NCBI RefSeq assembly: GCF_028898945.1
Contig: NZ_CP118607.1
Coordinates: 3,334,001-3,398,000 of the forward strand
Reading direction: 5' to 3'
DNA length: 64,000 nt
Source: Pseudomonas sp. PSKL.D1
GTDB taxonomy: Bacteria; Pseudomonadota; Gammaproteobacteria; Pseudomonadales; Pseudomonadaceae
Shown: one piece after another, positions 1-64,000 of the stretch
Layout: the number at the start of each line of letters is the position of its first letter
Position numbering within the stretch: the stretch's first letter is position 1
The notes under the pieces: generated by a model
Told to the model about the DNA's origin: nothing
Databases searched by the model: none
Seen by the model: the letters and a program-made list of their open reading frames with translations, nothing else
Position numbers and translations under genes: made by a program

Positions 1-241
1 GCAGCTACGGAGGCTGGGCATAGTGGGTGGTCCGTGTATCGCGCTTATCGTTTGGCGTGCAAGGCGTGGCGCGGCATTGTGGCATCACTGATGCGCTGCC
101 AGCAATCGGGAGCCATGGCGTTGGTCAGCAGCTTTCAGCCTGGAACTGCGTTAGCTGCAGCCAACCGCTATCAATGCCGCTGGAAAAAAGTACTGTTTAC
201 ACGTCTAGCCCATCCAAGCCATACAACGCGGATGAAGAAAA
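1..241. other. Left edge without a supported gene
   Basis: I see no convincing gene here. The short open frames on the plus strand overlap each other, lack a good ribosome binding site and have no recognisable domain. The stretch probably carries the promoter region of the small gene that starts at 242. Confidence 0.4.
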
Positions 242-505
242 TTGAACCTCTCCCCTGGCGCTGCAAAAGCCCTTCTCGATGGTGGCATCGATGCCACCGC
301 GGCGCTTAACGACGCACTGAAACGAGCGCTGCTGCACTCACCAGCAGCCAGTCACGCCGAACTCAAGAGGGCTGTGGGTCATGCAATGGCAGGCGTACTG
401 GAGGCGACTGTTGATGTGGCCGTTCAAACGTATCCGGATCTAAAGCCCGACAAAGAGACATGGGCAGCGATCGCCAGAGAGTGCGCGATAAGAAGAGCCA
501 ATTGA
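242..505 (+). CDS. Hypothetical protein, 87 residues
   Basis: I do not recognise a named family. The product is a small soluble protein without a signal peptide or membrane segment, with alanine-rich, probably helical stretches and a short hydrophilic C-terminus. The frame opens at a TTG with a purine-rich GAAGAAAA just before it; a stop codon lies three codons upstream, so no earlier start is possible. An internal ATG near 385 would leave only the second half. The even, protein-like composition favours a real gene, but nothing in the neighbourhood gives a role. Confidence 0.45.
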   Translation: MNLSPGAAKALLDGGIDATAALNDALKRALLHSPAASHAELKRAVGHAMAGVLEATVDVAVQTYPDLKPDKETWAAIARECAIRRAN

Positions 506-571
506 TCGCCTGTACCCTGACAATTTACCGTTCGACGAGCCACACTTTCACTGATGAAGGTGCAGGCACTT

Positions 572-1003
572 TTACCCTAGTGCGGCGGCGAATGCTTCGG
601 GCGTCGGGCTCTCCTGCCACTGTGCGATAGTCCCCGGCAGCACCAGCCAAGGCTGCTTGCGCCGTGTCCAGATATGCGCAATCGGCTCGAAACGCTCAGC
701 ACCTTCCAGGATGCCGGCTCGTACCACCCGCATGCCGGGCGCTGCCGTGGTCTCGTTGAACAGGCGGGTATGACATATACCACAGGCATGTTGGGTAGAC
801 GTTTGCCCCTGGTGTTCATGCCTGAAGATCGCCGTTTCGCCAGACACCTGAACAGCCGACGCCGCGCTCAGCATATGCAGACCAAACGCACTGCCGCTCC
901 AGCGCTGGCAGTTCAAACAGTGGCAGGCATACAGTGGCGGCAATCGCGGCGCCGCGATCTCAATGGTAACTTGCCCACATCGGCACTGACCGGTGATTCT
1001 CAT
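572..1003 (-). CDS. GFA family zinc-binding protein
   Basis: This 143-residue protein belongs to the GFA (glutathione-dependent formaldehyde-activating enzyme/CENP-V) fold family, which binds structural and exchangeable zinc. The cysteine pattern is complete: C7 and C9 near the N-terminus, C27/C29/C32 in a CHCLNC motif, and C74/C77 in CGIC. Most family members are not formaldehyde enzymes, so no substrate is assigned. I chose the ATG at 1003 because the GFA domain begins at once (MRITGQCRCG); the frame stays open upstream to 1060 but adds a poor hydrophobic extension. It is divergent from the LysR gene at 1109, with about 105 bases between, so that regulator may control it. Confidence 0.8.
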   Translation of the reverse strand: MRITGQCRCGQVTIEIAAPRLPPLYACHCLNCQRWSGSAFGLHMLSAASAVQVSGETAIFRHEHQGQTSTQHACGICHTRLFNETTAAPGMRVVRAGILEGAERFEPIAHIWTRRKQPWLVLPGTIAQWQESPTPEAFAAALG

Positions 1004-1108
1004 GCGTTGGTTCCTTACAATGATGACCGAAAAAATGAGGGCGTATGATCCCTTTTTCACAGGTTCGGGCAGAAGAGCAAATCAGGAGCAACAGTTGGTC
1101 AAGAATGT

Positions 1109-2011
1109 ATGAGTGGCATTGAATGGGAAAGCCAGCGTGTATTTCTGGCCGTGCTGCGCTCTGGCAGCCTGAGCGGGGCAGCGAACTTACTTGGTATCGC
1201 CCAGGCCACTGCGCGCCGGCGCCTCGACCATCTTGAACATACTCTCGGTGTGAAGCTGTTCACCCGCACATCTTCAGGCCTTACGCCAACGGGTGGAGCG
1301 CAGCGCCTGATCGAACATGTGGAGGCCATGGATCTGGCCGCGCAAACCTTCAATCGCATGGCCAGCGCTGAAACGTCAATGGATCACGGTACGATTCGGC
1401 TGACCTGTGGCGAGTTGCTTGGCGTCGAGGTACTTCCCGATCTGCTGCGCGCTTTCCATTACGAACATCCGGGGCTCAAACTTGAGTTGAGCATAAGCGA
1501 TGCCCTTGAGGACATCGCCAGGCTGCAATCGGATATTGCGGTGCGGCTGATACGGCCCACTGAAGCTGATATTACAGTGCGGCGTGTCGGCAGTTTGCAA
1601 ATTGGCATCCATGCCAGTGCTGGGTGCCTGCAGCGCTACGGTAATGCAACCTCCCTGCTTTCGCTACGCCAACGGCCGCTGATCGGGCCGGACAGGCGCT
1701 CAGCAGATTTGCGTCGGTTGGTCGACGCCGGTCTGTGCGGTGCCGACCAGCATTTCGCCATCGCCTCTGATCATCACCTTGCTCAACTGGCCGCTCTGAA
1801 AGCGGGCTTAGGCTTTGGACTCTGCCCGACACAAGTAGCAAAATCGCACGGCCTGGTACATGTGCTGCCACACGACTTTGGCTTTGAGGTAGACGTATGG
1901 ATCGCAATGCACAATGACCTGCGCAAAGTTAACAGGATCGCTCAGGTGTTCGAGGTTCTTGGAGAGCAGTTGCATCAATACCTATGCTTGGCCGATCAGC
2001 GAATAGCGTAG
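1109..2011 (+). CDS. LysR family transcriptional regulator
   Basis: A 300-residue LysR-type regulator. The N-terminal winged helix-turn-helix spans about residues 6-65, with the recognition region around GAANLLGIAQATARRRLDHL and the usual LFTR turn after it. The rest resembles the periplasmic-binding-protein-like effector domain, as in the subgroup related to GcvA and DsdC. The effector is unknown. It is divergent from the GFA-fold gene ending at 1003, the usual layout for a LysR regulator and its target. Confidence 0.85.
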   Translation: MSGIEWESQRVFLAVLRSGSLSGAANLLGIAQATARRRLDHLEHTLGVKLFTRTSSGLTPTGGAQRLIEHVEAMDLAAQTFNRMASAETSMDHGTIRLTCGELLGVEVLPDLLRAFHYEHPGLKLELSISDALEDIARLQSDIAVRLIRPTEADITVRRVGSLQIGIHASAGCLQRYGNATSLLSLRQRPLIGPDRRSADLRRLVDAGLCGADQHFAIASDHHLAQLAALKAGLGFGLCPTQVAKSHGLVHVLPHDFGFEVDVWIAMHNDLRKVNRIAQVFEVLGEQLHQYLCLADQRIA

Positions 2012-2034
2012 AGGATGACATTCACTGCCTGGCC

Positions 2035-2106
2035 TGAATGGCAGCAATGGGTCGATAGCAGCTAGTCGCGAATGACCGCTTTCGACCCATAGCAGACGTT
2101 CGCTGA
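2035..2106. repeat. Dispersed repeat, GGGTCGAAAGC-like family, copy 1
   Basis: Two half-elements face each other: AATGGGTCGATAGCAGC on one side and GACCGCTTTCGACCCATAGC on the other, giving an imperfect inverted repeat. Related copies occur near 8734, 10364 and 11268. The element lies between the LysR gene and the 3' end of the outer-membrane protein gene. I do not see a coding function. Confidence 0.7.
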
Positions 2107-2178
2107 TAGGGGCAGACGAAGTCTGGGGCTTCACATTCCTCACGAAGGGCTGATATGCGTCGGTTGAATGGAAGCCTG

Positions 2179-2991
2179 TCAGCGAGGGAACAGCAACGTC
2201 ACTGCCGCGCGGAATCCCCAGCCTTGGGGGCCATCGCCTGATCTGTCCAGCCAGTACCTCGGGCCCGCTTGGATGGTCAGGGGTTGGCCATTTATCTTGA
2301 GCAGTTGGGTGATGGTCAGGTTGATGGGGACCGACCACTCGCGCGCTTGCCAGTCATAGGTCGATTCCGTGTTGATGCCGTAGGTGGTGAGCGACTTGGT
2401 GGTGTACGACAGGAAGGGTTGCAGGAATGTCTGATTGACCTTTTCCTTGCCATCCGGCGGGCTGCCATCCAAGCCCCAGATATGGTTGGCGAGCACCCCT
2501 CGGGTCCAACCATTTGACTGCTTGAGCGCTACCGCAGTCGGGCCCAAACCCCATTGTTTATTACCGAGTAGTTCGTCACTGGCGGTCGGAATCAACAAGG
2601 CTGGACCTGCTCCGAGGATCCATCCGCTGTCGGTGGGTTTGCTGGGGGAAAAGAAAAAGCTTTGTGTGATATCCCCTGCACCTGACTTGTCCGCAGCGCC
2701 GTCGGGGGCCAGCCCGTGCTGGTCGATGACAGGCAAGATAGTACGTGAAATCAGGTTCCAGTCTTCGTTCAATGTGAACGGCAGCACCGGCTGGATGTTG
2801 GTGACGCTGTGCATGCCGTCACCCGTCGCCCCCATCTTCTGATCCCAGTTGTACTGCACGGGAAGGCTGTACATGGCCGCCACGGGGTTTAGTGCAGCCT
2901 TGGCCAGTTCGGCGGAGTCTTCTGCCTGGGCACCTCCCACACCAGATGAGATGACTATGAACATCCAGTGTGAGTAACGCACCTGTCGCAT
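2179..2991 (-). CDS. Outer-membrane channel-like protein (neuromedin U-like, DUF-type)
   Basis: A 270-residue exported protein that looks like an outer-membrane beta-barrel of the group often labelled transporter or neuromedin U. Residues 1-22 form a signal peptide ending GGAQA. The rest alternates polar and aromatic residues as beta-strands do, and the chain ends in FPR after a final strand (FRAAVTLLF). The start at 2991 is chosen because the signal peptide begins there; the frame extends to 3063 with sequence unsuited to export. It is divergent from the DUF1254 gene starting at 3269. Together with the exported sulfatase and lipoprotein nearby it suggests an envelope-localised pathway, but the substrate is unknown. 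Confidence 0.65.
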   Translation of the reverse strand: MRQVRYSHWMFIVISSGVGGAQAEDSAELAKAALNPVAAMYSLPVQYNWDQKMGATGDGMHSVTNIQPVLPFTLNEDWNLISRTILPVIDQHGLAPDGAADKSGAGDITQSFFFSPSKPTDSGWILGAGPALLIPTASDELLGNKQWGLGPTAVALKQSNGWTRGVLANHIWGLDGSPPDGKEKVNQTFLQPFLSYTTKSLTTYGINTESTYDWQAREWSVPINLTITQLLKINGQPLTIQAGPRYWLDRSGDGPQGWGFRAAVTLLFPR

Positions 2992-3268
2992 AGGCTTACC
3001 TGTCAGCTGGTGAATTTGCAGGTTCCTGATCCTGCGCCAGTGTAGACAATGATTGCTTGCCAAACGAATGCTGAGTGCAACGCTCGGCGTTCACCCATGC
3101 ACTTCGATGCAACCCGTGCCACCGCCGTGGAATTAAAGAATGGGCGCAAAATGTAAGCATTTACCCGGTTGTCCAGAAAACCTCACCTACACTGCTTCAA
3201 GTTCGATGAGGGCAGCCATGCTGCAAAGCAGCGGGCTACCGACAGTCTCTTGCACAAAGGAGGTTTTC

Positions 3269-4759
3269 ATGGCAGCCATTGTGGGATTGATGACTCGGAT
3301 GGCCACCTGTCTGAAGCCTTGCCTGCTAGCCACAGCGATTGCCGCTTGTACTGTCTTAACCGCGCAGGCAGCTACCGAACCCTTGGGCGGGCAACCCCCA
3401 GCGGGGACCAGCCCTTCGGTTAAGGACTTCGACTACCAGATCAAGTACCAGCGTGCGTTCGAAGCCATCCTGTGGAACATGCCAGCGATTGCCATCTACT
3501 CCTTCCGCCGTGCTGCCGAAAAGGATCTTGGCTACAAAGACAATGACATCATTGCCTATTCGTCAACGGCTACTCCACAACTTGAAGCCATTACTGCCAA
3601 TAGCACCACGCCTTACATCGCGGCTTACACGGATCTGCGCAAAGGTCCTGTGGTGCTGGAAATCCCAGCAGCTTCTGCGGACGGCAGCCTGTATGGCCAG
3701 GTGGTGGATGCCTGGCAACTGACGATCGCCGACGTAGGCCCGGCAGGGCTCGACAAAGGCAAAGGTGGCAAGTACTTGTTCACTGCACCTGATTACAAAG
3801 GTAACGTTCCCAAGGGCTATATCCACGTGGCCTCGCCCAATTACCGTATCGCCCTGGCGTTTCGCTCGGTGCCGTCCGCAGGCAAGACAGCCAAGGACGC
3901 CTACGAATACGCCAAGCGCCTGCGCATGTACTACCTGGCTGAAGCCAAGTCGCCACCGCAGCAAAAGTTCATCGACCCTGCCCATGAGCGCTATCCGACG
4001 CTGCCGTTTTATGATGAACGCCACTTCGAAGACATGCACGCGATCATGAGCGTGGAGCCAGTGCGCGAATACGACAAGGTCATGATGGGCATGCTGTCGT
4101 CGCTAGGCATCGTCAAAGGCAAACCTTTCGCACCGGACGAAACCGCCAAGAAGGCCATGCACCAGGCCGCGATCGATGCCTGGTTCTTCCTCCAGCAATG
4201 GTTCGACACCGAGATGTCCAAGCGCGTGTACTGGCCGGATCGGCACTACGTCTCGCTGTTGCAGCCTGATGCCAACCACACGTTCACGTTCATCTACGAA
4301 GATCGCATCGACTTGCTCGAACGAGCAGCGGAGTACTTCTGGTGTACCTATATGCCTAAGGTTCTCAGTGCCTCGCCGGCGACGTCGTACCAGATGGCGA
4401 TGGCTGATAAGGACGGCAAACCGCTGGAAGCCGGCCAGCTCTACAAGCTCGACGTGCCCAAGGACATGCCGGTCAAGCAATTCTGGGCGCTGACGGTATA
4501 TGACCGCGCCACTTTCTCGTTCATTTACAGCAACAACAACCGCACCACGCTGTCGTCGTTCGATGTCGACAAGATGAAGAAGAATACCGATGGCGGCGTG
4601 ACGATCTATGTCGGGCCAATGGCCCCGCAAGGCGAGGAAACCAACTGGATTCCCACCTCCGGCAAGCGCCCGTTGCCAGCCATGCGCTTCTATGGTCCCA
4701 CCGAAGCGCTCAACAACAAGACCTTCAAGTTGCCCGACTTCGAACGGGTAAATCTCTGA
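3269..4759 (+). CDS. Exported DUF1254/DUF1214 protein (first copy)
   Basis: A 496-residue protein with an N-terminal DUF1254 region (about residues 60-190) and a C-terminal DUF1214 region (about 370-485). The biochemical role of these domains is not established as far as I know. A signal peptide with basic start and hydrophobic core ends near TAQA at about residue 32. I chose the ATG at 3269 because AAAGGAGG precedes it at good spacing; the open frame reaches 3140 without a credible site. It lies 63 bases upstream of a second gene of the same domain type at 4823, probably an ancient tandem duplication and one operon. Confidence 0.8.
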   Translation: MAAIVGLMTRMATCLKPCLLATAIAACTVLTAQAATEPLGGQPPAGTSPSVKDFDYQIKYQRAFEAILWNMPAIAIYSFRRAAEKDLGYKDNDIIAYSSTATPQLEAITANSTTPYIAAYTDLRKGPVVLEIPAASADGSLYGQVVDAWQLTIADVGPAGLDKGKGGKYLFTAPDYKGNVPKGYIHVASPNYRIALAFRSVPSAGKTAKDAYEYAKRLRMYYLAEAKSPPQQKFIDPAHERYPTLPFYDERHFEDMHAIMSVEPVREYDKVMMGMLSSLGIVKGKPFAPDETAKKAMHQAAIDAWFFLQQWFDTEMSKRVYWPDRHYVSLLQPDANHTFTFIYEDRIDLLERAAEYFWCTYMPKVLSASPATSYQMAMADKDGKPLEAGQLYKLDVPKDMPVKQFWALTVYDRATFSFIYSNNNRTTLSSFDVDKMKKNTDGGVTIYVGPMAPQGEETNWIPTSGKRPLPAMRFYGPTEALNNKTFKLPDFERVNL

Positions 4760-4822
4760 ATACTGCTTGCATCCTTCAAAAACCAAACGACAGGGGTTGG
4801 CCCGCCGGCCCAAGGAGACTTG

Positions 4823-6118
4823 ATGAAACCCATTGTGCTTGGAGCAGCCCTGTTTTCGCTTGCCGTGCCGGCCTTCGCACAGATCCCCGACAAGCTGGCG
4901 GAAGACGCCTACATCTATGGCTATTCCATCGATGAAGCCTACAAATTCTTCTACGAAACAGCGGTCAAGACCGACACGCCGCTCAACCGCTTCCAGAATA
5001 TCCGCCACCTGGCTGACGATACCTACACCGATCATCCCACCATCAACAACGACACCCTGCACCTGATGGGTTGGCTCGACGTCGCCGCCGAACCGGTTAT
5101 CGTTAGTGTGCCGGACATGGACAAAGGCCGTTACTGGATCCTGCACACCATGGACATGGGCCACTACACCACCTCGATGATCGGTTCACGGGGTCGTGGC
5201 GGCAAAGGCGGCCACTTCATGTTCGCCTCGCAGGACTGGAAAGGCGAAGTGCCAGGTAGTGTCACCGAGGTGATTCGCGTCGATTCCAACCTGGTCAAGC
5301 TGATGGGCCGGATTATGGCCACTGGCCCAGAGGACGAAAAGAAAGCCCTGAACTACATGGACGACTGGAACGTACGCACGCTTTCCGCCTACCTTGGTGT
5401 GGCCGGCCCCAAAGCCAAGCAACGCACTTACCTGGACCCAACCAAAACCAACTGGTTGCAGCGTGTGAACTTCGTGCTGTGTGACGGCAGCATGGGCAAG
5501 GCCGACAAGAAATGGCTGGACCAGTACAAGACAGTCGGCATCGAACCGTGCAAGGAAGACTTCACCAAAGATCAACTCGCGGCTGCCAGTAAGGGTGAAG
5601 AACTCGGCATGAAGCACATCAAGGAACTGGCACCCACACTAACCAGTGGCGACAAGTCCCTCGGAACCCGCAAACAACTGGGCGACGGTCCACGTGATCT
5701 GTTTGCTTCGGGCACCTACCTGGGCCAGTGGGGCCTGCCGCCGGATGAAACAATCTATCTGCAAACGGCAAAGGCCGCTGATGGCAAGCCGATCAATGGC
5801 TCGAACGGCAAGACCTATCGCTTGCACTTCAAGGCACCGCAGGTCAGCGAGTTTTGGTCGTTCACCGTTTATGGCAGCGACAACCGCTTCATGGCGCACA
5901 ACGACCTCAATCGTCACAGTCGTGGTGATCGGACCTTGAAGCCGGATGCCGATGGCAACTACACCATCGAACTCGCCGCCAAGGGTGATGCTTCCAACCC
6001 AAACTTCCTGCCGATTCCCGAAAAGGATGCCTACATCGTCCTGCGCATGTATGGCCCAAGCGAAGCCGTACGGGGGGGCGGCTACAAGTTCCCGCCGATT
6101 GAGGTCGTCAACCCCTGA
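4823..6118 (+). CDS. Exported DUF1254/DUF1214 protein (second copy)
   Basis: A 431-residue relative of the preceding protein with the same domain order: DUF1254 in the N-terminal half and DUF1214 near the C-terminus (the stretch around FWSFTVYG). A clear signal peptide ends PAFAQ at residues 16-20. The ATG at 4823 has AAGGAGA a few bases upstream; the TTG one codon earlier is too close to it. It converges on the sulfatase gene, and a strong palindrome lies between. Function unknown; the shared neighbourhood suggests action on the same periplasmic substrate as the sulfatase. Confidence 0.8.
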   Translation: MKPIVLGAALFSLAVPAFAQIPDKLAEDAYIYGYSIDEAYKFFYETAVKTDTPLNRFQNIRHLADDTYTDHPTINNDTLHLMGWLDVAAEPVIVSVPDMDKGRYWILHTMDMGHYTTSMIGSRGRGGKGGHFMFASQDWKGEVPGSVTEVIRVDSNLVKLMGRIMATGPEDEKKALNYMDDWNVRTLSAYLGVAGPKAKQRTYLDPTKTNWLQRVNFVLCDGSMGKADKKWLDQYKTVGIEPCKEDFTKDQLAAASKGEELGMKHIKELAPTLTSGDKSLGTRKQLGDGPRDLFASGTYLGQWGLPPDETIYLQTAKAADGKPINGSNGKTYRLHFKAPQVSEFWSFTVYGSDNRFMAHNDLNRHSRGDRTLKPDADGNYTIELAAKGDASNPNFLPIPEKDAYIVLRMYGPSEAVRGGGYKFPPIEVVNP

Positions 6119-6125
6119 GCAGAGT

Positions 6126-6149
6126 GCGCCCCTTCCTAGGAAGGGGCGC
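6126..6149. terminator. Bidirectional terminator, 24-base perfect palindrome
   Basis: A perfect palindrome of 24 bases with an 11-base arm beginning GCGCCCCTTCC and a CCTAGG centre sits between two convergent genes. The 3' flank on the plus strand is CTCTTGTCT, only partly T-rich, so termination strength is uncertain. Position and symmetry suit a shared terminator. Confidence 0.7.
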
Positions 6150-6156
6150 CTCTTGT

Positions 6157-7776
6157 CTACAAGCCGATCTTCTTCGGTGGGTACTTCTTGAAGGTGGCCA
6201 GATGGGCCTGAGCCTCCGACAGCAAGGACGCCAGCCACGGATTGAGCCGATGCCCCATCGGCATCGACTCCTTCGGGTCGACGTAAAGGTTGAACAACCA
6301 GGGCGAAAGTCCGATCTGCTCGGTGGTGCTATAGTCGATGGTCATGTGCTCCGCCTGCTCCATCGTCATCTTCAGGTGGATCTTGTATTCGCGCATCCGT
6401 ACTGCCGCCAGGTTTGCACCTGTCCAGATGTATTCGGCCTCACGCTTGCTCTGACCGTCATCGGCGACCAGGAAGGACGCCTGATCGATGCCGTCGTAAT
6501 AGCGGTCCTTGAGCAGTTTGTCACCGGCACCGGCGAAGCGCAGACTGGTGTTGAATAGGTCCATCAGGTCGAACAGCTCGGCACTTTCCCGGGGCTCGAT
6601 CATGTTCTTCCAATAGGCGATCCCCGGCACCCGGACCCCACCCTCCCAGGCCGAGCCCTTGGCGCCCCGGAACGGTGTAAAGCCGGAGTCGGGCCAGCTG
6701 TCCATCTGCGGGCCGTTGTCGGAGGTGAGGAAGATGAAGGTGTTCTCCAGCACTCCCGCCTTGTCCAACGCCTCGACGATGCGGCCGACGAGCGCGTCGA
6801 CTTCGACGACATTGTCCTTGAACGGATACTTGCTGGCGCTGCTGCCAACAAACGCCTTGCTCGGGTGGTTGTCGGCGTGTACGCGCATGAAGTTATGGGC
6901 GATGAAGAACGGTTTATCGCCCTTGGCCAAGGCATTGATACGTTCGATGGTGAAAGCAGCCAGGGTCTGATCCGCTTCGGCAAACTGTTCGATGCTAGTG
7001 GTTTTCTCCACTACCTTTTCACCTTGGCCTTTGGCTCCGTAGTACATATCGATCTTGCCCCCTACCTTCTTGAAGCGCTCTAGCTTTTCAGTGTCGTACA
7101 CCAGATCCGGATAGCGCCTGCCGTCAAACTGCTGGGTCAGCTCCTTTTGCGAGGCGTAATAGCCCTTGAATTCGTCAAAACCCACCTCCCATGGACGCAT
7201 GCCCTCCAGTTCACCGGTGTGCCATTTACCCGTCAGAATTGTGTGATAGCCAGCGCCGGACAATAGCTCGGCAATGCTGTGTTCATCCTCCCAAGGGTTC
7301 TTCATCACCTTGTCGCCAGCCAGGATCGGTCGGATCAGGCCGGTTCGGGCCGGTAGACGGCCAGTCATCATCGCCGATCGTGTCGGCGTACACGTGGGCT
7401 GGGAGTAGGTCGAGGTGATGGCTAGCCCACTAACGGCTAGGGTATCGATGTGAGGGGTGGCCGCGCCGATATGTGCGCCGCCACCCCAAGGGCCGCCAAC
7501 ATCGCCGAAGCCCAAATCATCCACCACCAGCCAGACGATGTTCGGCCGCTTGCCGGTTTTCTTCAGTAACGCGTCTAGTTTCGCATCAGCGGCCTTGTCC
7601 TGGGCTTCACGAGGAATGGCGGGCTGTTGATTATCCTGCTGGACCACCGCCCGGCTCAGCTCCGACGCGGGGTAGGCCCCGTTTGCGGAGACCAGTGAGT
7701 CCTCGGCATGTGTGGCGAAGGCCGTTATATAGCCAAGCGAGGCAAGCAGCACTGCAACTCCAGAGCGTTTGAGCAT
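6157..7776 (-). CDS. Exported arylsulfatase (type I, cysteine type)
   Basis: A 539-residue sulfatase of the alkaline phosphatase superfamily that hydrolyses sulfate esters. The N-terminus (residues 1-24, ending THA) is a signal peptide. Metal-binding residues D86 and D87 sit in VVDDLGFGD. The formylglycine site is C129 in CTPTR followed by MTGR, the classic CxPxR motif, so maturation needs a formylglycine-generating enzyme or another maturase, which is not in this window. Further family blocks are present (LTGKWH, FLTSDNGP). The ribosome binding site is AAAGGAG. It leads the minus-strand pair with the DUF3313 lipoprotein and converges on the two DUF1254 genes. The natural substrate cannot be read from sequence. 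Confidence 0.9.
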   Translation of the reverse strand: MLKRSGVAVLLASLGYITAFATHAEDSLVSANGAYPASELSRAVVQQDNQQPAIPREAQDKAADAKLDALLKKTGKRPNIVWLVVDDLGFGDVGGPWGGGAHIGAATPHIDTLAVSGLAITSTYSQPTCTPTRSAMMTGRLPARTGLIRPILAGDKVMKNPWEDEHSIAELLSGAGYHTILTGKWHTGELEGMRPWEVGFDEFKGYYASQKELTQQFDGRRYPDLVYDTEKLERFKKVGGKIDMYYGAKGQGEKVVEKTTSIEQFAEADQTLAAFTIERINALAKGDKPFFIAHNFMRVHADNHPSKAFVGSSASKYPFKDNVVEVDALVGRIVEALDKAGVLENTFIFLTSDNGPQMDSWPDSGFTPFRGAKGSAWEGGVRVPGIAYWKNMIEPRESAELFDLMDLFNTSLRFAGAGDKLLKDRYYDGIDQASFLVADDGQSKREAEYIWTGANLAAVRMREYKIHLKMTMEQAEHMTIDYSTTEQIGLSPWLFNLYVDPKESMPMGHRLNPWLASLLSEAQAHLATFKKYPPKKIGL

Positions 7777-7827
7777 GTGAGGCTCCTTTGCATTTGGCTT
7801 CGCTAAAATGTCTAGAGGGCCGGCTCG

Positions 7828-8595
7828 CTATTCGCTAGCCTGAGTGCAATTGCTCTGTCCGCGACGCACACAGAAGCGATAACGCACCTGCTCGGCCCAA
7901 TAACGCTCGGCTTCGGTGACGTCGCTCCAGGAGTCGTACGTGCCACTTTCGAACAGACCGATGATTGGCTTGCGCGCCCCTACCCGGCGATCGATCATCG
8001 CGGCGACTAATTTACCGGTGCTGGCGTCAGTCACCTTACCTTCGACCGTGACCTGCCCGGCGAAAGGCGGTTTACCCGCGGTATGCTGCATAGTCTGCAT
8101 GGCTGCAATCTTGGCACCTGGCAGCCCCAGCGGAATGGGCACATAGGAGGCTGCCTTCGCCGACGTGTCGGCTTCCTGCGCGTCGATGATCGCTACAGAT
8201 ACTTGTAGGGTGTCGGGGCCGGCCTGGGTGACCATCTGGTAGTCGTGCCCCAATTGCTCACGCAACTGATCGTATAACCCTTGGGCGATGGCGGCGTTCT
8301 GTACCTGCGGAGCGTCGTGCAGCTTGGAATCTGGTCCGGCATAAAGCTTGACGGGGTCCAGGTAAATTTTCTTGAAGCGGGAAAACACAGCCGGGGAGGC
8401 AAACTCAGGATTTCGGTAGACCAACAACGACTCGCCTTTGTCTCCCTCCTTCATCAAAGGGTAAACCTCAGGCATGAAGCCGGAACCCTTCACGTTTTCG
8501 GCTAGTGGGGTGCTCCTGTCGGGTTGAGAAGTTGAGGCGCAAGCGGTCAGCAGCACCAGTACACTTCCTAGAACGATGTTGAGGTTCGTCGCCAT
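7828..8595 (-). CDS. DUF3313 family lipoprotein
   Basis: A 255-residue lipoprotein. The signal peptide ends in a lipobox LTAC with the lipidated cysteine at residue 19, followed by a Ser/Thr-rich linker. The body matches the DUF3313 family, whose function is unknown. Ser20 rather than Asp follows the cysteine region, so outer-membrane sorting is likely. The start at 8595 has AGGAG upstream. It lies just upstream of the sulfatase gene (51 bases) and could be transcribed with it. The cluster suggests an envelope role. Confidence 0.75.
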   Translation of the reverse strand: MATNLNIVLGSVLVLLTACASTSQPDRSTPLAENVKGSGFMPEVYPLMKEGDKGESLLVYRNPEFASPAVFSRFKKIYLDPVKLYAGPDSKLHDAPQVQNAAIAQGLYDQLREQLGHDYQMVTQAGPDTLQVSVAIIDAQEADTSAKAASYVPIPLGLPGAKIAAMQTMQHTAGKPPFAGQVTVEGKVTDASTGKLVAAMIDRRVGARKPIIGLFESGTYDSWSDVTEAERYWAEQVRYRFCVRRGQSNCTQASE

Positions 8596-9102
8596 TCAGA
8601 AAAAGCTCCTGTGCTTGCACCATGTCAAAAGGGAACTCGAAATGACGAGTCACCGGCTCCATAAGCAGTGAGGAGTGTAGACGTGGAAATGCTAATAGGA
8701 TTGGCGCATGGACAGCGACGATTCCAGTCAAATGCGAAGGTCCGCTATGGGTCGAAAGCAGACGGTCATGACTGACCGCAATCGACCCGTTGCTGACGTT
8801 GCCAAAGCAATGCTCTTGCTCACTTTCCAAGGCTGACGCGAACACTGTGGGAGCGGGTTTATCGAGGCGTCGAACCGCCGCGAAGCAGGCAACGCGGAGG
8901 ATGGCACGGGCTTGTTACAAGGACGTCCATGCCCGTGCCCTATGGCATGCAGAGCCTGGATCATGCTGATTTCGACCGCACGCCAGGTCACATCATGGGC
9001 ATGCCTGTGCGTCGTCTGAAACTGTCGCAGGGCCACGGTTTCGCGACGGTCGAGACCCTGTCGGCCCATGACCTGACAGGATGGAAATGTGAGCCTGGGG
9101 AG
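8596..9102. other. Intergenic region with decayed repeats
   Basis: This 507-base stretch holds no gene I can support. It contains a copy of the GGGTCGAAAGC family (about 8734-8800) and a partial REP-like segment (about 8846-8900, GTGGGAGCGGGTTTATC). From 8929 to about 9100 short frames are open on both strands, with protein-like composition but no recognisable family; this may be a decayed gene fragment. Confidence 0.5.
8734..8800. repeat. Dispersed repeat, GGGTCGAAAGC-like family, copy 2
   Basis: The two halves read GGTCCGCTATGGGTCGAAAGC and, after a short spacer, GACCGCAATCGACCCGTTGC. This is the copy-1 element in the opposite orientation. It is intergenic, upstream of the DUF3313 lipoprotein gene. 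Confidence 0.7.
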
Positions 9103-9708
9103 TCAGATCAATCCTTCGGCTTTCAGGGTTTTCTGCACTGCAGGACGGCCGGCGACGCGTTTCTGGAAGTCAGCCACCGTTGGCCAGGGCGAGAGGTCAA
9201 TACCCAACATGGGCGCCCAGTTCACGATGGTAAACAGGTAGGCATCAGCCACGCTGAACTGCTTGCCGGTCAGATAGTCCTTGCCATGCAGTGCCTTGTC
9301 CACCAAGCCCAGGCGTTTGCCGAACGTGTCGATGGTTTTGCTCTTGGCTTCTGGGCTGATGCTTGGGTTGAACAAAGCGCCGAGGGTTTTGTGCAGCTCG
9401 GTGCCAATGAAGTTCAGCCATTCCTGCACCCGCGAACGCTCAAGCGAACCCGCAGGGGGCAGCAGGTTGGCCTGGGGTTTCTGGTCGGCGAGGTACTGTA
9501 CAATGGCCGGCCCCTCTGTGAGCACTTCACCATTATCCAGTTGCAGGGCGGGCACACAGCCCTTGGCGTTGACCGTATAGAAATCCACGCCGCTGGCTGT
9601 CTTGTGGTGTTTGAGGTCGACTTTCTCGACCGTGTAGGCCAGGTCCAACTCGTTGAGTACGATGTGCGGCGAGAGTGAACAGGCGCCTGGCGAGTAAAAG
9701 AGCTTCAT
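9103..9708 (-). CDS. gstA: Glutathione S-transferase, beta class (GstA-like)
   Basis: A 201-residue cytosolic glutathione transferase. The N-terminal thioredoxin-like domain (1-80) carries the beta-class cysteine C10 in SPGACSLSPH, the cis-proline region VPAL and the glutathione-binding EGPAIVQYL. The helical C-terminal domain includes the N-capping motif SVADAYLF. Length fits E. coli GstA. The start has GGGAG upstream. The gene lies behind a small membrane protein gene on the same strand (45 bases). The role is conjugation of electrophiles or thiol redox chemistry; the substrate is unknown. Confidence 0.88.
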   Translation of the reverse strand: MKLFYSPGACSLSPHIVLNELDLAYTVEKVDLKHHKTASGVDFYTVNAKGCVPALQLDNGEVLTEGPAIVQYLADQKPQANLLPPAGSLERSRVQEWLNFIGTELHKTLGALFNPSISPEAKSKTIDTFGKRLGLVDKALHGKDYLTGKQFSVADAYLFTIVNWAPMLGIDLSPWPTVADFQKRVAGRPAVQKTLKAEGLI

Positions 9709-9753
9709 TGTTTTCTCCCATTGCGTGGGGCAGCCGTGAGAAGGCTGTCGAGG

Positions 9754-10158
9754 TCAGGTTCCGTTATCTGTCTTGGGCCGGGCGGCCGATTTGGCGCGGG
9801 GGGTAAAGATGGCCAGGGCAACCGCCACGATGAAAAGCGCCGGCACGTCACCTGCCAAGTGCCCCATTCGCCCGGGCTGATTGACGGCCTGAACGGCCAT
9901 GATTGCTCCATGTACGGCGCTGGACCACACCACGAACCAGATCAGGCTCAAATTGGCCAATGGATCACGTGCTGCCAGGATCAGGAACACGCCAAGTGTC
10001 GCGTAGATGCCAACGATCATCATCGAGTAGTCCGAGTGATCGACGTGCCACGCCCAGCCGGAAGGCCATGACACCATGAGTGGGTAGAGCGCAAGGCACG
10101 CGAGGCCAGCCAAAACCAGAATAACGCGCAAGTATCTGAGGCGATCGACTAAGGTCAT
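9754..10158 (-). CDS. Small integral membrane protein, four predicted segments
   Basis: A 134-residue hydrophobic protein with four likely membrane helices at about residues 10-28, 46-62, 70-90 and 104-118, and a basic C-terminal tail (PRAKSAARPK). It resembles small conserved membrane proteins of unknown function (DUF6632-like, from memory and uncertain). GGGAA precedes the ATG. It is upstream of the glutathione transferase on the same strand, so the two may be co-transcribed. No enzymatic motif is visible. Confidence 0.6.
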   Translation of the reverse strand: MTLVDRLRYLRVILVLAGLACLALYPLMVSWPSGWAWHVDHSDYSMMIVGIYATLGVFLILAARDPLANLSLIWFVVWSSAVHGAIMAVQAVNQPGRMGHLAGDVPALFIVAVALAIFTPRAKSAARPKTDNGT

Positions 10159-10532
10159 AGCGGATTCCCAATGGGGCGGCCTGACTTCAGATCCCCTGTG
10201 GCTTGATAACGATTTCGCGGGTCTGGTGGATAGCAGGCCTCCTACTCCATCAGTTCCGGCAGCAGGTCAAGCATAGCTGCTGATTGGCTATGGCTCCTTT
10301 CGCAAGTTGTTTATGGCCGTAACACATGGCTGTCTTGTGTCTGCGACAAGCTGTAAGTTACCAATCGCGAGTGGCCGCTTTCGACCCGTAGCCGACCTTG
10401 TAGAATCTCCCCAAGGCAACCAAAACAAAATCCGCAGGAGCGTCGCCTAGCAATACCTACCGGATGCCTGAAAAAATGAAAGAATTGATCGTCTATCAGT
10501 GAGTACGCATTCAAACCATCGGACGGCAAGCA
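10159..10532. other. Intergenic region, 374 bases
   Basis: Apart from a half copy of the dispersed repeat near 10364 I see no gene. Short minus-strand frames between 10311 and 10529 have no start signal and no recognisable product. The right end must carry the promoter for the exported protein at 10533. Confidence 0.45.
10364..10402. repeat. Dispersed repeat, GGGTCGAAAGC-like family, copy 3 (half element)
   Basis: Only one half is preserved: CGAGTGGCCGCTTTCGACCC followed by GTAGCCGACCTTG, matching the right half of the copy at 2035. The partner half is degenerate (AAGCTGTAAGTTACCAATCG). Confidence 0.6.
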
Positions 10533-11096
10533 ATGTTAACCACAGAGTTCAGCTGGAACAGATACCTACTCTCAGTGCTCATCACGTGCATGCCCATCTC
10601 GACAACGGTCTACGCTCAGGGCGGATGGGTGGACGGCAACGGGCGGTTATTACCCGACACTGATTACGCGAAGTCCAGGCAAGGCTTCAGCGCTTCACTT
10701 TTCATCACCTCTGACAGCGACTGGAATGAAAAGTGGAACACCTCGCCAGGTACGACCCCGCGTTTCAAAACGGCCAGCGAGGTATCAAAAAATGGCGAGC
10801 TGTTTATCCTGACGTTTTTGGCCAACCCTAAGCTCGACAGCACCGGCATGACGGATGTGAGCTGCGATTTCACGGTGACCAGGCCCGATGGTTCCAGATC
10901 GCTGTATGAGCAGGGTCTCCCCTGCTTCAAAACAAGGCTGACCACAGCCCCCACACTTGTCTATCTAACGTCGGCTGCGATGAAATTCGTGGCGGACATT
11001 GACGATCCGTCGGGAAGCTGGAGCGTGGATGTCATTGTCAGGGACCACCTGCGTGGTCTCAGTATTCCCCTGCACACCTCATTTATCGTCCGCTGA
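10533..11096 (+). CDS. Exported hypothetical protein, 187 residues
   Basis: I do not recognise the family. A signal peptide (about residues 1-29, ending VYAQ) predicts export. The mature part is about 158 residues with two cysteines (in VSCDF and LPCFK, about 22 residues apart) that could form a disulfide, and many beta-type stretches, suggesting a small beta-sandwich. The C-terminal block (VIVRDHLRG, then alternating polar and hydrophobic residues) looks like a final strand pair. Codon use is less GC-biased than in later genes. The gene stands alone between two dispersed repeats. Confidence 0.6.
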   Translation: MLTTEFSWNRYLLSVLITCMPISTTVYAQGGWVDGNGRLLPDTDYAKSRQGFSASLFITSDSDWNEKWNTSPGTTPRFKTASEVSKNGELFILTFLANPKLDSTGMTDVSCDFTVTRPDGSRSLYEQGLPCFKTRLTTAPTLVYLTSAAMKFVADIDDPSGSWSVDVIVRDHLRGLSIPLHTSFIVR

Positions 11097-11267
11097 GGTA
11101 GTTGCGCGAGCGACGGATGCCGTACCACAGCTCGCGGTGAAGCGCGCACATCAAGAATTGGAACAAACGCGAAAATGGCCAGACAAACAGTGAGCATTGG
11201 GTCAGTGGTGGAAATACAGCTGGGAGAAAACCTGTTCGGGTAAGGCAGGAGGGCGGGATTGAAGTAA

Positions 11268-11300
11268 CTGACCGCTTCGGGTCGAAAGCTACCATTCAGC
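11268..11300. repeat. Dispersed repeat, GGGTCGAAAGC-like family, copy 4 (fragment)
   Basis: The fragment reads GACCGCTTCGGGTCGAAAGC, combining pieces of both halves of the full element. It sits between the exported protein gene at 10533 and the 3' end of the SH3-like gene. Confidence 0.55.
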
Positions 11301-11322
11301 TCCCGCTTAATACACCGTAGTT

Positions 11323-12060
11323 TCAAGGAGCAACTGCTGCCCGACCAGCGCCAGCCTCCTCGCTGGCCAAGCCTTCGCGCAGCATGGGCCGCTTGTACTG
11401 ATCCTCGCGGACCCAGCCAGTGAAGGAACGGCCATCATCATTGATGAACTCCACCCGCGCCCATCCCGCCTGGTACGCCAGCACACCCAACACATCGCCC
11501 TTGACGATGTACGGGCCCTTGGCCACTTTGTCGCCCGGGTGTTTTTGCAGGTACGCCTTGTCAGCGGTGATGCTGACAAGCCCGATCCAAGGTTTGTTGG
11601 CATAGCGGCTCAACGCCAGGCCAGTGGTAATTTCCGGCATCAACACGCTGACGCAGCCCGCATGCTCACGCCCTCTCTCCACCGTCAGCTCCACGCCGTC
11701 CGCCGTCGCGGTCACGCTGCCGGGGTAAGCTTCACTGCTCCAGGTCGTAACCGGCACCGGCGCCTCACCCTGGATCCGGCCTTGCAGGTAGAACGCGCAG
11801 TGTCGGGTCACCCCGCCACCCAGCGTTTCAGAGTAATAACCCTGTAATTGCCGGTCAGGCGTGATCGCCAGCATCAGCGCGTCGTATTGACCGGCTTGCA
11901 GTGCGGCGTCAGCGGCGAACACCTGCACCGTCACGCCCGCCCACAACACCCCCGTGAGCAGCAAACGGGTGGAGAACTTGAATGCTTTCCGGGCGCTGGC
12001 CACCGCCTGCTTATGCACCAGGCTTTCGCCTTCAACGTTGTAGATCAGTTGTTGCGTCAT
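11323..12060 (-). CDS. Membrane-anchored or exported protein with SH3-like region
   Basis: A 245-residue protein. After about 28 polar residues comes one hydrophobic segment (about residues 30-48, ending VFA), which may be an uncleaved anchor or a late-cleaved signal peptide. Residues about 165-230 resemble a bacterial SH3-like fold (GDVLGVLAYQAGWARVEF, then FTGWVRED). There are two cysteines in the middle part. The start at 12060 is chosen because the protein-like composition begins there; the frame extends to 12186 with low-complexity codons. No enzymatic motif is visible; SH3-like domains of this kind usually bind wall or protein ligands. Confidence 0.55.
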   Translation of the reverse strand: MTQQLIYNVEGESLVHKQAVASARKAFKFSTRLLLTGVLWAGVTVQVFAADAALQAGQYDALMLAITPDRQLQGYYSETLGGGVTRHCAFYLQGRIQGEAPVPVTTWSSEAYPGSVTATADGVELTVERGREHAGCVSVLMPEITTGLALSRYANKPWIGLVSITADKAYLQKHPGDKVAKGPYIVKGDVLGVLAYQAGWARVEFINDDGRSFTGWVREDQYKRPMLREGLASEEAGAGRAAVAP

Positions 12061-12229
12061 GCAGGGTTCGTCCTTGTGCGGTTGAAGGTTCCAGAGCAGC
12101 CTCGATCTGCTGGCGCGGTGCGCTGCCAGGGGGCACGCCGCAGGGCGGTATCCTACCACCGGCGTGCAGCGTGTACCCACTATCACTCATGAGCTGTACT
12201 CATCACTGCTTGCCGATTTAGCCGTCTAG

Positions 12230-13336
<1,107 letters not shown>

Positions 13337-13351
13337 CAAGGAGTCATTGAG

Positions 13352-13843
13352 ATGAAAAACCTGATCGCCCCACTCACGGCCTTGTCGTTGATGGCCACCG
13401 AGGCCTGCGCGCAACCTGACCAGCAGATCCGCGTCAGCAACGTCGGTACTCAGCGTGCCATCCAGGGGGCTGCCGAAAACTTCACCGGCGCGGTGCGCGT
13501 TGAGGGCCTGTTCAAAGGGGACGCCCCCGCCCGCATTGGCGGTGGCACGGTGACCTTCGAACCCGGGGCACGCACAGCCTGGCACACCCATCCGCTTGGC
13601 CAGACGCTGATCGTCACCGCTGGCGTCGGGTACGTGCAGCAAGCAGGTGGTGTTCGCCAGGAAATCCGCCCGGGCGACACCGTATGGATCCCTGCCCACG
13701 TGCGTCACTGGCATGGGGCAACCGCCACCCACGGCATGACTCACATTGCCATCGCCGAAGCCGAAGATGGCAAAGCCGTCACGTGGGCAGAACACGTCAC
13801 GGACGCTGAATATGCAGGCGCGTCGACGCCGGCCGGCCAATAA
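13352..13843 (+). CDS. Exported cupin-domain protein
   Basis: A 163-residue single-domain cupin with a signal peptide ending ACAQ (about residue 21). The two cupin motifs are present: the first includes WHTHPLGQ and GxGYVQ, the second RPGDTVWIPAHVRHWHG, supplying the histidines for a metal. It resembles the cupins annotated as (R)-mandelonitrile lyase-like; that activity is not implied. It lies 15 bases after the aldo/keto reductase and 42 bases before the hydrolase, so one operon is likely. Confidence 0.8.
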   Translation: MKNLIAPLTALSLMATEACAQPDQQIRVSNVGTQRAIQGAAENFTGAVRVEGLFKGDAPARIGGGTVTFEPGARTAWHTHPLGQTLIVTAGVGYVQQAGGVRQEIRPGDTVWIPAHVRHWHGATATHGMTHIAIAEAEDGKAVTWAEHVTDAEYAGASTPAGQ

Positions 13844-13885
13844 ACCCCATTGCGCCATGGCACCTCATGCCACAGGAAACCTCAC

Positions 13886-14941
13886 ATGCGTAACACCTTT
13901 CTGAAAGCCTCATTCATGGCCGCCATGGCCAGCATCGGCGCTGGCGAGGCCGGCGCCGCGGACTACCGGAAAAACCCGTTCACCCTGGCCTACGACGGTG
14001 CGATCACGCAAAATGAACCCGGCAAGGTCAACATCCACCCGGTCACCTACAAACTGAATGGCCTGGACATTGCGGCCAACGTCTACATCCCCGCCAACTA
14101 CGACCCCAAACAGGCCTACCCGACGGTTGTGGTGGCACACCCGAATGGTGGCGTGAAAGAACAGGTCGCAGGCCTCTACGCCCAGCGCCTGGCTGAGCAA
14201 GGCTACATCACCATTACCGCCGATGCGGCCTATCAGGGCGCCAGTGCCGGCCAACCGCGCAGCACCGACAAACCTGCGTACCGCATTGAAGACATCCACG
14301 GCATGGCAGACTTCATCAGCCAGTATGCCGGGGTCGACCGCAAGCGCCTGGGCCTGCTCGGTATTTGCGGCGGCGGTGGCTACTCGCTGGCGGCGGCGCA
14401 AACCGACAAGCGCTTCAAGTCGGTGGCGACGATAAGCATGTTCAACTCCGGCCGGGTACGCCGCAATGGCTACAACGACTCGCAACTGAACAGCGTTCAA
14501 CAACGCCTGCAGCAGGCCTCCGAGGCAAGGGCGCAGGAAGCGGCCGGCGCAGCGGTGCTCTACTCAGGTGACGCCAACCTCAGCGACGAGCAGATCGCCA
14601 AGCTGCCGTTTGAACTGTACCGCCAAGGGTATGAGTACTACTGGAAAACCCACGCGCACCCCAACTCGACGTTCAAGTACACCACCAGCAGCCTGCTGGA
14701 CCTGATGCGTTTCGACGCCACCGACCAGATCGCCCTGATTGGCCAGCCATTGCTCATGATCGCGGGCAGCGAGGCCGATAGCCTCTACATGACAGAAGAC
14801 GCATTCGCCAAAGCCTCGGGCGCCCACGACAAGGAATTGTTCATCATCGAGGGTGCAACCCACATCGAGACTTACTGGGTTCCCAAATATGTGGATGCCG
14901 CCATTGGCAAACTCTCGGCGTTCTATGGCAAGACCCTGTGA
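13886..14941 (+). CDS. Exported alpha/beta hydrolase with cysteine nucleophile
   Basis: A 351-residue alpha/beta hydrolase of the YcjY/dienelactone hydrolase-related group with a signal peptide (residues about 1-25). The nucleophile elbow is GICGGGGYS, placing cysteine C161 where most family members have serine. The late histidine is likely in EGATHIE near residue 332. The start at 13886 lies behind CAGGAAAC; the frame is open to 13850 but the signal peptide begins at 13886. It completes the aldo/keto reductase-cupin-hydrolase unit. The LysR gene at 15010 follows on the same strand. The substrate is unknown. Confidence 0.8.
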   Translation: MRNTFLKASFMAAMASIGAGEAGAADYRKNPFTLAYDGAITQNEPGKVNIHPVTYKLNGLDIAANVYIPANYDPKQAYPTVVVAHPNGGVKEQVAGLYAQRLAEQGYITITADAAYQGASAGQPRSTDKPAYRIEDIHGMADFISQYAGVDRKRLGLLGICGGGGYSLAAAQTDKRFKSVATISMFNSGRVRRNGYNDSQLNSVQQRLQQASEARAQEAAGAAVLYSGDANLSDEQIAKLPFELYRQGYEYYWKTHAHPNSTFKYTTSSLLDLMRFDATDQIALIGQPLLMIAGSEADSLYMTEDAFAKASGAHDKELFIIEGATHIETYWVPKYVDAAIGKLSAFYGKTL

Positions 14942-15009
14942 TTACACAACGCCCAGGCGGGGCATGCCTGAATCGGATAATCTCAAGTGTCTGATGAGAG
15001 GCTTTACCC

Positions 15010-15903
15010 ATGTCCCGCCCTAACCTCAACGACCTGCAGGCATTCGTGGTCATTGCCCGCGAGGGCAGCTTCACCCGCGCGGCCGCGCAGCTCGGCGTCT
15101 CGCAGTCTGCCCTGAGCCACACGATGCGGGCCTTGGAAGCCAGGCTTGGGGTGAGGTTGCTCACGCGGACCACACGCAGTGTTTCCACCACCGAAGCCGG
15201 CCAGCGGTTGTACCTGGCCATGGCCCCTCGCTTCGAAGAAATCGACCACGAGTTGGCGGCTGTCAGCGAATTTCGTGATACCCCGGCAGGCACGGTGCGC
15301 ATCTCTGCCTCGGAACATGCCGCGAACAATATCCTTTGGCCCAAGCTGCTGAAGGTGCTTCCCGCCTACCCGGACATCCACATCGAAATCACGGTGGACT
15401 ACGCCCTGACGGACATCGTTGCCCAACGTTTCGATGCTGGGGTTCGCCTGGGAGAACAGGTGGGCAAGAACATGATCGCGGTTCCGATCGGCCCGCCATT
15501 ACGCATGGCCGTGGTGGGCGCCCCTGAGTACTTCAGCCAGCACGCTGCACCGCGGGTGCCTGGCGACCTCGCCGCCCATAACTGCATCAACTTGCGTTTG
15601 CCCACACACGGGAGCCTGCTGCAATGGGACTTCGAAAAAGCAGGGCGCGAGCTCAAAGCGCGGGTGGAGGGGCAATGGACATTCAACAGCAGCCTGCCGA
15701 TCCTGCGGGCTGCAATCGCGGGGTGCGGGCTGGCATTTCTGCCTGAAGACATGGTCGCGCAAGGGCTGGCAACCGGGGCGCTTGAGCGTGTGCTCGATGA
15801 CTGGTGCCAACCTTTTGCGGGCTACCATCTCTACTACCCCAACCGCCGCGAACATTCGTCGGCATTCAAGATCGTGGTCGAGGCGCTGCGCTACAGGGAC
15901 TGA
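15010..15903 (+). CDS. LysR family transcriptional regulator
   Basis: A 297-residue LysR regulator with the helix-turn-helix at about residues 17-40 (FTRAAAQLGVSQSALSHTMRAL) and a substrate-binding domain of the CrgA/DmlR subgroup. GAGAGG precedes the ATG. It sits just downstream of the aldo/keto reductase-cupin-hydrolase run on the same strand and upstream of an MFS exporter, either of which may be the target. Confidence 0.88.
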   Translation: MSRPNLNDLQAFVVIAREGSFTRAAAQLGVSQSALSHTMRALEARLGVRLLTRTTRSVSTTEAGQRLYLAMAPRFEEIDHELAAVSEFRDTPAGTVRISASEHAANNILWPKLLKVLPAYPDIHIEITVDYALTDIVAQRFDAGVRLGEQVGKNMIAVPIGPPLRMAVVGAPEYFSQHAAPRVPGDLAAHNCINLRLPTHGSLLQWDFEKAGRELKARVEGQWTFNSSLPILRAAIAGCGLAFLPEDMVAQGLATGALERVLDDWCQPFAGYHLYYPNRREHSSAFKIVVEALRYRD

Positions 15904-16061
15904 CGCAAGCGCTCTGTTCAGCCCCTTTCATCGATCACACTGATGATTACTATCAAGCCGCCCGCATGTCGGGCAAGCTGAACCGGCCCGTATAATTCCC
16001 GCCACTTTCCCCCCATCCCCTCGCCTGCCCAAGGCGCCATTCCCTTTTTGGAACCCGACCC

Positions 16062-17291
16062 ATGCCCAGCGCAAACCCGGCCTCCCGTGGCCATCCCGAA
16101 CATGATCAACAAAGCGTGCTGCAGCAGTGGCTGGCCATTCTCTCGGTCGCCGTGGGCGCCTTCGCCCTTGTCACCAGCGAGTTTCTTCCGGTGGGCGTAC
16201 TGAATGATGTCGCCAGCGACCTCGGCATCAGTGCCGGCCACGCCGGCCTGATGGTGACCCTGCCCGGCATCATGGCCGCCCTCGCCGCGCCGTTGCTGTC
16301 GGTGGGCATCGGCACGCTGGACCGTCGCTACCTGCTGGTCAGCCTGACCCTGGTCATGATCATCGCCAACACGGTGGTGGCGTTCGCCAGTGACTTCAAC
16401 CTGCTGTTGTTCGGCCGCGTATTGTTGGGCATCAGCATCGGCGGGTTCTGGGCCACGGCCATTGCCCTGAGCGGGCGCCTGGCGCCCAAAGGCGTTGGCG
16501 TCGCCCAGGCCACCTCGATCATCATGGTGGGCGTGACGCTGGCCACGGTGCTGGGCGTGCCGGTAGGCACCTGGCTGAGCGGCCTGATGGGCTGGCGCAT
16601 GACCTTCTTGGCCACCGCGCTACTGGGCGTGCCGGTGCTGCTGGCGCAGGTCTTTTTGCTGCCACGGCTGAACCCGGACAAAGCCATTCGCGTCAGCGAC
16701 CTGCCGGCCCTGTTCATCAACCCGCAAGCGCGGGTTGGCCTGATTGCCGTGTTGCTGATTGGCCTGGCGCACTTTGCCGCCTACACCTATGTCGCCCCCT
16801 TCTTCAAACAAAGCGCCGGCTTCGACGGGCCGACCATTGGCTCGCTGCTGCTCCTTTACGGCATCGCCGGGGTGGCAGGCAATATCTTCGCAGGCTTCGC
16901 CGCCAACCGCAGCGTGCGCCATACCCTGATGCTGGTGGCCTTGATGATTGCGGCCAGCACCGCCTTGTTCCCCTACTTCGCCACGGGCATGACCGGCGCT
17001 GCCATGCTGATCGCACTGTGGGGCTTTGCGTTCGGTGCGTTCCCGGCCTGCGCCAGTATCTGGATGTTCGTGGTGGCACCCAAGGATGTGGAACGCGGCA
17101 TGCCGCTGTTCGTCGCCATGTTCCAGGTGATCATTGCCCTGGGCTCGTTCTTCGGCGGGCAGATCGTCGACCAGTTCGGCACGTTGATGCTGCTGAGCCT
17201 GGCCACGGCCCTGGTGGGTTGCGGCTTTGTGACGGTGTTGGTGCTGGGGCGCAATGTCAGCAACAGCCTGGCTGCCCAGGTCGCAAACTGA
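16062..17291 (+). CDS. MFS drug/metabolite exporter (DHA1 type)
   Basis: A 409-residue major facilitator with twelve predicted helices, of the drug:H+ antiporter-1 type (AraJ, SotB and NepI are relatives). Motif-like stretches include SEFLPVGVL in helix 1, characteristic of this group, and the family helix 5 motif VTLATVLGVPVGTWL. The first 25 residues are cytosolic and charged. GGAA precedes the ATG. It ends 7 bases from the convergent metR gene. The substrate is not predictable. Confidence 0.85.
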   Translation: MPSANPASRGHPEHDQQSVLQQWLAILSVAVGAFALVTSEFLPVGVLNDVASDLGISAGHAGLMVTLPGIMAALAAPLLSVGIGTLDRRYLLVSLTLVMIIANTVVAFASDFNLLLFGRVLLGISIGGFWATAIALSGRLAPKGVGVAQATSIIMVGVTLATVLGVPVGTWLSGLMGWRMTFLATALLGVPVLLAQVFLLPRLNPDKAIRVSDLPALFINPQARVGLIAVLLIGLAHFAAYTYVAPFFKQSAGFDGPTIGSLLLLYGIAGVAGNIFAGFAANRSVRHTLMLVALMIAASTALFPYFATGMTGAAMLIALWGFAFGAFPACASIWMFVVAPKDVERGMPLFVAMFQVIIALGSFFGGQIVDQFGTLMLLSLATALVGCGFVTVLVLGRNVSNSLAAQVAN

Positions 17292-17297
17292 AACAGG

Positions 17298-18272
17298 TCA
17301 GTTGTCGGTGCTGCCCTGGTAGCCTGCGCCATGCGACAGTGCTGCCAGGGCAGGCCCCTGCACAGTGCTGACACCCTCCAACTGTGCCTGGGAAATGTCT
17401 TTTGCCGTGAGCAAAAAGTCGCTCATGTAAGGCACTTCAAGCATGTCGCTGCGAACGGCTGCGAACAGCGTTGCCTGCAACCCTTGCTCGCCCAGCCGTT
17501 TGGCAATCACGTAACCGCGCGAGGTGTACTCGTGCACGGCCCAGTTCGGCAGGCAGCATACCCCTCGGCCACTGGCTACCAGTTGCATCATCATGACGGT
17601 CATCTCGGCGGTGCGAACCTGCGCCGGTTCGATGTCGGCAGGGTCCAGGAAGCGGGTGAAAATGTCCAGGCGGTTGCGCTCGATCGGGTACGTGATCAGG
17701 GTTTGGCTGGCAATGTCGGCCGGGGTCAGATACGGCCTGTCGCGCAGCACATGATGCTTGTCGATGGCCAGTAGTGCCTCGTAGCCGAACAGTGGCACGT
17801 AAGTGATCCCGGGCAGCTCGGCCGGGTCGGAGGTTACCACCAGGTCGAGATCCCCGCGCTCCAGCGCCGGCAGCGGCGCGAATGAGAGCCCCGATGCCAG
17901 GTCCAGTTCCACCTCCGGCCAGGCTTCGCGAAACTCGTCCAGCGAAGGCATCAGCCACTGGTAACAGCTGTGGCACTCAATGGCGATATTCAGCCGGTCA
18001 GCAGCTCCACCCGCCAGCCGGGTCAGGTTGCGCTCGGTCGTGCGAATCAGCGGCAGCACCTGGTCGGCCAGTTGCAGCAGCTTGAGCCCCGCAGAGGTGA
18101 AGCGCACGGGCTTGGATTTGCGCACGAATACCGTCAAGCCAAGGCGGCTTTCAAGTTCCTTGAACTGGTGCGACAAGGCCGACTGTGTCAGGTTCAGGCG
18201 CTCGGCGGCATCGGGCAGACTGTCCGTTTCGCGCAAGGCATGAAGCGTGCGCAAGTGTCTCAAGTCGATCAT
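17298..18272 (-). CDS. metR: LysR-type methionine regulator MetR
   Basis: A 324-residue LysR regulator that matches MetR: it begins MIDLRHLRTLHAL, the helix-turn-helix is LPDAAERLNLTQSALSHQFKEL, and the effector part contains IECHSCYQWLMP as in MetR. MetR activates methionine synthesis genes with homocysteine as co-effector. The ATG at 18272 matches the family start. It is the last of four tightly packed minus-strand genes (17 bases behind the flavin reductase), so it would be expressed with the enzyme it probably controls. Canonical metR is instead divergent from metE. Confidence 0.85.
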   Translation of the reverse strand: MIDLRHLRTLHALRETDSLPDAAERLNLTQSALSHQFKELESRLGLTVFVRKSKPVRFTSAGLKLLQLADQVLPLIRTTERNLTRLAGGAADRLNIAIECHSCYQWLMPSLDEFREAWPEVELDLASGLSFAPLPALERGDLDLVVTSDPAELPGITYVPLFGYEALLAIDKHHVLRDRPYLTPADIASQTLITYPIERNRLDIFTRFLDPADIEPAQVRTAEMTVMMMQLVASGRGVCCLPNWAVHEYTSRGYVIAKRLGEQGLQATLFAAVRSDMLEVPYMSDFLLTAKDISQAQLEGVSTVQGPALAALSHGAGYQGSTDN

Positions 18273-18289
18273 GAGCAGAAGGCAAACGC

Positions 18290-18799
18290 TCAGCCCGCGA
18301 CAAGCGCGCTGAGGTTGCAATATTGTCCTTTGAAGTACAACAGTGGTTGCGAAGCCGTCGGTTCTTGCAGGCTCAACGCTTTCACTTCACCAATCACGAT
18401 CACGTGATCACCGGCCTCATGTTCAGCGTGAATTTCGCAATCAAGCCAATGCAGGCTGCCGGCAATCACCGGGTTGCCAAGTGGCGACAACTGCCATTGC
18501 ACGCCATGCCACTTGTCCGCACCCTTGCGGGCAAAACGGTTGGAAACCCCAACCTGTTCACCCGCCAGGATGTTGACCGCGAACCGGCCCGCCTGCCGCA
18601 TGCCTGGGTAACTGGCGGAGGTGGCCATTACACTGAATGACACCAGTGGCGGGCTCATCGACACGCTGTAGAACGACTGACAAGTGAAGCCGATCGGCAC
18701 GCCATCGATCAGTGACGTAATCACCGTGATGCCGGACGCGTAGTGCCCGAGCGCTTCACGAAAACTCAAAGGTTCGATGGCGTTACCAGAAGGAGGCAT
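18290..18799 (-). CDS. Flavin reductase family protein
   Basis: A 169-residue FMN-binding split-barrel protein of the flavin reductase family, which reduces free FMN or FAD with NAD(P)H to supply oxygenases. Typical blocks are GHYASGITVIT near the N-terminus, SFYSVSMSPPLVSFSV, and the HWLDCEIHAEHEAGDHVIVIGEV region with the conserved GDH. I chose the ATG at 18799; the frame is open to 18853 but would overlap mesD. The gap to mesD is 25 bases and to metR 17 bases. This position suggests it provides reduced flavin to the oxygen-requiring MesD/MesX system; this is inference. Confidence 0.85.
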   Translation of the reverse strand: MPPSGNAIEPLSFREALGHYASGITVITSLIDGVPIGFTCQSFYSVSMSPPLVSFSVMATSASYPGMRQAGRFAVNILAGEQVGVSNRFARKGADKWHGVQWQLSPLGNPVIAGSLHWLDCEIHAEHEAGDHVIVIGEVKALSLQEPTASQPLLYFKGQYCNLSALVAG

Positions 18800-18824
18800 G
18801 GGAAATCCTACGTTATCAGGGCCT

Positions 18825-19856
18825 TTAATTGGCCAACAGCTCTCTACGGACAATGTCTGCCCCTGCGCTCAATGCTTTCAACTTGCCGTTGGCGACATGC
18901 CGAGGTAAGGGGGCCATGCCGCAGTTGGTGCACGGGTAGAGTTTATCGGCATCAACAAATTGCAGTGCCTTGCGCAAGGTAGTGGCGACTTCCTCGGGCG
19001 TTTCAACGGCATGGTTCGCCACGTCAATGGCACCGACCATCACTTTTTTGCCACGCACAAGTTCCAACAACTCCATGGGCACGTGGGAGTTGTGGCACTC
19101 CAGCGAAATGATATCGATGCTGGATTGCTGCAGTTTGGGGAATGCCTGCTCGTACTGGCGCCACTCTGACCCCAACGACTTTTTCCAGTCAGTGTTGGCT
19201 TTGATGCCATAGCCATAGCAAATATGCACGGCGGTCTCACACTTCAGGCCTTCGATGGCCCTTTCCAGGGTTGCGACGCCCCAGTCATTCACCTCGTCGA
19301 AAAACACATTGAAGGCGGGTTCATCAAACTGGATGATGTCCACACCCGCGGCCTCCAGTTCCCTGGCTTCCTCGTTGAGAATTCTGGCAAATTCCCAAGC
19401 CAGTTTTTCACGGCTTTTATAGTGATTGTCATGCAACGTGTCGATCATGGTCATCGGGCCGGGTAACGCCCATTTGATCGGTTGCCCGGTTTGCTGACGC
19501 AAGAATTTTGCATCGTCTACAAATACCGGCTTCTGACGTGCAACAGCACCCACTACTGTCGGTACGCTTGCATCGTAGCGATTACGGATCCTGACTGTTT
19601 CACGCTGCTCGAAATCAACACCACTGAGGTGCTCGATGAACGTGGTTACAAAGTGTTGGCGTGTTTGCTCGCCATCGCTGACGATATCAATGCCGGCCTG
19701 CTGCTGCTCCTGCAATGCCAGACGCAGTGCATCCTGCTTGCCTTCGAGCAATGCCTGATCGTGCAACTTCCAGGGTGACCAGAGTGTTTCAGGCTGCGCC
19801 AGCCAGGACGGCTTCGGCAAACTACCAGCGGTTGAGGTAGGCAACAATTTTTTCAC
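18825..19856 (-). CDS. mesD: Core cobalamin-independent methionine synthase, MesD type
   Basis: A 343-residue protein covering only the C-terminal catalytic barrel of MetE, about half the size of full MetE. The zinc ligands are all visible: H211 and C213 (VHICYG), E253 (SLECHNS) and C312 (CTNCG). FDEPAF is the other MetE signature. It lacks the N-terminal folate-binding half. From the literature as I recall it, such short MetE paired with a DUF1852 protein are the MesD/MesX methionine synthases, which need oxygen and do not use methyl-tetrahydrofolate polyglutamate. I chose the GTG at 19856, 19 bases after mesX; upstream codons would overlap mesX. Confidence 0.85.
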   Translation of the reverse strand: MKKLLPTSTAGSLPKPSWLAQPETLWSPWKLHDQALLEGKQDALRLALQEQQQAGIDIVSDGEQTRQHFVTTFIEHLSGVDFEQRETVRIRNRYDASVPTVVGAVARQKPVFVDDAKFLRQQTGQPIKWALPGPMTMIDTLHDNHYKSREKLAWEFARILNEEARELEAAGVDIIQFDEPAFNVFFDEVNDWGVATLERAIEGLKCETAVHICYGYGIKANTDWKKSLGSEWRQYEQAFPKLQQSSIDIISLECHNSHVPMELLELVRGKKVMVGAIDVANHAVETPEEVATTLRKALQFVDADKLYPCTNCGMAPLPRHVANGKLKALSAGADIVRRELLAN

Positions 19857-19875
19857 GGGATAAAAACCTATCGAT

Positions 19876-20862
19876 TCAGGAAACGACGTTGCCAGCCCAC
19901 TGCTCAAGCAGCGCGCGATATGGCGTGATGAAGTGCTGTTGGGCAAACTGCCCTTGCTCGATCGCCAGGCGGCTGCGCTCTTCGCGGTCATACACAATGC
20001 GCGTGAGCGAATAATCCTGATGTTTCAAGCTGGGCTGATAGCAGGCACCTGCAGCCGAATTGGCGTTGTATATTTCGGGGCGGTAAATTTTCTGGAAAGT
20101 ATCCATCGTACTGATGGTGCTGATCAGTTCCAGGGGCGTGTAGTCACCGAGCAAATCGCCGGAGAAATAGAACGCCAATGGCGCGACGCTGTGAGGCGGC
20201 ATGAAGTAACGCACCTTCAAGCCCATTTTCGCGAAGTACTCATCGGTCAGGGAATACGACTCTTGCCTGTATTCATGACCCAGCACGGGGTGATGATTTT
20301 CAGTGCGACGGTACGTTTTGCTGCTTGAAACACTCAGGCAAATCACCGGCGGTTTGTTGAACGCTGCCTTGTAAGTACTTGAGTTCACGAAATGCTTGAA
20401 GAGCTTTCCATGCAGCGTGCCAAAGTGCTCAGGCGTGCTGAACGCTGGCCGGTTTTCATTGTGCGCTGGCAACAATACGCTGAAGTCATAATCACGCACA
20501 TAGGAAGAAAAGTTGTTCCCAACCATACCGGCAATACGTTCGCCGGTATGCTGGTCGAGGACGTGAGTACTCAACAATTCAATCAAGGGCAGCGTGTGCT
20601 CGTTGCTTTCGTCAGCAACATGCATTCTGACAGAAACAATATCAAGCCCGACGCGATAACGGTCGCCGGCTGGATTATCCCAGCTTGCCAAGGCATTGAA
20701 GCGGTTATCAATCATGCGCAAGGTATTGCGCAAATTTTCCTGACGGCTCGCACCCCGCGCCAAATTTGCGAAATTTGTAGTGGTGCGCGTGTTTTCGCAG
20801 GGCTGATAATGTTCATCAAAGCCAATGCTGCTGATGAAAAAACTAAAATCTTCGTTTGCCAT
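19876..20862 (-). CDS. mesX: DUF1852 protein, MesX-type partner of MesD
   Basis: A 328-residue DUF1852 protein. I recognise it by its position before a core-MetE gene and by sequence memory of the family (start MANEDFSFFISSIGFDE). The MesX protein is reported to be required for MesD activity; its chemistry is not settled. No signal peptide or membrane helix is seen. A GTG four codons upstream (20874) is an alternative start. It is the first gene of the mesX-mesD-flavin reductase-metR run. A perfect TGAA-N5-TTCA palindrome lies 75 bases upstream. Confidence 0.82.
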   Translation of the reverse strand: MANEDFSFFISSIGFDEHYQPCENTRTTTNFANLARGASRQENLRNTLRMIDNRFNALASWDNPAGDRYRVGLDIVSVRMHVADESNEHTLPLIELLSTHVLDQHTGERIAGMVGNNFSSYVRDYDFSVLLPAHNENRPAFSTPEHFGTLHGKLFKHFVNSSTYKAAFNKPPVICLSVSSSKTYRRTENHHPVLGHEYRQESYSLTDEYFAKMGLKVRYFMPPHSVAPLAFYFSGDLLGDYTPLELISTISTMDTFQKIYRPEIYNANSAAGACYQPSLKHQDYSLTRIVYDREERSRLAIEQGQFAQQHFITPYRALLEQWAGNVVS

Positions 20863-20937
20863 GATGGGGGCCACTCAAATCTTTAAAGTCTCGACAATTG
20901 AGGCCTATTTTAAGTTGAGGCACTGTTCGAGCGGAAC

Positions 20938-20950
20938 TGAATTGATTTCA
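20938..20950. promoter_or_regulatory. Putative MetR operator
   Basis: The 13-base site TGAATTGATTTCA matches the MetR consensus TGAA-N5-TTCA exactly in both half-sites, with G rather than A/T at the centre. It lies 76 to 88 bases before the ATG of mesX, an activator-like position. MetR is encoded at the end of the same operon. Confidence 0.6.
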
Positions 20951-20990
20951 CAAACCCTTTAGTCGTGTTCATGACGCACTTACCCTGCAA

Positions 20991-21010
20991 ACACCGGCAA
21001 CGCCGGTGCC
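20991..21010 (-). terminator. Possible terminator behind the TonB receptor gene
   Basis: On the minus strand the sequence forms a 7-base stem, CACCGGC-GTT-GCCGGTG, followed by only a short T run. It lies 16 bases past the receptor stop codon and would separate the receptor transcript from mesX. The weak T tract makes read-through possible. Confidence 0.4.
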
Positions 21011-21025
21011 ACAGCCACGGCAATA

Positions 21026-23164
21026 TCAGAAGCGGTAGTCAGCCGTAACAAAGAATGACCGCGGCTCGCCCAAGTACCACTGCAACCCATTGTTGCTGGT
21101 GGTGGTAGCGTATTGGCGATCAAACAGGTTGTTCAGTTGCAGGCCCAACGTCAGGTCCGGTTGCACACGCCAGTCAATATTGGCATCCACCACCGTGTAA
21201 CTCGGCACCTCGACGGTATTGGCGTTATCGGCATAACGGCTGTCGACATAGCGGGCGCCAGCACCGGCACTGAAGCGCTGGCCAAAGTCCTTGCTCAACC
21301 ACAGGTTGGCCGACCGACGCGGCACGTCGGTTGGCCGGTTACCGGCATAATCGTCGCCACCGCTGGCAAACTCGTCGTAACGCGCCCTCACCCAGGCGGC
21401 ATTGGCCGACAGCTGCACGTCGTACGGCAGGTTCAGCTCCAGGGTTGCCTCGATGCCGTCCGAAGACTGCTGGCCAACCTGCTGCTGCAACGTCGGGTTG
21501 AGCGGGTCGGTGCTGAGCAGCTTTTTCTTGACGATGTGATATGCCGCCAGGGTCCACTCCCCTCGCCCATCCGGTAGCACCTGCTTGATACCCACCTCGG
21601 TTTGTTTGGCGGTACTGAGGTCCCATTGCTGCTGGGCGGCGTTGAGGGTCAACAGGTTGCTGATCCCTTCGGTGCTGGTGGCGTACTGGCCGTACACCGA
21701 CAAGTCTGGCGTCAAGGCGAACACCAGGCCGGCGCGCCAGTTATCGCCCGAAAGGCTGCGGTCGGTACGGGTATCGGCCAGCAGATCATCGCGGTTCAAG
21801 TGCACCTGGTCACGGCGTACCCCCGTGATCAACGACAAACGCTCGGTGAGTTGGGTGCGGTTTTCGGCAAACAGCGAGAATTGCCGGGCCTGGTTGGCCT
21901 CGCGTGAGCGGTATGGGTCGTTGCTGATGTACTCGCCACCGCCCGAGCCCGCCAATGGCACCGTATCGGTCAGGGTATTGCCGAAGTCGTGCTTGCGTAC
22001 GAAGCGGATCGAGTTGTAGTCGGCGCCAACCACCGTCTGGCTGGCCAGGCCGAACAGCGAATGCTGCAGGGTGAAGGACTGGCGGTCGCCAATCTGGTCC
22101 TGGGTCTGCTTGATGCTGATGAAGTTGCTGCGCTGCACCTGGTCGCCCGGCAGCCAGGTGTAGGTTTCGGCATTGCGCCAACGGCGCTGGGCCTTGAGGA
22201 AGTACAGCTGGTTGCTGGCGGTGAGGGTGTCGTTGATCACCCAGTCTGTGACCAGGCGCGTGGACTGGTCGTTGTAATGCACCTCGGCGTTATCGACGTT
22301 GTAGTTGTGGTCACGCAGCGACTCACGAAAATGCCCGTTCACCAGCGGCGTGCCGAAGTACTGCTGCGGGTCCTGGTCCCCGTAGTCGTGGCTGAGGGTG
22401 ACACTCAGGTCGTCGTTCGGCTGCCAGCGCAGGGAGCCGCTGATGGCGAGGCTTTGCGAGTCGCCACGGTCGACCCAGCCGTGGCTGGCCAGCTTGTTCA
22501 GGTTCAGGCGGTAGCTCAAGGTGTCGCTGAGCGAGCCACCGCTGTCCAGTGCCATCTGCCGGCGGTCATCGGAACCATACCCCAGGCGCACGTGGTTGCG
22601 GATTTCCCCCTCGAACGGTTTTTTCGGGACCACATTGATAACCGCCCCGGTTGCGCCCTCCCCGTACAGCACAGATGCCGGGCCACGCAGCACATCGATG
22701 CGCTCGACCGACCAAGTGTCCACCGGAAAGGTAACCGTACCAGCGCCCACGTACAGCCGCGTGCCGTCGTACAACTGCATGGTCGAACCGTGGCCGGTAA
22801 AGCCGCGCGCCGAAAGCGCCGTGCCACCGTTGCCCGGGTCGCCGATGAAGGTGATGCCCGGGGAGCGGGTAACCGCTTGCTGCACGGTGGCATTGTTGCG
22901 TGTGTCGATTTGCTCGGCGCTGATGCTGGTAACGCTTGCCGGGGTTTCCAGCGGCGTCAGGTTCAGCCGCGAACCGCTGGCATTGGGGGTATGCAGGTCG
23001 GGCGGCATATCTTGCCCGGCGATACCGGTGATGTCTGTTGCGGGCAGCGCGAGGGCCTTGTCGGCCTCGGCGGCCAACGCCGGCAGGGTGAAGAACACGC
23101 AGGGCACCAGGCTTGCACGCAGCAATGGGCCAGGCAGTGAACTGAACAGCGAATTACGGGACAT
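21026..23164 (-). CDS. TonB-dependent outer-membrane receptor under cobalamin riboswitch
   Basis: A 712-residue TonB-dependent receptor with signal peptide (about residues 1-31, ending ALAAEA), plug domain (about 70-180; VERIDVLRGPASVLYGEGATGAVINV) and a 22-strand barrel ending in ADYRF. In sequence it looks like the siderophore receptor branch (FhuA/FoxA-like) rather than BtuB. A cobalamin riboswitch lies in its leader, so it is probably repressed by cobalamin. Candidate ligands are cobalamin, a corrinoid precursor or a metal chelate. The ATG at 23164 starts the signal peptide; the frame is open further upstream into the riboswitch. Confidence 0.85.
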   Translation of the reverse strand: MSRNSLFSSLPGPLLRASLVPCVFFTLPALAAEADKALALPATDITGIAGQDMPPDLHTPNASGSRLNLTPLETPASVTSISAEQIDTRNNATVQQAVTRSPGITFIGDPGNGGTALSARGFTGHGSTMQLYDGTRLYVGAGTVTFPVDTWSVERIDVLRGPASVLYGEGATGAVINVVPKKPFEGEIRNHVRLGYGSDDRRQMALDSGGSLSDTLSYRLNLNKLASHGWVDRGDSQSLAISGSLRWQPNDDLSVTLSHDYGDQDPQQYFGTPLVNGHFRESLRDHNYNVDNAEVHYNDQSTRLVTDWVINDTLTASNQLYFLKAQRRWRNAETYTWLPGDQVQRSNFISIKQTQDQIGDRQSFTLQHSLFGLASQTVVGADYNSIRFVRKHDFGNTLTDTVPLAGSGGGEYISNDPYRSREANQARQFSLFAENRTQLTERLSLITGVRRDQVHLNRDDLLADTRTDRSLSGDNWRAGLVFALTPDLSVYGQYATSTEGISNLLTLNAAQQQWDLSTAKQTEVGIKQVLPDGRGEWTLAAYHIVKKKLLSTDPLNPTLQQQVGQQSSDGIEATLELNLPYDVQLSANAAWVRARYDEFASGGDDYAGNRPTDVPRRSANLWLSKDFGQRFSAGAGARYVDSRYADNANTVEVPSYTVVDANIDWRVQPDLTLGLQLNNLFDRQYATTTSNNGLQWYLGEPRSFFVTADYRF

Positions 23165-23281
23165 GTCGTTCCACTTGAAGCAGGAATGGAAGAAGCCCGG
23201 AGGGAAAAACGCACAGGGAAACGCAGGCGCACGCGCCCACGCAAACCGGCCTGCGCCCGCCCACCGCGGGTTGCCTATCGA

Positions 23282-23466
23282 TGCTTCAGGCCGGTCTCCG
23301 GGCTCACGAGGGTCATGAAGCATTCACCTTCCCATGCCAGAGCACAGTGGCCTTTCGAATGCTTCGCTCGCATACCGTTGCGGGGGCAGCGCCGGACTGA
23401 TCATCACGCGATGACGAACCGGCTTCCCGTTTCACCCCAAGCTCGGCGGCAGGGGGCACCTGAAAC
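23282..23466 (-). promoter_or_regulatory. Cobalamin (adenosylcobalamin-type) riboswitch
   Basis: Read on the minus strand, the leader contains in order GGTGCCCCCTGCC, GGGGTGAAACGGGAAGCCGG, GGCGCTGCCCCGCAACGGTA, CCACTGTGC, CATGGGAAGG and finally AGCCCGGAGACCGGCCT. These are the conserved blocks of the cobalamin riboswitch, including an essentially perfect B12 box (about 23288-23305). The element ends about 118 bases before the receptor ATG, leaving room for an expression platform. A TTGACC about 25 bases upstream of the aptamer could be part of the promoter. Confidence 0.93.
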
Positions 23467-23628
23467 AGGCGCGCAGATGACCATCAAATTGCCATAAGGT
23501 CAACCGGCAATCGTTAAAGCAGTAGTTTTTCTATCGCCAAGTGACAAGTAGTGTGGCTCTCTGCCTTGGCCGGCAGGTGCTAGCCTGACGACTCACACTT
23601 CATCATTAAATGTGTCTCAGGAGGCCGC

Positions 23629-24333
23629 ATGTCAAAAGAAAAAGTCGCCATCATTATCGCCGGTGGCAGCGGTATGGGTGCAGCAGCTGCCAAACGCCTG
23701 GCTGCCGATGGTTTCAAGGTTGGCATCCTGTCCTCCTCGGGCAAGGGCGAGGCACTGGCCAAGGAACTGGGGGGTATCGGCATTACTGGCAGCAACCTGA
23801 GCACGCCAGACCTGCAGAGGCTCGTGGAAGCCGTGCACGAAAAGTGGGGCCGCATCGATGTGCTGGTGAACAGCGCAGGCCACGGGCCGCGCGCGCCAAT
23901 CCTGGAAATCAGCGACGAAGACTGGCACAAGGGCATGGAAACCTACCTGCTCAACGTCATTCGCCCCACCCGCCTGGTTGCCCCGATCATGCAGCAGCAA
24001 AAAGGCGGCGTGATCATCAACATTTCCACCGCCTGGGCGTTCGAGCCCAGTGAACTGTTCCCCACCTCGGCTGTGTTCCGCTCTGGCCTTGCCGCTTTCA
24101 CCAAGATCTTTGCGGACAACTACGCCGGCGACAACATCCGCATGAACAACATCCTGCCCGGCTGGATCGACAGCTTGCCGAGCACCGATCAACGTCGCGA
24201 CAGCGTGCCGCTCAAGCGCTACGGCACGAGTGAAGAAATTGCCGCCACCGTTGCGTTCCTTGCCAGTGACGGAGCGGGTTACATCACGGGCCAGAACATC
24301 AAGGTCGATGGTGGCGTAACGCGCAGCGTTTGA
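23629..24333 (+). CDS. SDR family protein with altered catalytic motif
   Basis: A 234-residue short-chain dehydrogenase/reductase fold protein. The cofactor motif is AGGSGMG (residues 11-17, TGxxxGxG-like) and NSAG follows at 81-84. The active-site serine is S133, but the YxxxK position reads S147-AVF-R151: the catalytic Tyr and Lys appear replaced by Ser and Arg. The protein keeps C-terminal features (LPGWIDS, ASDGAGYITGQNIKVDGG). It may be catalytically weak, use an unusual mechanism, or act as a binding protein. AGGAGG precedes the ATG. It converges directly on the LysR gene at 24334. Confidence 0.85.
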   Translation: MSKEKVAIIIAGGSGMGAAAAKRLAADGFKVGILSSSGKGEALAKELGGIGITGSNLSTPDLQRLVEAVHEKWGRIDVLVNSAGHGPRAPILEISDEDWHKGMETYLLNVIRPTRLVAPIMQQQKGGVIINISTAWAFEPSELFPTSAVFRSGLAAFTKIFADNYAGDNIRMNNILPGWIDSLPSTDQRRDSVPLKRYGTSEEIAATVAFLASDGAGYITGQNIKVDGGVTRSV

Positions 24334-25221
24334 TCAACCTGCCATCGCCATCAGCCAGTTCCTGACGGTCGCCAAGGCTTGCGGCGGCCGCGCCTTGCGC
24401 GGCCATACCAGATAGAACGCCTTGTCCAACCGAAGTTGTTGGGCAAACACCTGAACCAGCCGCCCGGCGGCCACATCCGCTTTCACGAACTCAAGGTTTG
24501 CCAGGGCGATGCCTTGGCCATTGATGGCGGCTTCAATGGCCAACGAAGTCTGGTTGAAACGGATGTTCTTGGCGCTGCCCTGTGGATGCCCGGGAAACAC
24601 CGCAGCAGCATATTCGGGCCAGAAGTTGTGCGCATCATGGAGCATCAAAAAGCCCTGCAGTGCCGCAAAATCATGCGGTAAGCCCTTCTCTGCGAGCAAG
24701 CCCGGGCTGGCCACCGCGACGATGCGCTGCTCCATCAACAACTCGGCATTCAGGCCCGGCCCGAACGGCGGCTGGCCGTAGCGCACGGCGATGTCGACGC
24801 CATCGTTGTGAAAATGCGAAAGCCGGTCGGTGGCCAGCACCCGCAGGTCGATGTCAGGGTGCGCATCGGCGAAAGCACCCAACTTGGGGATCAGCCACTT
24901 CGAGGCAAAGGTGGGCGTGACGCTGACCGTCAGGTGGGAAGGCGCCGGTTTGAGCAGACGCGTGGCTTCATCAAGCATCACAAAGGCACTGCGCACACTG
25001 GTGCTGTACGCATGGCCGGCATCCGTCAGGGCCAGGCCACGTGGCAGGCGCTTGAACAGTTTGAGGCTCAGGCTGGCCTCCAGGCCGCGTATCTGCTGTG
25101 CGACGGCGGCCTGTGTGACACCCAGCTCCTCTGCCGCCAAACGGAAGTTCAGATGGCGCGCTACGACCTCGAAGATGCGCAGGGCGTTGAGGGATGGCAA
25201 GGATGGAAAACCCGCTGGCAT
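24334..25221 (-). CDS. LysR family regulator (GcvA-like)
   Basis: A 295-residue LysR regulator of the GcvA-like subgroup: it starts with LPSLNALRIFEVVARHLNF, the typical opening of this group, followed by the helix-turn-helix RLAAEELGVTQAAVAQQIRGL. I chose the ATG at 25221; the longer frame to 25368 has no domain support. Its stop codon abuts that of the SDR gene. It is divergent from the glutaminase gene (about 140 bases). Confidence 0.88.
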   Translation of the reverse strand: MPAGFPSLPSLNALRIFEVVARHLNFRLAAEELGVTQAAVAQQIRGLEASLSLKLFKRLPRGLALTDAGHAYSTSVRSAFVMLDEATRLLKPAPSHLTVSVTPTFASKWLIPKLGAFADAHPDIDLRVLATDRLSHFHNDGVDIAVRYGQPPFGPGLNAELLMEQRIVAVASPGLLAEKGLPHDFAALQGFLMLHDAHNFWPEYAAAVFPGHPQGSAKNIRFNQTSLAIEAAINGQGIALANLEFVKADVAAGRLVQVFAQQLRLDKAFYLVWPRKARPPQALATVRNWLMAMAG

Positions 25222-25362
25222 GGCCGCTGAAACTCTGTGGTCAGATTCAAACCTGAAGGCTAGCGGTCGAGGACGACAAAAGGAACCTTTGAATACTGGG
25301 ATTGTGCTCCGCCGCCCGCACGCGTCGTCTGCTGAAACCTCCGGTACACGATGGCGCCCCCG

Positions 25363-26283
25363 ATGCACGCACTCCTACAAGAAATCCTCGACCAGGTCCG
25401 CCCTTTGCTCAGCCAGGGCCAGGTTGCCCAGTACATTCCCGCCCTCGCCGAGATAGAGCCGCAACAACTGGGCATTGCCGTGCAAAGCCTGGACGGCCAG
25501 TTGCACTGTGCCGGCGATGCCACCACGCCGTTCTCGATCCAGAGCATCTCCAAGGTATTCAGCCTGGTGCAGGCCATCAGCCACAGCGGCGAGGGTATCT
25601 GGTCGCGGCTGGGTTACGAGCCGTCCGGCCAGGCCTTCAACTCGCTGGTGCAACTGGAGGTGGAAAAAGGCCGCCCGCGCAACCCCTTCATCAACGCCGG
25701 GGCGCTGGTGATCTGTGACATCAACCAGTCGCGCTACGCCACCCCTACCCTGTCGATGCGCGACTTCGTTCGCCGCCTGGCCGGCAATCCGCGAATCGTC
25801 AGCGACGCGGTAGTGGCCGAGTCCGAGTACCAGCACCGTGCCCGCAACGCGGCAATGGCCTACCTGATGCAGGCTTTTGGCAACTTCCACAACGACGTCG
25901 ACGCTGTGCTGCGTAGTTACTTCCACCACTGCGCCCTGTCGATGAGCTGCGTGGACGTGGCCCGGGGCTTTGCCTTCCTGGCCAACCGCGGGCTCTGCCC
26001 CAATAGCCATGAGCAGGTGATCAGCCCACGCCAGGCCCAGCAAGTGAACGCGATCATGGCTACCAGCGGGCTGTATGACGAGGCGGGCAACTTTGCCTAC
26101 CGGGTCGGCCTGCCGGGCAAGAGCGGGGTGGGCGGTGGCATCGTGGCGGTGGTGCCGGGGCGCTACAGCATCTGCGTGTGGTCACCAGCGCTGAACGCCT
26201 CGGGTAACTCGCTGGCAGGCTTGCGGGCGCTGGAGCTGTTGAGTGAACGCCTGACCGGCTCGGTATTCTCGCCGGTGCTCTGA
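25363..26283 (+). CDS. glsA: Glutaminase
   Basis: A 306-residue glutaminase of the serine-dependent beta-lactamase-like GlsA family that converts glutamine to glutamate and ammonia. The catalytic S-x-x-K is in [10 protein letters not shown] (S62/K65 region), and other family blocks are intact: [40 protein letters not shown] chose the ATG at 25363 because alignment from memory with Pseudomonas glutaminase starts at MxxLLxEIL; an ATG at 25351 is possible. Neither has a strong Shine-Dalgarno. It is a single gene. Confidence 0.92.
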
Positions 26284-26486
26284 AACACGCCGCGTTTTGG
26301 CACGGGCGCCCCAAGTTGGCGCCCCACGCGCCCCAAAAGCACACACCCCGCCCTGAAGGTGCTCGCCCAGTGGCACCCGTTCCCGACGTAAACCCCGCTG
26401 CCACGGCCCGTTGCTCGATAATCTGACCAATTGGCCATGTTTTTGCTTTGCACCCTGCTCATCACCCAAAACCTTTGAGCAGCCCC

Positions 26487-28028
<1,542 letters not shown>

Positions 28029-28040
28029 CGAGAGCCTGCC

Positions 28041-29141
28041 ATGTTGCTATCCCTCGAACCCCGTACCCAGCAGTCGCGCGCCATGCTGCTGCTTTCGCCC
28101 CTGCTGGCCGGCCTGCTGACGCTGCTGAGCGGCGCGCTGCTGTTCAGCGCGTTGGGGCATGACCCGCTGAACACCTTCCACACCCTGCTGATCGAGCCGG
28201 TCAGCGACCTTTACGGCGTCAGCGAGTTGCTGCTCAAGGCGCTACCGATTCTGCTCTGCGCGTTCGGCCTGGCCGTGGCCTACCAGGCGCGTATCTGGAA
28301 CATCGGCGCCGAAGGCCAGCTGTTGATCGGCGCCCTGGCCGGCAGTGCCGTGGCCCTGCAGCTGATCGATTGGGAAAGCCGCTGGGCGCTGCTGTGGGTG
28401 CTCGCCGCCGGCACCCTGGCAGGCGCTTTGTGGGGCGCGCTCGCCGCGTGGCTGCGCACGCACTTCAATGCCAACGAAATCCTGACCACCATCATGCTCA
28501 ACTACATCGCCCTGAACCTGCTGCTGTACTTCGTGCACGGCCCGCTGAAGGACCCGGACGGCTTCAGCTTCCCGCAGTCGGCCATGTTTGGCGATGCCAG
28601 TCGGCTGCCGGCGTTGTTCGAAGATGGCCGGCTGCATGTGGGCATTTACTTCGTGCTGCTGGCCCTGGTGGCGGTGTGGGTGCTGCTGCACAAGAGCTTT
28701 CTGGGCTTTCAGATCAAGGTGCTCGGGCTGGATCAGCGCGCCGCCGGCTTTGTTGGCTTTCGTGAAAAGCGCCTGGTGTGGCTGGCGCTGCTGATCAGCG
28801 GTGGCCTGGCGGGCCTGGTTGGGGTCAGTGAGGTCAGCGGCCCGATCGGCCAACTGGTGCCGCAGGTGTCGCCCGGCTATGGCTACGCCGCGATCACCGT
28901 GGCATTTCTCGGCCGACTCAACCCGTTCGGCATCCTCGCCGCCGGCCTGCTGATGGCCCTGTTGTACCTGGGCGGTGAAAACGCACAGATGAGCCTCAAC
29001 CTGCCGCCTTCGCTGACCGGGTTGTTCCAGGGAATGATGCTGTTTTACCTGCTGGCCTGCGACGTGCTGATTCTTTACCGGCCACGCCTGAACCTGCACT
29101 GGCGTCGCCGTGCGCCGCTGGCTGAAGCGGCCCGTGCCTGA
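28041..29141 (+). CDS. ABC transporter permease, BMP/nucleoside type (first)
   Basis: A 366-residue inner-membrane permease of the BPD_transp_2 family (YufP-like). Eight to ten hydrophobic helices are visible. Family blocks include IWNIGAEGQLLIGA and NANEILTTIMLNYIA. GAGAG precedes the ATG, 12 bases after the ATPase gene. It pairs with the next permease to form the heterodimeric channel. Confidence 0.9.
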   Translation: MLLSLEPRTQQSRAMLLLSPLLAGLLTLLSGALLFSALGHDPLNTFHTLLIEPVSDLYGVSELLLKALPILLCAFGLAVAYQARIWNIGAEGQLLIGALAGSAVALQLIDWESRWALLWVLAAGTLAGALWGALAAWLRTHFNANEILTTIMLNYIALNLLLYFVHGPLKDPDGFSFPQSAMFGDASRLPALFEDGRLHVGIYFVLLALVAVWVLLHKSFLGFQIKVLGLDQRAAGFVGFREKRLVWLALLISGGLAGLVGVSEVSGPIGQLVPQVSPGYGYAAITVAFLGRLNPFGILAAGLLMALLYLGGENAQMSLNLPPSLTGLFQGMMLFYLLACDVLILYRPRLNLHWRRRAPLAEAARA

Positions 29142-29198
29142 CCTCCCCTGACCTTTTTGTTGCCTGCCGCCGCTTGCGCGCAGGCTGAGGCTTCAACG

Positions 29199-30125
29199 AT
29201 GGATCTTGATCTGCTCGGCAACATCCTTTACGCCATGGTGCGCTGCGGCACGCCATTGCTGCTGGTCGCCCTGGGTGAACTGGTGTGCGAGAAAAGCGGC
29301 GTCCTCAACCTCGGCCAGGAGGGCATGATGCTGTTCGGCGCCGTGGTGGGCTTCATCGCCGCGTACGCCACCGGCAACCTGTGGCTGGGCGTGCTGATGG
29401 CGTGCCTGGCCGGCATGCTGCTGTCGGCACTGTTTGCCCTGGTGGCCCTGGGCTGCCAGGCCAACCAGGTGGCCACGGGCCTTGCCCTGACCATCTTTGG
29501 CGTGGGGCTTTCCTCGTTCGTGGGCGCCGCCTGGGTGGGCAAGCCATTGACCGGTTTCGAGCCGGTGGCGATCCCGCTGCTGTCGGACCTGCCGATCATC
29601 GGCCACATGCTGTTTAACCAGGATGTGCTGGTTTACCTGTCGTTCGCCCTGTTCGGGTTGATTACCTGGGTACTGCTGAAAAGCCGCACCGGCCTGATCC
29701 TCCAGGCCGTGGGTGAAAACCCTGACGCTGCCAGCGCCATGGGCCTGCCGGTGCTGCGCGTACGCACCCTGGCGGTGCTGTTTGGCGGCGCCATGGCCGG
29801 GCTGGCCGGCGGCTACCTGTCGCTGGCCTACACCCCGATGTGGGCAGAAAACATGACCGCCGGGCGCGGCTGGATTGCCCTGGCGCTGGTGGTGTTCGCC
29901 AGCTGGCGGGTACTGCGGGTGCTGCTCGGCGCCTACCTGTTCGGCCTGGCCAGCATTCTTCACCTGGTCGCCCAGGGCATTGGCGTGAGCTTCCCGGCCA
30001 ACCTGCTGGCGATGCTGCCATACGTGGCAACGATCCTGGTGCTGGTGGTGCTGTCACGCGATGCCATCAAGACCCGCCTGTACGCCCCGGTCTCCCTTGG
30101 CCAGCCCTGGAAAGGTGGCCATTGA
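29199..30125 (+). CDS. ABC transporter permease, BMP/nucleoside type (second)
   Basis: A 308-residue permease of the same family (YufQ-like), with the typical start MDLDLLGNILYAMVRCGTPLLL and the motif SGVLNLGQEGMML. I chose the ATG at 29199 (TGAGG upstream) because the longer frame from 29157 has no membrane or domain support. It lies 57 bases after the first permease and 55 bases before the binding protein gene. Confidence 0.9.
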   Translation: MDLDLLGNILYAMVRCGTPLLLVALGELVCEKSGVLNLGQEGMMLFGAVVGFIAAYATGNLWLGVLMACLAGMLLSALFALVALGCQANQVATGLALTIFGVGLSSFVGAAWVGKPLTGFEPVAIPLLSDLPIIGHMLFNQDVLVYLSFALFGLITWVLLKSRTGLILQAVGENPDAASAMGLPVLRVRTLAVLFGGAMAGLAGGYLSLAYTPMWAENMTAGRGWIALALVVFASWRVLRVLLGAYLFGLASILHLVAQGIGVSFPANLLAMLPYVATILVLVVLSRDAIKTRLYAPVSLGQPWKGGH

Positions 30126-30180
30126 AGCACCCTGCTGCCACGCACTGCCAATACACACAATAAACAGGAGTAAAACCCCG

Positions 30181-31263
30181 ATGCATCCGAAGAAAACCAA
30201 GCACCTGCTGCGCGCCCTCGCCACCGCCATCGGCCTGACCACCGCCCTGTCCGCCAGCGCCGCCGACCCGCTGAAAGTCGGCTTCGTCTACATCGGCCCC
30301 ATCGGCGACCACGGCTGGACCTACCAGCACGAGCAGGGCCGCCAGGCGCTGATCAAACAGTTCGGCGACAAGGTCGACACCACCTTCGTCGAAAACGTAC
30401 CGGAAGGCGCCGACGCCGAGCGGGTCATTCGCAATATGGCCAAGGGCGGCTACGACCTGGTGTTCGCCACCTCCTTCGGCTACATGAACCCCACCGCCAA
30501 GGTAGCCAAGCAGTTCCCCAAGGTCACCTTCGAGCACGCCACCGGCTACAAGCAGGACAAGAACCTCGGCACCTATCTGGCCACCTCCTATGAAGGCCGT
30601 TATGTGGGCGGCTACCTGGCCGCCAAAATGACCAAGAGCAAAAAGGTGGGCTACGTTGCCTCCTTCCCGATCCCGGAAGTGCTGCGCGACATCAACGCCA
30701 TCCAGTTGGCCCTGGACAAGTACAACCCCGGCACCGAAATCAAGGTGGTGTGGGTCAACTCCTGGTTCGACCCCGGCAAGGAAGCCGATGCCGCCAACGC
30801 CCTGATCGACCAAGGTGTGGACGTACTGTTCCAGCACACCGACAGCCCGGCCCCGATCCAGACCGCCGAGCGCCGCGGCATCTACGCCGTGGGCTATGCC
30901 TCCGACATGGCCCACTTCGGGCCCAAGGCCGTGCTGACCTCCATCGTCAACAACTGGGGCCCGCACTACATCAAGAGCACCCAGGCGGTGATCGATGGCA
31001 CCTGGAAGCCCAACGACTACTGGGGCGGCCTGGCCGAAGGCACCGTCGAGCTGCCGATCAGCAACCTGGTGCCCGCCGATGTGAAAAGCGGTGCCGAGCA
31101 GATCATCGCCAGCATCAAGGACGGCTCGTTCCACCCGTTCACCGGCCCGATCCTGGACCAGAGCGGCGCGGTCAGAATCCCTGAAGGCGCGGTGGCCAGC
31201 AACGCGGAACTGGCGGGCATGAACTACTACGTCAAAGGCATCACCGCCCAGCTGCCGAAATAA
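30181..31263 (+). CDS. BMP family substrate-binding protein
   Basis: A 360-residue periplasmic binding protein of the basic membrane protein (BMP/PnrA/Med) family, which binds nucleosides or purines. A signal peptide ends SASA (about residue 28). Family blocks are GFVYIGPIGDHGWTYQHEQG at the start of the mature chain and GVDVLFQHTDSPAP. There is no lipobox, so it is soluble in the periplasm, unlike Gram-positive BMP lipoproteins. AGGAG precedes the ATG. It delivers substrate to the two permeases upstream. Confidence 0.92.
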   Translation: MHPKKTKHLLRALATAIGLTTALSASAADPLKVGFVYIGPIGDHGWTYQHEQGRQALIKQFGDKVDTTFVENVPEGADAERVIRNMAKGGYDLVFATSFGYMNPTAKVAKQFPKVTFEHATGYKQDKNLGTYLATSYEGRYVGGYLAAKMTKSKKVGYVASFPIPEVLRDINAIQLALDKYNPGTEIKVVWVNSWFDPGKEADAANALIDQGVDVLFQHTDSPAPIQTAERRGIYAVGYASDMAHFGPKAVLTSIVNNWGPHYIKSTQAVIDGTWKPNDYWGGLAEGTVELPISNLVPADVKSGAEQIIASIKDGSFHPFTGPILDQSGAVRIPEGAVASNAELAGMNYYVKGITAQLPK

Positions 31264-31334
31264 CAACTGACTGCCCGGGCTGGCCCTTTCGCGGGCCAAG
31301 CCCGTGCTTGCGGCCACACTCCATTGGTGCCTGA

Positions 31335-32291
31335 ATGAATACCCTGCCCATCATCGACATCACCCCGCTGTACCAGCAAGACCCCGAAGCCCGCCACGCC
31401 GTGGCCCGGCAAATTGACGCGGCCTGCCGCCAGTGGGGCTTCTACTACATCAAGGGCCACCCCATTCCGGCCTCGCGCATTGCCGAACTGCAAGCTGCCG
31501 CCGAGCGCTTCTTCGCGTTGCCGGCCGAAGAAAAGCTGCGCATCGACATCACCCAAAGCGCGCACCATCGCGGCTACGGCGCCATCGCCACCGAGCAGCT
31601 CGACCCGACCCGGCCGAGTGACCTGAAAGAAACCTTCGACATGGGCTTTCACATGCCCGCCGACCACCCCGACGTGGTCGCCGCAAAACCCCTGCGCGGC
31701 CCCAATCGCCACCCCGACGTGGCTGGCTGGGAAGCACTGCTGCAGCAGCACTACGAAGACATGCACGCGTTGTCGCTGACGTTGCTGCGGGCCATGGCCA
31801 ATGCCCTGGAGATCGAAGATGACTTTTTCGACCAACGCTTTGCCGACCCCATCAGCGTGTTCCGCATGATCCACTACCCGCCACGTCAGGCCGCCAGCAG
31901 CGCAGAGCAACAGGGCGCCGGCGCGCACACCGACTACGGCTGCGTGACCCTGCTGTACCAGGACAACGCCGGCGGCTTGCAGGTGCAAAGCCGGGACGGC
32001 CACTGGATTGACGCCCCGCCCATCGCGGGCACCTACGTGGTCAACATTGGCGACATGATGGCGCGCTGGAGCAATGACCGCTACACGTCCACCCCGCACC
32101 GGGTGATCAGCCCGCTGGGCGTGGATCGCTACTCCATGCCGTTTTTTGCCGAGCCGCACCCGGACACAGAGATCAGCTGCCTGCCTAATTGCTCCGGGCC
32201 GCAGAACCCGGCGCGATACCCGGCGGTTTCGTGCAGCGATTACATGCTGTCGCGGTTTGCCGAGACGTACGCTTACCGGCGCGAGGCCTGA
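31335..32291 (+). CDS. 2-oxoglutarate/Fe(II)-dependent oxygenase (isopenicillin N synthase-like)
   Basis: A 318-residue non-haem iron oxygenase with the DIOX_N region (residues about 5-110) and the 2OG-Fe(II) core. The iron ligands are H198 and D200 (GAHTDYG) and H255 (STPHRV). R265 and S267 (RYS) would bind 2-oxoglutarate. The gene follows the BMP binding protein gene by 71 bases on the same strand and probably belongs to the transport operon, so its substrate may be the imported compound, such as a purine, pyrimidine or methylated base. Specific activity cannot be read from sequence. Confidence 0.88.
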   Translation: MNTLPIIDITPLYQQDPEARHAVARQIDAACRQWGFYYIKGHPIPASRIAELQAAAERFFALPAEEKLRIDITQSAHHRGYGAIATEQLDPTRPSDLKETFDMGFHMPADHPDVVAAKPLRGPNRHPDVAGWEALLQQHYEDMHALSLTLLRAMANALEIEDDFFDQRFADPISVFRMIHYPPRQAASSAEQQGAGAHTDYGCVTLLYQDNAGGLQVQSRDGHWIDAPPIAGTYVVNIGDMMARWSNDRYTSTPHRVISPLGVDRYSMPFFAEPHPDTEISCLPNCSGPQNPARYPAVSCSDYMLSRFAETYAYRREA

Positions 32292-32325
32292 CAGACCGTG
32301 TGAGATGGCACGGGCGTTGCCCGTG

Positions 32326-32424
32326 TTCGCGGCTGAAGCCGCTCCTACAGGTCATGTGCCAATTCTGAAATCGGCAGTATTCCTGTAGGAGCGGCTTTAG
32401 CCGCGATCACCGGCTAAGCCGGTG
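32326..32424. repeat. REP pair (inverted)
   Basis: Two REP units face each other: TTCGCGGCTGAAGCCGCTCC (about 32326-32350) and GTAGGAGCGGCTTTAGCCGC (about 32384-32405), the second followed by a small hairpin ACCGGCTAAGCCGGT. The pair separates the oxygenase from the ABC exporter. Confidence 0.9.
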
Positions 32425-32484
32425 CCAGGCTACCCGGTGGTGTCTGCTATCTTCGTAACCACTACGTTGATAGCAGAGATGTCC

Positions 32485-34338
<1,854 letters not shown>

Positions 34339-34349
34339 CAGCGCGGGCC

Positions 34350-34505
34350 TCAGCTTGATGTGAGGGGCTGGCGCACGCGCTTCCCACGGCGGCACCGCGC
34401 CGAGCAGTAACGCACCTGTTCCCAGCAGCGGGCCCAGCGTTTGCGCCACGTGAAGGGCCGCCCGCACGCCGCGCAGATTTTGCTGGGCAACGGGTGATTG
34501 CTCAT
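34350..34505 (-). CDS. DUF2256 zinc-ribbon-like small protein
   Basis: A 51-residue protein with four cysteines in the DUF2256 pattern: CAAC followed by [20 protein letters not shown] and SARC, and a basic tail. The cysteines suggest zinc binding; the family function is unknown. Its ATG overlaps the stop codon of the chalcone-isomerase-like gene as ATGA (34502-34505), which implies translational coupling. It is easily missed because of its size. Confidence 0.82.
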
Positions 34506-35044
34506 CGCTCGGCCCCAGCCTGGCCCAACAATTGTTGGCGCAATTGCGGGTCTCGGGTGCGGGGATCCAGCCAGATGGCAAAAAAAGCACGGGCGAAAGC
34601 CGGGTCGGCTATTTCACCACTAGGTTGGCCATCCACGTAGAACCGGCCCCCCTGCCCTGGAAGGTACACACCGGTAATACGCATGCCCGGGCGCACATCG
34701 ACAAAGGCCTCGGCCATCGCTTGCGCCCAGCGCGCGGCGGTGTCAGGCGGCAGTGGCTGATCGGCCATGCGCTGGATTTCTTTCATGCTGGCTTGCACCA
34801 AGGCATCCCGGGACAGCGCCCGGTGATAGATCAACTCCAGCGCAAAGGGGCGTTGCCATCCCTGCACCGGCCCTGCACTCCACAAGCGCGCGGTGTACAG
34901 GCGCAGGCCGAACCAGGTGTATTCGCCACTGCCGGTCAGGCGAGCATCGGGCAGTGCAGAGCGCCAATCTGCCCAAGCAGGCTGCGAGCACAGCATGACC
35001 ACGCCCAAACCGATCAAGCGTAGCCCAGCCCATGTGTTAGCCAT
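34502..35044 (-). CDS. Exported chalcone-isomerase-like protein
   Basis: A 180-residue protein with a signal peptide (residues about 1-25, ending PAWA) and a chalcone isomerase-like domain, marked by [18 protein letters not shown] and [10 protein letters not shown]. Bacterial members of this fold are periplasmic and of unclear function; flavonoid isomerisation is not implied. The ATG at 35044 lies 2 bases from the stop of the sigma-54 activator gene, so the two are probably translated from one message. Confidence 0.8.
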
Positions 35045-35046
35045 GA

Positions 35047-36921
35047 TCACCCCGCTTTGTACAGCTTCGGGTCGATGCCCCATTTCTTCAGACGCGAAGC
35101 CAGCGTGGTTGGTTTCACGCCCAGCAACTGCGCCGCACCGCCATCACCGGAAACCTTACCCGCCGTGCGTTTGAGCACCTGAATGGCATTGAGCTTCATC
35201 TGCTGCTGCCACTGCTCATCCGCCGTGGCTTCAAGCACGGCCGGGGATGGCGACGTGGCCGGCCGCGCAACCTGGCCAGCAGTCGCCAGCAGCCCGTCAA
35301 AACTGACCCGGCCATCGCGGCAGACGATGGTCTGGCGTTCGATCACGTTCTGCAGTTCGCGGATGTTGCCCGGCCAGGCGTACTGCTTGAGCACCTCCAC
35401 CTGGGCCAGCGGCATGCGGATGCCCGGTTTGTTGAACGCCTGGCAGGCCCGCTCGAGAAAATGGCTGGCCAGCAGCGGTATATCATCCAGCCGCTCGCGC
35501 AGGGGCACGGAGCGAATCGGAAAGACGTTCAGGCGAAAATACAGGTCTTCACGGAATGTGCCCTGGGCAACCATTTCACGCAGGTCGCGGTTAGTGGCGG
35601 CAATCACCCGCACATCGACCGCACGGGTGCGGTTGTCGCCCACCGGCTCGAACTGGCGGTCCTGCAGCACGCGCAGCAGTTTGCTTTGCAGTTCCAGCGG
35701 AATCTCGCCCACTTCATCGAGGAACAACGTCCCCCCGTCAGCAAGCTCGAAGCGGCCGACGCGGTTGCTGACGGCGCCAGTGAACGCACCCTTGAGGTGG
35801 CCAAAAAACTCGCTTTCGAACAACTCACGGGGCACTGCCGCACAGTTGACGCGAATCAGCGGGCGGTCACGCCGTGGGCTGCTGGCATGAATCGCACGGG
35901 CAACCAGCTCCTTGCCAGTCCCAGACTCCCCGCTGACCAGCACGTTGGCATTGGTTGCGGCCACCAGTTCGATCTGCTGCAACAGGTGCAACACCGCCGG
36001 GCTTTTGCCGACGATTTCATGAGGGTTGGCGTGGGCGTTGATTTCTTCCTGCAGGTACTGGTTCTCCATTTCCAGGCGCGTCTTCAACTGCTCCACCTCG
36101 CTCAGCGCGTCGCGCAGGCGCGCTTCGGTCTGCTGCCGTTGGCGAATATCGCGAAACAACACCACGGCGCCGACCAGCCGGCCCATTTCGAAGATCGGTG
36201 TGCTGGTGTATTCGACGGCGATCGGCTCACCATTCTTGTGCCAGAACACCTCATGCTCCACGCGGTGCACCTGGCCGTCGCTGAAGGACGCGTGGATGGG
36301 GCACTGGTGCACGGCAAACGCACTGCCGTCGCGGTGGCTGTGGTGAAACAGCTGGTGGGCATCCTGGCCGATCATGTCGGCGGCGCTCCAGCCAAGAATC
36401 CGCTCGGCGGCGGGGTTGATGAACGTGGTCTGGCCGCGGGTGTCGAGCCCGTAGATGCCCTCGCCCACAGCGCCCAGGATCAGGCGGTTTTGCTGCTGAA
36501 TGCGCTCGAACACCTGGCTGATCCGCTCCCAGCCAACATGCCCCAGCCGATGCTGGCGGCGGGCCTCGGCACGGTTGCGGCGTTGCTCCAGCAGGTCGCG
36601 GCGCTGGATCGCCAGCACCATGCGCTGCCCGCCCAGCGCCCGGGCGGTGATCTCCACCGGGTGTTGGCGCAGTTGCCGGTCGACCAGCAGCAGGTCGTCC
36701 GACCAGGCCTCGCCCTGGGTCAGCACCTCGTCGGTGAAGCTCACCCACAGTGAGATGCCCCCACGCAGGAACTGGCTGAAGGCAGCCATCGACCCGGTTT
36801 GGCAGCCGAGCAGCTCGAGCGCGGCTTGGTTGGCTTCCAGTACACGGTCCTCGACGGGGTCAACCACCAACATGGCGACGGGCGATTGTTCGGCGATTGC
36901 GAGCGCAAGCAAGCCTGGCAT
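35047..36921 (-). CDS. Sigma-54-dependent activator with PAS domains (CynF-like)
   Basis: A 624-residue enhancer-binding protein. Two PAS-like sensor regions lie at about residues 5-110 and 150-270, followed by a short coiled coil. The AAA+ domain has Walker A GESGTGKE (330-337) and the sigma-54 contact motif GAFTGA (378-383) intact. A Fis-type helix-turn-helix is at the C-terminus ([19 protein letters not shown]). It is divergent from cynS. Sigma-54 activators of cyanate genes (CynF) are known in Pseudomonas. The ATG at 36921 has AGGGG upstream; a TTG at 36939 is possible. Confidence 0.9.
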
Positions 36922-36948
36922 CAGATTGGTCCCCTGCAATCAAGAAAT

Positions 36949-36999
36949 ACGAAATATCGTCAGTAGCGACACGATATTTCGTCATTCACGAAATATCGT
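36949..36999. promoter_or_regulatory. Three palindromic activator sites
   Basis: The 12-base sequence ACGAAATATCGT occurs at 36949 and 36988, and its reverse complement ACGATATTTCGT at 36971. Each copy has ACGA/TCGT half-sites. Start-to-start spacings are 22 and 17 bases. They lie between the sigma-54 activator gene and the -24/-12 promoter and probably are the upstream activating sites. Confidence 0.8.
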
Positions 37000-37065
37000 C
37001 AATCCTGAACGCCAAGTGAATCCTGAATACTCTTTTAAATCAGTGACTTACACCAACTTGAAAAC

Positions 37066-37081
37066 TGGCACAACTCTCGCA
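37066..37081 (+). promoter_or_regulatory. cynS: Sigma-54 promoter of the cyanase operon
   Basis: TGGCACAACTCTCGCA matches the -24/-12 consensus TGGCAC-N5-TTGC with one mismatch (TCGC). It lies about 40 bases before the cynS ATG and about 65 bases after the third activator site. Confidence 0.7.
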
Positions 37082-37121
37082 AAGAGCCTTTCGACCTCAA
37101 CAAAACTCAAGGGAATACCCC

Positions 37122-37562
37122 ATGACCAAAATCGAAATGCATCATCTGATCATGGCCGCCAAGGCTCGCAAAGGCATGAGCTGGGATGACCTCAGCACGG
37201 CCGTCGGCAAGGCGCCGGTGTGGCTGGCGTCCGTCTGCTACGGCATGAACAGCGCGCCGCAGGAGGTGGCCTCGCACCTGTGCGAAGTGCTGGAGCTGGA
37301 TGAGGAAGTAGCCGCCGCGCTGACCACCTTCCCGGTCAAAGGCTGGGACAAGACCATCCCCCAGGACCCGCTGATCTACCGGCTCTACGAAGTGGTTGGC
37401 GTTTATGGCCCCACCCTCAAGGACGTGATCCAGGAAAAGTTCGGCGACGGCATCATGAGCGCGATCGATTTCTCCATGCACGTCGACAAAATCGAAGACC
37501 CCAAAGGTGACCGCGTGCTGCTCACCCTCAACGGCAAGTTCCTGCCCTACCGCTCCTGGTAA
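37122..37562 (+). CDS. cynS: Cyanate hydratase (cyanase)
   Basis: A 146-residue cyanase that converts cyanate and bicarbonate to ammonia and carbon dioxide. The catalytic triad R87, E90 and S113 corresponds to R96, E99 and S122 of the E. coli enzyme; length is slightly shorter at the N-terminus. The N-terminal half is the helical, HTH-like domain and the C-terminal half forms the active-site decamer interface. It is expressed from a putative sigma-54 promoter. An FNT-family channel gene follows at 66 bases. Confidence 0.95.
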   Translation: MTKIEMHHLIMAAKARKGMSWDDLSTAVGKAPVWLASVCYGMNSAPQEVASHLCEVLELDEEVAAALTTFPVKGWDKTIPQDPLIYRLYEVVGVYGPTLKDVIQEKFGDGIMSAIDFSMHVDKIEDPKGDRVLLTLNGKFLPYRSW

Positions 37563-37628
37563 CCGCCCCTGGCCAGCGGCGCTTCGCTTCGGGGCGTCGC
37601 CACCGAACTTCATGCAGAGGGAAACCCC

Positions 37629-38447
37629 ATGTCCTACCTGTTACCTGCCGACTTCGTCACCAAGATGCTCGATGCCGGCGCCTCCAAGGTGCATATGTCC
37701 ACCCGCGACACGCTGATCCGCAGCTACATGGCCGGCGCGATCCTGGCACTGGCGGCGGTATTCGCGGTGACCATTGCAGTGCAGACCGGCTCGGCGCTGC
37801 TGGGCGCCGTGTTGTTCCCGGTCGGTTTCTCGATGCTCTACCTGATGGGCTTCGACCTGCTGACCGGGGTGTTCATGCTCACCCCGCTGGCCCTGCTGGA
37901 CAAGCGCCCCGGCGTCACGGTCAAAGGTATCCTGCGCAACTGGGGCCTGGTGTTCGTCGGCAACTTCGCCGGCGCCCTGACCGTGGCCTGCATGATGGCC
38001 TTCGTCTTCACTTACGGCTTTCACGCCTCACCCGGCGAGGTGGGTGAAAAGATCGCGCACATCGGCGAGGCCCGCACCTTGGGCTACGAGCAGTACGGCC
38101 TGGCCGGCTGGCTGACCATTTTCCTGCGCGGCGTGCTGTGCAACTGGATGGTGTCGATGGGCGTGGTCGGGGCGATGATTTCCACCTCGGTGAGCGGTAA
38201 GGTGATCGCCATGTGGATGCCGATCATGCTGTTCTTCTACATGGGCTTCGAGCACTCGGTGGTGAACATGTTCCTGTTCCCGTCGGCGATGATCATGGGC
38301 GGCGGCTTTTCGGTCATGGATTACCTGGTGTGGAATGAGATACCCACGGTGCTGGGTAACCTGGTGGGTGGGCTGGCCTTCACCGGGCTGACCCTGTACG
38401 GCACACATATCCGCACAGCGGCGAAAAAAGCCGGGGCTACGGCCTGA
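37629..38447 (+). CDS. Formate/nitrite transporter family channel
   Basis: A 272-residue FNT-family membrane protein with six helices. The family signatures are visible (GFDLLTGVFMLTPLALLD, and GVLCNWMVSMGVVGAMI near the middle). Members carry small monovalent anions such as formate, nitrite or hydrosulfide. Its place behind cynS suggests cyanate import or bicarbonate-related exchange in this operon; this is inference. AGAGGGAAA precedes the ATG. Confidence 0.88.
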   Translation: MSYLLPADFVTKMLDAGASKVHMSTRDTLIRSYMAGAILALAAVFAVTIAVQTGSALLGAVLFPVGFSMLYLMGFDLLTGVFMLTPLALLDKRPGVTVKGILRNWGLVFVGNFAGALTVACMMAFVFTYGFHASPGEVGEKIAHIGEARTLGYEQYGLAGWLTIFLRGVLCNWMVSMGVVGAMISTSVSGKVIAMWMPIMLFFYMGFEHSVVNMFLFPSAMIMGGGFSVMDYLVWNEIPTVLGNLVGGLAFTGLTLYGTHIRTAAKKAGATA

Positions 38448-38479
38448 TGGCAATCAGTTGAGCTAAATGGGGCCGCTGC

Positions 38480-39400
38480 CTACTGAAACACCGCCTGCGC
38501 GCTACACCACTGGCGCAACAACCCGGCAAACTGCACAGCCACCTCGGCCATCGGCCGGTCGGTTGGCGACGTCAGGCCGATGGGCGCGCGCAACAAGGGG
38601 CTTGTGAATGGCAACTGCTTCACAAGCCCCAGGCGCAGGTCCAGGTCCACCACCCCGCGTTGCACGAACCACACCCCGTCGTAATCGTGCACGTACACCC
38701 GCGAAAAGGTCTCGCTGAGTGATTCCTGAATCTGAAACGGCTCGGTATTGCCCTGGGCCAGCAGGAAGTTGTCGACACTGATGCGCACCAGGCTGCCCTG
38801 GGGTGACACCAGCAGCACGTAGGGGCGCAGGTCTTCGAGGGTGAGGCGCTCACGTTGGGCCAGGGGATGCCCGTGGCGCACCACCAGCAGCAGGTCTTCT
38901 TCGTACAGGGCCTCAAAGCTGACCCCCACCATGTCCCGGCCAATCAGCCGCCCGACAATCAGGTCGAGTTCGCGGGTGCGCAGCTTGCCCACCAGGTAGT
39001 CGTACAAGCCGGATACCACCTGCACCTGCACATGCGGGTAGCGCTCACGCATCTGCGCCACCACCGGTGCCAGCATGTACCCGGCGGCGGCAGGCAGTGC
39101 GCCCACTTTCAACACCTGCGGCGCCTGGGGCACAGCCTGCACGTCGTCCATGGCCAGGCGGAAGCTGGCCATGGTCTGCGCGGCGTGCTTGTTGAACGCT
39201 TCCCCCGCCTGGGTCAACTGCACGCCCTTGCGCCCGCGCACCAGCAATTGCACGCCCAGTTCCTGTTCGAGCTCCTTGAGGCTTTTGGACACCGCCGACA
39301 AGGTGATGTGCAGCAATTTAGAGGCCGTAGCCAGGCTGCCGGAGCTCACCACCGCCAGGAACACGCGGAAATGGCGAAGGTTGATGGTGGACAGGTTCAT
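38480..39400 (-). CDS. LysR family transcriptional regulator
   Basis: A 306-residue LysR regulator with helix-turn-helix SLATASKLLHITLSAVSKSLKEL and an effector domain related to the GalR/PcaQ-like group. It is divergent from the isomerase-SDR-transporter operon starting at 39526 (125 bases) and likely controls it. A GTG two codons upstream is an alternative start. Confidence 0.88.
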   Translation of the reverse strand: MNLSTINLRHFRVFLAVVSSGSLATASKLLHITLSAVSKSLKELEQELGVQLLVRGRKGVQLTQAGEAFNKHAAQTMASFRLAMDDVQAVPQAPQVLKVGALPAAAGYMLAPVVAQMRERYPHVQVQVVSGLYDYLVGKLRTRELDLIVGRLIGRDMVGVSFEALYEEDLLLVVRHGHPLAQRERLTLEDLRPYVLLVSPQGSLVRISVDNFLLAQGNTEPFQIQESLSETFSRVYVHDYDGVWFVQRGVVDLDLRLGLVKQLPFTSPLLRAPIGLTSPTDRPMAEVAVQFAGLLRQWCSAQAVFQ

Positions 39401-39525
39401 CGGCACCCCTCTTCAAGATCAACCTGTAAGTTAACCAAGCGAGGATTTTATATCAATTTAATCAACCAAAAGTTTGCTCTACGATCGCTACCACCTCCAC
39501 TGGCATTGATCACAAGGCCCCGCCC

Positions 39526-40404
39526 ATGACTTCAACCCCCTTGCCACGGCTCGGCGCCTCCAGCGCTTCCTTGCCCAGCCTTGCGCCTGAAGCACTGGCC
39601 GAGCACTTGGCACAGCAGGGCTACCAAGGCGTCGAATGGCGCGTGGCCGACACCGCTGGCCTGGATGCCCACCAGCCGTGGAACGCCCGCAGCAACAACC
39701 GCTGCACGGTTGCCCCAAACCTTCACGCTGTTGAGCGTATCCATCGCCACTGCCAGGCGCTGGGCCTGGAGATTTTCTGCCTCAGCCCGTACCTGAACGT
39801 CGGCGACCTCGAACACGCCCGCCTGCTCATCGACCTGGCCAGTAGCGCAGGCCAGGCCCGCCTGCGCCTCTGGGCGCCAAGCTACGAGCAGGAGCGCTAC
39901 GCCGACGCCTATGGCCGCATGCGTCGCTTCCTGGACCAGCTCATGCCACTGGCCGAGGCCGCCGGCATCCGCCTGGCCCTGGAAGTGCACCAACGCACCA
40001 TCTGCTCCAGCCCGTCGCTGGCCATGCGCGTGGCTGAGCATTACCCGGCTCGCCAGCTGGGCATCATCTATGACCTGGGCAACCTCGCCATCGAGGGCCG
40101 TGAAGACGTGCAGATGTCCCTCGACCTGATGGGTCAGCACCTGGCCCACGTGCAGGTGAAGAATGTCGCCTATGCCCCGCAAGGCCCGGGCCAGGGCTGG
40201 GAATGGCAATGGTGCCCGCCCGACGAAGGCGTGCTGCCCTTGCCAGCGATGCTCGCGACCTTGCGCGCCAATGGTTTTGCCGACTGGGTTTCGATCGAGG
40301 ATTTCGACACACGCTACAGCGACGAACACAAGTTGCAGCGTAACCACGGCCTGATCAGCCGCTACCTGAACCTGACTGCCCGCCACGAGGTACTCTGCCC
40401 ATGA
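39526..40404 (+). CDS. Sugar phosphate isomerase/epimerase-like TIM barrel
   Basis: A 292-residue protein of the xylose isomerase-like TIM-barrel (AP endonuclease 2) fold, related to hydroxypyruvate isomerase, IolE and D-tagatose 3-epimerase. Metal-binding positions are suggested by E in RLALEVHQR, D in IIYDLGN, H in HVQVKN and E in VSIEDFD. It overlaps the next gene by 4 bases (ATGA). The SDR and MHS transporter downstream suggest uptake and conversion of a hydroxy or keto acid or polyol. Confidence 0.8.
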   Translation: MTSTPLPRLGASSASLPSLAPEALAEHLAQQGYQGVEWRVADTAGLDAHQPWNARSNNRCTVAPNLHAVERIHRHCQALGLEIFCLSPYLNVGDLEHARLLIDLASSAGQARLRLWAPSYEQERYADAYGRMRRFLDQLMPLAEAAGIRLALEVHQRTICSSPSLAMRVAEHYPARQLGIIYDLGNLAIEGREDVQMSLDLMGQHLAHVQVKNVAYAPQGPGQGWEWQWCPPDEGVLPLPAMLATLRANGFADWVSIEDFDTRYSDEHKLQRNHGLISRYLNLTARHEVLCP

Positions 40405-41180
40405 CCCCAATCCCCAATGCCCGCCGTGTTGCGCTGGTAACCGGCGCCGCCGGCGAACTGGGCCGCGCCATCTGCGCCCGCCTGTGGCAGGACGGCCTGC
40501 ACATCGTCGCCGTGGACCTGAACCTGGATGCCGCGCAAACCCTGGTCGCTCAACTACCCCTGCAACACGAGCAACGCGCACTGGCGATTCAGGCCGACCT
40601 AGGCGATGCCACATCGATCAGTGCCATGGTCGAACAGGCTGGCAGCGCCTTCGGCCGCATCGACGTGGTGGTCAACAATGCCGCGGTCAATCACCGTGGC
40701 TCGATCTACGACTTCGACCCCGCCCAGTGGGACCACATGATGGCCGTGAACCTGCGCGGCCCCGCCCTGCTCTGCCAGCAGGTGGCGCCGTACTGGCAGC
40801 GCCAGGGCAGCGGGCGCGTCATCAACATGGTCTCACGCTGCTGGGTGGCCGGCGGCCCGCCTGCCTATGTGGCCTGCAAGGCCGGCCTGGTCGGCCTGAC
40901 CCGCTCCATGGCGCGGGAGCTGGCCGAGCACAACGTTACCGTCAACGCCATTGCCCCGGGCCTGTTGCCCTCGGCCTTCACCCTGGACGGCCGCGACGCG
41001 GAAAGCTTCGAGCGCATGGCCCAAGGCTCGATCAGCAATACCCCGATCAAACGCCTGACCACCCCCGAGGACATTGCCGGTACCACCTCATTCCTGGCCT
41101 CGGCCGACGCTGCCTTCATCACCGCCGAAGTCATCCACGTGTGCGGCGGCAGCCAGCTGGCACCGTTCGGCAGCCGCTGA
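40401..41180 (+). CDS. SDR family oxidoreductase
   Basis: A 259-residue short-chain dehydrogenase with all catalytic features: cofactor motif TGAAGELG (residues 14-21), NNAA (92-95), S145, Y156 and K160. It starts inside the stop codon of the TIM-barrel gene, so the two are translationally coupled. Likely NAD(P)-dependent alcohol dehydrogenation or keto reduction in the same pathway. Confidence 0.9.
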   Translation: MTPIPNARRVALVTGAAGELGRAICARLWQDGLHIVAVDLNLDAAQTLVAQLPLQHEQRALAIQADLGDATSISAMVEQAGSAFGRIDVVVNNAAVNHRGSIYDFDPAQWDHMMAVNLRGPALLCQQVAPYWQRQGSGRVINMVSRCWVAGGPPAYVACKAGLVGLTRSMARELAEHNVTVNAIAPGLLPSAFTLDGRDAESFERMAQGSISNTPIKRLTTPEDIAGTTSFLASADAAFITAEVIHVCGGSQLAPFGSR

Positions 41181-41225
41181 ACACCCGTTACCCGATCACT
41201 ACAATTACAACAAAGGTGACCCACC

Positions 41226-42524
41226 ATGCACACCCAAGCCCCGGACAACCGGCGCATGGCCCGCAGAGCTGCCTTCGGCAGCTTCCTGGGCAGCGTCGTC
41301 GAGTACTACGATTTCTTCATTTACGGTTCTGCCGCCGCGCTGGTGTTCAGCACGCTGTTCTTCCCCTCCTCCGACCCCATGGCCGGTACCCTGGCGGCCC
41401 TGGCCACCTTCGGCGTGGGCTACATCGCCCGGCCCATCGGCGCACTGGTGTGTGGCCACCTGGGTGACCGCCTGGGGCGCAAGCAGGTGCTGATGATGAC
41501 CCTGCTGCTGATGGGCATCGCCACCTTCACCATCGGCCTGCTGCCCACCTACGCCAGCATCGGGCCCTGGGCACCGGCACTGCTGGTTTTTTGCCGGCTG
41601 CTGCAAGGCTTCTCCGCCGGCGGTGAACAGGTCGGCGCCAGCCTGCTGACCATGGAGCACGCACCGGGCAAGCACAAGGCGTTCTACACCAGTTGGTTGA
41701 TCAATGGCGCCTCGATGGGTTCGATCCTCGCCACCTCGGTGTTCATCCCGCTGTCGATGCTCAGCGAAGAACAGTTGCTCAGCTGGGGCTGGCGCATCCC
41801 GTTTCTGCTTAGCGCAGTGATGGTGATCGTGACCTGGATGATCCGCCGCGGCGTGGATGAAAGCCCCGAATTCAAGGCCAGCAAACCCGCCACCCAACAC
41901 TTGCCGGTGGCCCAAATGCTGCGCCACGAGCGTCGGGCGTTCATCACCGTGTTCTGCTGCGCGCTGATCTGCTCGGTGTCGTCGCTGGTGATGATCTTCG
42001 GCCTGTCCTGGGCTACCAACAATCAAGGCATCGACCGCCCCTCGATGCTCGCCGCCATCGCCGCCAGCCAGGTCGCCGCGCTGGTGTGCCAGCCGATGTT
42101 CGGGCTACTGGCCGACCGCATCGGGCGCAAGCGCATCTTCACATTGGGCGCGTTTACCTGCTGCGCCGGGGTGTTTCTGTTCCTCTGGTCGATCAGCACC
42201 GGCAGCATCGGGCTGATCATGTTCGCCACTGTGCTGCTCAAGGGCGTGATCTACAGCGCACCGAATGCCCTGTGGCCGTCGTTCTACGCCGAGATGTTCA
42301 GCATCCGCGTGCGTTACACCGGGGTTGGCCTGGCCACGCAGCTGAGCTTCATCATCTCCGGCTTCTCGCCCAGCCTGTGCTACGCACTGATGGGTAACGA
42401 ACACAACTGGCTGCCAGTGGCGTGCTTCATTGGCGGGCTGGCGCTGGTGGCGGGCATGGCGGCGATGGTGTCGCGGCCAGCAGCCGAGACCACCCCGGCC
42501 TTGAAACCTGTGCAATCCCTGTAG
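41226..42524 (+). CDS. MHS family MFS transporter
   Basis: A 432-residue metabolite:H+ symporter (MHS) family transporter, related to ShiA, KgtP and ProP. The family opening is clear (SFLGSVVEYYDFFIYGSAAAL) as are GHLGDRLGRK between helices 2 and 3 and RLLQGFSAGGEQVGA. AAGGTGA precedes the ATG, 45 bases after the SDR. A carboxylate or polyol-type acid is the expected cargo. Its TAG stop codon lies inside a REP (GTAGGAGCGG). Confidence 0.9.
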   Translation: MHTQAPDNRRMARRAAFGSFLGSVVEYYDFFIYGSAAALVFSTLFFPSSDPMAGTLAALATFGVGYIARPIGALVCGHLGDRLGRKQVLMMTLLLMGIATFTIGLLPTYASIGPWAPALLVFCRLLQGFSAGGEQVGASLLTMEHAPGKHKAFYTSWLINGASMGSILATSVFIPLSMLSEEQLLSWGWRIPFLLSAVMVIVTWMIRRGVDESPEFKASKPATQHLPVAQMLRHERRAFITVFCCALICSVSSLVMIFGLSWATNNQGIDRPSMLAAIAASQVAALVCQPMFGLLADRIGRKRIFTLGAFTCCAGVFLFLWSISTGSIGLIMFATVLLKGVIYSAPNALWPSFYAEMFSIRVRYTGVGLATQLSFIISGFSPSLCYALMGNEHNWLPVACFIGGLALVAGMAAMVSRPAAETTPALKPVQSL

Positions 42525-42603
42525 GAGCGGCTTCAGCCGCGAACACCGGTGAAACCGGTGCCATCCAACGCGCCGACTGCATCGCGGATAAATCCGCTCC
42601 TAC
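42519..42603. repeat. REP pair overlapping a stop codon
   Basis: The first unit (about 42519-42541) reads CCTGTAGGAGCGGCTTCAGC and provides the TAG of the MHS transporter gene; an ACCGGTGAAACCGGT hairpin follows. The second, inverted unit (about 42581-42603) reads ATCGCGGATAAATCCGCTCC. Confidence 0.85.
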
Positions 42604-42970
42604 CTACGCCTTGCATGTCACCCCCATACATGCAAGGCTGAAAAAGGAACGTCAGTCACCGGAAAAGGAAGAACAGCACCTTATGCTTGGAATCACACGT
42701 ATCCATCGCTACGTGCGCCCATTGTCTGCAAACCGCACTGCAGCCAGTGGGCGTGACCTCAAAGCCAAACCGGGCACCCGCCTGGCATCACTTCTCGTTA
42801 CCCTTCTCTGCACTCCCCGCGCCGTACCGCCCTACCTCTGGGTCAACCCCGAGCGCCCCCCTGTAAATCGCGTGCCCCCTACCTGACTGCCCACACTGCA
42901 GTTAACGCACCTGCCTGGCCATTGAGCTGCCGACGGCGGGATATTTCACGCAACCCAGGGGCAACACCCA
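42604..42970. other. Intergenic stretch before the mannitol enzyme gene
   Basis: I see no supported gene. A 67-codon plus-strand frame from the ATG at 42683 has no proper ribosome binding site, no signal peptide and an odd proline/arginine-rich end. The stretch probably carries the promoter of the fused mannitol gene, but I cannot point to clear -35/-10 boxes. Confidence 0.4.
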
Positions 42971-45142
42971 ATGATCATTTTTCAGGGCAAGAAAATTCTC
43001 AGCGCCATCTTCGACATGGATGGCACGATGTTCGACACCGAGCGCCTGCGTTTCAAAACCTTGAAACAGGCCTCGCTGGAAATCTTCGGCAAGGCCTTGA
43101 GCGAGCACACGCTCATCGGCTCGCTCGGCCTGAGCGCGAAAAAGGCCGAAGCCCTCGCCAAGGCCCACAACGGCGACGCTTTCCCTTACGCGCAAATCCG
43201 CCAGCGCGCCGATGAGCTTGAGCTGGAGTACGTGCGCAACCACGGCGTACCGATCAAGCCCGGCCTCCTGGAAGTGCTGGAACGGCTGCGCAAGTCCGGC
43301 CTGACCCTCGCGGTGGCCACGTCCAGCCGCCGCGCCATCGCCGAGGAATACCTGATCAACGCCAACGTGCTCAAGTACTTCGACATCACCGTTTGCGGCG
43401 ACGAAGTCAGCCAGGGCAAACCCCACCCGGAAATCTTCCTGCGGGCCGCCCGTGCGCTCAATTGCGAGCCCGGCCAGTGCTTCATGGTCGAGGATTCGGA
43501 AAACGGCCTGCTGTCGGCCATTCGCGCCGAAGGCCAGGCCATTCTGATCGAAGACATCAAGCCCCCCGCGCCCGAGGTCAAGGCCGGCGCCCTCATGGCT
43601 TACCGCGGCATGCATGCGTTTCTCGCCGACCTGAGCGAGTGCGTGCCCGACCTGGGCATGCCGGCACTCGGTGAACCCTTTCCCGCCTCGCTTAACCAGT
43701 TTCGCGTGGGCATCCACGGGTTCGGCGCGATTGGCGGCGGTTACCTGACCCAGGTGCTCTCCCATTGGGATGGCTATACCCGCCCCTGTGAAATCATCGC
43801 CGCCACCCGTTCACGCATGCTCAGGGAGTCGGTCGCCGCGTTCGGCCGGTATAGCGTGCGCTACGGCGCCACCTCGTTCGACCAGACGATCGAGAATGTG
43901 TGCATGATCGACATGGACGACGCGCAAGCGGTCATCGACATGTACAACACGGCCGAAATCGTCGGGCTGAGCCTGCCCGAGCAGGCGATCCAGCACCAGG
44001 CCAAAGTCATTGCCCAGGGCCTGCTGCAACGGTTCGAGCGGCGCGGGCGCGAGTTGACCCTTCTGATTGTGCTGAACAAGATCGGCGGCGCCGCGTTCGT
44101 GCGGCGCCAGGTGCAGGCGCAGCTGGCGTTGCTTTGTACAGCGGACATCTGCAAGCAGGTGCTGGAAAAGACCCATTTTGCCGAAACCGTGGTCAGCCGC
44201 ATTGTTTCCAAGATCAGCAATGATGCGCTGGTGCGCCAGTTGCGCATCAAGTCGCAGATCTTCCAGAACAGCCTGGACGACGCGCCGACGGCCAACCGCC
44301 AGCCCTCGGCACCAACGCCTGAATACGAACGCCTGATCCGCCACTTCAGGCCTTTTGCCCAATCCAGCACTGCCCTGAGCCAGTTGCACCTGATCCTGTT
44401 CAACAGCGAGCCCGACATGCCGCTTTACGTCGAGCGCGGCAGCGACCTGCTGGAGCGCTTGCGCCAGGTGAAAACGGTGACGGACATCACCCAGATCCAG
44501 ATCATCAAGAACCGCTTGTGGAACGGCCCGCATGCCATCATTGCCTGGTACGCGAGCTTGCTGGGGCACACCTGGGTTGGCCAGGGCATGGGCGATGCAC
44601 GCGTGAGTGCGCTGGCCGAGCGCTTGATTCACCAGGAAGTGGCCCCGGCTTTGATGGCTGAGTACCCGCAAATGGCAGAGGTCGTCAGCGAGTTTGCCAA
44701 TGCGTTTCTCGAACGCTGTAAATCCTCGTTCAAAGACCCGTGCGCACGCGTTGGCCGCGACCCGATGCGCAAGCTGCAGCGTAACGAACGCATCCTCAGC
44801 AGCATCGACCTGGCGCGCAAACATGGCCTTGAAACGCCAGCACTGGCGTTTGGTGCCGCCCTGGCCATTCACTATGCGCTGCGCTGCAGTGCCGGCAAAG
44901 ACCGTGAGGCGCAGTTGATGCAGGCGCTGTACAAAGAGAATGATGAACGCGTCGAGGCGGTACTGACGCATGATGGGGATTACCACGGCAAACCTTACCC
45001 GGGGCTGGACCCGGTTGGTGATGCGGCGTTGATCGCCAGCATTTCGGCACACTTCCGGCGTTTGCAGGAACAGGACGGGGCTGACTGGGGCTGGTCACAG
45101 CCGGTAATAGCTGATGTGGCGACTGCATCCAGCAGGATTTGA
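42971..45142 (+). CDS. mtlD: Bifunctional mannitol-1-phosphatase/mannitol-1-phosphate dehydrogenase
   Basis: A 723-residue fusion. Residues 1-225 are a HAD phosphatase of the beta-phosphoglucomutase type, with D15/D17 in FDMDGT, K150 and D175 (VEDSENG). Residues about 243-723 are a polyol dehydrogenase with nucleotide motif GIHGFGAIGGG and catalytic K513, N518 and H521 in KNRLWNGPH. The same domain order is known in Acinetobacter baylyi MtlD, which makes mannitol from fructose-6-phosphate as an osmoprotectant, so this is probably biosynthetic rather than catabolic. It stands alone between REP clusters. Confidence 0.88.
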   Translation: MIIFQGKKILSAIFDMDGTMFDTERLRFKTLKQASLEIFGKALSEHTLIGSLGLSAKKAEALAKAHNGDAFPYAQIRQRADELELEYVRNHGVPIKPGLLEVLERLRKSGLTLAVATSSRRAIAEEYLINANVLKYFDITVCGDEVSQGKPHPEIFLRAARALNCEPGQCFMVEDSENGLLSAIRAEGQAILIEDIKPPAPEVKAGALMAYRGMHAFLADLSECVPDLGMPALGEPFPASLNQFRVGIHGFGAIGGGYLTQVLSHWDGYTRPCEIIAATRSRMLRESVAAFGRYSVRYGATSFDQTIENVCMIDMDDAQAVIDMYNTAEIVGLSLPEQAIQHQAKVIAQGLLQRFERRGRELTLLIVLNKIGGAAFVRRQVQAQLALLCTADICKQVLEKTHFAETVVSRIVSKISNDALVRQLRIKSQIFQNSLDDAPTANRQPSAPTPEYERLIRHFRPFAQSSTALSQLHLILFNSEPDMPLYVERGSDLLERLRQVKTVTDITQIQIIKNRLWNGPHAIIAWYASLLGHTWVGQGMGDARVSALAERLIHQEVAPALMAEYPQMAEVVSEFANAFLERCKSSFKDPCARVGRDPMRKLQRNERILSSIDLARKHGLETPALAFGAALAIHYALRCSAGKDREAQLMQALYKENDERVEAVLTHDGDYHGKPYPGLDPVGDAALIASISAHFRRLQEQDGADWGWSQPVIADVATASSRI

Positions 45143-45168
45143 CCGTTTGCCTTCAAGTGTTTTTCGCC

Positions 45169-45314
45169 TGTGAGAGCGAGCGCCGCTGGTGCGGCGCATC
45201 GCGGCGGTCCGACGCCTCGGTAAATCCGCTCCTACAACAGCGGGCAACGGTTCGGCACCTGTAGGAGCGGATTTATCCGCGATGCGCCGCGAAGGCGGCG
45301 CTCGATCTCACAGG
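45169..45314. repeat. Long inverted REP element
   Basis: The arms begin CCTGTGAGAGCGAGCGCCGC and end with its near-complement GCGGCGCTCGATCTCACAGG. Inside are two head-to-head REP units (TAAATCCGCTCCTAC and GTAGGAGCGGATTTA). The whole could fold as one cruciform of about 145 bases between the mannitol gene and ilvE. Confidence 0.88.
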
Positions 45315-45451
45315 CGCCAAACTTCCACCGCCCTCCCCCCGCCCAATTCACGACTGGCCGTTCCCGATCCGCCCCGGATGTATTATCGTGGCGTGGTGCG
45401 CATGCAACAGCAGCCCGAGTGAGCGGGCGCTGCAAGACAATCGAGGGTGTC

Positions 45452-46471
45452 ATGAGTAACGAAAGCATTAATTGGGACAAGCTGGGCTTCGACTACATCA
45501 AGACCGACAAGCGCTACCTGTCCGTATGGCGCAATGGTGAGTGGGACAACGGCACCCTGACCGAAGACAACGTGCTGCACATCAGTGAAGGCTCCACCGC
45601 CCTGCACTATGGCCAGCAGTGCTTCGAAGGCCTCAAGGCCTACCGCTGCAAAGACGGCTCGATCAACCTGTTCCGCCCCGACCAGAACGCCGCCCGCATG
45701 CAGCGCAGCTGCGCACGCCTGCTGATGCCGCAGGTGCCGACCGATGTATTCATCGAAGCCTGCAAGCAAGTGGTCAAGGCCAACGAGAAGTTCGTGCCGC
45801 CGCACGGCAAAGGCGCCCTGTACCTGCGCCCGTTCGTGATCGGCACTGGCGACAACATCGGCGTGCGCGCCGCCCCCGAGTTCATTTTCTCGGTGTTCGC
45901 CATCCCGGTTGGCTCGTACTTCAAAGGCGGCATGAAGCCGCACAACTTCCAGATTTCCAGCTTTGACCGCGCAGCCCCACAAGGCACTGGCGCAGCCAAG
46001 GTCGGTGGCAACTACGCCGCCAGCCTGCAACCAGGTGCCGAAGCGAAGAAAGCCAACTTCGCCGATGCCATCTACCTGGACCCGCTGACCCATACCAAAA
46101 TTGAAGAAGTGGGCTCGGCCAACTTCTTCGGTATCACCGCCAACAACGAGTTCGTCACCCCGAAATCGGCTTCGGTGCTGCCGGGCATCACCCGCCTGTC
46201 GCTGATGGAACTGGCGCAATCGCGCCTGGGCCTGACCGTGGTCGAAGGCGACGTCGAAATCAACAAGCTCGACCGCTTCCTCGAAGCCGGCGCCTGCGGC
46301 ACTGCCGCGGTCATTACCCCGATCGGCGGCATCGAATACAACGGCAAGCTGCACGTGTTCCACGACCTGGAAAAGGTCGGCCCGGTTACCCAGAAGCTCT
46401 ACAACGAGCTGACCGGCATCCAGAGCGGTGACGTTGAAGCGCCAGCCGGCTGGATCGTCAAGGTCGCCTGA
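45452..46471 (+). CDS. ilvE: Branched-chain amino acid aminotransferase
   Basis: A 339-residue PLP-dependent class IV aminotransferase that interconverts Leu, Ile and Val with their keto acids. Family blocks are HYGQQCFEGLKAYR, FRPDQNAARM, KVGGNYAASLQPG (PLP lysine) and EVGSANFFGI. Length matches the long type of bacterial BCAT. GAGGGTG precedes the ATG at 45452. A strong hairpin terminator follows. Confidence 0.95.
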   Translation: MSNESINWDKLGFDYIKTDKRYLSVWRNGEWDNGTLTEDNVLHISEGSTALHYGQQCFEGLKAYRCKDGSINLFRPDQNAARMQRSCARLLMPQVPTDVFIEACKQVVKANEKFVPPHGKGALYLRPFVIGTGDNIGVRAAPEFIFSVFAIPVGSYFKGGMKPHNFQISSFDRAAPQGTGAAKVGGNYAASLQPGAEAKKANFADAIYLDPLTHTKIEEVGSANFFGITANNEFVTPKSASVLPGITRLSLMELAQSRLGLTVVEGDVEINKLDRFLEAGACGTAAVITPIGGIEYNGKLHVFHDLEKVGPVTQKLYNELTGIQSGDVEAPAGWIVKVA

Positions 46472-46490
46472 GGCGCCTGAGTGCATCAAG

Positions 46491-46514
46491 AACGGGGCGT
46501 CAGCCCCGTTTTTT
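46491..46514 (+). terminator. Rho-independent terminator of ilvE
   Basis: A stem ACGGGGC-GTCA-GCCCCGT followed by a run of T (GTTTTTTA) lies 20 bases past the ilvE stop codon. Confidence 0.92.
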
Positions 46515-46609
46515 ATTGCACGCTGACACAGCCAGATGAATTTTTCTTAAATCGCCGGTTGTCTATTCTTTGGCACAATCAAGTCTCCCCTAGACGCCCA
46601 GGAACCAGC

Positions 46610-47290
46610 ATGCCACGCGTACTGACCATCGAAGACGACGCCGTCACCGGCCAGGAAATCGTTGCCGAACTCACCAGCCACGGGCTGGACGTGGAGTGGG
46701 CCGACAACGGCCGCGAAGGCCTGGCCAAGGCCATAGCCGGTGGCTACGACCTGATCACCCTCGACCGCATGCTGCCCGAGGTCGATGGCCTGACCATCGT
46801 TACCACCCTGCGCAACCTCAAGATCACCACGCCCATCCTGATGATCAGCGCTCTCTCCGATGTCGACGAACGCGTACGTGGCCTGCGCGCTGGCGGTGAC
46901 GACTACCTGACCAAGCCGTTTGCTTCCGACGAAATGGCCGCACGGGTAGAGGTGCTGCTGCGCCGCAACAGCGTGCCCATGACCCAGACCCGCCTGCAGG
47001 TCGCCGACCTCGAACTGGACCTGATCAGCCACGAAGCTCGCCGTGGCGAACAGGCGCTGAGCCTGCTGCCCACCGAGTACAAACTGCTGGAGTACCTGAT
47101 GCGCCACAGCGGCCAGGTGATCACGCGGATGATGATCTTCGAGGAAGTCTGGGGCTACCACTTCGACCCCGGCACCAACCTGATCGACGTGCACATCGGC
47201 CGCCTGCGCAAAAAAATCGACTCCCCCGGCCAGTCGCCGCTGATCCGTACCGTACGGGGCTCGGGCTATGCCATTGCTGAACCCGTCTAA
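46610..47290 (+). CDS. OmpR-family response regulator
   Basis: A 226-residue response regulator. The receiver domain has acidic D9/D10, phosphoacceptor D52 (LDRMLPEVDG), S80 and K102 (TKPF). The C-terminal winged helix (about 130-224) contains the recognition block TNLIDVHIGRLRKKID. I chose the ATG at 46610 with AGGAA upstream, not the longer frame from 46481 that overlaps the ilvE terminator. The sensor kinase gene overlaps its end by 23 bases. Confidence 0.93.
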   Translation: MPRVLTIEDDAVTGQEIVAELTSHGLDVEWADNGREGLAKAIAGGYDLITLDRMLPEVDGLTIVTTLRNLKITTPILMISALSDVDERVRGLRAGGDDYLTKPFASDEMAARVEVLLRRNSVPMTQTRLQVADLELDLISHEARRGEQALSLLPTEYKLLEYLMRHSGQVITRMMIFEEVWGYHFDPGTNLIDVHIGRLRKKIDSPGQSPLIRTVRGSGYAIAEPV

Positions 47291-48659
47291 GGGCTGGAGT
47301 TCGTCAACCAGCCGCCTGCTGGCGCTGTACAGTTTTCTGTTCGTGGCCTGGAGCAGCATCCTCATGGGGGTGCTGTACTTTGAGGTGTCCAGCTACCTGA
47401 ACAAACTCACCCGCCACTCCATGCTGCAGCGTCAGCACCTGTTCGCGCACATGACCGGCAAGCAGCTGGACGACGCCCTGATCGCCAGCCAGGCGTTCGA
47501 AGAGCGCGCCTTCGATGCCTACGGCCTGTTCGACCCCCAGCTCAACCCGATTGGCGGGCGCATCCGCGCCATCCCCCAGGAACTTGGCCTGGACGGCAAG
47601 GTACACGAGCTCAAACGTTGCCTGGACGCAGACGACCCCCACCTGCCGCGCGACAGCTGCGACGCGGTCGCAATCAAGATCCAGGACGGTCGCTGGCTGG
47701 TACTGGTGCGTGACAACGGCTCGTTGTTCGTGGTCACCCGCATTATCCTGGACGCCCTGCTGTGGGGCATATCCCTGACCTTGATCCCCGGTTTTGCCGG
47801 CTGGTACCTGCTGCGCCGTCGGCCGCTAAAGCGCATCCGCGCCATTCAGGCCCAGGCCGAGCTGATCGTGGCCGGCGACCTCACCCACCGCCTGCCGCTG
47901 TCGGCACGTCGCGACGAACTGGACATGCTGGCGGCCATCGTCAACGCCATGCTCGATCGCATCGAACGGCTGATGCACGAGGTCAAAGGCGTGTGCGACA
48001 ACATCGCCCATGACCTGCGCACCCCGCTCACCCGCCTGCGCGCCCAGTTGTACCGCATTCGCCAGCAAAGCGACGTCGACTCGGCCCAGTCCGAGGCACT
48101 GGACCAGGCAATAGGCGAAACCGACACGCTGATGGCCCGTTTTCGCGGCCTGCTGCGCATCAGTGAGCTGGAAGACCGCCAGCGCCGGGCCGGCTTCGTG
48201 CAACTGGACCCGCATGAGCTGTTGACCGAATTGCACGATTTCTACCTGCCCTTGGCCGAAGACGGTGCCATTCGCTTGCAGCTGGAGCAACCCGCGCAGT
48301 TGCCGGCCCTGCATGGCGACCGGGAATTGTTGTTCGAAGCACTGGCCAACCTGGTGGGCAACGCCATCAAGTTCACCCCCGAGGGTGGGCAAGTGGCAAT
48401 CAACGCAACGCAAGACGAACAAGGCGTGCACATCGCCATCGAAGACAGTGGGCCGGGGATTCCCGAGCAGGAACGGGCAGCCGTGTTGAAGCGTTTTTAC
48501 CGCAGTGACGAAGGCCATCGCCACCCGGGGTTCGGGCTGGGGTTGTCGATTGTAGCGGCGATTGTCGACCTGCATGGTTTCGGGCTTGAGGTAGGGGCCA
48601 GCGCGCTGGGTGGCGCGAAGCTGGTGTTGCATTGCCCGCTCGCGGGGCACGCGAAGTAA
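47268..48659 (+). CDS. Sensor histidine kinase
   Basis: A 463-residue membrane sensor kinase. Helix 1 is at about residues 16-38 and helix 2 at about 157-181, enclosing a periplasmic sensor loop of about 120 residues. HAMP follows (about 182-235). The phosphorylated histidine is H248 in IAHDLRTPL. The ATPase domain has NLVGNAIKF, DSGPGIP and GFGLGLSIV. The loop has two cysteines (C118 and C131). It overlaps the regulator gene, so they are translated together. The stimulus is unknown. Confidence 0.92.
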   Translation: MPLLNPSKGWSSSTSRLLALYSFLFVAWSSILMGVLYFEVSSYLNKLTRHSMLQRQHLFAHMTGKQLDDALIASQAFEERAFDAYGLFDPQLNPIGGRIRAIPQELGLDGKVHELKRCLDADDPHLPRDSCDAVAIKIQDGRWLVLVRDNGSLFVVTRIILDALLWGISLTLIPGFAGWYLLRRRPLKRIRAIQAQAELIVAGDLTHRLPLSARRDELDMLAAIVNAMLDRIERLMHEVKGVCDNIAHDLRTPLTRLRAQLYRIRQQSDVDSAQSEALDQAIGETDTLMARFRGLLRISELEDRQRRAGFVQLDPHELLTELHDFYLPLAEDGAIRLQLEQPAQLPALHGDRELLFEALANLVGNAIKFTPEGGQVAINATQDEQGVHIAIEDSGPGIPEQERAAVLKRFYRSDEGHRHPGFGLGLSIVAAIVDLHGFGLEVGASALGGAKLVLHCPLAGHAK

Positions 48660-48764
48660 GCCAAGGGGGCCGCGTGGCGGCCCTGTTTTCAACAATCAGC
48701 ATTTGCCAGAAGCATTGGCCGCGCTACCCTGTGCCGCGTACCCGACCACGGAACGCCACCCCCC

Positions 48765-49682
48765 ATGCTCCATCTGCTGCTCACCACCCTTGTACCCATC
48801 ATCCTGCTGATCGCCCTGGGCACCTTGTTGCGCGTGCGCGGCTTCCTTGCCGAAAGCTTCTGGCCCGGCGCCGAGCGCCTGAGTTACTACGTACTGTTGC
48901 CTGCCCTGTTCCTGCATGGCCTGGCCACCGCCAACCTGGACGGCGTGCCGGTGCTGGGCATGGTCGGCGTGCTGATGCTTTCGACCCTGCTCGGCGCGGT
49001 GCTGCTGGTGGTTTACCAAAGTGCGGTCAACCATGACGGCGCCGACTTCACGTCGGTGTTCCAAGGCGGCGTGCGCTTCAACAACTACATCGGTGCCACC
49101 CTGGCCGCCGGCATTTATGGCACCGCCGGCATTGCCCTAGCGGCAGTGGCCAACGCTGCCATCGTGCCGATGGTGAACCTGCTGTGCGTGCTGGTGTTTG
49201 CCCGCTTCAGCGCTCGGCACAGCTCGCCGGCGACCGTGCTGCGCGCAATCTTTGCCAACCCGCTGATCATCGGCTGTGCCGGCGGCTTGTTGCTGCGCGT
49301 GACCGGCCTGGGGCTGCCCGAAGGCCTGGAACCCACCGTCAAGGCACTGGGCCAGGCCGCCCTTCCCCTTGGCCTTTTGTGCGTGGGCGCGGCGCTGGGC
49401 GGCGCCAGCCTCGGCCAGCAAGTGCGGCCGCTGCTGGCGGCCTCGCTGTTCAAGTTTCTGGTCATGCCCCTGACCACCTGGGCGCTGTGCCGCCTGCTCG
49501 GCCTGAGTGGGCAGGCGGCCGTGGTAGCGGTGCTGTTCCAGGCCTTGCCCACCGCCTCCTCTTCCTACGTGATGGCCCGCCAGATGGGCGGCAACGCGCC
49601 ATTGATGGCCACCATCATCGCCCTGCAAACGGTGGCGGCCGCCGTGACCTTGCCGGTGATGCTGACCTTGACGCTGACTTGA
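48765..49682 (+). CDS. AEC family transporter
   Basis: A 305-residue protein of the auxin efflux carrier family with about ten hydrophobic helices in two five-helix repeats and the family block FQGGVRFNNYIGATLAAG. Bacterial members move dicarboxylates such as malate or malonate. No strong Shine-Dalgarno is visible. It stands alone behind the two-component genes. Confidence 0.85.
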   Translation: MLHLLLTTLVPIILLIALGTLLRVRGFLAESFWPGAERLSYYVLLPALFLHGLATANLDGVPVLGMVGVLMLSTLLGAVLLVVYQSAVNHDGADFTSVFQGGVRFNNYIGATLAAGIYGTAGIALAAVANAAIVPMVNLLCVLVFARFSARHSSPATVLRAIFANPLIIGCAGGLLLRVTGLGLPEGLEPTVKALGQAALPLGLLCVGAALGGASLGQQVRPLLAASLFKFLVMPLTTWALCRLLGLSGQAAVVAVLFQALPTASSSYVMARQMGGNAPLMATIIALQTVAAAVTLPVMLTLTLT

Positions 49683-49730
49683 TCGCCATTGGCTAGACTG
49701 TGACCCAACACACACTCTGGAAGCTCGACC

Positions 49731-50342
49731 ATGCGCCTTATGTGGATGGTGATCGGTTTGACCTCGGCCCTGCTCGCAGGCCCCGTGAACGCTGCCGACA
49801 CCGCCAAGGCGGCGGTGGCCGAAGACAAAGCCGAGGTGCTTGAGGAAAAGGTGGTCGAGGATGCCCCGCCTCCCAAAAAGGCCGAAACCCTGACCCCCAG
49901 CGAGGTCAAGGCCGTCGACCCCGCTGGCCAGTCGCCCATGGACGACAGCATCACCTGCCTGGCCCGCACCATTTACTGGGAGGCCAAGGGTGCCGACGCG
50001 GCCGACATGAGCGCGGTGGCCAGCGTGGTGCTCAACCGCCTGGGCCACGAAGGCTTCCCCGACACTATCTGCGGCGTGGTCAAGCAAGGCGTGGAAACCA
50101 AGTCCTGCCAGTTTTCCTGGTGGTGCGACGGGCGCTCCGACCAGGTCGAAGAGCCCGAACGCTACGACATCGCCAAGGAAATCGCACGCAAGGCGCTGAA
50201 CCAGCAGCTCAAAGACACCACTGGCGGCGCCTTGTACTTCCATGATCGCAACGTGCACCCGTCATGGGCAAAGGCCTACCGCAGGACGGCGCAGACCAAG
50301 GAGTTTCTGTTCTACAAGCCGAATCAGGCGCTAGCGCGTTAG
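49731..50342 (+). CDS. SleB-type cell wall hydrolase
   Basis: A 203-residue exported protein. A signal peptide (residues about 1-21, ending VNAA) leads into a linker rich in Glu, Lys and Pro. The hydrolase domain of the SleB/CwlJ family starts near residue 73. The catalytic glutamate is in ARTIYWEAKG, and three cysteines are present in the domain. It probably cuts peptidoglycan. GGAAG precedes the ATG. Its stop overlaps by 4 bases the stop of the convergent TonB receptor gene. Confidence 0.87.
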   Translation: MRLMWMVIGLTSALLAGPVNAADTAKAAVAEDKAEVLEEKVVEDAPPPKKAETLTPSEVKAVDPAGQSPMDDSITCLARTIYWEAKGADAADMSAVASVVLNRLGHEGFPDTICGVVKQGVETKSCQFSWWCDGRSDQVEEPERYDIAKEIARKALNQQLKDTTGGALYFHDRNVHPSWAKAYRRTAQTKEFLFYKPNQALAR

Positions 50343-52504
50343 AAGTCCAGGGTGCCGGAAAACTTCACCAACCGCGGATCACCCTGGGTGAGATACCCAC
50401 CATTGGCCGACGCCCAGTAATTCTTGTCGGTCAGGTTTTCCACGTTCATGCGCAGGGTCACCTCCTTCTCCTGCACCTTGAAGCGGTAACGTGCGCCAAC
50501 GTCAAAGCGGTTCCAGGTCGGCAGGCTGAGGGTATTGGCCGGGTTGGCGTATTGCCCGCCGGTGCGCAGCATGCGGGCATTCAGTGCAACCCCTTCGAGG
50601 CCCGGCACGTCCCAATCAACGCTGGCGTTGAGCTGGAACGTCGGCACGCCCACCGCATGGTTGCCATCATCAGCGCCGTTGAGGGTTTTCTTCAGTTCAG
50701 TGCTCATGCGCGTGCCGCCCGCCATCAGCCGCAGGCCCTGCACGGGCTCGCCGAACACGCTCAGTTCCACACCTTTGTTGACCTGTTCGCCATCCTGCAC
50801 GAACACGTTGCCCTGCACGAAGCCGTCGGTGGGCCGCTCGATGCGGAACACCGCCAGGTTGGCACCGAAGCTTTGATAATCCAGCTTGATGCCCGCCTCC
50901 ACCTGTTTGGTCTTGGCCGGCGGGAACACCTCGCCGACATTGACCACCTGCCCGGACGCCGTGGCGCCCTGGGCAAGGCCTTCAATGCGGTTGGCATACA
51001 GCGAAATCGACGGGTTGACCTTGTAGACGATGCCATACACCGGCGTGGTGACCGCCTCGTCGTAAAAGGCATTGCGGCCAAGGTCCGGCCCTTCGCCGTC
51101 GTAAGCATAACCTTCCACCCGCAACTGCTGGCGGCGCACGCCCACGGTGAGCAGCAAGGTGTCGTCAAACACGCCCAGGGTGTCGGACACAGCGATGCTG
51201 CGGTTGCGCGTTTTGCCGGTCACGCCGGGGTCGTCGAGCTTGCCGCCGGTGAAGGTGGGTGTGGTGGGTTTGGGCAGTGGGTCGGTGTGGTAGATGTTGG
51301 TGTCTTGCGAGTTGTAGAAGACGAAGGCGTTTTCCTGCTGGGTCCAGATGGTGGCGGCACCAATGTTCAACTGATGGCTGACCGGGCCGGTCTGGAAGCG
51401 CCCGTTGATGCCGCCCATGAACGTGGTGTTGTCTTCGTTGTGGGGGATCTTCGAGCCACCGATGGTGGCGTCGCCGGTGGCCGCGTCGGTGAGGATCGGG
51501 GTGCCGTAAAAGCCGTTTTCGTGGGTGTGCTTGACGCCGCCGGCCAGGTAGGCGCTCCAGTTGTCGTTGAAATCGTAGTCGCCACGCACCATGCCGAAGG
51601 TGTCTTCGGTTTCGGTCCAGGCCCAGTCCTGGCCATAGTTGTGGTCGGTGTCCGGCGCCCGGGGGATATCGGTGAGGCCTGCGCCCAGGCGCACCGAGTT
51701 GCGCATGTGGTTGACCCGTTGCTTCTGGTAGCCGATGTCGGTGGACACGCGGAAGTTGTCGCCCCGGTAATCGAGGCCGACGATGAACAGCTTGCTGCGC
51801 TGGTCCTGGTCGTCTACCGCCGTCTCGCCTTCACGTTGGGACAGGTTCAAGCGTACACCGAAGCGGTTGTCTTCGCCGAAGCGCTGGCCCAGGTCCAGGT
51901 GGCTGCCGATGCGCCCGTCGCTGCTGATGTCCTGGGTATAGCGGCGGGTCGGCACGTCGCCGGCACGCTTGGGTTGCAAGTTGACGTTGCCGCCCAGGCC
52001 CGTGCCGGTGGGGCTGGCACCGTTGAGGAAGGCATTGGGGCCCTTTAGCACCTCCACCCGCTCCACCGCGTCGGTGGAGATCATCTGCCTGGGCAGCACC
52101 CCGTACAGGCCGTTGAACGCCACATCATCGCCATTCAGCGGCAAACCGCGGATGACGAAGACCTGGGACTGGTTGCCAAAACCGAAGGACTGGCGCACCG
52201 ATGGGTCGTTGAGCAGCACGTCACCGATGTCCTCGGCTTGTTGGTCCTGGATCAGCTTCGAGGTGTAGCTGGTCATGGTGAAGGGCACGTCCATCATGTC
52301 CTGATTGCCCAGTATGCCCATCTGCCCGCCCCGGGCCACCTGGCCACCGGCAAACGGCTCGGGCGGCTCGCCCTTGGGCCGGGCCGCTTCGGCGTTGATG
52401 GCGGTGGCCTCAAGCTCCACAGGGCCATCGGCGGCCAGGGCATTGACGCCGAAGGAACAGCAGACAGCGACGAAGGTCGATTGATACGGGCGCAGTCGGG
52501 CCAT
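50339..52504 (-). CDS. TonB-dependent siderophore receptor
   Basis: A 721-residue outer-membrane receptor. A signal peptide ends NALAADG (about residue 25). The plug (about 60-190) has AVERVEVLKGPNAFLNGASPTGTG-like blocks, and the barrel ends SGTLDF with the terminal Phe. It resembles the hydroxamate/catecholate TonB-siderophore receptor class. There is no N-terminal signalling domain. GGGAG precedes the ATG. Iron control is likely: an AT-rich Fur-like sequence lies upstream. Confidence 0.9.
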   Translation of the reverse strand: MARLRPYQSTFVAVCCSFGVNALAADGPVELEATAINAEAARPKGEPPEPFAGGQVARGGQMGILGNQDMMDVPFTMTSYTSKLIQDQQAEDIGDVLLNDPSVRQSFGFGNQSQVFVIRGLPLNGDDVAFNGLYGVLPRQMISTDAVERVEVLKGPNAFLNGASPTGTGLGGNVNLQPKRAGDVPTRRYTQDISSDGRIGSHLDLGQRFGEDNRFGVRLNLSQREGETAVDDQDQRSKLFIVGLDYRGDNFRVSTDIGYQKQRVNHMRNSVRLGAGLTDIPRAPDTDHNYGQDWAWTETEDTFGMVRGDYDFNDNWSAYLAGGVKHTHENGFYGTPILTDAATGDATIGGSKIPHNEDNTTFMGGINGRFQTGPVSHQLNIGAATIWTQQENAFVFYNSQDTNIYHTDPLPKPTTPTFTGGKLDDPGVTGKTRNRSIAVSDTLGVFDDTLLLTVGVRRQQLRVEGYAYDGEGPDLGRNAFYDEAVTTPVYGIVYKVNPSISLYANRIEGLAQGATASGQVVNVGEVFPPAKTKQVEAGIKLDYQSFGANLAVFRIERPTDGFVQGNVFVQDGEQVNKGVELSVFGEPVQGLRLMAGGTRMSTELKKTLNGADDGNHAVGVPTFQLNASVDWDVPGLEGVALNARMLRTGGQYANPANTLSLPTWNRFDVGARYRFKVQEKEVTLRMNVENLTDKNYWASANGGYLTQGDPRLVKFSGTLDF

Positions 52505-52545
52505 GAATGGCTCCCAATACGTTGAGGGTGAGGCCGTCCTGGCAG

Positions 52546-52608
52546 ACGATTAATCATTGGCGATTGAGTATTGTTTCTAGCCGACATTACGAATGATTAC
52601 CAAACCAT
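52546..52608. promoter_or_regulatory. Possible Fur-controlled promoter region
   Basis: The stretch contains GATTAATCATTGG and, at about 52586-52602, TTACGAATGATTACC; on the minus strand the latter reads GGTAATCATTCGTAA, partly matching the Fur box hexamers. It lies upstream of the siderophore receptor. The match is imperfect. Confidence 0.35.
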
Positions 52609-52765
52609 CGCACTTTTTCGGCGACCAGTGGTCTACCCCCTCTTTTGCCGCCCGCAAGCCATTGCCGGCATTTTCATTGCTTTGCACGAGACCGGGCCAA
52701 AAGCCGCGGGCTTGTGTAGGATGAGCAGCGCACACCCAGACGCTGCCAGCCACAGGGAGATCCAC

Positions 52766-53617
52766 ATGCGCGTCCTGTCATCCGTTGCTGCTTTGTCGCT
52801 GGGCCTGGCCGTTTCCACTGCAGCCATGGCCGTTACCGGCGAAGAGGGGCAACTGATCGATTCGATCAATGCTTACCGCAGCCAGGCCCAGCGCTGTGGC
52901 GGTGAGGCATCGCTGGAGCTGCCGCCGCTCAACAGCGACACCCGCCTGGCGTTGTCACCAGAAGGCACCCGCGACCTGCAGCAGGCAATGACCCGCGCCG
53001 CCTACCCCATGGTCAATGTCCAGGCCATCAGCCTGTCGGGGCCGCGCAACGCGCAGGCGGCCATGAAGGCCATCGAGGAAAGCTTTTGCCAGGTGGTGCT
53101 CGACCCCCAGTTTGTCGACATCGGTGTGAGCCAGGAAAACCGCGATTGGCGCGTGGTGCTGGCGCGCCCGCTGCTGAGCGGGCGGCTGGGTGACTGGCAG
53201 GCCGAGGGGCAAAAGGTGCTGCAAGCCATCAATGCCGCGCGCAAGGCGCCGCGCCAATGCGGTGGCCAGCCCTTTGCCGCCGCCCCGGCGCTGAGCTGGA
53301 GCACGGCACTGGCCGGCGTGGCGGCGGGCCATACACGCAACATGGCCAACCAGAACTTCTTCGACCATATCGACCGCGATGGCCGTACCCCGGGTGACCG
53401 GGCAGAGCTGGCGGGCTACCTGTACCAGCAAATCGGCGAGAACATCGCAGCCGGGCGTGATACCGCACAGAAGGTGGTGGACGGCTGGCTGGCCAGCCCC
53501 GGGCACTGCGCGACGCTGATGAACCCGGATTTTCGTGAATTGGGCGCGGCGTATGCGGTGGACCCGAAGAGCGATGCGGGGATTTACTGGACGGGGTTGT
53601 TCGGCACGCCTCAATAA
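52766..53617 (+). CDS. Exported protein with two CAP-domain repeats
   Basis: A 283-residue exported protein. A signal peptide ends AAMA (about residue 22). The C-terminal half (about 143-283) is a CAP/SCP domain with H in AGHTRNM, E in GENIAAG and H in SPGHC. The N-terminal half (about 27-140) repeats the same pattern in decayed form: INAYRSQAQRCGG parallels INAARKAPRQCGG, and FCQVVLDPQF parallels HCATLMNPDF, but the metal-binding His/Glu are missing. GGGAGA precedes the ATG. The function of bacterial CAP proteins is mostly unknown. Confidence 0.82.
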   Translation: MRVLSSVAALSLGLAVSTAAMAVTGEEGQLIDSINAYRSQAQRCGGEASLELPPLNSDTRLALSPEGTRDLQQAMTRAAYPMVNVQAISLSGPRNAQAAMKAIEESFCQVVLDPQFVDIGVSQENRDWRVVLARPLLSGRLGDWQAEGQKVLQAINAARKAPRQCGGQPFAAAPALSWSTALAGVAAGHTRNMANQNFFDHIDRDGRTPGDRAELAGYLYQQIGENIAAGRDTAQKVVDGWLASPGHCATLMNPDFRELGAAYAVDPKSDAGIYWTGLFGTPQ

Positions 53618-53632
53618 CTCAAGAAACCACCA

Positions 53633-53780
53633 CGGCCCCTGTAGGAGCGGATTCACCGAGACGTCGGACCGCCGCGATGCGGCCTTACTACCACCAGTGA
53701 TTGAGCAGGAATGTTGAACGGCTGAGTTGTGGGGGCTGCGTTGCAGCCCATCGCGGATGAATCCGCTCCTACAGGGGCCG
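53633..53780. repeat. Inverted REP pair, one overlapping a stop codon
   Basis: The outer arms CGGCCCCTGTAGGAGCGGAT (53633 on) and ATCCGCTCCTACAGGGGCCG (ending 53780) are exact inverted copies. The right arm contains the TAG of the GlxA-type regulator (minus strand). It separates the CAP gene from the convergent regulator. Confidence 0.9.
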
Positions 53781-54755
53781 CAGTTCACTTGCCGTACAGC
53801 CAAACCGCCGCCGCACACACTTGCCCAGGTAACTCGCATCCCCCAACCCGACCTCATCGGCAATCTGCGCCAGGCTGTGACTTGAGTTAAGCAACCGCCA
53901 GCGCACCTGCTGCAGGCGCATCTCCAGCCACCAGGCTTTGGCACTCATGCCATGGCTGGCGTTGAATTGGCGGTCCAGCTGGCGTCGGCTGATCCCCAGT
54001 TGCGATGCCAGCTGCTCCACCGACAGGCTCGCGCCCATGTGGTCGCGCATCAACGCCAGCGCCCGTTGCACCGGCCGTGGCTGCCCTGCTCCCGTCTCGA
54101 GCGAACGCAAGGCATGGCAGCTGTCGCGGGTTTCGTCCACCAGCATATCGGCAAGGCCCTTCAGGGCACGCGCCCGGCCACAGGCCTGTGACAGCAAGGC
54201 CACCGCCAGGTCAATCGCGGCCGTGCCGCCAGCACAGGTAGCCCGCGTACCGTCGATGCAATACAGCTGATCAGGCACCACCTGCAACTGCGGATAGCTG
54301 GCACGGAATTCCGCTGCATGACGCCAGTGCACCACCACCTTGTGCCCATTCAGCAAACCACACGCGGCCAGCAGGAACGCCGCGTTGTCGATGCCCACCA
54401 GTTTCACGCCCTCGCGCGCCGCGCGCTGGAGCAGGCGCCTGTAGGCCGGGGCCAGCGCCGCGCTGGCTTGTGCGTTGCGACTGCCAAACAGCACCAGATA
54501 GTCAAAATCGGCCAACCGCAGCTGATCATCAATGGCTGAAACCTGCACCGCCGCGCCACTGCTCGACACCACCGGTTCGCCGGTCAGCCCTGCCAGCGTC
54601 CAGCTGCAATGGCGCTGCTGGCTGTAGTCCTCGTCATCGGCACTGAACCGTAGCTTGTCGAGAAAGGCGCCAAAGGGCAGCAAGGCAAAATCCGGCAGGG
54701 GCACGATCAGCAAGCGGATATCCGGGGTCATCAGAGGCTGTCCAGCATTCACCAT
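53769..54755 (-). CDS. GlxA-type AraC regulator with DJ-1/PfpI domain
   Basis: A 328-residue regulator. Residues about 10-195 are a DJ-1/PfpI (class I amidotransferase-like) domain as in GbdR, CdhR and ArgR of Pseudomonas. Two AraC-type helix-turn-helix motifs follow at about 232-320 (SVEQLASQLGISRRQLDRQF and LAQIADEVGLGDASYLGKCV). Such regulators usually sense amines, betaines or amino acids. The start at 54755 has GGA at good spacing; an ATG at 54731 is possible. It is divergent from a LysE-type exporter, a probable target. The stop lies in a REP. Confidence 0.88.
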   Translation of the reverse strand: MVNAGQPLMTPDIRLLIVPLPDFALLPFGAFLDKLRFSADDEDYSQQRHCSWTLAGLTGEPVVSSSGAAVQVSAIDDQLRLADFDYLVLFGSRNAQASAALAPAYRRLLQRAAREGVKLVGIDNAAFLLAACGLLNGHKVVVHWRHAAEFRASYPQLQVVPDQLYCIDGTRATCAGGTAAIDLAVALLSQACGRARALKGLADMLVDETRDSCHALRSLETGAGQPRPVQRALALMRDHMGASLSVEQLASQLGISRRQLDRQFNASHGMSAKAWWLEMRLQQVRWRLLNSSHSLAQIADEVGLGDASYLGKCVRRRFGCTASELRPL

Positions 54756-54830
54756 GAAATGTCCAGATCATACCGCTGCCAATGGCCGCCGTCCTCTTAG
54801 ACTGGCACCTTCTCACAGAGGGACTTCACC

Positions 54831-55442
54831 ATGGCGCTGGATACCTGGCTCATCTACCTGCTGGCAAGCATCGGCCTGTCACTGACACCGGGGCCGAACA
54901 GCTTGCTGGCCCTGACCCACGGCGCGTTGTACGGCGCGCGGCGCACGCTGTTTACCATCATTGGCGGGGTATTCGGCTTCAGTGCGCTGATTGCCCTGGC
55001 CATGTTCGGGCTCAGCGCCCTGCTGCAAACGTCGGCTTCAGTGTTGACGGTGCTCAAATGGGTGGGTGGGGCCTACCTGATCTGGTTGGGTATTCAGCTG
55101 TGGCGCAGCCCCGCGCTGCACCTGGAACTCACCGCACAGGCCGCCCGCCTGGGCAATGGCGGGCTGTTCCGCCAAGGGCTGCTGTCCGCGATGGCCAACC
55201 CCAAGGTGTTGCTGTTCTATGGCGCATTCCTGCCTCAATTCATCGACCCACAGCGTGGGCTGCTGATGCAGTTCGTGATCATGGCCGCCACCTTCGCCAG
55301 CGTGGAGTTCCTGGTGGAATACCTGCTGGCGCGGCTGGCGTACCGGATCAGGCCCTGGCTGGCCAAGGGCGGCAAGGGTTTCAACCGCTGCTGCGGGGGC
55401 CTGTTCGCGCTCATCGGGGTGGCACTACCGCTTGGCCGTTGA
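54831..55442 (+). CDS. LysE family exporter
   Basis: A 203-residue amino acid exporter of the LysE/RhtB family with about six helices. The family block is SLTPGPNSLLALTHGALYGARR, and LSAMANPKVLLFYGAFLPQF follows. GAGGG precedes the ATG. It is divergent from the GlxA-type regulator (75 bases), which suggests a regulator-exporter pair for an amino acid or amine. Its 3' end overlaps the convergent MFS gene by 18 bases. Confidence 0.9.
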   Translation: MALDTWLIYLLASIGLSLTPGPNSLLALTHGALYGARRTLFTIIGGVFGFSALIALAMFGLSALLQTSASVLTVLKWVGGAYLIWLGIQLWRSPALHLELTAQAARLGNGGLFRQGLLSAMANPKVLLFYGAFLPQFIDPQRGLLMQFVIMAATFASVEFLVEYLLARLAYRIRPWLAKGGKGFNRCCGGLFALIGVALPLGR

Positions 55443-56627
55443 GGGCATCAGGAAGACCACCAGTGCCAGTGCCGGCAGCGCTGCACCCGCCAGCGCCACA
55501 CCCTGCCAGCCGTACTGGCCGAAGACACTGCTGGCCACTGCCGACCCGGCGGCGCCGCCCAGGAAGATGCTGGTCATGTACAGCGCATTCAGGCGGCCAC
55601 GGCTGGCCGGGTCCAGTGCGTACACCTCGCGCTGGCCGATGACCATGTTCATCTGCACGGCAAAGTCCAGCAGTACCCCGGTGACGCCAAGGCCGATGAC
55701 GCTGTAGCCGGGCGTGGTCAGGCCCAGCAGCAAAGCCACGGGGGCCAGCACCAGGGCCAGCAACGACCCCGTGCGGGCATGGCCGGCATCCGCCAGGCGC
55801 CCGGCCAGCGGCGCAGCCACTGCCCCGACCGCGCCCACCAGGGCAAACAGGGCAATCTGGCTTTGCGACAGCCCATGCTCCCCCGCCAACGCCAAGGGCA
55901 CTGCTGTCCAGTACAGGCTGAACGCGGCGAACATCAGTGCCTGATACAGCGAGCGCTGGCGCAACACCGGATAGCGGCGCAGCAAGGCCACCAGCGACAG
56001 CATCAGGCTGGCGTAGCTGGCCTTGTGCTCGGGAACACGGCGCGGCAAGGTCAGGGCCAGTAGCAGCACAATCGCCAGCATCAGCACGGCCGCACCGATG
56101 AACACCGTGCGCCAGCCGAAGTGGTCCGCCACCAGGCTCGACAGTGGCCGAGCCAGCAGGATGCCCAGCAACAGGCCGCCCATGATGTTGCCCACCACCC
56201 GGCCGCGCTGCTGCTCCGGTGCCAGGTGCGCCGCCAGCGGGATAAGCATCTGCACGGCAACCGAACTGAAGCCGATCAGCAAGGCATAGCCCAGAAACAG
56301 CAGGCCCTGGCCGCTGCTGCTGGTGCCCGCCAATAGCAGGCCGACGCACGCCAGCACGGCAGTGGCGATCATCAGGCGGCGGTTTTCCAGCAAGTCGGCC
56401 AAGGGCACCAGCAACAGCAGGCCGAGGGCGTAACCCAGCTGGGTCAACGACACGATCAGGCTGGCGTGGTCGGCGGACAGGCCAAGGTCCGGGGCAATCA
56501 GCCCGACAATGGGTTGGGCGTAATAAATGTTGGCGACGATCGCACCACAGCAGAACGCCAGCAAGGCCACCAGGGCCCGGCTAAGGCCGGTGGCGCCTGG
56601 CTGCGTAACAGCAACGGAAGGATTCAT
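55425..56627 (-). CDS. MFS exporter
   Basis: A 400-residue major facilitator with twelve predicted helices, of the drug/sugar efflux type. Recognisable blocks are IYYAQPIVGLIAPDLGLS in helix 1-2 and LGYALGLLLLVPLADLLENRR for the helix 2-3 motif. GAGAA precedes the ATG. The LysR gene lies 113 bases upstream on the same strand and may control it. The substrate is unknown. Confidence 0.88.
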   Translation of the reverse strand: MNPSVAVTQPGATGLSRALVALLAFCCGAIVANIYYAQPIVGLIAPDLGLSADHASLIVSLTQLGYALGLLLLVPLADLLENRRLMIATAVLACVGLLLAGTSSSGQGLLFLGYALLIGFSSVAVQMLIPLAAHLAPEQQRGRVVGNIMGGLLLGILLARPLSSLVADHFGWRTVFIGAAVLMLAIVLLLALTLPRRVPEHKASYASLMLSLVALLRRYPVLRQRSLYQALMFAAFSLYWTAVPLALAGEHGLSQSQIALFALVGAVGAVAAPLAGRLADAGHARTGSLLALVLAPVALLLGLTTPGYSVIGLGVTGVLLDFAVQMNMVIGQREVYALDPASRGRLNALYMTSIFLGGAAGSAVASSVFGQYGWQGVALAGAALPALALVVFLMPSTAKR

Positions 56628-56740
56628 GGGAGGGTTCTCGGTGTGTGGTAGGAAGATGCTGCCACCTTACCGACTGCCCCCCGGCCAGAGAATCCGGCGC
56701 CGGCGCAATGGGGTGTTGCGCCAGGCGCAACGCCAGCGGG

Positions 56741-57637
56741 TCAGCTCAGCAGTTCTTCGCAAAAGCCAATGAACGCCTGCACCCGGCGTGAACCGCGGTG
56801 GTTGGGCAGGTACAAGGCATTGATACTGTCATTGGCGGCGCCCGGGCTGGCCTGCCAGTCGCTGAACACACGTTGCAGGCGCCCGGCCGCCACGTCTTCA
56901 CGTACCAGCCAGTCGGCCAGCAGCGCGATCCCGGTATCGGCCAGCGCGGCTTCGCGCAGCAAATCCGCATTGGCACTGCGCAACGGCCCGTTTACGTCCA
57001 GCTCCAGCCCCTCGGGCCCCCGTTTCAGGCGCCAAGGCCGTGCTTTCTGGCCATAGCGAAAGCGCAGGCAGGCGTGATCCAGCAACTGGCTCGGGTGCTG
57101 CAGGTTGCCGCGCCCAGCAAGGTAACCCGGGCCCGCCACCAGCCAACGCTCGAAACGGCCCAGCGGGCGGCATACCAGTTCATCGTTGGGCGAAGGGTCG
57201 CCCAGCCGGATCGACAAGTCATAACGGCCGTCGAGCAAGTCATCGAGCCGGTCGCTCATGTCGATGTCCAGCTCCAGCGCCGGATAACGCGCCAAAAAAT
57301 GCCCAAGATGCGGCGCAATCACCCGCCGCCCGAACTCCACCGGCATACACAGGCGCAGTACACCCACCGGCTCTTCGCCACGGTCCGCCACGCTGGCATC
57401 GGCCTCGTCCAACGCTTCGAAAATGTCCCGCGCCCGGCTGTAATAGCGGGCACCGGCCTCGGTCAGCGTTACCTGGCGCGTGGAGCGGTTGAGCAAGGTG
57501 GTGCCCAATTCAGCCTCCAGCCCATCCACCAGCCGAGTCACCGACGAAGTTGCCACCCCCAGCTTGCGCGCCGCAGCGGAAAAGCCCTGCGCATCGACGG
57601 TCGCGGTGAACATTTTCATCGCCAGGAGCTTGTCCAT
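56741..57637 (-). CDS. LysR family transcriptional regulator
   Basis: A 298-residue LysR regulator of the DmlR/CrgA subgroup, starting MDKLLAMKMFTATVDAQGF, with helix-turn-helix FSAAARKLGVATSSVTRLVDGL. GGGGTAGG precedes the ATG at 57637. It is divergent from the small cupin gene (117 bases) and upstream of the MFS gene. Confidence 0.88.
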   Translation of the reverse strand: MDKLLAMKMFTATVDAQGFSAAARKLGVATSSVTRLVDGLEAELGTTLLNRSTRQVTLTEAGARYYSRARDIFEALDEADASVADRGEEPVGVLRLCMPVEFGRRVIAPHLGHFLARYPALELDIDMSDRLDDLLDGRYDLSIRLGDPSPNDELVCRPLGRFERWLVAGPGYLAGRGNLQHPSQLLDHACLRFRYGQKARPWRLKRGPEGLELDVNGPLRSANADLLREAALADTGIALLADWLVREDVAAGRLQRVFSDWQASPGAANDSINALYLPNHRGSRRVQAFIGFCEELLS

Positions 57638-57754
57638 ACCTACCCCGATCAGCAAATTTCGGAACGGTCCTACATACCGCGGCGCCGGTCAAGCAGCGCA
57701 TTGGCGGGCGATACGGTGCATAGTGGAAGCACCTCCCGCAGAGCGAGATTTTGC

Positions 57755-58111
57755 ATGCCCCTTGCCAACGTGCTTCACGCCCTCCCCCCTTGCGACCCGG
57801 CCACCGCCGAGCGCGTCGACGACCTGCTGCAACGCCCTGGCCTGCGCATCGAGCGCATCGTGTCCAGCGGCCAGGCCAGCCCGCCCGGTTTCTGGTACGA
57901 CCAGGACGAAGGTGAATGGATCGTACTGCTCAGTGGCAGCGCCGGCCTGCGCCTGGAACATGAAAGCCACACCCGGATACTGGCGCCGGGCGACTGCCTC
58001 GACATACCCGCGCACTGCCGGCACCGGGTGGAATGGACCGCAGAGGGGGTGTCGACCGTGTGGCTGGCGGTGTTCTACAAAACCGAGATGCCCTGGCCTG
58101 CCATCGACTGA
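57755..58111 (+). CDS. Small cupin-domain protein
   Basis: A 118-residue single-domain cupin. Motif 1 is degenerate (GEWIVLLSGSAGLRLE) and motif 2 is LAPGDCLDIPAHCRHRVEW. It resembles the phosphoribosylaminoimidazole carboxylase/phosphomannose isomerase-like cupins sometimes called YhhW-like; no activity is known. A frame is open from 56798, but it only shadows the LysR gene; the ATG at 57755 begins the domain. It is preceded by a weak GAG. Confidence 0.78.
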   Translation: MPLANVLHALPPCDPATAERVDDLLQRPGLRIERIVSSGQASPPGFWYDQDEGEWIVLLSGSAGLRLEHESHTRILAPGDCLDIPAHCRHRVEWTAEGVSTVWLAVFYKTEMPWPAID

Positions 58112-58190
58112 CTACCTGGCCAAACTTGCATTTAGCGCCCCACGGGCATAGTTTGCGGAGCATTCATTTTCAGCGCCCAGGAGCAATTCC

Positions 58191-58811
58191 ATGTACACCG
58201 GCATCGTCCAGGCCGTCCGCCCACTGCTTGATGTGGCCATTTACCCGGGCCACCGGCAGTTCACCATCGACCTCACCCCGGAGCTGCTCGACGAACTCAA
58301 GATCGGCGCCAGCGTCAGTGTCGAGGGCACGTGCCTGTCGGTCACCGAAATCCACGGCACGCAGGTGCGCTTCGATGCCATGAATGCCACGCTGGAGCGT
58401 ACCAACCTGCGTTGCCTGCAAGCCGGCCAGGGAGTGAACATCGAGCGCTCGGCAAAGATGAACGCCGAGGTCGGTGGCCACCTGATGGCTGGCCACATTG
58501 CCACCACGGCTGAAGTCGTCGAGCTGTCGATCAAGGACACCGGGGCGTTCATTACCTTCCGCGTGCCACCGGAATGGGCCAAGTACGTATTCCCGCGCGG
58601 CTTTCTCGGGGTCAACGGTTGCAGCCTGACCGTGGCGGACGTGGACGATGGCGTGGTCACCATCAACCTGATCCCGGAAACCCTGCGCCAGACCACCTTC
58701 CCCCGCTACAAGGCTGGCGAGTTGCTAAACATCGAGGTCGACCACCAGACCATGGTGCTGGTGGATGTGGTGGAGCGCACCCTCAAAGGCACGCTGGCAC
58801 GCCAGCCGTAA
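58191..58811 (+). CDS. ribE: Riboflavin synthase, E. coli RibC/RibE-like, stand-alone
   Basis: A 206-residue protein with two lumazine-binding repeats. Each begins with the riboflavin synthase pattern: MYTGIVQAV in the first and a GHLMAGHI-led second repeat. The blocks VSVEGTCLSVTEI and FLGVNGCSLTVADV are the paired substrate sites. It resembles E. coli riboflavin synthase more than the usual Pseudomonas RibE as I remember it, and it is not next to ribD, ribBA or ribH, so it may be a second copy. AGGAG precedes the ATG. No FMN riboswitch is seen. Confidence 0.88.
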   Translation: MYTGIVQAVRPLLDVAIYPGHRQFTIDLTPELLDELKIGASVSVEGTCLSVTEIHGTQVRFDAMNATLERTNLRCLQAGQGVNIERSAKMNAEVGGHLMAGHIATTAEVVELSIKDTGAFITFRVPPEWAKYVFPRGFLGVNGCSLTVADVDDGVVTINLIPETLRQTTFPRYKAGELLNIEVDHQTMVLVDVVERTLKGTLARQP

Positions 58812-58818
58812 GGCATGT

Positions 58819-60321
58819 TCAATCGATGCGCGGGTGTTGCTGTGCCAGTTGCTGGCGTTTGGCTTCCAGCTCGGCAATCTGCGCGTCGATGTCTTCGATC
58901 TTTTGCTCGATGGTGTCGTGGTGCTCCTGCAGCAACTCACGCGCTTCTTGCATGTCTGACGCCGCCGGCGCCGCACCGCGCAGGGGCTTGTTGGCGGTTT
59001 CCTTCATGGTCAGGCCGGTGGCCAGGCCGATCAAGGCGATCACCATCAAGTAGTAGGCCGGCATGTACAGGTCGCCCGTGCTTTCCACCAGCCAGGCTGC
59101 GAGGGTCGGCGTAAGGCCGGCGATCAACACCGAAATGTTGAACGCACTGGCCAGTGCGCTGTAGCGGATGTGCGTGGGGAACATGGCCGGCAAGGTCGAC
59201 GCCATTACGCCGATGAAAAAGTTAAGCAACACGGCAATGATCAGCAGCCCGGCAAAAATCACCCCAAGGATGCCGCTGTTGATCAGCATGAACGCCGGAA
59301 TGGCCAGCACCAGCAGGCCAACGCTACCGACGATGATGAAGGGCCGGCGCCCCCACTTGTCGCTGAGCAGGCCGATCATCGGCTGCACGAACAGCATGCC
59401 AACCATGATCGCAATGATGATCAGCACGCCGTGGTCTTCGCTGTAATGCAGGTTGTGCGAAAGGTAACTGGGCATGTAGGTGAGCAGCATGTAGTAGGTG
59501 ACGTTGGTGGCGATCACCACGCCGATGCAGGTCACCAGGCTGCGCCAGTGCTGGGTGGCGACTTCCTTGAACGACACTTTGGGGCCTGTGGCCAGGCCTT
59601 CGCGGTCGCCTTGCTCCAGCTTGTCGACATGCTGCTGGAACGCCGGCGTTTCCTCCAACGCGTGGCGCAGGTAGAGGCCAATGATGCCCAATGGCAAGGC
59701 CAGGAAGAACGGCAGGCGCCAGCCCCATTCGAGGAACTTTTCTTCGCCCAGCACGGTGGATATCAGCACCACCACGCCCGCGCCGAGCACAAAGCCGGCA
59801 ATCGAGCCAAAGTCCAGCCAGCTTCCCAGGAAGCCGCGCTTGCGGTCCGGTGCGTATTCAGCCACGAAGATCGACGCGCCTGTGTATTCCCCACCGACCG
59901 AGAAACCCTGGGCCATTTTCGCCAACAGCAGCAGGATCGGCGCCCAGATACCGATGGATGCGTAGGACGGTATCAGGCCGATGGCGAACGTGCTGATCGA
60001 CATGATCACGATGGTGGCGGCCAGCACCTTCTGGCGCCCGAAGCGGTCGCCCAGGGCGCCGAAGAACAGCCCACCCAGCGGGCGGATCAGGAACGGCACC
60101 GAGAAGGTGGCCAGGGCCGCGATCATCTGCACGCTGGGGTCGGCGTTGGGGAAGAACACCTTGCCCAAGGCATAGGCAACAAAGCCGTAAACGCCGAAAT
60201 CGAACCATTCCATGGCATTGCCAAGCGCGGCGGCCGTAATTGCCTTACGCATCTTGGCATCGTCGACGATGGTGATGTCCTTCAGGCCGATTGGCTTAAG
60301 GTCTTTCTTGCGCGATGGCAT
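58819..60321 (-). CDS. proP: ProP-type osmolyte/H+ symporter
   Basis: A 500-residue MHS-family transporter of the same length as E. coli ProP. Twelve helices are followed by a C-terminal coiled coil (about 455-495, EARELLQEHHDTIEQKIEDI), the feature linked to osmosensing in ProP. Early blocks are GNAMEWFDFGVYGFVAYALG and GALGDRFGRQ. ProP imports proline, glycine betaine and related solutes. It converges on the riboflavin synthase gene (7 bases). Confidence 0.9.
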   Translation of the reverse strand: MPSRKKDLKPIGLKDITIVDDAKMRKAITAAALGNAMEWFDFGVYGFVAYALGKVFFPNADPSVQMIAALATFSVPFLIRPLGGLFFGALGDRFGRQKVLAATIVIMSISTFAIGLIPSYASIGIWAPILLLLAKMAQGFSVGGEYTGASIFVAEYAPDRKRGFLGSWLDFGSIAGFVLGAGVVVLISTVLGEEKFLEWGWRLPFFLALPLGIIGLYLRHALEETPAFQQHVDKLEQGDREGLATGPKVSFKEVATQHWRSLVTCIGVVIATNVTYYMLLTYMPSYLSHNLHYSEDHGVLIIIAIMVGMLFVQPMIGLLSDKWGRRPFIIVGSVGLLVLAIPAFMLINSGILGVIFAGLLIIAVLLNFFIGVMASTLPAMFPTHIRYSALASAFNISVLIAGLTPTLAAWLVESTGDLYMPAYYLMVIALIGLATGLTMKETANKPLRGAAPAASDMQEARELLQEHHDTIEQKIEDIDAQIAELEAKRQQLAQQHPRID

Positions 60322-60408
60322 ACCTGATTCCCTGTCGATGTAGGCTCTAAGGGTTCAGATACACCGTGACACTAAATAATTCAGCGCTTACTGAATTTTT
60401 GTGCGCAT

Positions 60409-60526
60409 TGAATGAGACGCCGCTTGCGCGGCTTATCGCGGATGAATCCGCTCCTACAGAGTGTGGTGTTGCCTTTGTAGGAGCGGATTCATCCGCGATG
60501 CGGCGCGCAAGCGGCGCTCAATCTCA
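60409..60526. repeat. Long inverted REP element
   Basis: The arms begin TTGAATGAGACGCCGCTTGC and end GCAAGCGGCGCTCAATCTCAA, and the inner REP units GGATGAATCCGCTCCTAC and GTAGGAGCGGATTCATCC also face each other. The whole can form a cruciform of nearly 120 bases just past the hemB stop codon, so it may also act as terminator. Confidence 0.9.
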
Positions 60527-61498
60527 AATACCTTCGCGCGCCAGGTCCATGGCGAAGTAGGTCAGGATCAGGTCAGCACCGGCGCGCTTGATGGCGCCCA
60601 GGCTTTCTCGCACCACGCGCCCTTCGTCGATAGCACCGGCAAGCCCGCCAAACTTGATCATCGCGTATTCGCCACTGACCTGGTAAGCCGCCAGCGGCAG
60701 GCGCGAGGCAGCGCGGATGTCGGCGATCACGTCCAGGTAAGCGCCTGCGGGCTTGACCATCAGCACGTCAGCGCCTTCCTGCTCATCGAGCAGCGACTCA
60801 CGCACGGCTTCACGGCGGTTCATCGGGTTCATCTGGTAGCTCTTGCGGTCGCCCTTGAGCGTGGTACCGCCGGCTTCACGGAACGGGCCATAGAGCGACG
60901 AGGCGAACTTGGTCGAATAGGCCATGATCGCCGTGTCGTGGAAACCGGCGGCATCCAGCGCACCACGAATGGCCTGGACCTGGCCGTCCATCGCCGCCGA
61001 CGGCGCGATGAAATCGGCACCTGCTGCTGCAGCCACCACCGCCTGCTTGCCCAGGTTGGCCAGGGTGGCATCGTTGTCCACGCCATGGTCATGCAGCACG
61101 CCACAGTGGCCGTGGCTGGTGTATTCGCAGAAGCACGTGTCGGACATCACCACCATTTCCGGCACGGTGTCCTTGCAGATGCGGGCCATGCGCGCCACCA
61201 GGCCGTTTTCGTTCCAGGTGTCGCTACCGGTGGCGTCCAGGTTGTGGGACACACCAAAGGTCATCACCGACTTGATGCCGGCACGGGCATAGCGCTCGAT
61301 TTCCTGGGCCAGCAGCTTCTCGGGGATGCGGTTGACGCCCGGCATGCTGCTGATCGGCACGAAGTCATCGATGCCTTCCTCGACGAAAATCGGCAGGATC
61401 AGGTCTTCAAGGCGGAACTCCGTCTCCTGGAAGATCGTGCGCAACGATTCGTTCTGGCGCAGGCGGCGGGGGCGGACGGAGGGGAAACGGTTGGACAT
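60524..61498 (-). CDS. hemB: Delta-aminolevulinic acid dehydratase (porphobilinogen synthase)
   Basis: A 324-residue enzyme of tetrapyrrole synthesis that condenses two 5-aminolevulinate molecules. Schiff-base lysines are K197 (AYSTKFAS) and K249 (LMVKPAGAY). A cysteine-rich metal site is present: C122, C124 and C132 in [12 protein letters not shown], the zinc-type pattern. GGAG precedes the ATG. Downstream lies an inverted REP. Confidence 0.95.
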
Positions 61499-61614
61499 GA
61501 CAGCTCCAGGGAATATGGACGGCGTACACCATATGCCTGTTAGGCGTGTGTGAAAAGGTTCAGTGGCGAGATTGTGTGTTGCGGTGGGGGTAACAGCGGT
61601 GTTTGCCCGTGACG

Positions 61615-61669
61615 GCCTCTTCGCGGCTGAAGCCGCTCCTACAAGAGCGGCTTTAGCCGCGATGAGGCC
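61615..61669. repeat. Inverted REP pair
   Basis: GGCCTCTTCGCGGCTGAAGC and its inverted partner GCTTTAGCCGCGATGAGGCC meet head to head around CTCCTACAAGAG. Located between hemB and the RIO kinase gene. Confidence 0.9.
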
Positions 61670-61684
61670 CGCACAGCCAACACA

Positions 61685-62578
61685 TTACTGCATCCAGGGC
61701 GGCGTCGGCTCCTCGGCTTTGGCCGGCCCATGCTCAGCCTCATGACGAGCCTCGCGGCGCCGGGCATCATCGCGCTTGGCCGCATCGATCTCGCGCATCA
61801 CCCCCATCACATCCGCCTCATGCTCATCCTCCACGAACAACCCGCTCAACGGGCTGTCCGGGCGCAGCTCACCCGCCTCAAACAAGGCCCACATCTCCTG
61901 GGCATACCGGGTACCCTTCAACTCCGGGGCAAAGCGCCCGAAGTAATGGGCCATGTTCGCCACATCGCGCTGCAACATGCTGAAGGCGTGGTTGTTGCCC
62001 GCCGCATCCACGGCTTGGGGCAGGTCGATGATGACCGGGCCATCGGGGCCCAGCAGCACGTTGAATTCGGACAGGTCACCATGCACCAGCCCTGCACACA
62101 GCATCAGCACGATCTGGCGAATGACGAAGGCGTGATGCTCACGGGCTTCATCGGCCTCCAGGTGCACATCGTTCAACCGTGGGGCGGCATCGCCATCGGC
62201 GTCGGTGACCAGTTCCATCAGCAACACGCCGTCCTGGAAATCGAACGGTTTAGGCACCCGCACACCGGCGTTGGCCAGGCGGAACAGCGCTGCGACCTCC
62301 GCATTCTGCCAGGCGTCCTCGGCCTCTTTGCGGCCATATTTGCTGCCCTTGGCCATGGCCCGGGCCTGGCGGCTATTGCGCACCTTGCGGCCTTCCTGAT
62401 ACTCCGCCGCCTGGCGGAAGCTGCGCTTGTTGGCCTCTTTGTAGACCTTGGCGCAGCGTACCTGGCCGCCACACCGCACCACATAAACGGCAGCTTCCTT
62501 GCCGCTCATCAGCGGCCGTAGCACTTCGTCGACCAGGCCGTCTTCGATGAGCGGTTCGATTCGTTTTGGCGTCTTCAT
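61685..62578 (-). CDS. RIO1-type serine protein kinase
   Basis: A 297-residue atypical protein kinase of the RIO family. The ATP lysine is K44 (CAKVYK), the catalytic loop HGDLSEFN has D168 and N173, and the metal-binding D185 lies in IIDLPQA. The C-terminus is charged (basic and acidic tail from about 265). Bacterial RIO kinases of this type are known in Pseudomonas; targets are mostly unclear. It is a single gene, 42 bases downstream of the aldehyde dehydrogenase on the same strand. Confidence 0.9.
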   Translation of the reverse strand: MKTPKRIEPLIEDGLVDEVLRPLMSGKEAAVYVVRCGGQVRCAKVYKEANKRSFRQAAEYQEGRKVRNSRQARAMAKGSKYGRKEAEDAWQNAEVAALFRLANAGVRVPKPFDFQDGVLLMELVTDADGDAAPRLNDVHLEADEAREHHAFVIRQIVLMLCAGLVHGDLSEFNVLLGPDGPVIIDLPQAVDAAGNNHAFSMLQRDVANMAHYFGRFAPELKGTRYAQEMWALFEAGELRPDSPLSGLFVEDEHEADVMGVMREIDAAKRDDARRREARHEAEHGPAKAEEPTPPWMQ

Positions 62579-62620
62579 CAGGCTGTGTTCAGGGTCCTTA
62601 CCATGTTGGCGGACATCCTC

Positions 62621-64000
62621 TCACAGGTGGCCCCGGTCATACACCCCATCAACCAGGCGCAACAGCCCCAACGGGTTGGCATCGCGCAAGGCCTGTGGCA
62701 ACAGCGCATCCGGGCAGTTCTGGTAACACACCGGCCGCAAGAAGCGGTCGATGGCCAGGCTACCCACCGACGTACCGCGCGCATCGGACGTGGCCGGGTA
62801 CGGGCCACCGTGCACCATCGCGTCGCTCACTTCGACGCCAGTCGGGTAACCGTTCACCAGCAGCCGCCCCACCTTGCGCTCCAGCATCGGCACCAGGGTG
62901 GCGAATTGCTCAAGGTCAGCAGGCTCGGCAATCAGGGTGGCGGTCAACTGGCCATGCAGCCCGGCCAATGCCTGGCGCAGTTGCGCCTCGTCGGCCACCT
63001 CCACCACCACCGTGGTCGGGCCAAACACTTCGTCCTGCAGCACGGCGTCGCCGTCGATGAGCAGGCTGGCATCGGCCTTGAACAGTTGCGCATAGGCCAG
63101 GTTGCCTGCCTGAGCCGGCCCGGCGAGGTGCTGCACCTGCGGGTGCTCAAGCAAGCGCTGCACGCCCTGCCCATAACTGCGCAATGTGCCCGCATTGAGC
63201 ATGCTCTGGCCCGGCTGGTCGGCCAGCCGCGCGCCCAGTGCGGTGACGAAGGCGGTAAAAACAGGCCCGGCAATGCCAATGACCAGCCCAGGGTTGGTGC
63301 AAAACTGGCCACATCCCAGTACCACAGAGGCTGCCAATTCCGCGGCCACCTGCTCGCCCCTGGCCTGCAACGCACCCGGCAATACCAGCACCGGGTTGAT
63401 GCTGCTCATTTCCGCAAATACCGGAATAGGCTGCGGGCGCGCGGCGGCCAGGTCGCACAATGCCCGGCCCCCCTTGAGCGAGCCGGTAAAGCCCACGGCC
63501 TGGATGGCCGGGTGTTTGACCAATTGCTCCCCTACTCCCGCGCCATAAATCATGTTGAATACCCCGGCCGGCATGCCGGTAGCCCGGGCCGCGCGCTCGA
63601 TGGCCTCGCCCACGTACTCGGCGGTGGCCATATGGCCACTGTGAGCTTTCATCACCACCGGGCAGCCGGCTGCCAGTGCGGCGGCGGTGTCGCCACCGGC
63701 GGTGGAAAACGCCAGCGGGAAATTGCTCGCACCGAACACGGCCACCGGGCCAACGCCGGTGCGGTACTGGCGCAGGTCCGGGCGCGGCAGCGGTTGGCGC
63801 TGCGGCTGGGCGCGGTCGATGCGGGCACCCAGAAAATCGCCACGGCGCAGCACCTGGGCAAACAGGCGCAACTGGTTGCTGGTGCGGCTGCGTTCGCCCT
63901 GAATGCGGGTGGCGGGCAGTGCAGTTTCGCGGCAGGCGGTGGCGATGAACGGCTCGCCAAGGTTGTCCAGTTGCTCGGCGATGGCGTCCAGAAACTGTGC
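62621..64000 (-). CDS. Aldehyde dehydrogenase, 2-oxoglutarate semialdehyde type (partial)
   Basis: At least 460 residues of an aldehyde dehydrogenase are visible; the 5' end lies beyond the right edge. The protein matches the NADP-dependent alpha-ketoglutaric semialdehyde dehydrogenase group (about 525 residues). NAD(P)-binding blocks are VFGASNFPLAFS and FTGSLKGG, the general base is E in FAEMSSINPV, and the nucleophile is C in GCGQFCTNPG. Enzymes of this group finish sugar acid, hydroxyproline or glucarate breakdown. The frame is open to the window end without a stop. Confidence 0.88.
   Translation of the reverse strand, partial: AQFLDAIAEQLDNLGEPFIATACRETALPATRIQGERSRTSNQLRLFAQVLRRGDFLGARIDRAQPQRQPLPRPDLRQYRTGVGPVAVFGASNFPLAFSTAGGDTAAALAAGCPVVMKAHSGHMATAEYVGEAIERAARATGMPAGVFNMIYGAGVGEQLVKHPAIQAVGFTGSLKGGRALCDLAAARPQPIPVFAEMSSINPVLVLPGALQARGEQVAAELAASVVLGCGQFCTNPGLVIGIAGPVFTAFVTALGARLADQPGQSMLNAGTLRSYGQGVQRLLEHPQVQHLAGPAQAGNLAYAQLFKADASLLIDGDAVLQDEVFGPTTVVVEVADEAQLRQALAGLHGQLTATLIAEPADLEQFATLVPMLERKVGRLLVNGYPTGVEVSDAMVHGGPYPATSDARGTSVGSLAIDRFLRPVCYQNCPDALLPQALRDANPLGLLRLVDGVYDRGHL

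Follow-up and report, generated by a model that had tools for sequence, protein, structure and literature searches.

MesD, a core methionine synthase, and MesX, a protein of the DUF1852 family, were described as a pair by Price, Deutschbauer and Arkin (2021; PMC7857596), who report for the pair of S. koreensis an activity without 5-methyl-THF and cobalamin that needs O2. According to the same paper, mesD and mesX alone rescue E. coli, O2 being required and MetF not, and the frequent presence of a flavin reductase near MesX/MesD is already noted there. PF08908-metE2 had been predicted as a MetR target some years before (Leyn, 2014; PMC4239095). In addition, a transcriptional study of A. baumannii given B12 reports that the DUF1852 transcript goes down (log2 -8.3 and -8.1), as does a flavin reductase (log2 -2.5) (PMC12892962). 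On the two questions raised in the first-pass annotation of the locus presented here, the methyl donor and the reason for the O2 dependence, no later answer was found in the literature searched.

The present locus belongs to Pseudomonas sp. PSKL.D1 and was analysed within a window of 64,000 nucleotides (contig NZ_CP118607.1, positions 3,334,001 to 3,398,000). Four minus-strand genes separated by 19, 25 and 17 bases had been proposed, and the coordinates and gaps read from the sequence are exactly those (Table 1). Judged from their sequences, mesX and mesD are members of the published MesX/MesD system, i.e. a methionine route that is chemically unexplained but known; the proposed folate- and cobalamin-independent, O2-linked identity is backed by family membership together with the published genetics of other pairs.

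Table 1. Features of the mesX-mesD locus and of its upstream region, in positions of the window.
Feature	Position	Strand	Remarks
mesX (DUF1852, PF08908)	20862-19876	-	ATG start, 328 aa; putative oxygenase/methyl-donor maker
mesD, core methionine synthase	19856-18825	-	GTG start, 343 aa; no folate half
Flavin reductase, HsaB-like subfamily	18799-18290	-	169 aa; PF01613
MetR-like LysR regulator	18272-17298	-	324 aa; best NCBIfam match NF011950
MetR-type box TGAA-N5-TTCA	20938-20950	-	upstream of mesX; predicted
TonB-dependent receptor gene	21026-23164	-	start at 23164 chosen; upstream of mesX, possible co-transcription
Cobalamin riboswitch aptamer RF00174	23478-23272	-	104.5 bits; 107 bases upstream of the receptor start used here

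The MesD and MesX proteins

In a profile search, MesD matched PF01717 at 123 bits and, well above the cut-off of 392, the NCBIfam equivalog NF006589 at 697.7 bits. The latter is a model for 'methionine synthase', and the name MesD rests on the similarity to the solved MesD structure 3rpd (663 bits) and on the neighbouring mesX, located 19 bases upstream. The four zinc ligands that had been put forward, namely H211, C213, E253 and C312, are all identical in 3rpd; in MetE structures, E253 and C312 further correspond to the 'IE' and 'DCG' segments, and the H-x-C pair gave no clean alignment to MetE with the program used. The N-terminal folate half is missing, as previously claimed, its profile PF08267 reaching 23.5 bits for a cut-off of 27. 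Regarding gene order, mesD comes directly after mesX in all 80 near relatives and in all 43 evenly drawn Pseudomonadota genomes, at a distance of at most 400 bases in 42 of the latter and of 701 bases in the remaining one.

MesX matches PF08908 at 595 bits (cut-off 25) and has no sequence relative in the PDB. Its AF2 model (pLDDT 87.6) gave no significant match when compared with solved folds, and neither by sequence nor by fold was a significant match obtained to a known flavoenzyme or solved oxygenase component; comparisons with the oxygenase part of two-component flavin monooxygenases and with the GNAT acyltransferase fold spoke neither for nor against either assignment. Across 97 aligned sequences, H151, H191 and C175 are invariant together with several acidic residues, among them E95, D124, D126 and E197, and these would be enough for a metal site. 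Such residues, along with the lack of a flavoenzyme fold match for the predicted model, are consistent with MesX being a metal-dependent (e.g. non-haem iron) or cofactor-free O2 enzyme, in which case the reductase would be a helper useful in certain lineages, e.g. by recycling flavin, re-reducing a metal or removing peroxide, and not a cofactor supplier. MesX is a good structural target, being an isolated family whose confident model matches no solved fold significantly.

A patchy flavin reductase next to mesD

The third gene product belongs to the flavin reductase family PF01613 (141 bits, cut-off 27) and matches the structure 3nfw at 146 bits, but its best NCBIfam match, the HsaB equivalog NF045630, stays at 184.9 bits for a cut-off of 230, so that it is designated HsaB-like only. 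A fixed company of flavin reductase and MetR with mesXD, as initially proposed, did not hold up. While common in some lineages, the reductase is not a fixed partner: it occupies the slot after mesD in 49 of the 80 near relatives, in 5 of the 10 MesX genomes drawn from the genus and in 2 of the 43 evenly drawn genomes. The slot is without reductase in 31 near loci, 2 of which are cut by contig ends, and in 41 of the evenly drawn genomes. The exact order mesX-mesD-reductase-metR is found in 3 of the 80 near loci (L036, L041 and L112).

This patchy distribution, with first downstream frames that share no relation to one another where the reductase is missing, would suit a bystander carried with the cassette in some lineages. 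Such a bystander is nevertheless improbable. The slot is filled by two subfamilies, HsaB-like and RutF-like, with at least three switches between these classes on the MesX tree, a quick tree with many weak forks, and an in-place swap of subfamily is not expected of a hitchhiker; besides, a flavin reductase of A. baumannii drops together with DUF1852 under B12 (PMC12892962). The occurrence of two subfamilies in the same slot with at least three switches is a new observation, from which reduced flavin looks wanted for mesXD and its supplier optional.

The rescue of E. coli by mesD and mesX alone shows that a reductase from the operon is no absolute requirement in this host, although E. coli possesses flavin reductases of its own, RutF being found among its proteins. 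As for a metal-dependent or cofactor-free MesX, the rarity of the reductase among evenly drawn MesX genomes and the sufficiency of mesXD in E. coli (PMC7857596) point in its direction, but both subfamilies seen in the slot are of the kind that feeds two-component flavin monooxygenases, and this explanation is considered rather unlikely. With the neighbouring reductase being optional, the decisive question becomes whether MesX itself needs reduced flavin.

The MetR-like regulator and its predicted site

The fourth gene had been called metR. Its best NCBIfam match is indeed the MetR model NF011950, but the score of 293 bits lies under the cut-off of 382 and the designation MetR-like is more appropriate; a second MetR-like protein in the same genome shares 74% identity with it. 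Upstream of mesX, a TGAA-N5-TTCA box fits a predicted MetR site. Such a box precedes mesX in 40 of 110 loci vs. 65 of 3497 windows. Within the 64-kb window, 2 boxes were found for 0.52 expected, which alone is not significant as 9 of 100 shuffles reach 2. The operon's MetR likely acts on the predicted box.

A cobalamin riboswitch upstream of mesX

A cobalamin riboswitch lies upstream on the same strand as the operon, a feature unmentioned in the first-pass annotation. The RF00174 covariance model matched over its full length, far above the gathering score of 31.5, and the aptamer was re-found in a whole-genome search. It heads a TonB-dependent receptor gene, whose profile scores apply to the longer frame 21026-23323 and not to the chosen start: PF00593 and PF07715 were recognised, and the siderophore-type model TIGR01783 was passed with 299.5 bits (cut-off 223.5). 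With the model of the cobalamin receptor BtuB, the score stays below the cut-off (TIGR01779, 109.7 bits vs. 599.7).

Whether the control by the riboswitch extends to mesX is finely balanced. The receptor and mesX are separated by 163 bases, and no terminator-like site was found between them on the minus strand. A cobalamin riboswitch also precedes mesX on its own strand in six other loci (L041, L080, L094, L121, L132 and L167) and, in six loci of Rhizobiales, stands at the head of a metR transcript that runs divergently. These recurrences at other mesX loci, together with the riboswitch-led receptor gene upstream of mesX here, constitute a new observation, and read-through from the receptor transcript into mesX would be slightly short of an even prospect. 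Conversely, the 163-base gap contains a conserved -10-like element and the MetR box ahead of mesX, i.e. an own MetR-type promoter, so that the receptor, as a cobalamin importer, may be the only target of the riboswitch, with mesXD under MetR alone and the two units being chance neighbours. In the near relative L036, mesX stands behind other genes with no riboswitch, and only a minority of loci have a riboswitch next to mesX (9 of the 80 near loci and 2 of the 43 evenly drawn genomes). A receptor-only riboswitch has likewise a chance just under one half, the recurrent placements and the lack of a terminator-like site weighing against it. In the Acinetobacter loci L066 and L104, no cobalamin riboswitch was found, and the published B12 effect in A. 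baumannii probably has another cause.

Absence of MetE and origin of the cassette

No full MetE was found in the genome, while MetH (1758 bits), MetF (303 bits) and CobN (1716 bits) are all present. Within the genus, MesX occurs in 8 of 11 genomes without full MetE vs. 2 of 29 with MetE (Fisher P 8e-5, kinship being ignored). This tie between MesX and MetE-less genomes is new, and MesX/MesD seems to stand in here for a lost MetE. In terms of base composition, the G+C contents of mesX (51.5%), mesD (53.9%) and the reductase gene (57.5%) compare with 62% for the window, and of the eight 1-kb segments lowest in G+C across the window, seven begin within 18751-20251; the receptor gene (62.7%) and metR (62.4%) look native. 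A horizontal gain of the MesX/MesD cassette is probable.

Proposed mechanism

Taken as a whole, the model that we moderately favour is that of a probably horizontally gained MesX/MesD pair replacing MetE, fed by a reductase and tuned by MetR and cobalamin. MesX would make the methyl donor using O2, and MesD, with its zinc-activated homocysteine, would take the methyl group from this donor. The operon reductase would feed reduced flavin to MesX where present, other cellular reductases doing so elsewhere. Upon homocysteine build-up, MetR would activate mesX through the upstream box, and cobalamin, by enabling MetH, would turn down the riboswitch-led receptor transcript running towards mesX. Reduced flavin as a cofactor or co-substrate of MesX is the leading, though unproven, mechanism, to which even chances can be given.

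A more specific version is a long shot: MesX, an enzyme whose fold would be one still to be solved, would turn a one-carbon unit from central metabolism into an activated methyl carrier with the help of reduced flavin and O2, and pass this carrier to MesD. As a pure proposal, a formaldehyde-level unit would be caught on N5 of the reduced flavin and reduced to N5-methyl; O2 would oxidise the flavin to an N5-methyl flavinium, from which the zinc thiolate would take the methyl group, leaving oxidised flavin. This route would explain the reductase, the oxygen and the MetF-independence together.

Comparison with known systems

MesXD is among the few known methionine routes without methyl-folate or corrinoid, and the riboswitch placements suggest B12 supply to be a recurring though minority signal for it, as for MetE; this is of help in recognising B12 independence from genome sequences. 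The locus shares with the system of Price et al. (PMC7857596) both families, their order, the zinc ligands and the absence of a folate half, but differs by the HsaB-like reductase and MetR-like genes that follow and by the riboswitch-led TonB receptor that precedes; the word 'riboswitch' is absent from the main text of that paper. Compared with the MetR-activated metE divergon and PF08908-metE2 as given by Leyn (PMC4239095), a MetR-type box upstream and a MetR-like gene close by are again present, but metR is here co-directional at the operon end and not divergent. As in the cobalamin-riboswitch control of metE, e.g. in M. tuberculosis as described in PMC11260477, a B12 sensor appears to be in a position to switch off a methionine synthase that needs no B12; the enzyme is here MesXD, and the aptamer leads a receptor at this locus and mesX itself or the metR transcript elsewhere. 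Finally, a small PF01613 reductase beside an O2-using protein recalls the two-component flavin monooxygenases HsaA/HsaB, HpaB/HpaC and RutA/RutF, from which MesX departs in that neither its sequence nor its modelled fold significantly matches a solved oxygenase component.

Gene content and prior work

The first-pass annotation described a minus-strand operon of four genes, mesX, mesD, a flavin reductase gene and a MetR-like gene, and this is borne out by the sequence, which places them from 20862 to 17298, spaced 19, 25 and 17 bases apart. MesD is likewise a core MetE-type enzyme as described, with all four zinc ligands kept and 663 bits to the solved MesD structure (3rpd). The names MesD and MesX were given by Price and colleagues, who reported that together they complement metE and metF mutants of E. 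coli solely when oxygen is present, remarked that a flavin reductase often lies near both genes, and offered an oxygenase reaction using reduced flavin as an illustration (PMC7857596). PF08908-metE2 was predicted as a MetR target in 2014 by Leyn and colleagues (PMC4239095), DUF1852 transcripts drop about 270- to 320-fold with B12 in two A. baumannii strains (PMC12892962), and the nitrous-oxide tolerance of two root isolates was linked to MesD homologues (PMC13059711). The accessible text of a 2025 paper on a Phaeobacter 'Mes-like' protein does not mention MesX (PMC12366255). In a literature search that most subscription papers lay beyond, no paper was found on MesX chemistry after 2021, nor any naming a cobalamin riboswitch and DUF1852 together. 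The observation of the operon is sound and concerns an already known system; new here are the counts, the reductase swap, the placements of the B12 riboswitch and the structural isolation of MesX.

Features of the mesX region in the window
Feature	Position	Strand	Basis
mesX	within 17298-20862	-	PF08908 family scan
mesD	within 17298-20862	-	PF01717 / NF006589 family scan
Flavin reductase gene	within 17298-20862	-	PF01613 family scan
MetR-like gene	within 17298-20862	-	LysR; best NCBIfam match MetR, below its cut-off
MetR-type box	20938-20950		TGAA-N5-TTCA
TonB receptor gene	21026-23164	-	scores as siderophore-type, not BtuB
Cobalamin riboswitch	23272-23478	-	RF00174

Constancy of the neighbouring genes

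By the counts of the slot (the position directly after mesD) and of neighbours, the mesX-mesD pair is fixed, and the reductase and metR are lineage habits. Among the nearest relatives (the best 80 of 592 stretches passing), mesD directly follows mesX in 80/80 loci, mesD has a PF01613-type reductase directly behind it in 49, and a MetR-like gene (at least 200 bits) lies within 2 kb in 29; 2 of the 31 loci lacking a slot reductase end at contig ends, and L037, with its reductase 6.9 kb away, was left out of the slot count. Of 398 Pseudomonadota genomes drawn evenly, 44 held MesX, the window's own included; in the 43 others, mesD comes next within 400 bases in 42 and at 701 in the last, the reductase fills the slot in only 2 as judged by a profile built from neighbours in the 80 loci, which a very different reductase could escape, and a MetR-like gene (at least 100 bits) lies within about 5 kb in 7. 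MesX occurs in 10 of 40 genomes drawn from the genus, with a slot reductase in 5 of these, the window's included, and metR next after it in 2; one of these loci, L176, is apparently on the same contig as L041 of the near-relative set. The 'fixed company' of reductase and MetR claimed at first is thus not upheld, and the count then proposed, of reductases beside mesXD, gives conservation in part among near relatives and absence for the most part in the even draw.

Upstream of mesX, the MetR-type box occurs in 40 of 110 loci (the 80 near relatives plus 30 short ones), vs 65 of 3497 windows of 400 bases from these loci; those windows take in the upstream regions themselves, are mostly coding and hence are not composition-matched. 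It is found in 5 of 9 genus loci, plus the window, and together with a TAAAAT-like element some 30 bases on it is conserved across ten aligned upstream regions, less so in L066; the box region of L041 resembles the window's. A further MetR-like protein of the own genome (C1:1248924-1249838) shares 74% identity with that of the window and has no metE beside its gene.

Probable replacement of MetE and origin of the cassette

MetH, MetF and CobN are present in the own genome, where full MetE was not found. Full MetE occurs in 29 of the 40 genus genomes, and MesX in 8 of the 11 lacking it vs 2 of the 29 possessing it (Fisher P 8e-5, kinship not removed). Since mesX (51.5%), mesD (53.9%) and the reductase gene (57.5%) are poor in G+C, an import of these three genes as a cassette is indicated by base composition; the receptor and metR genes match the window's 62%, and seven of the eight 1-kb windows lowest in G+C start at 18751-20251.

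At L032 in the own genome (C1:896757-897365), a 256-aa frame resembles MetE in its N-terminal half alone (153 bits) and adjoins an MTHFR-like match in the opposite orientation; such half matches without full MetE occur in six more genus genomes (G417, G420, G421, G422, G423, G429). Of 72,556 records in a plasmid collection, 209 hold MesX matches (among them Pantoea 71, Acinetobacter 28, Agrobacterium 21 and Acetobacter 15); 34 of these are typed as conjugative and 40 as mobilizable, and one or more is the size of a chromosome. In genome G082 (C1:2175963-2176446), two neighbouring MesX fragments, one with a stop, accompany a longer match and are perhaps a decayed second copy.

Placements of the cobalamin riboswitch

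In the window, a full riboswitch (104.5 bits) lies 107 bases ahead of the start chosen for the TonB receptor gene, which precedes mesX by 163 bases, and no terminator-like hairpin was found on the mesX strand between receptor gene and mesX. Cobalamin is the likely cargo of the receptor because the riboswitch leads its gene. Only a minority of loci have an aptamer beside mesX: it was found in 9 of the 80 near loci and 2 of the 43 even-draw genomes (model R1 over all), leaving out L048 (5.5 kb off) and second aptamers of L088 and L102; among genus loci L172-L180 it occurs in L176 alone. It lies ahead of mesX on the same strand in L041, L080 and L094 of the 80, in L132 and L167 of the 43, and in the plasmid copy L121. 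Six loci (L045, L073, L078, L088, L091, L102) carry it on the opposite strand, where it separates mesX from a divergent metR-like gene: straight ahead of metR by 173 bases in L088 and L102, and separated from it in L073, L078 and L091 by a frame of about 280 aa (about 6560-7470, minus strand) ending 2 bases before metR, which is shortened in L045 and absent in L088 and L102. The riboswitch of the Acetobacter plasmid L119 (4461-4679) is on the strand opposite mesX, and no gene is annotated between it and an IS701 transposase. Between riboswitch and mesX in L041 (7459-8000), a short open frame starting near 7779 resembles a signal peptide and is possibly the leftover of a receptor gene.

Reductase exchange and the chemistry of MesX

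Scored against the window's reductase, the 49 slot reductases split into 36 of class A and 13 of class B. The best match is HsaB for the class A members scanned (L043, L109, L112 and the window; 172-185 bits) and RutF for those of class B (L045, L076, L100, L104; 186-216 bits), none of the scanned slot reductases (7 of 49) reaching an equivalog cut-off. A quick tree built from 81 MesX sequences requires at least three changes of class and places the class B Acinetobacter loci L066 and L069 among class A pseudomonads; of its 78 inner branches, 33 are open. On the same tree, the mesX of L077, a locus titled Bacillus subtilis, hardly differs from the Pseudochrobactrum one (L076), and contamination of the L077 record is probable. 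The exchange of one reductase for another at the same site favours a need of reduced flavin; where the slot lacks a reductase, the flavin may be supplied by a different gene or may be dispensable. As a clue to mechanism, the reductase is weaker than first thought, yet not void.

No PDB relative of MesX was found by sequence, and neither its AF2 model (97 sequences; pLDDT 87.6, pTM 0.88) nor residues 1-240 modelled alone (87.0, same order of elements) gave a significant PDB match. For other pairs, MesX and MesD are reported to suffice, with O2 needed and MetF not (PMC7857596). MesX would oxidise a central metabolite and hand a methyl group to MesD, and there is about an even chance that reduced flavin takes part in its reaction. 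The next candidate, not far below in probability, is a metal site in MesX: since the invariant residues include H151, H191, C175, E95, D124, D126 and E197, such a site is as possible as a flavin site. Returning to reduced flavin, one may speculate that an N5-methylflavin would fit the reductase, the oxygen and the MetF independence at once. This idea departs from the argument of Price and colleagues that methylene-THF is not usable by an oxidase (PMC7857596), because it joins one reducing and one oxidising step.
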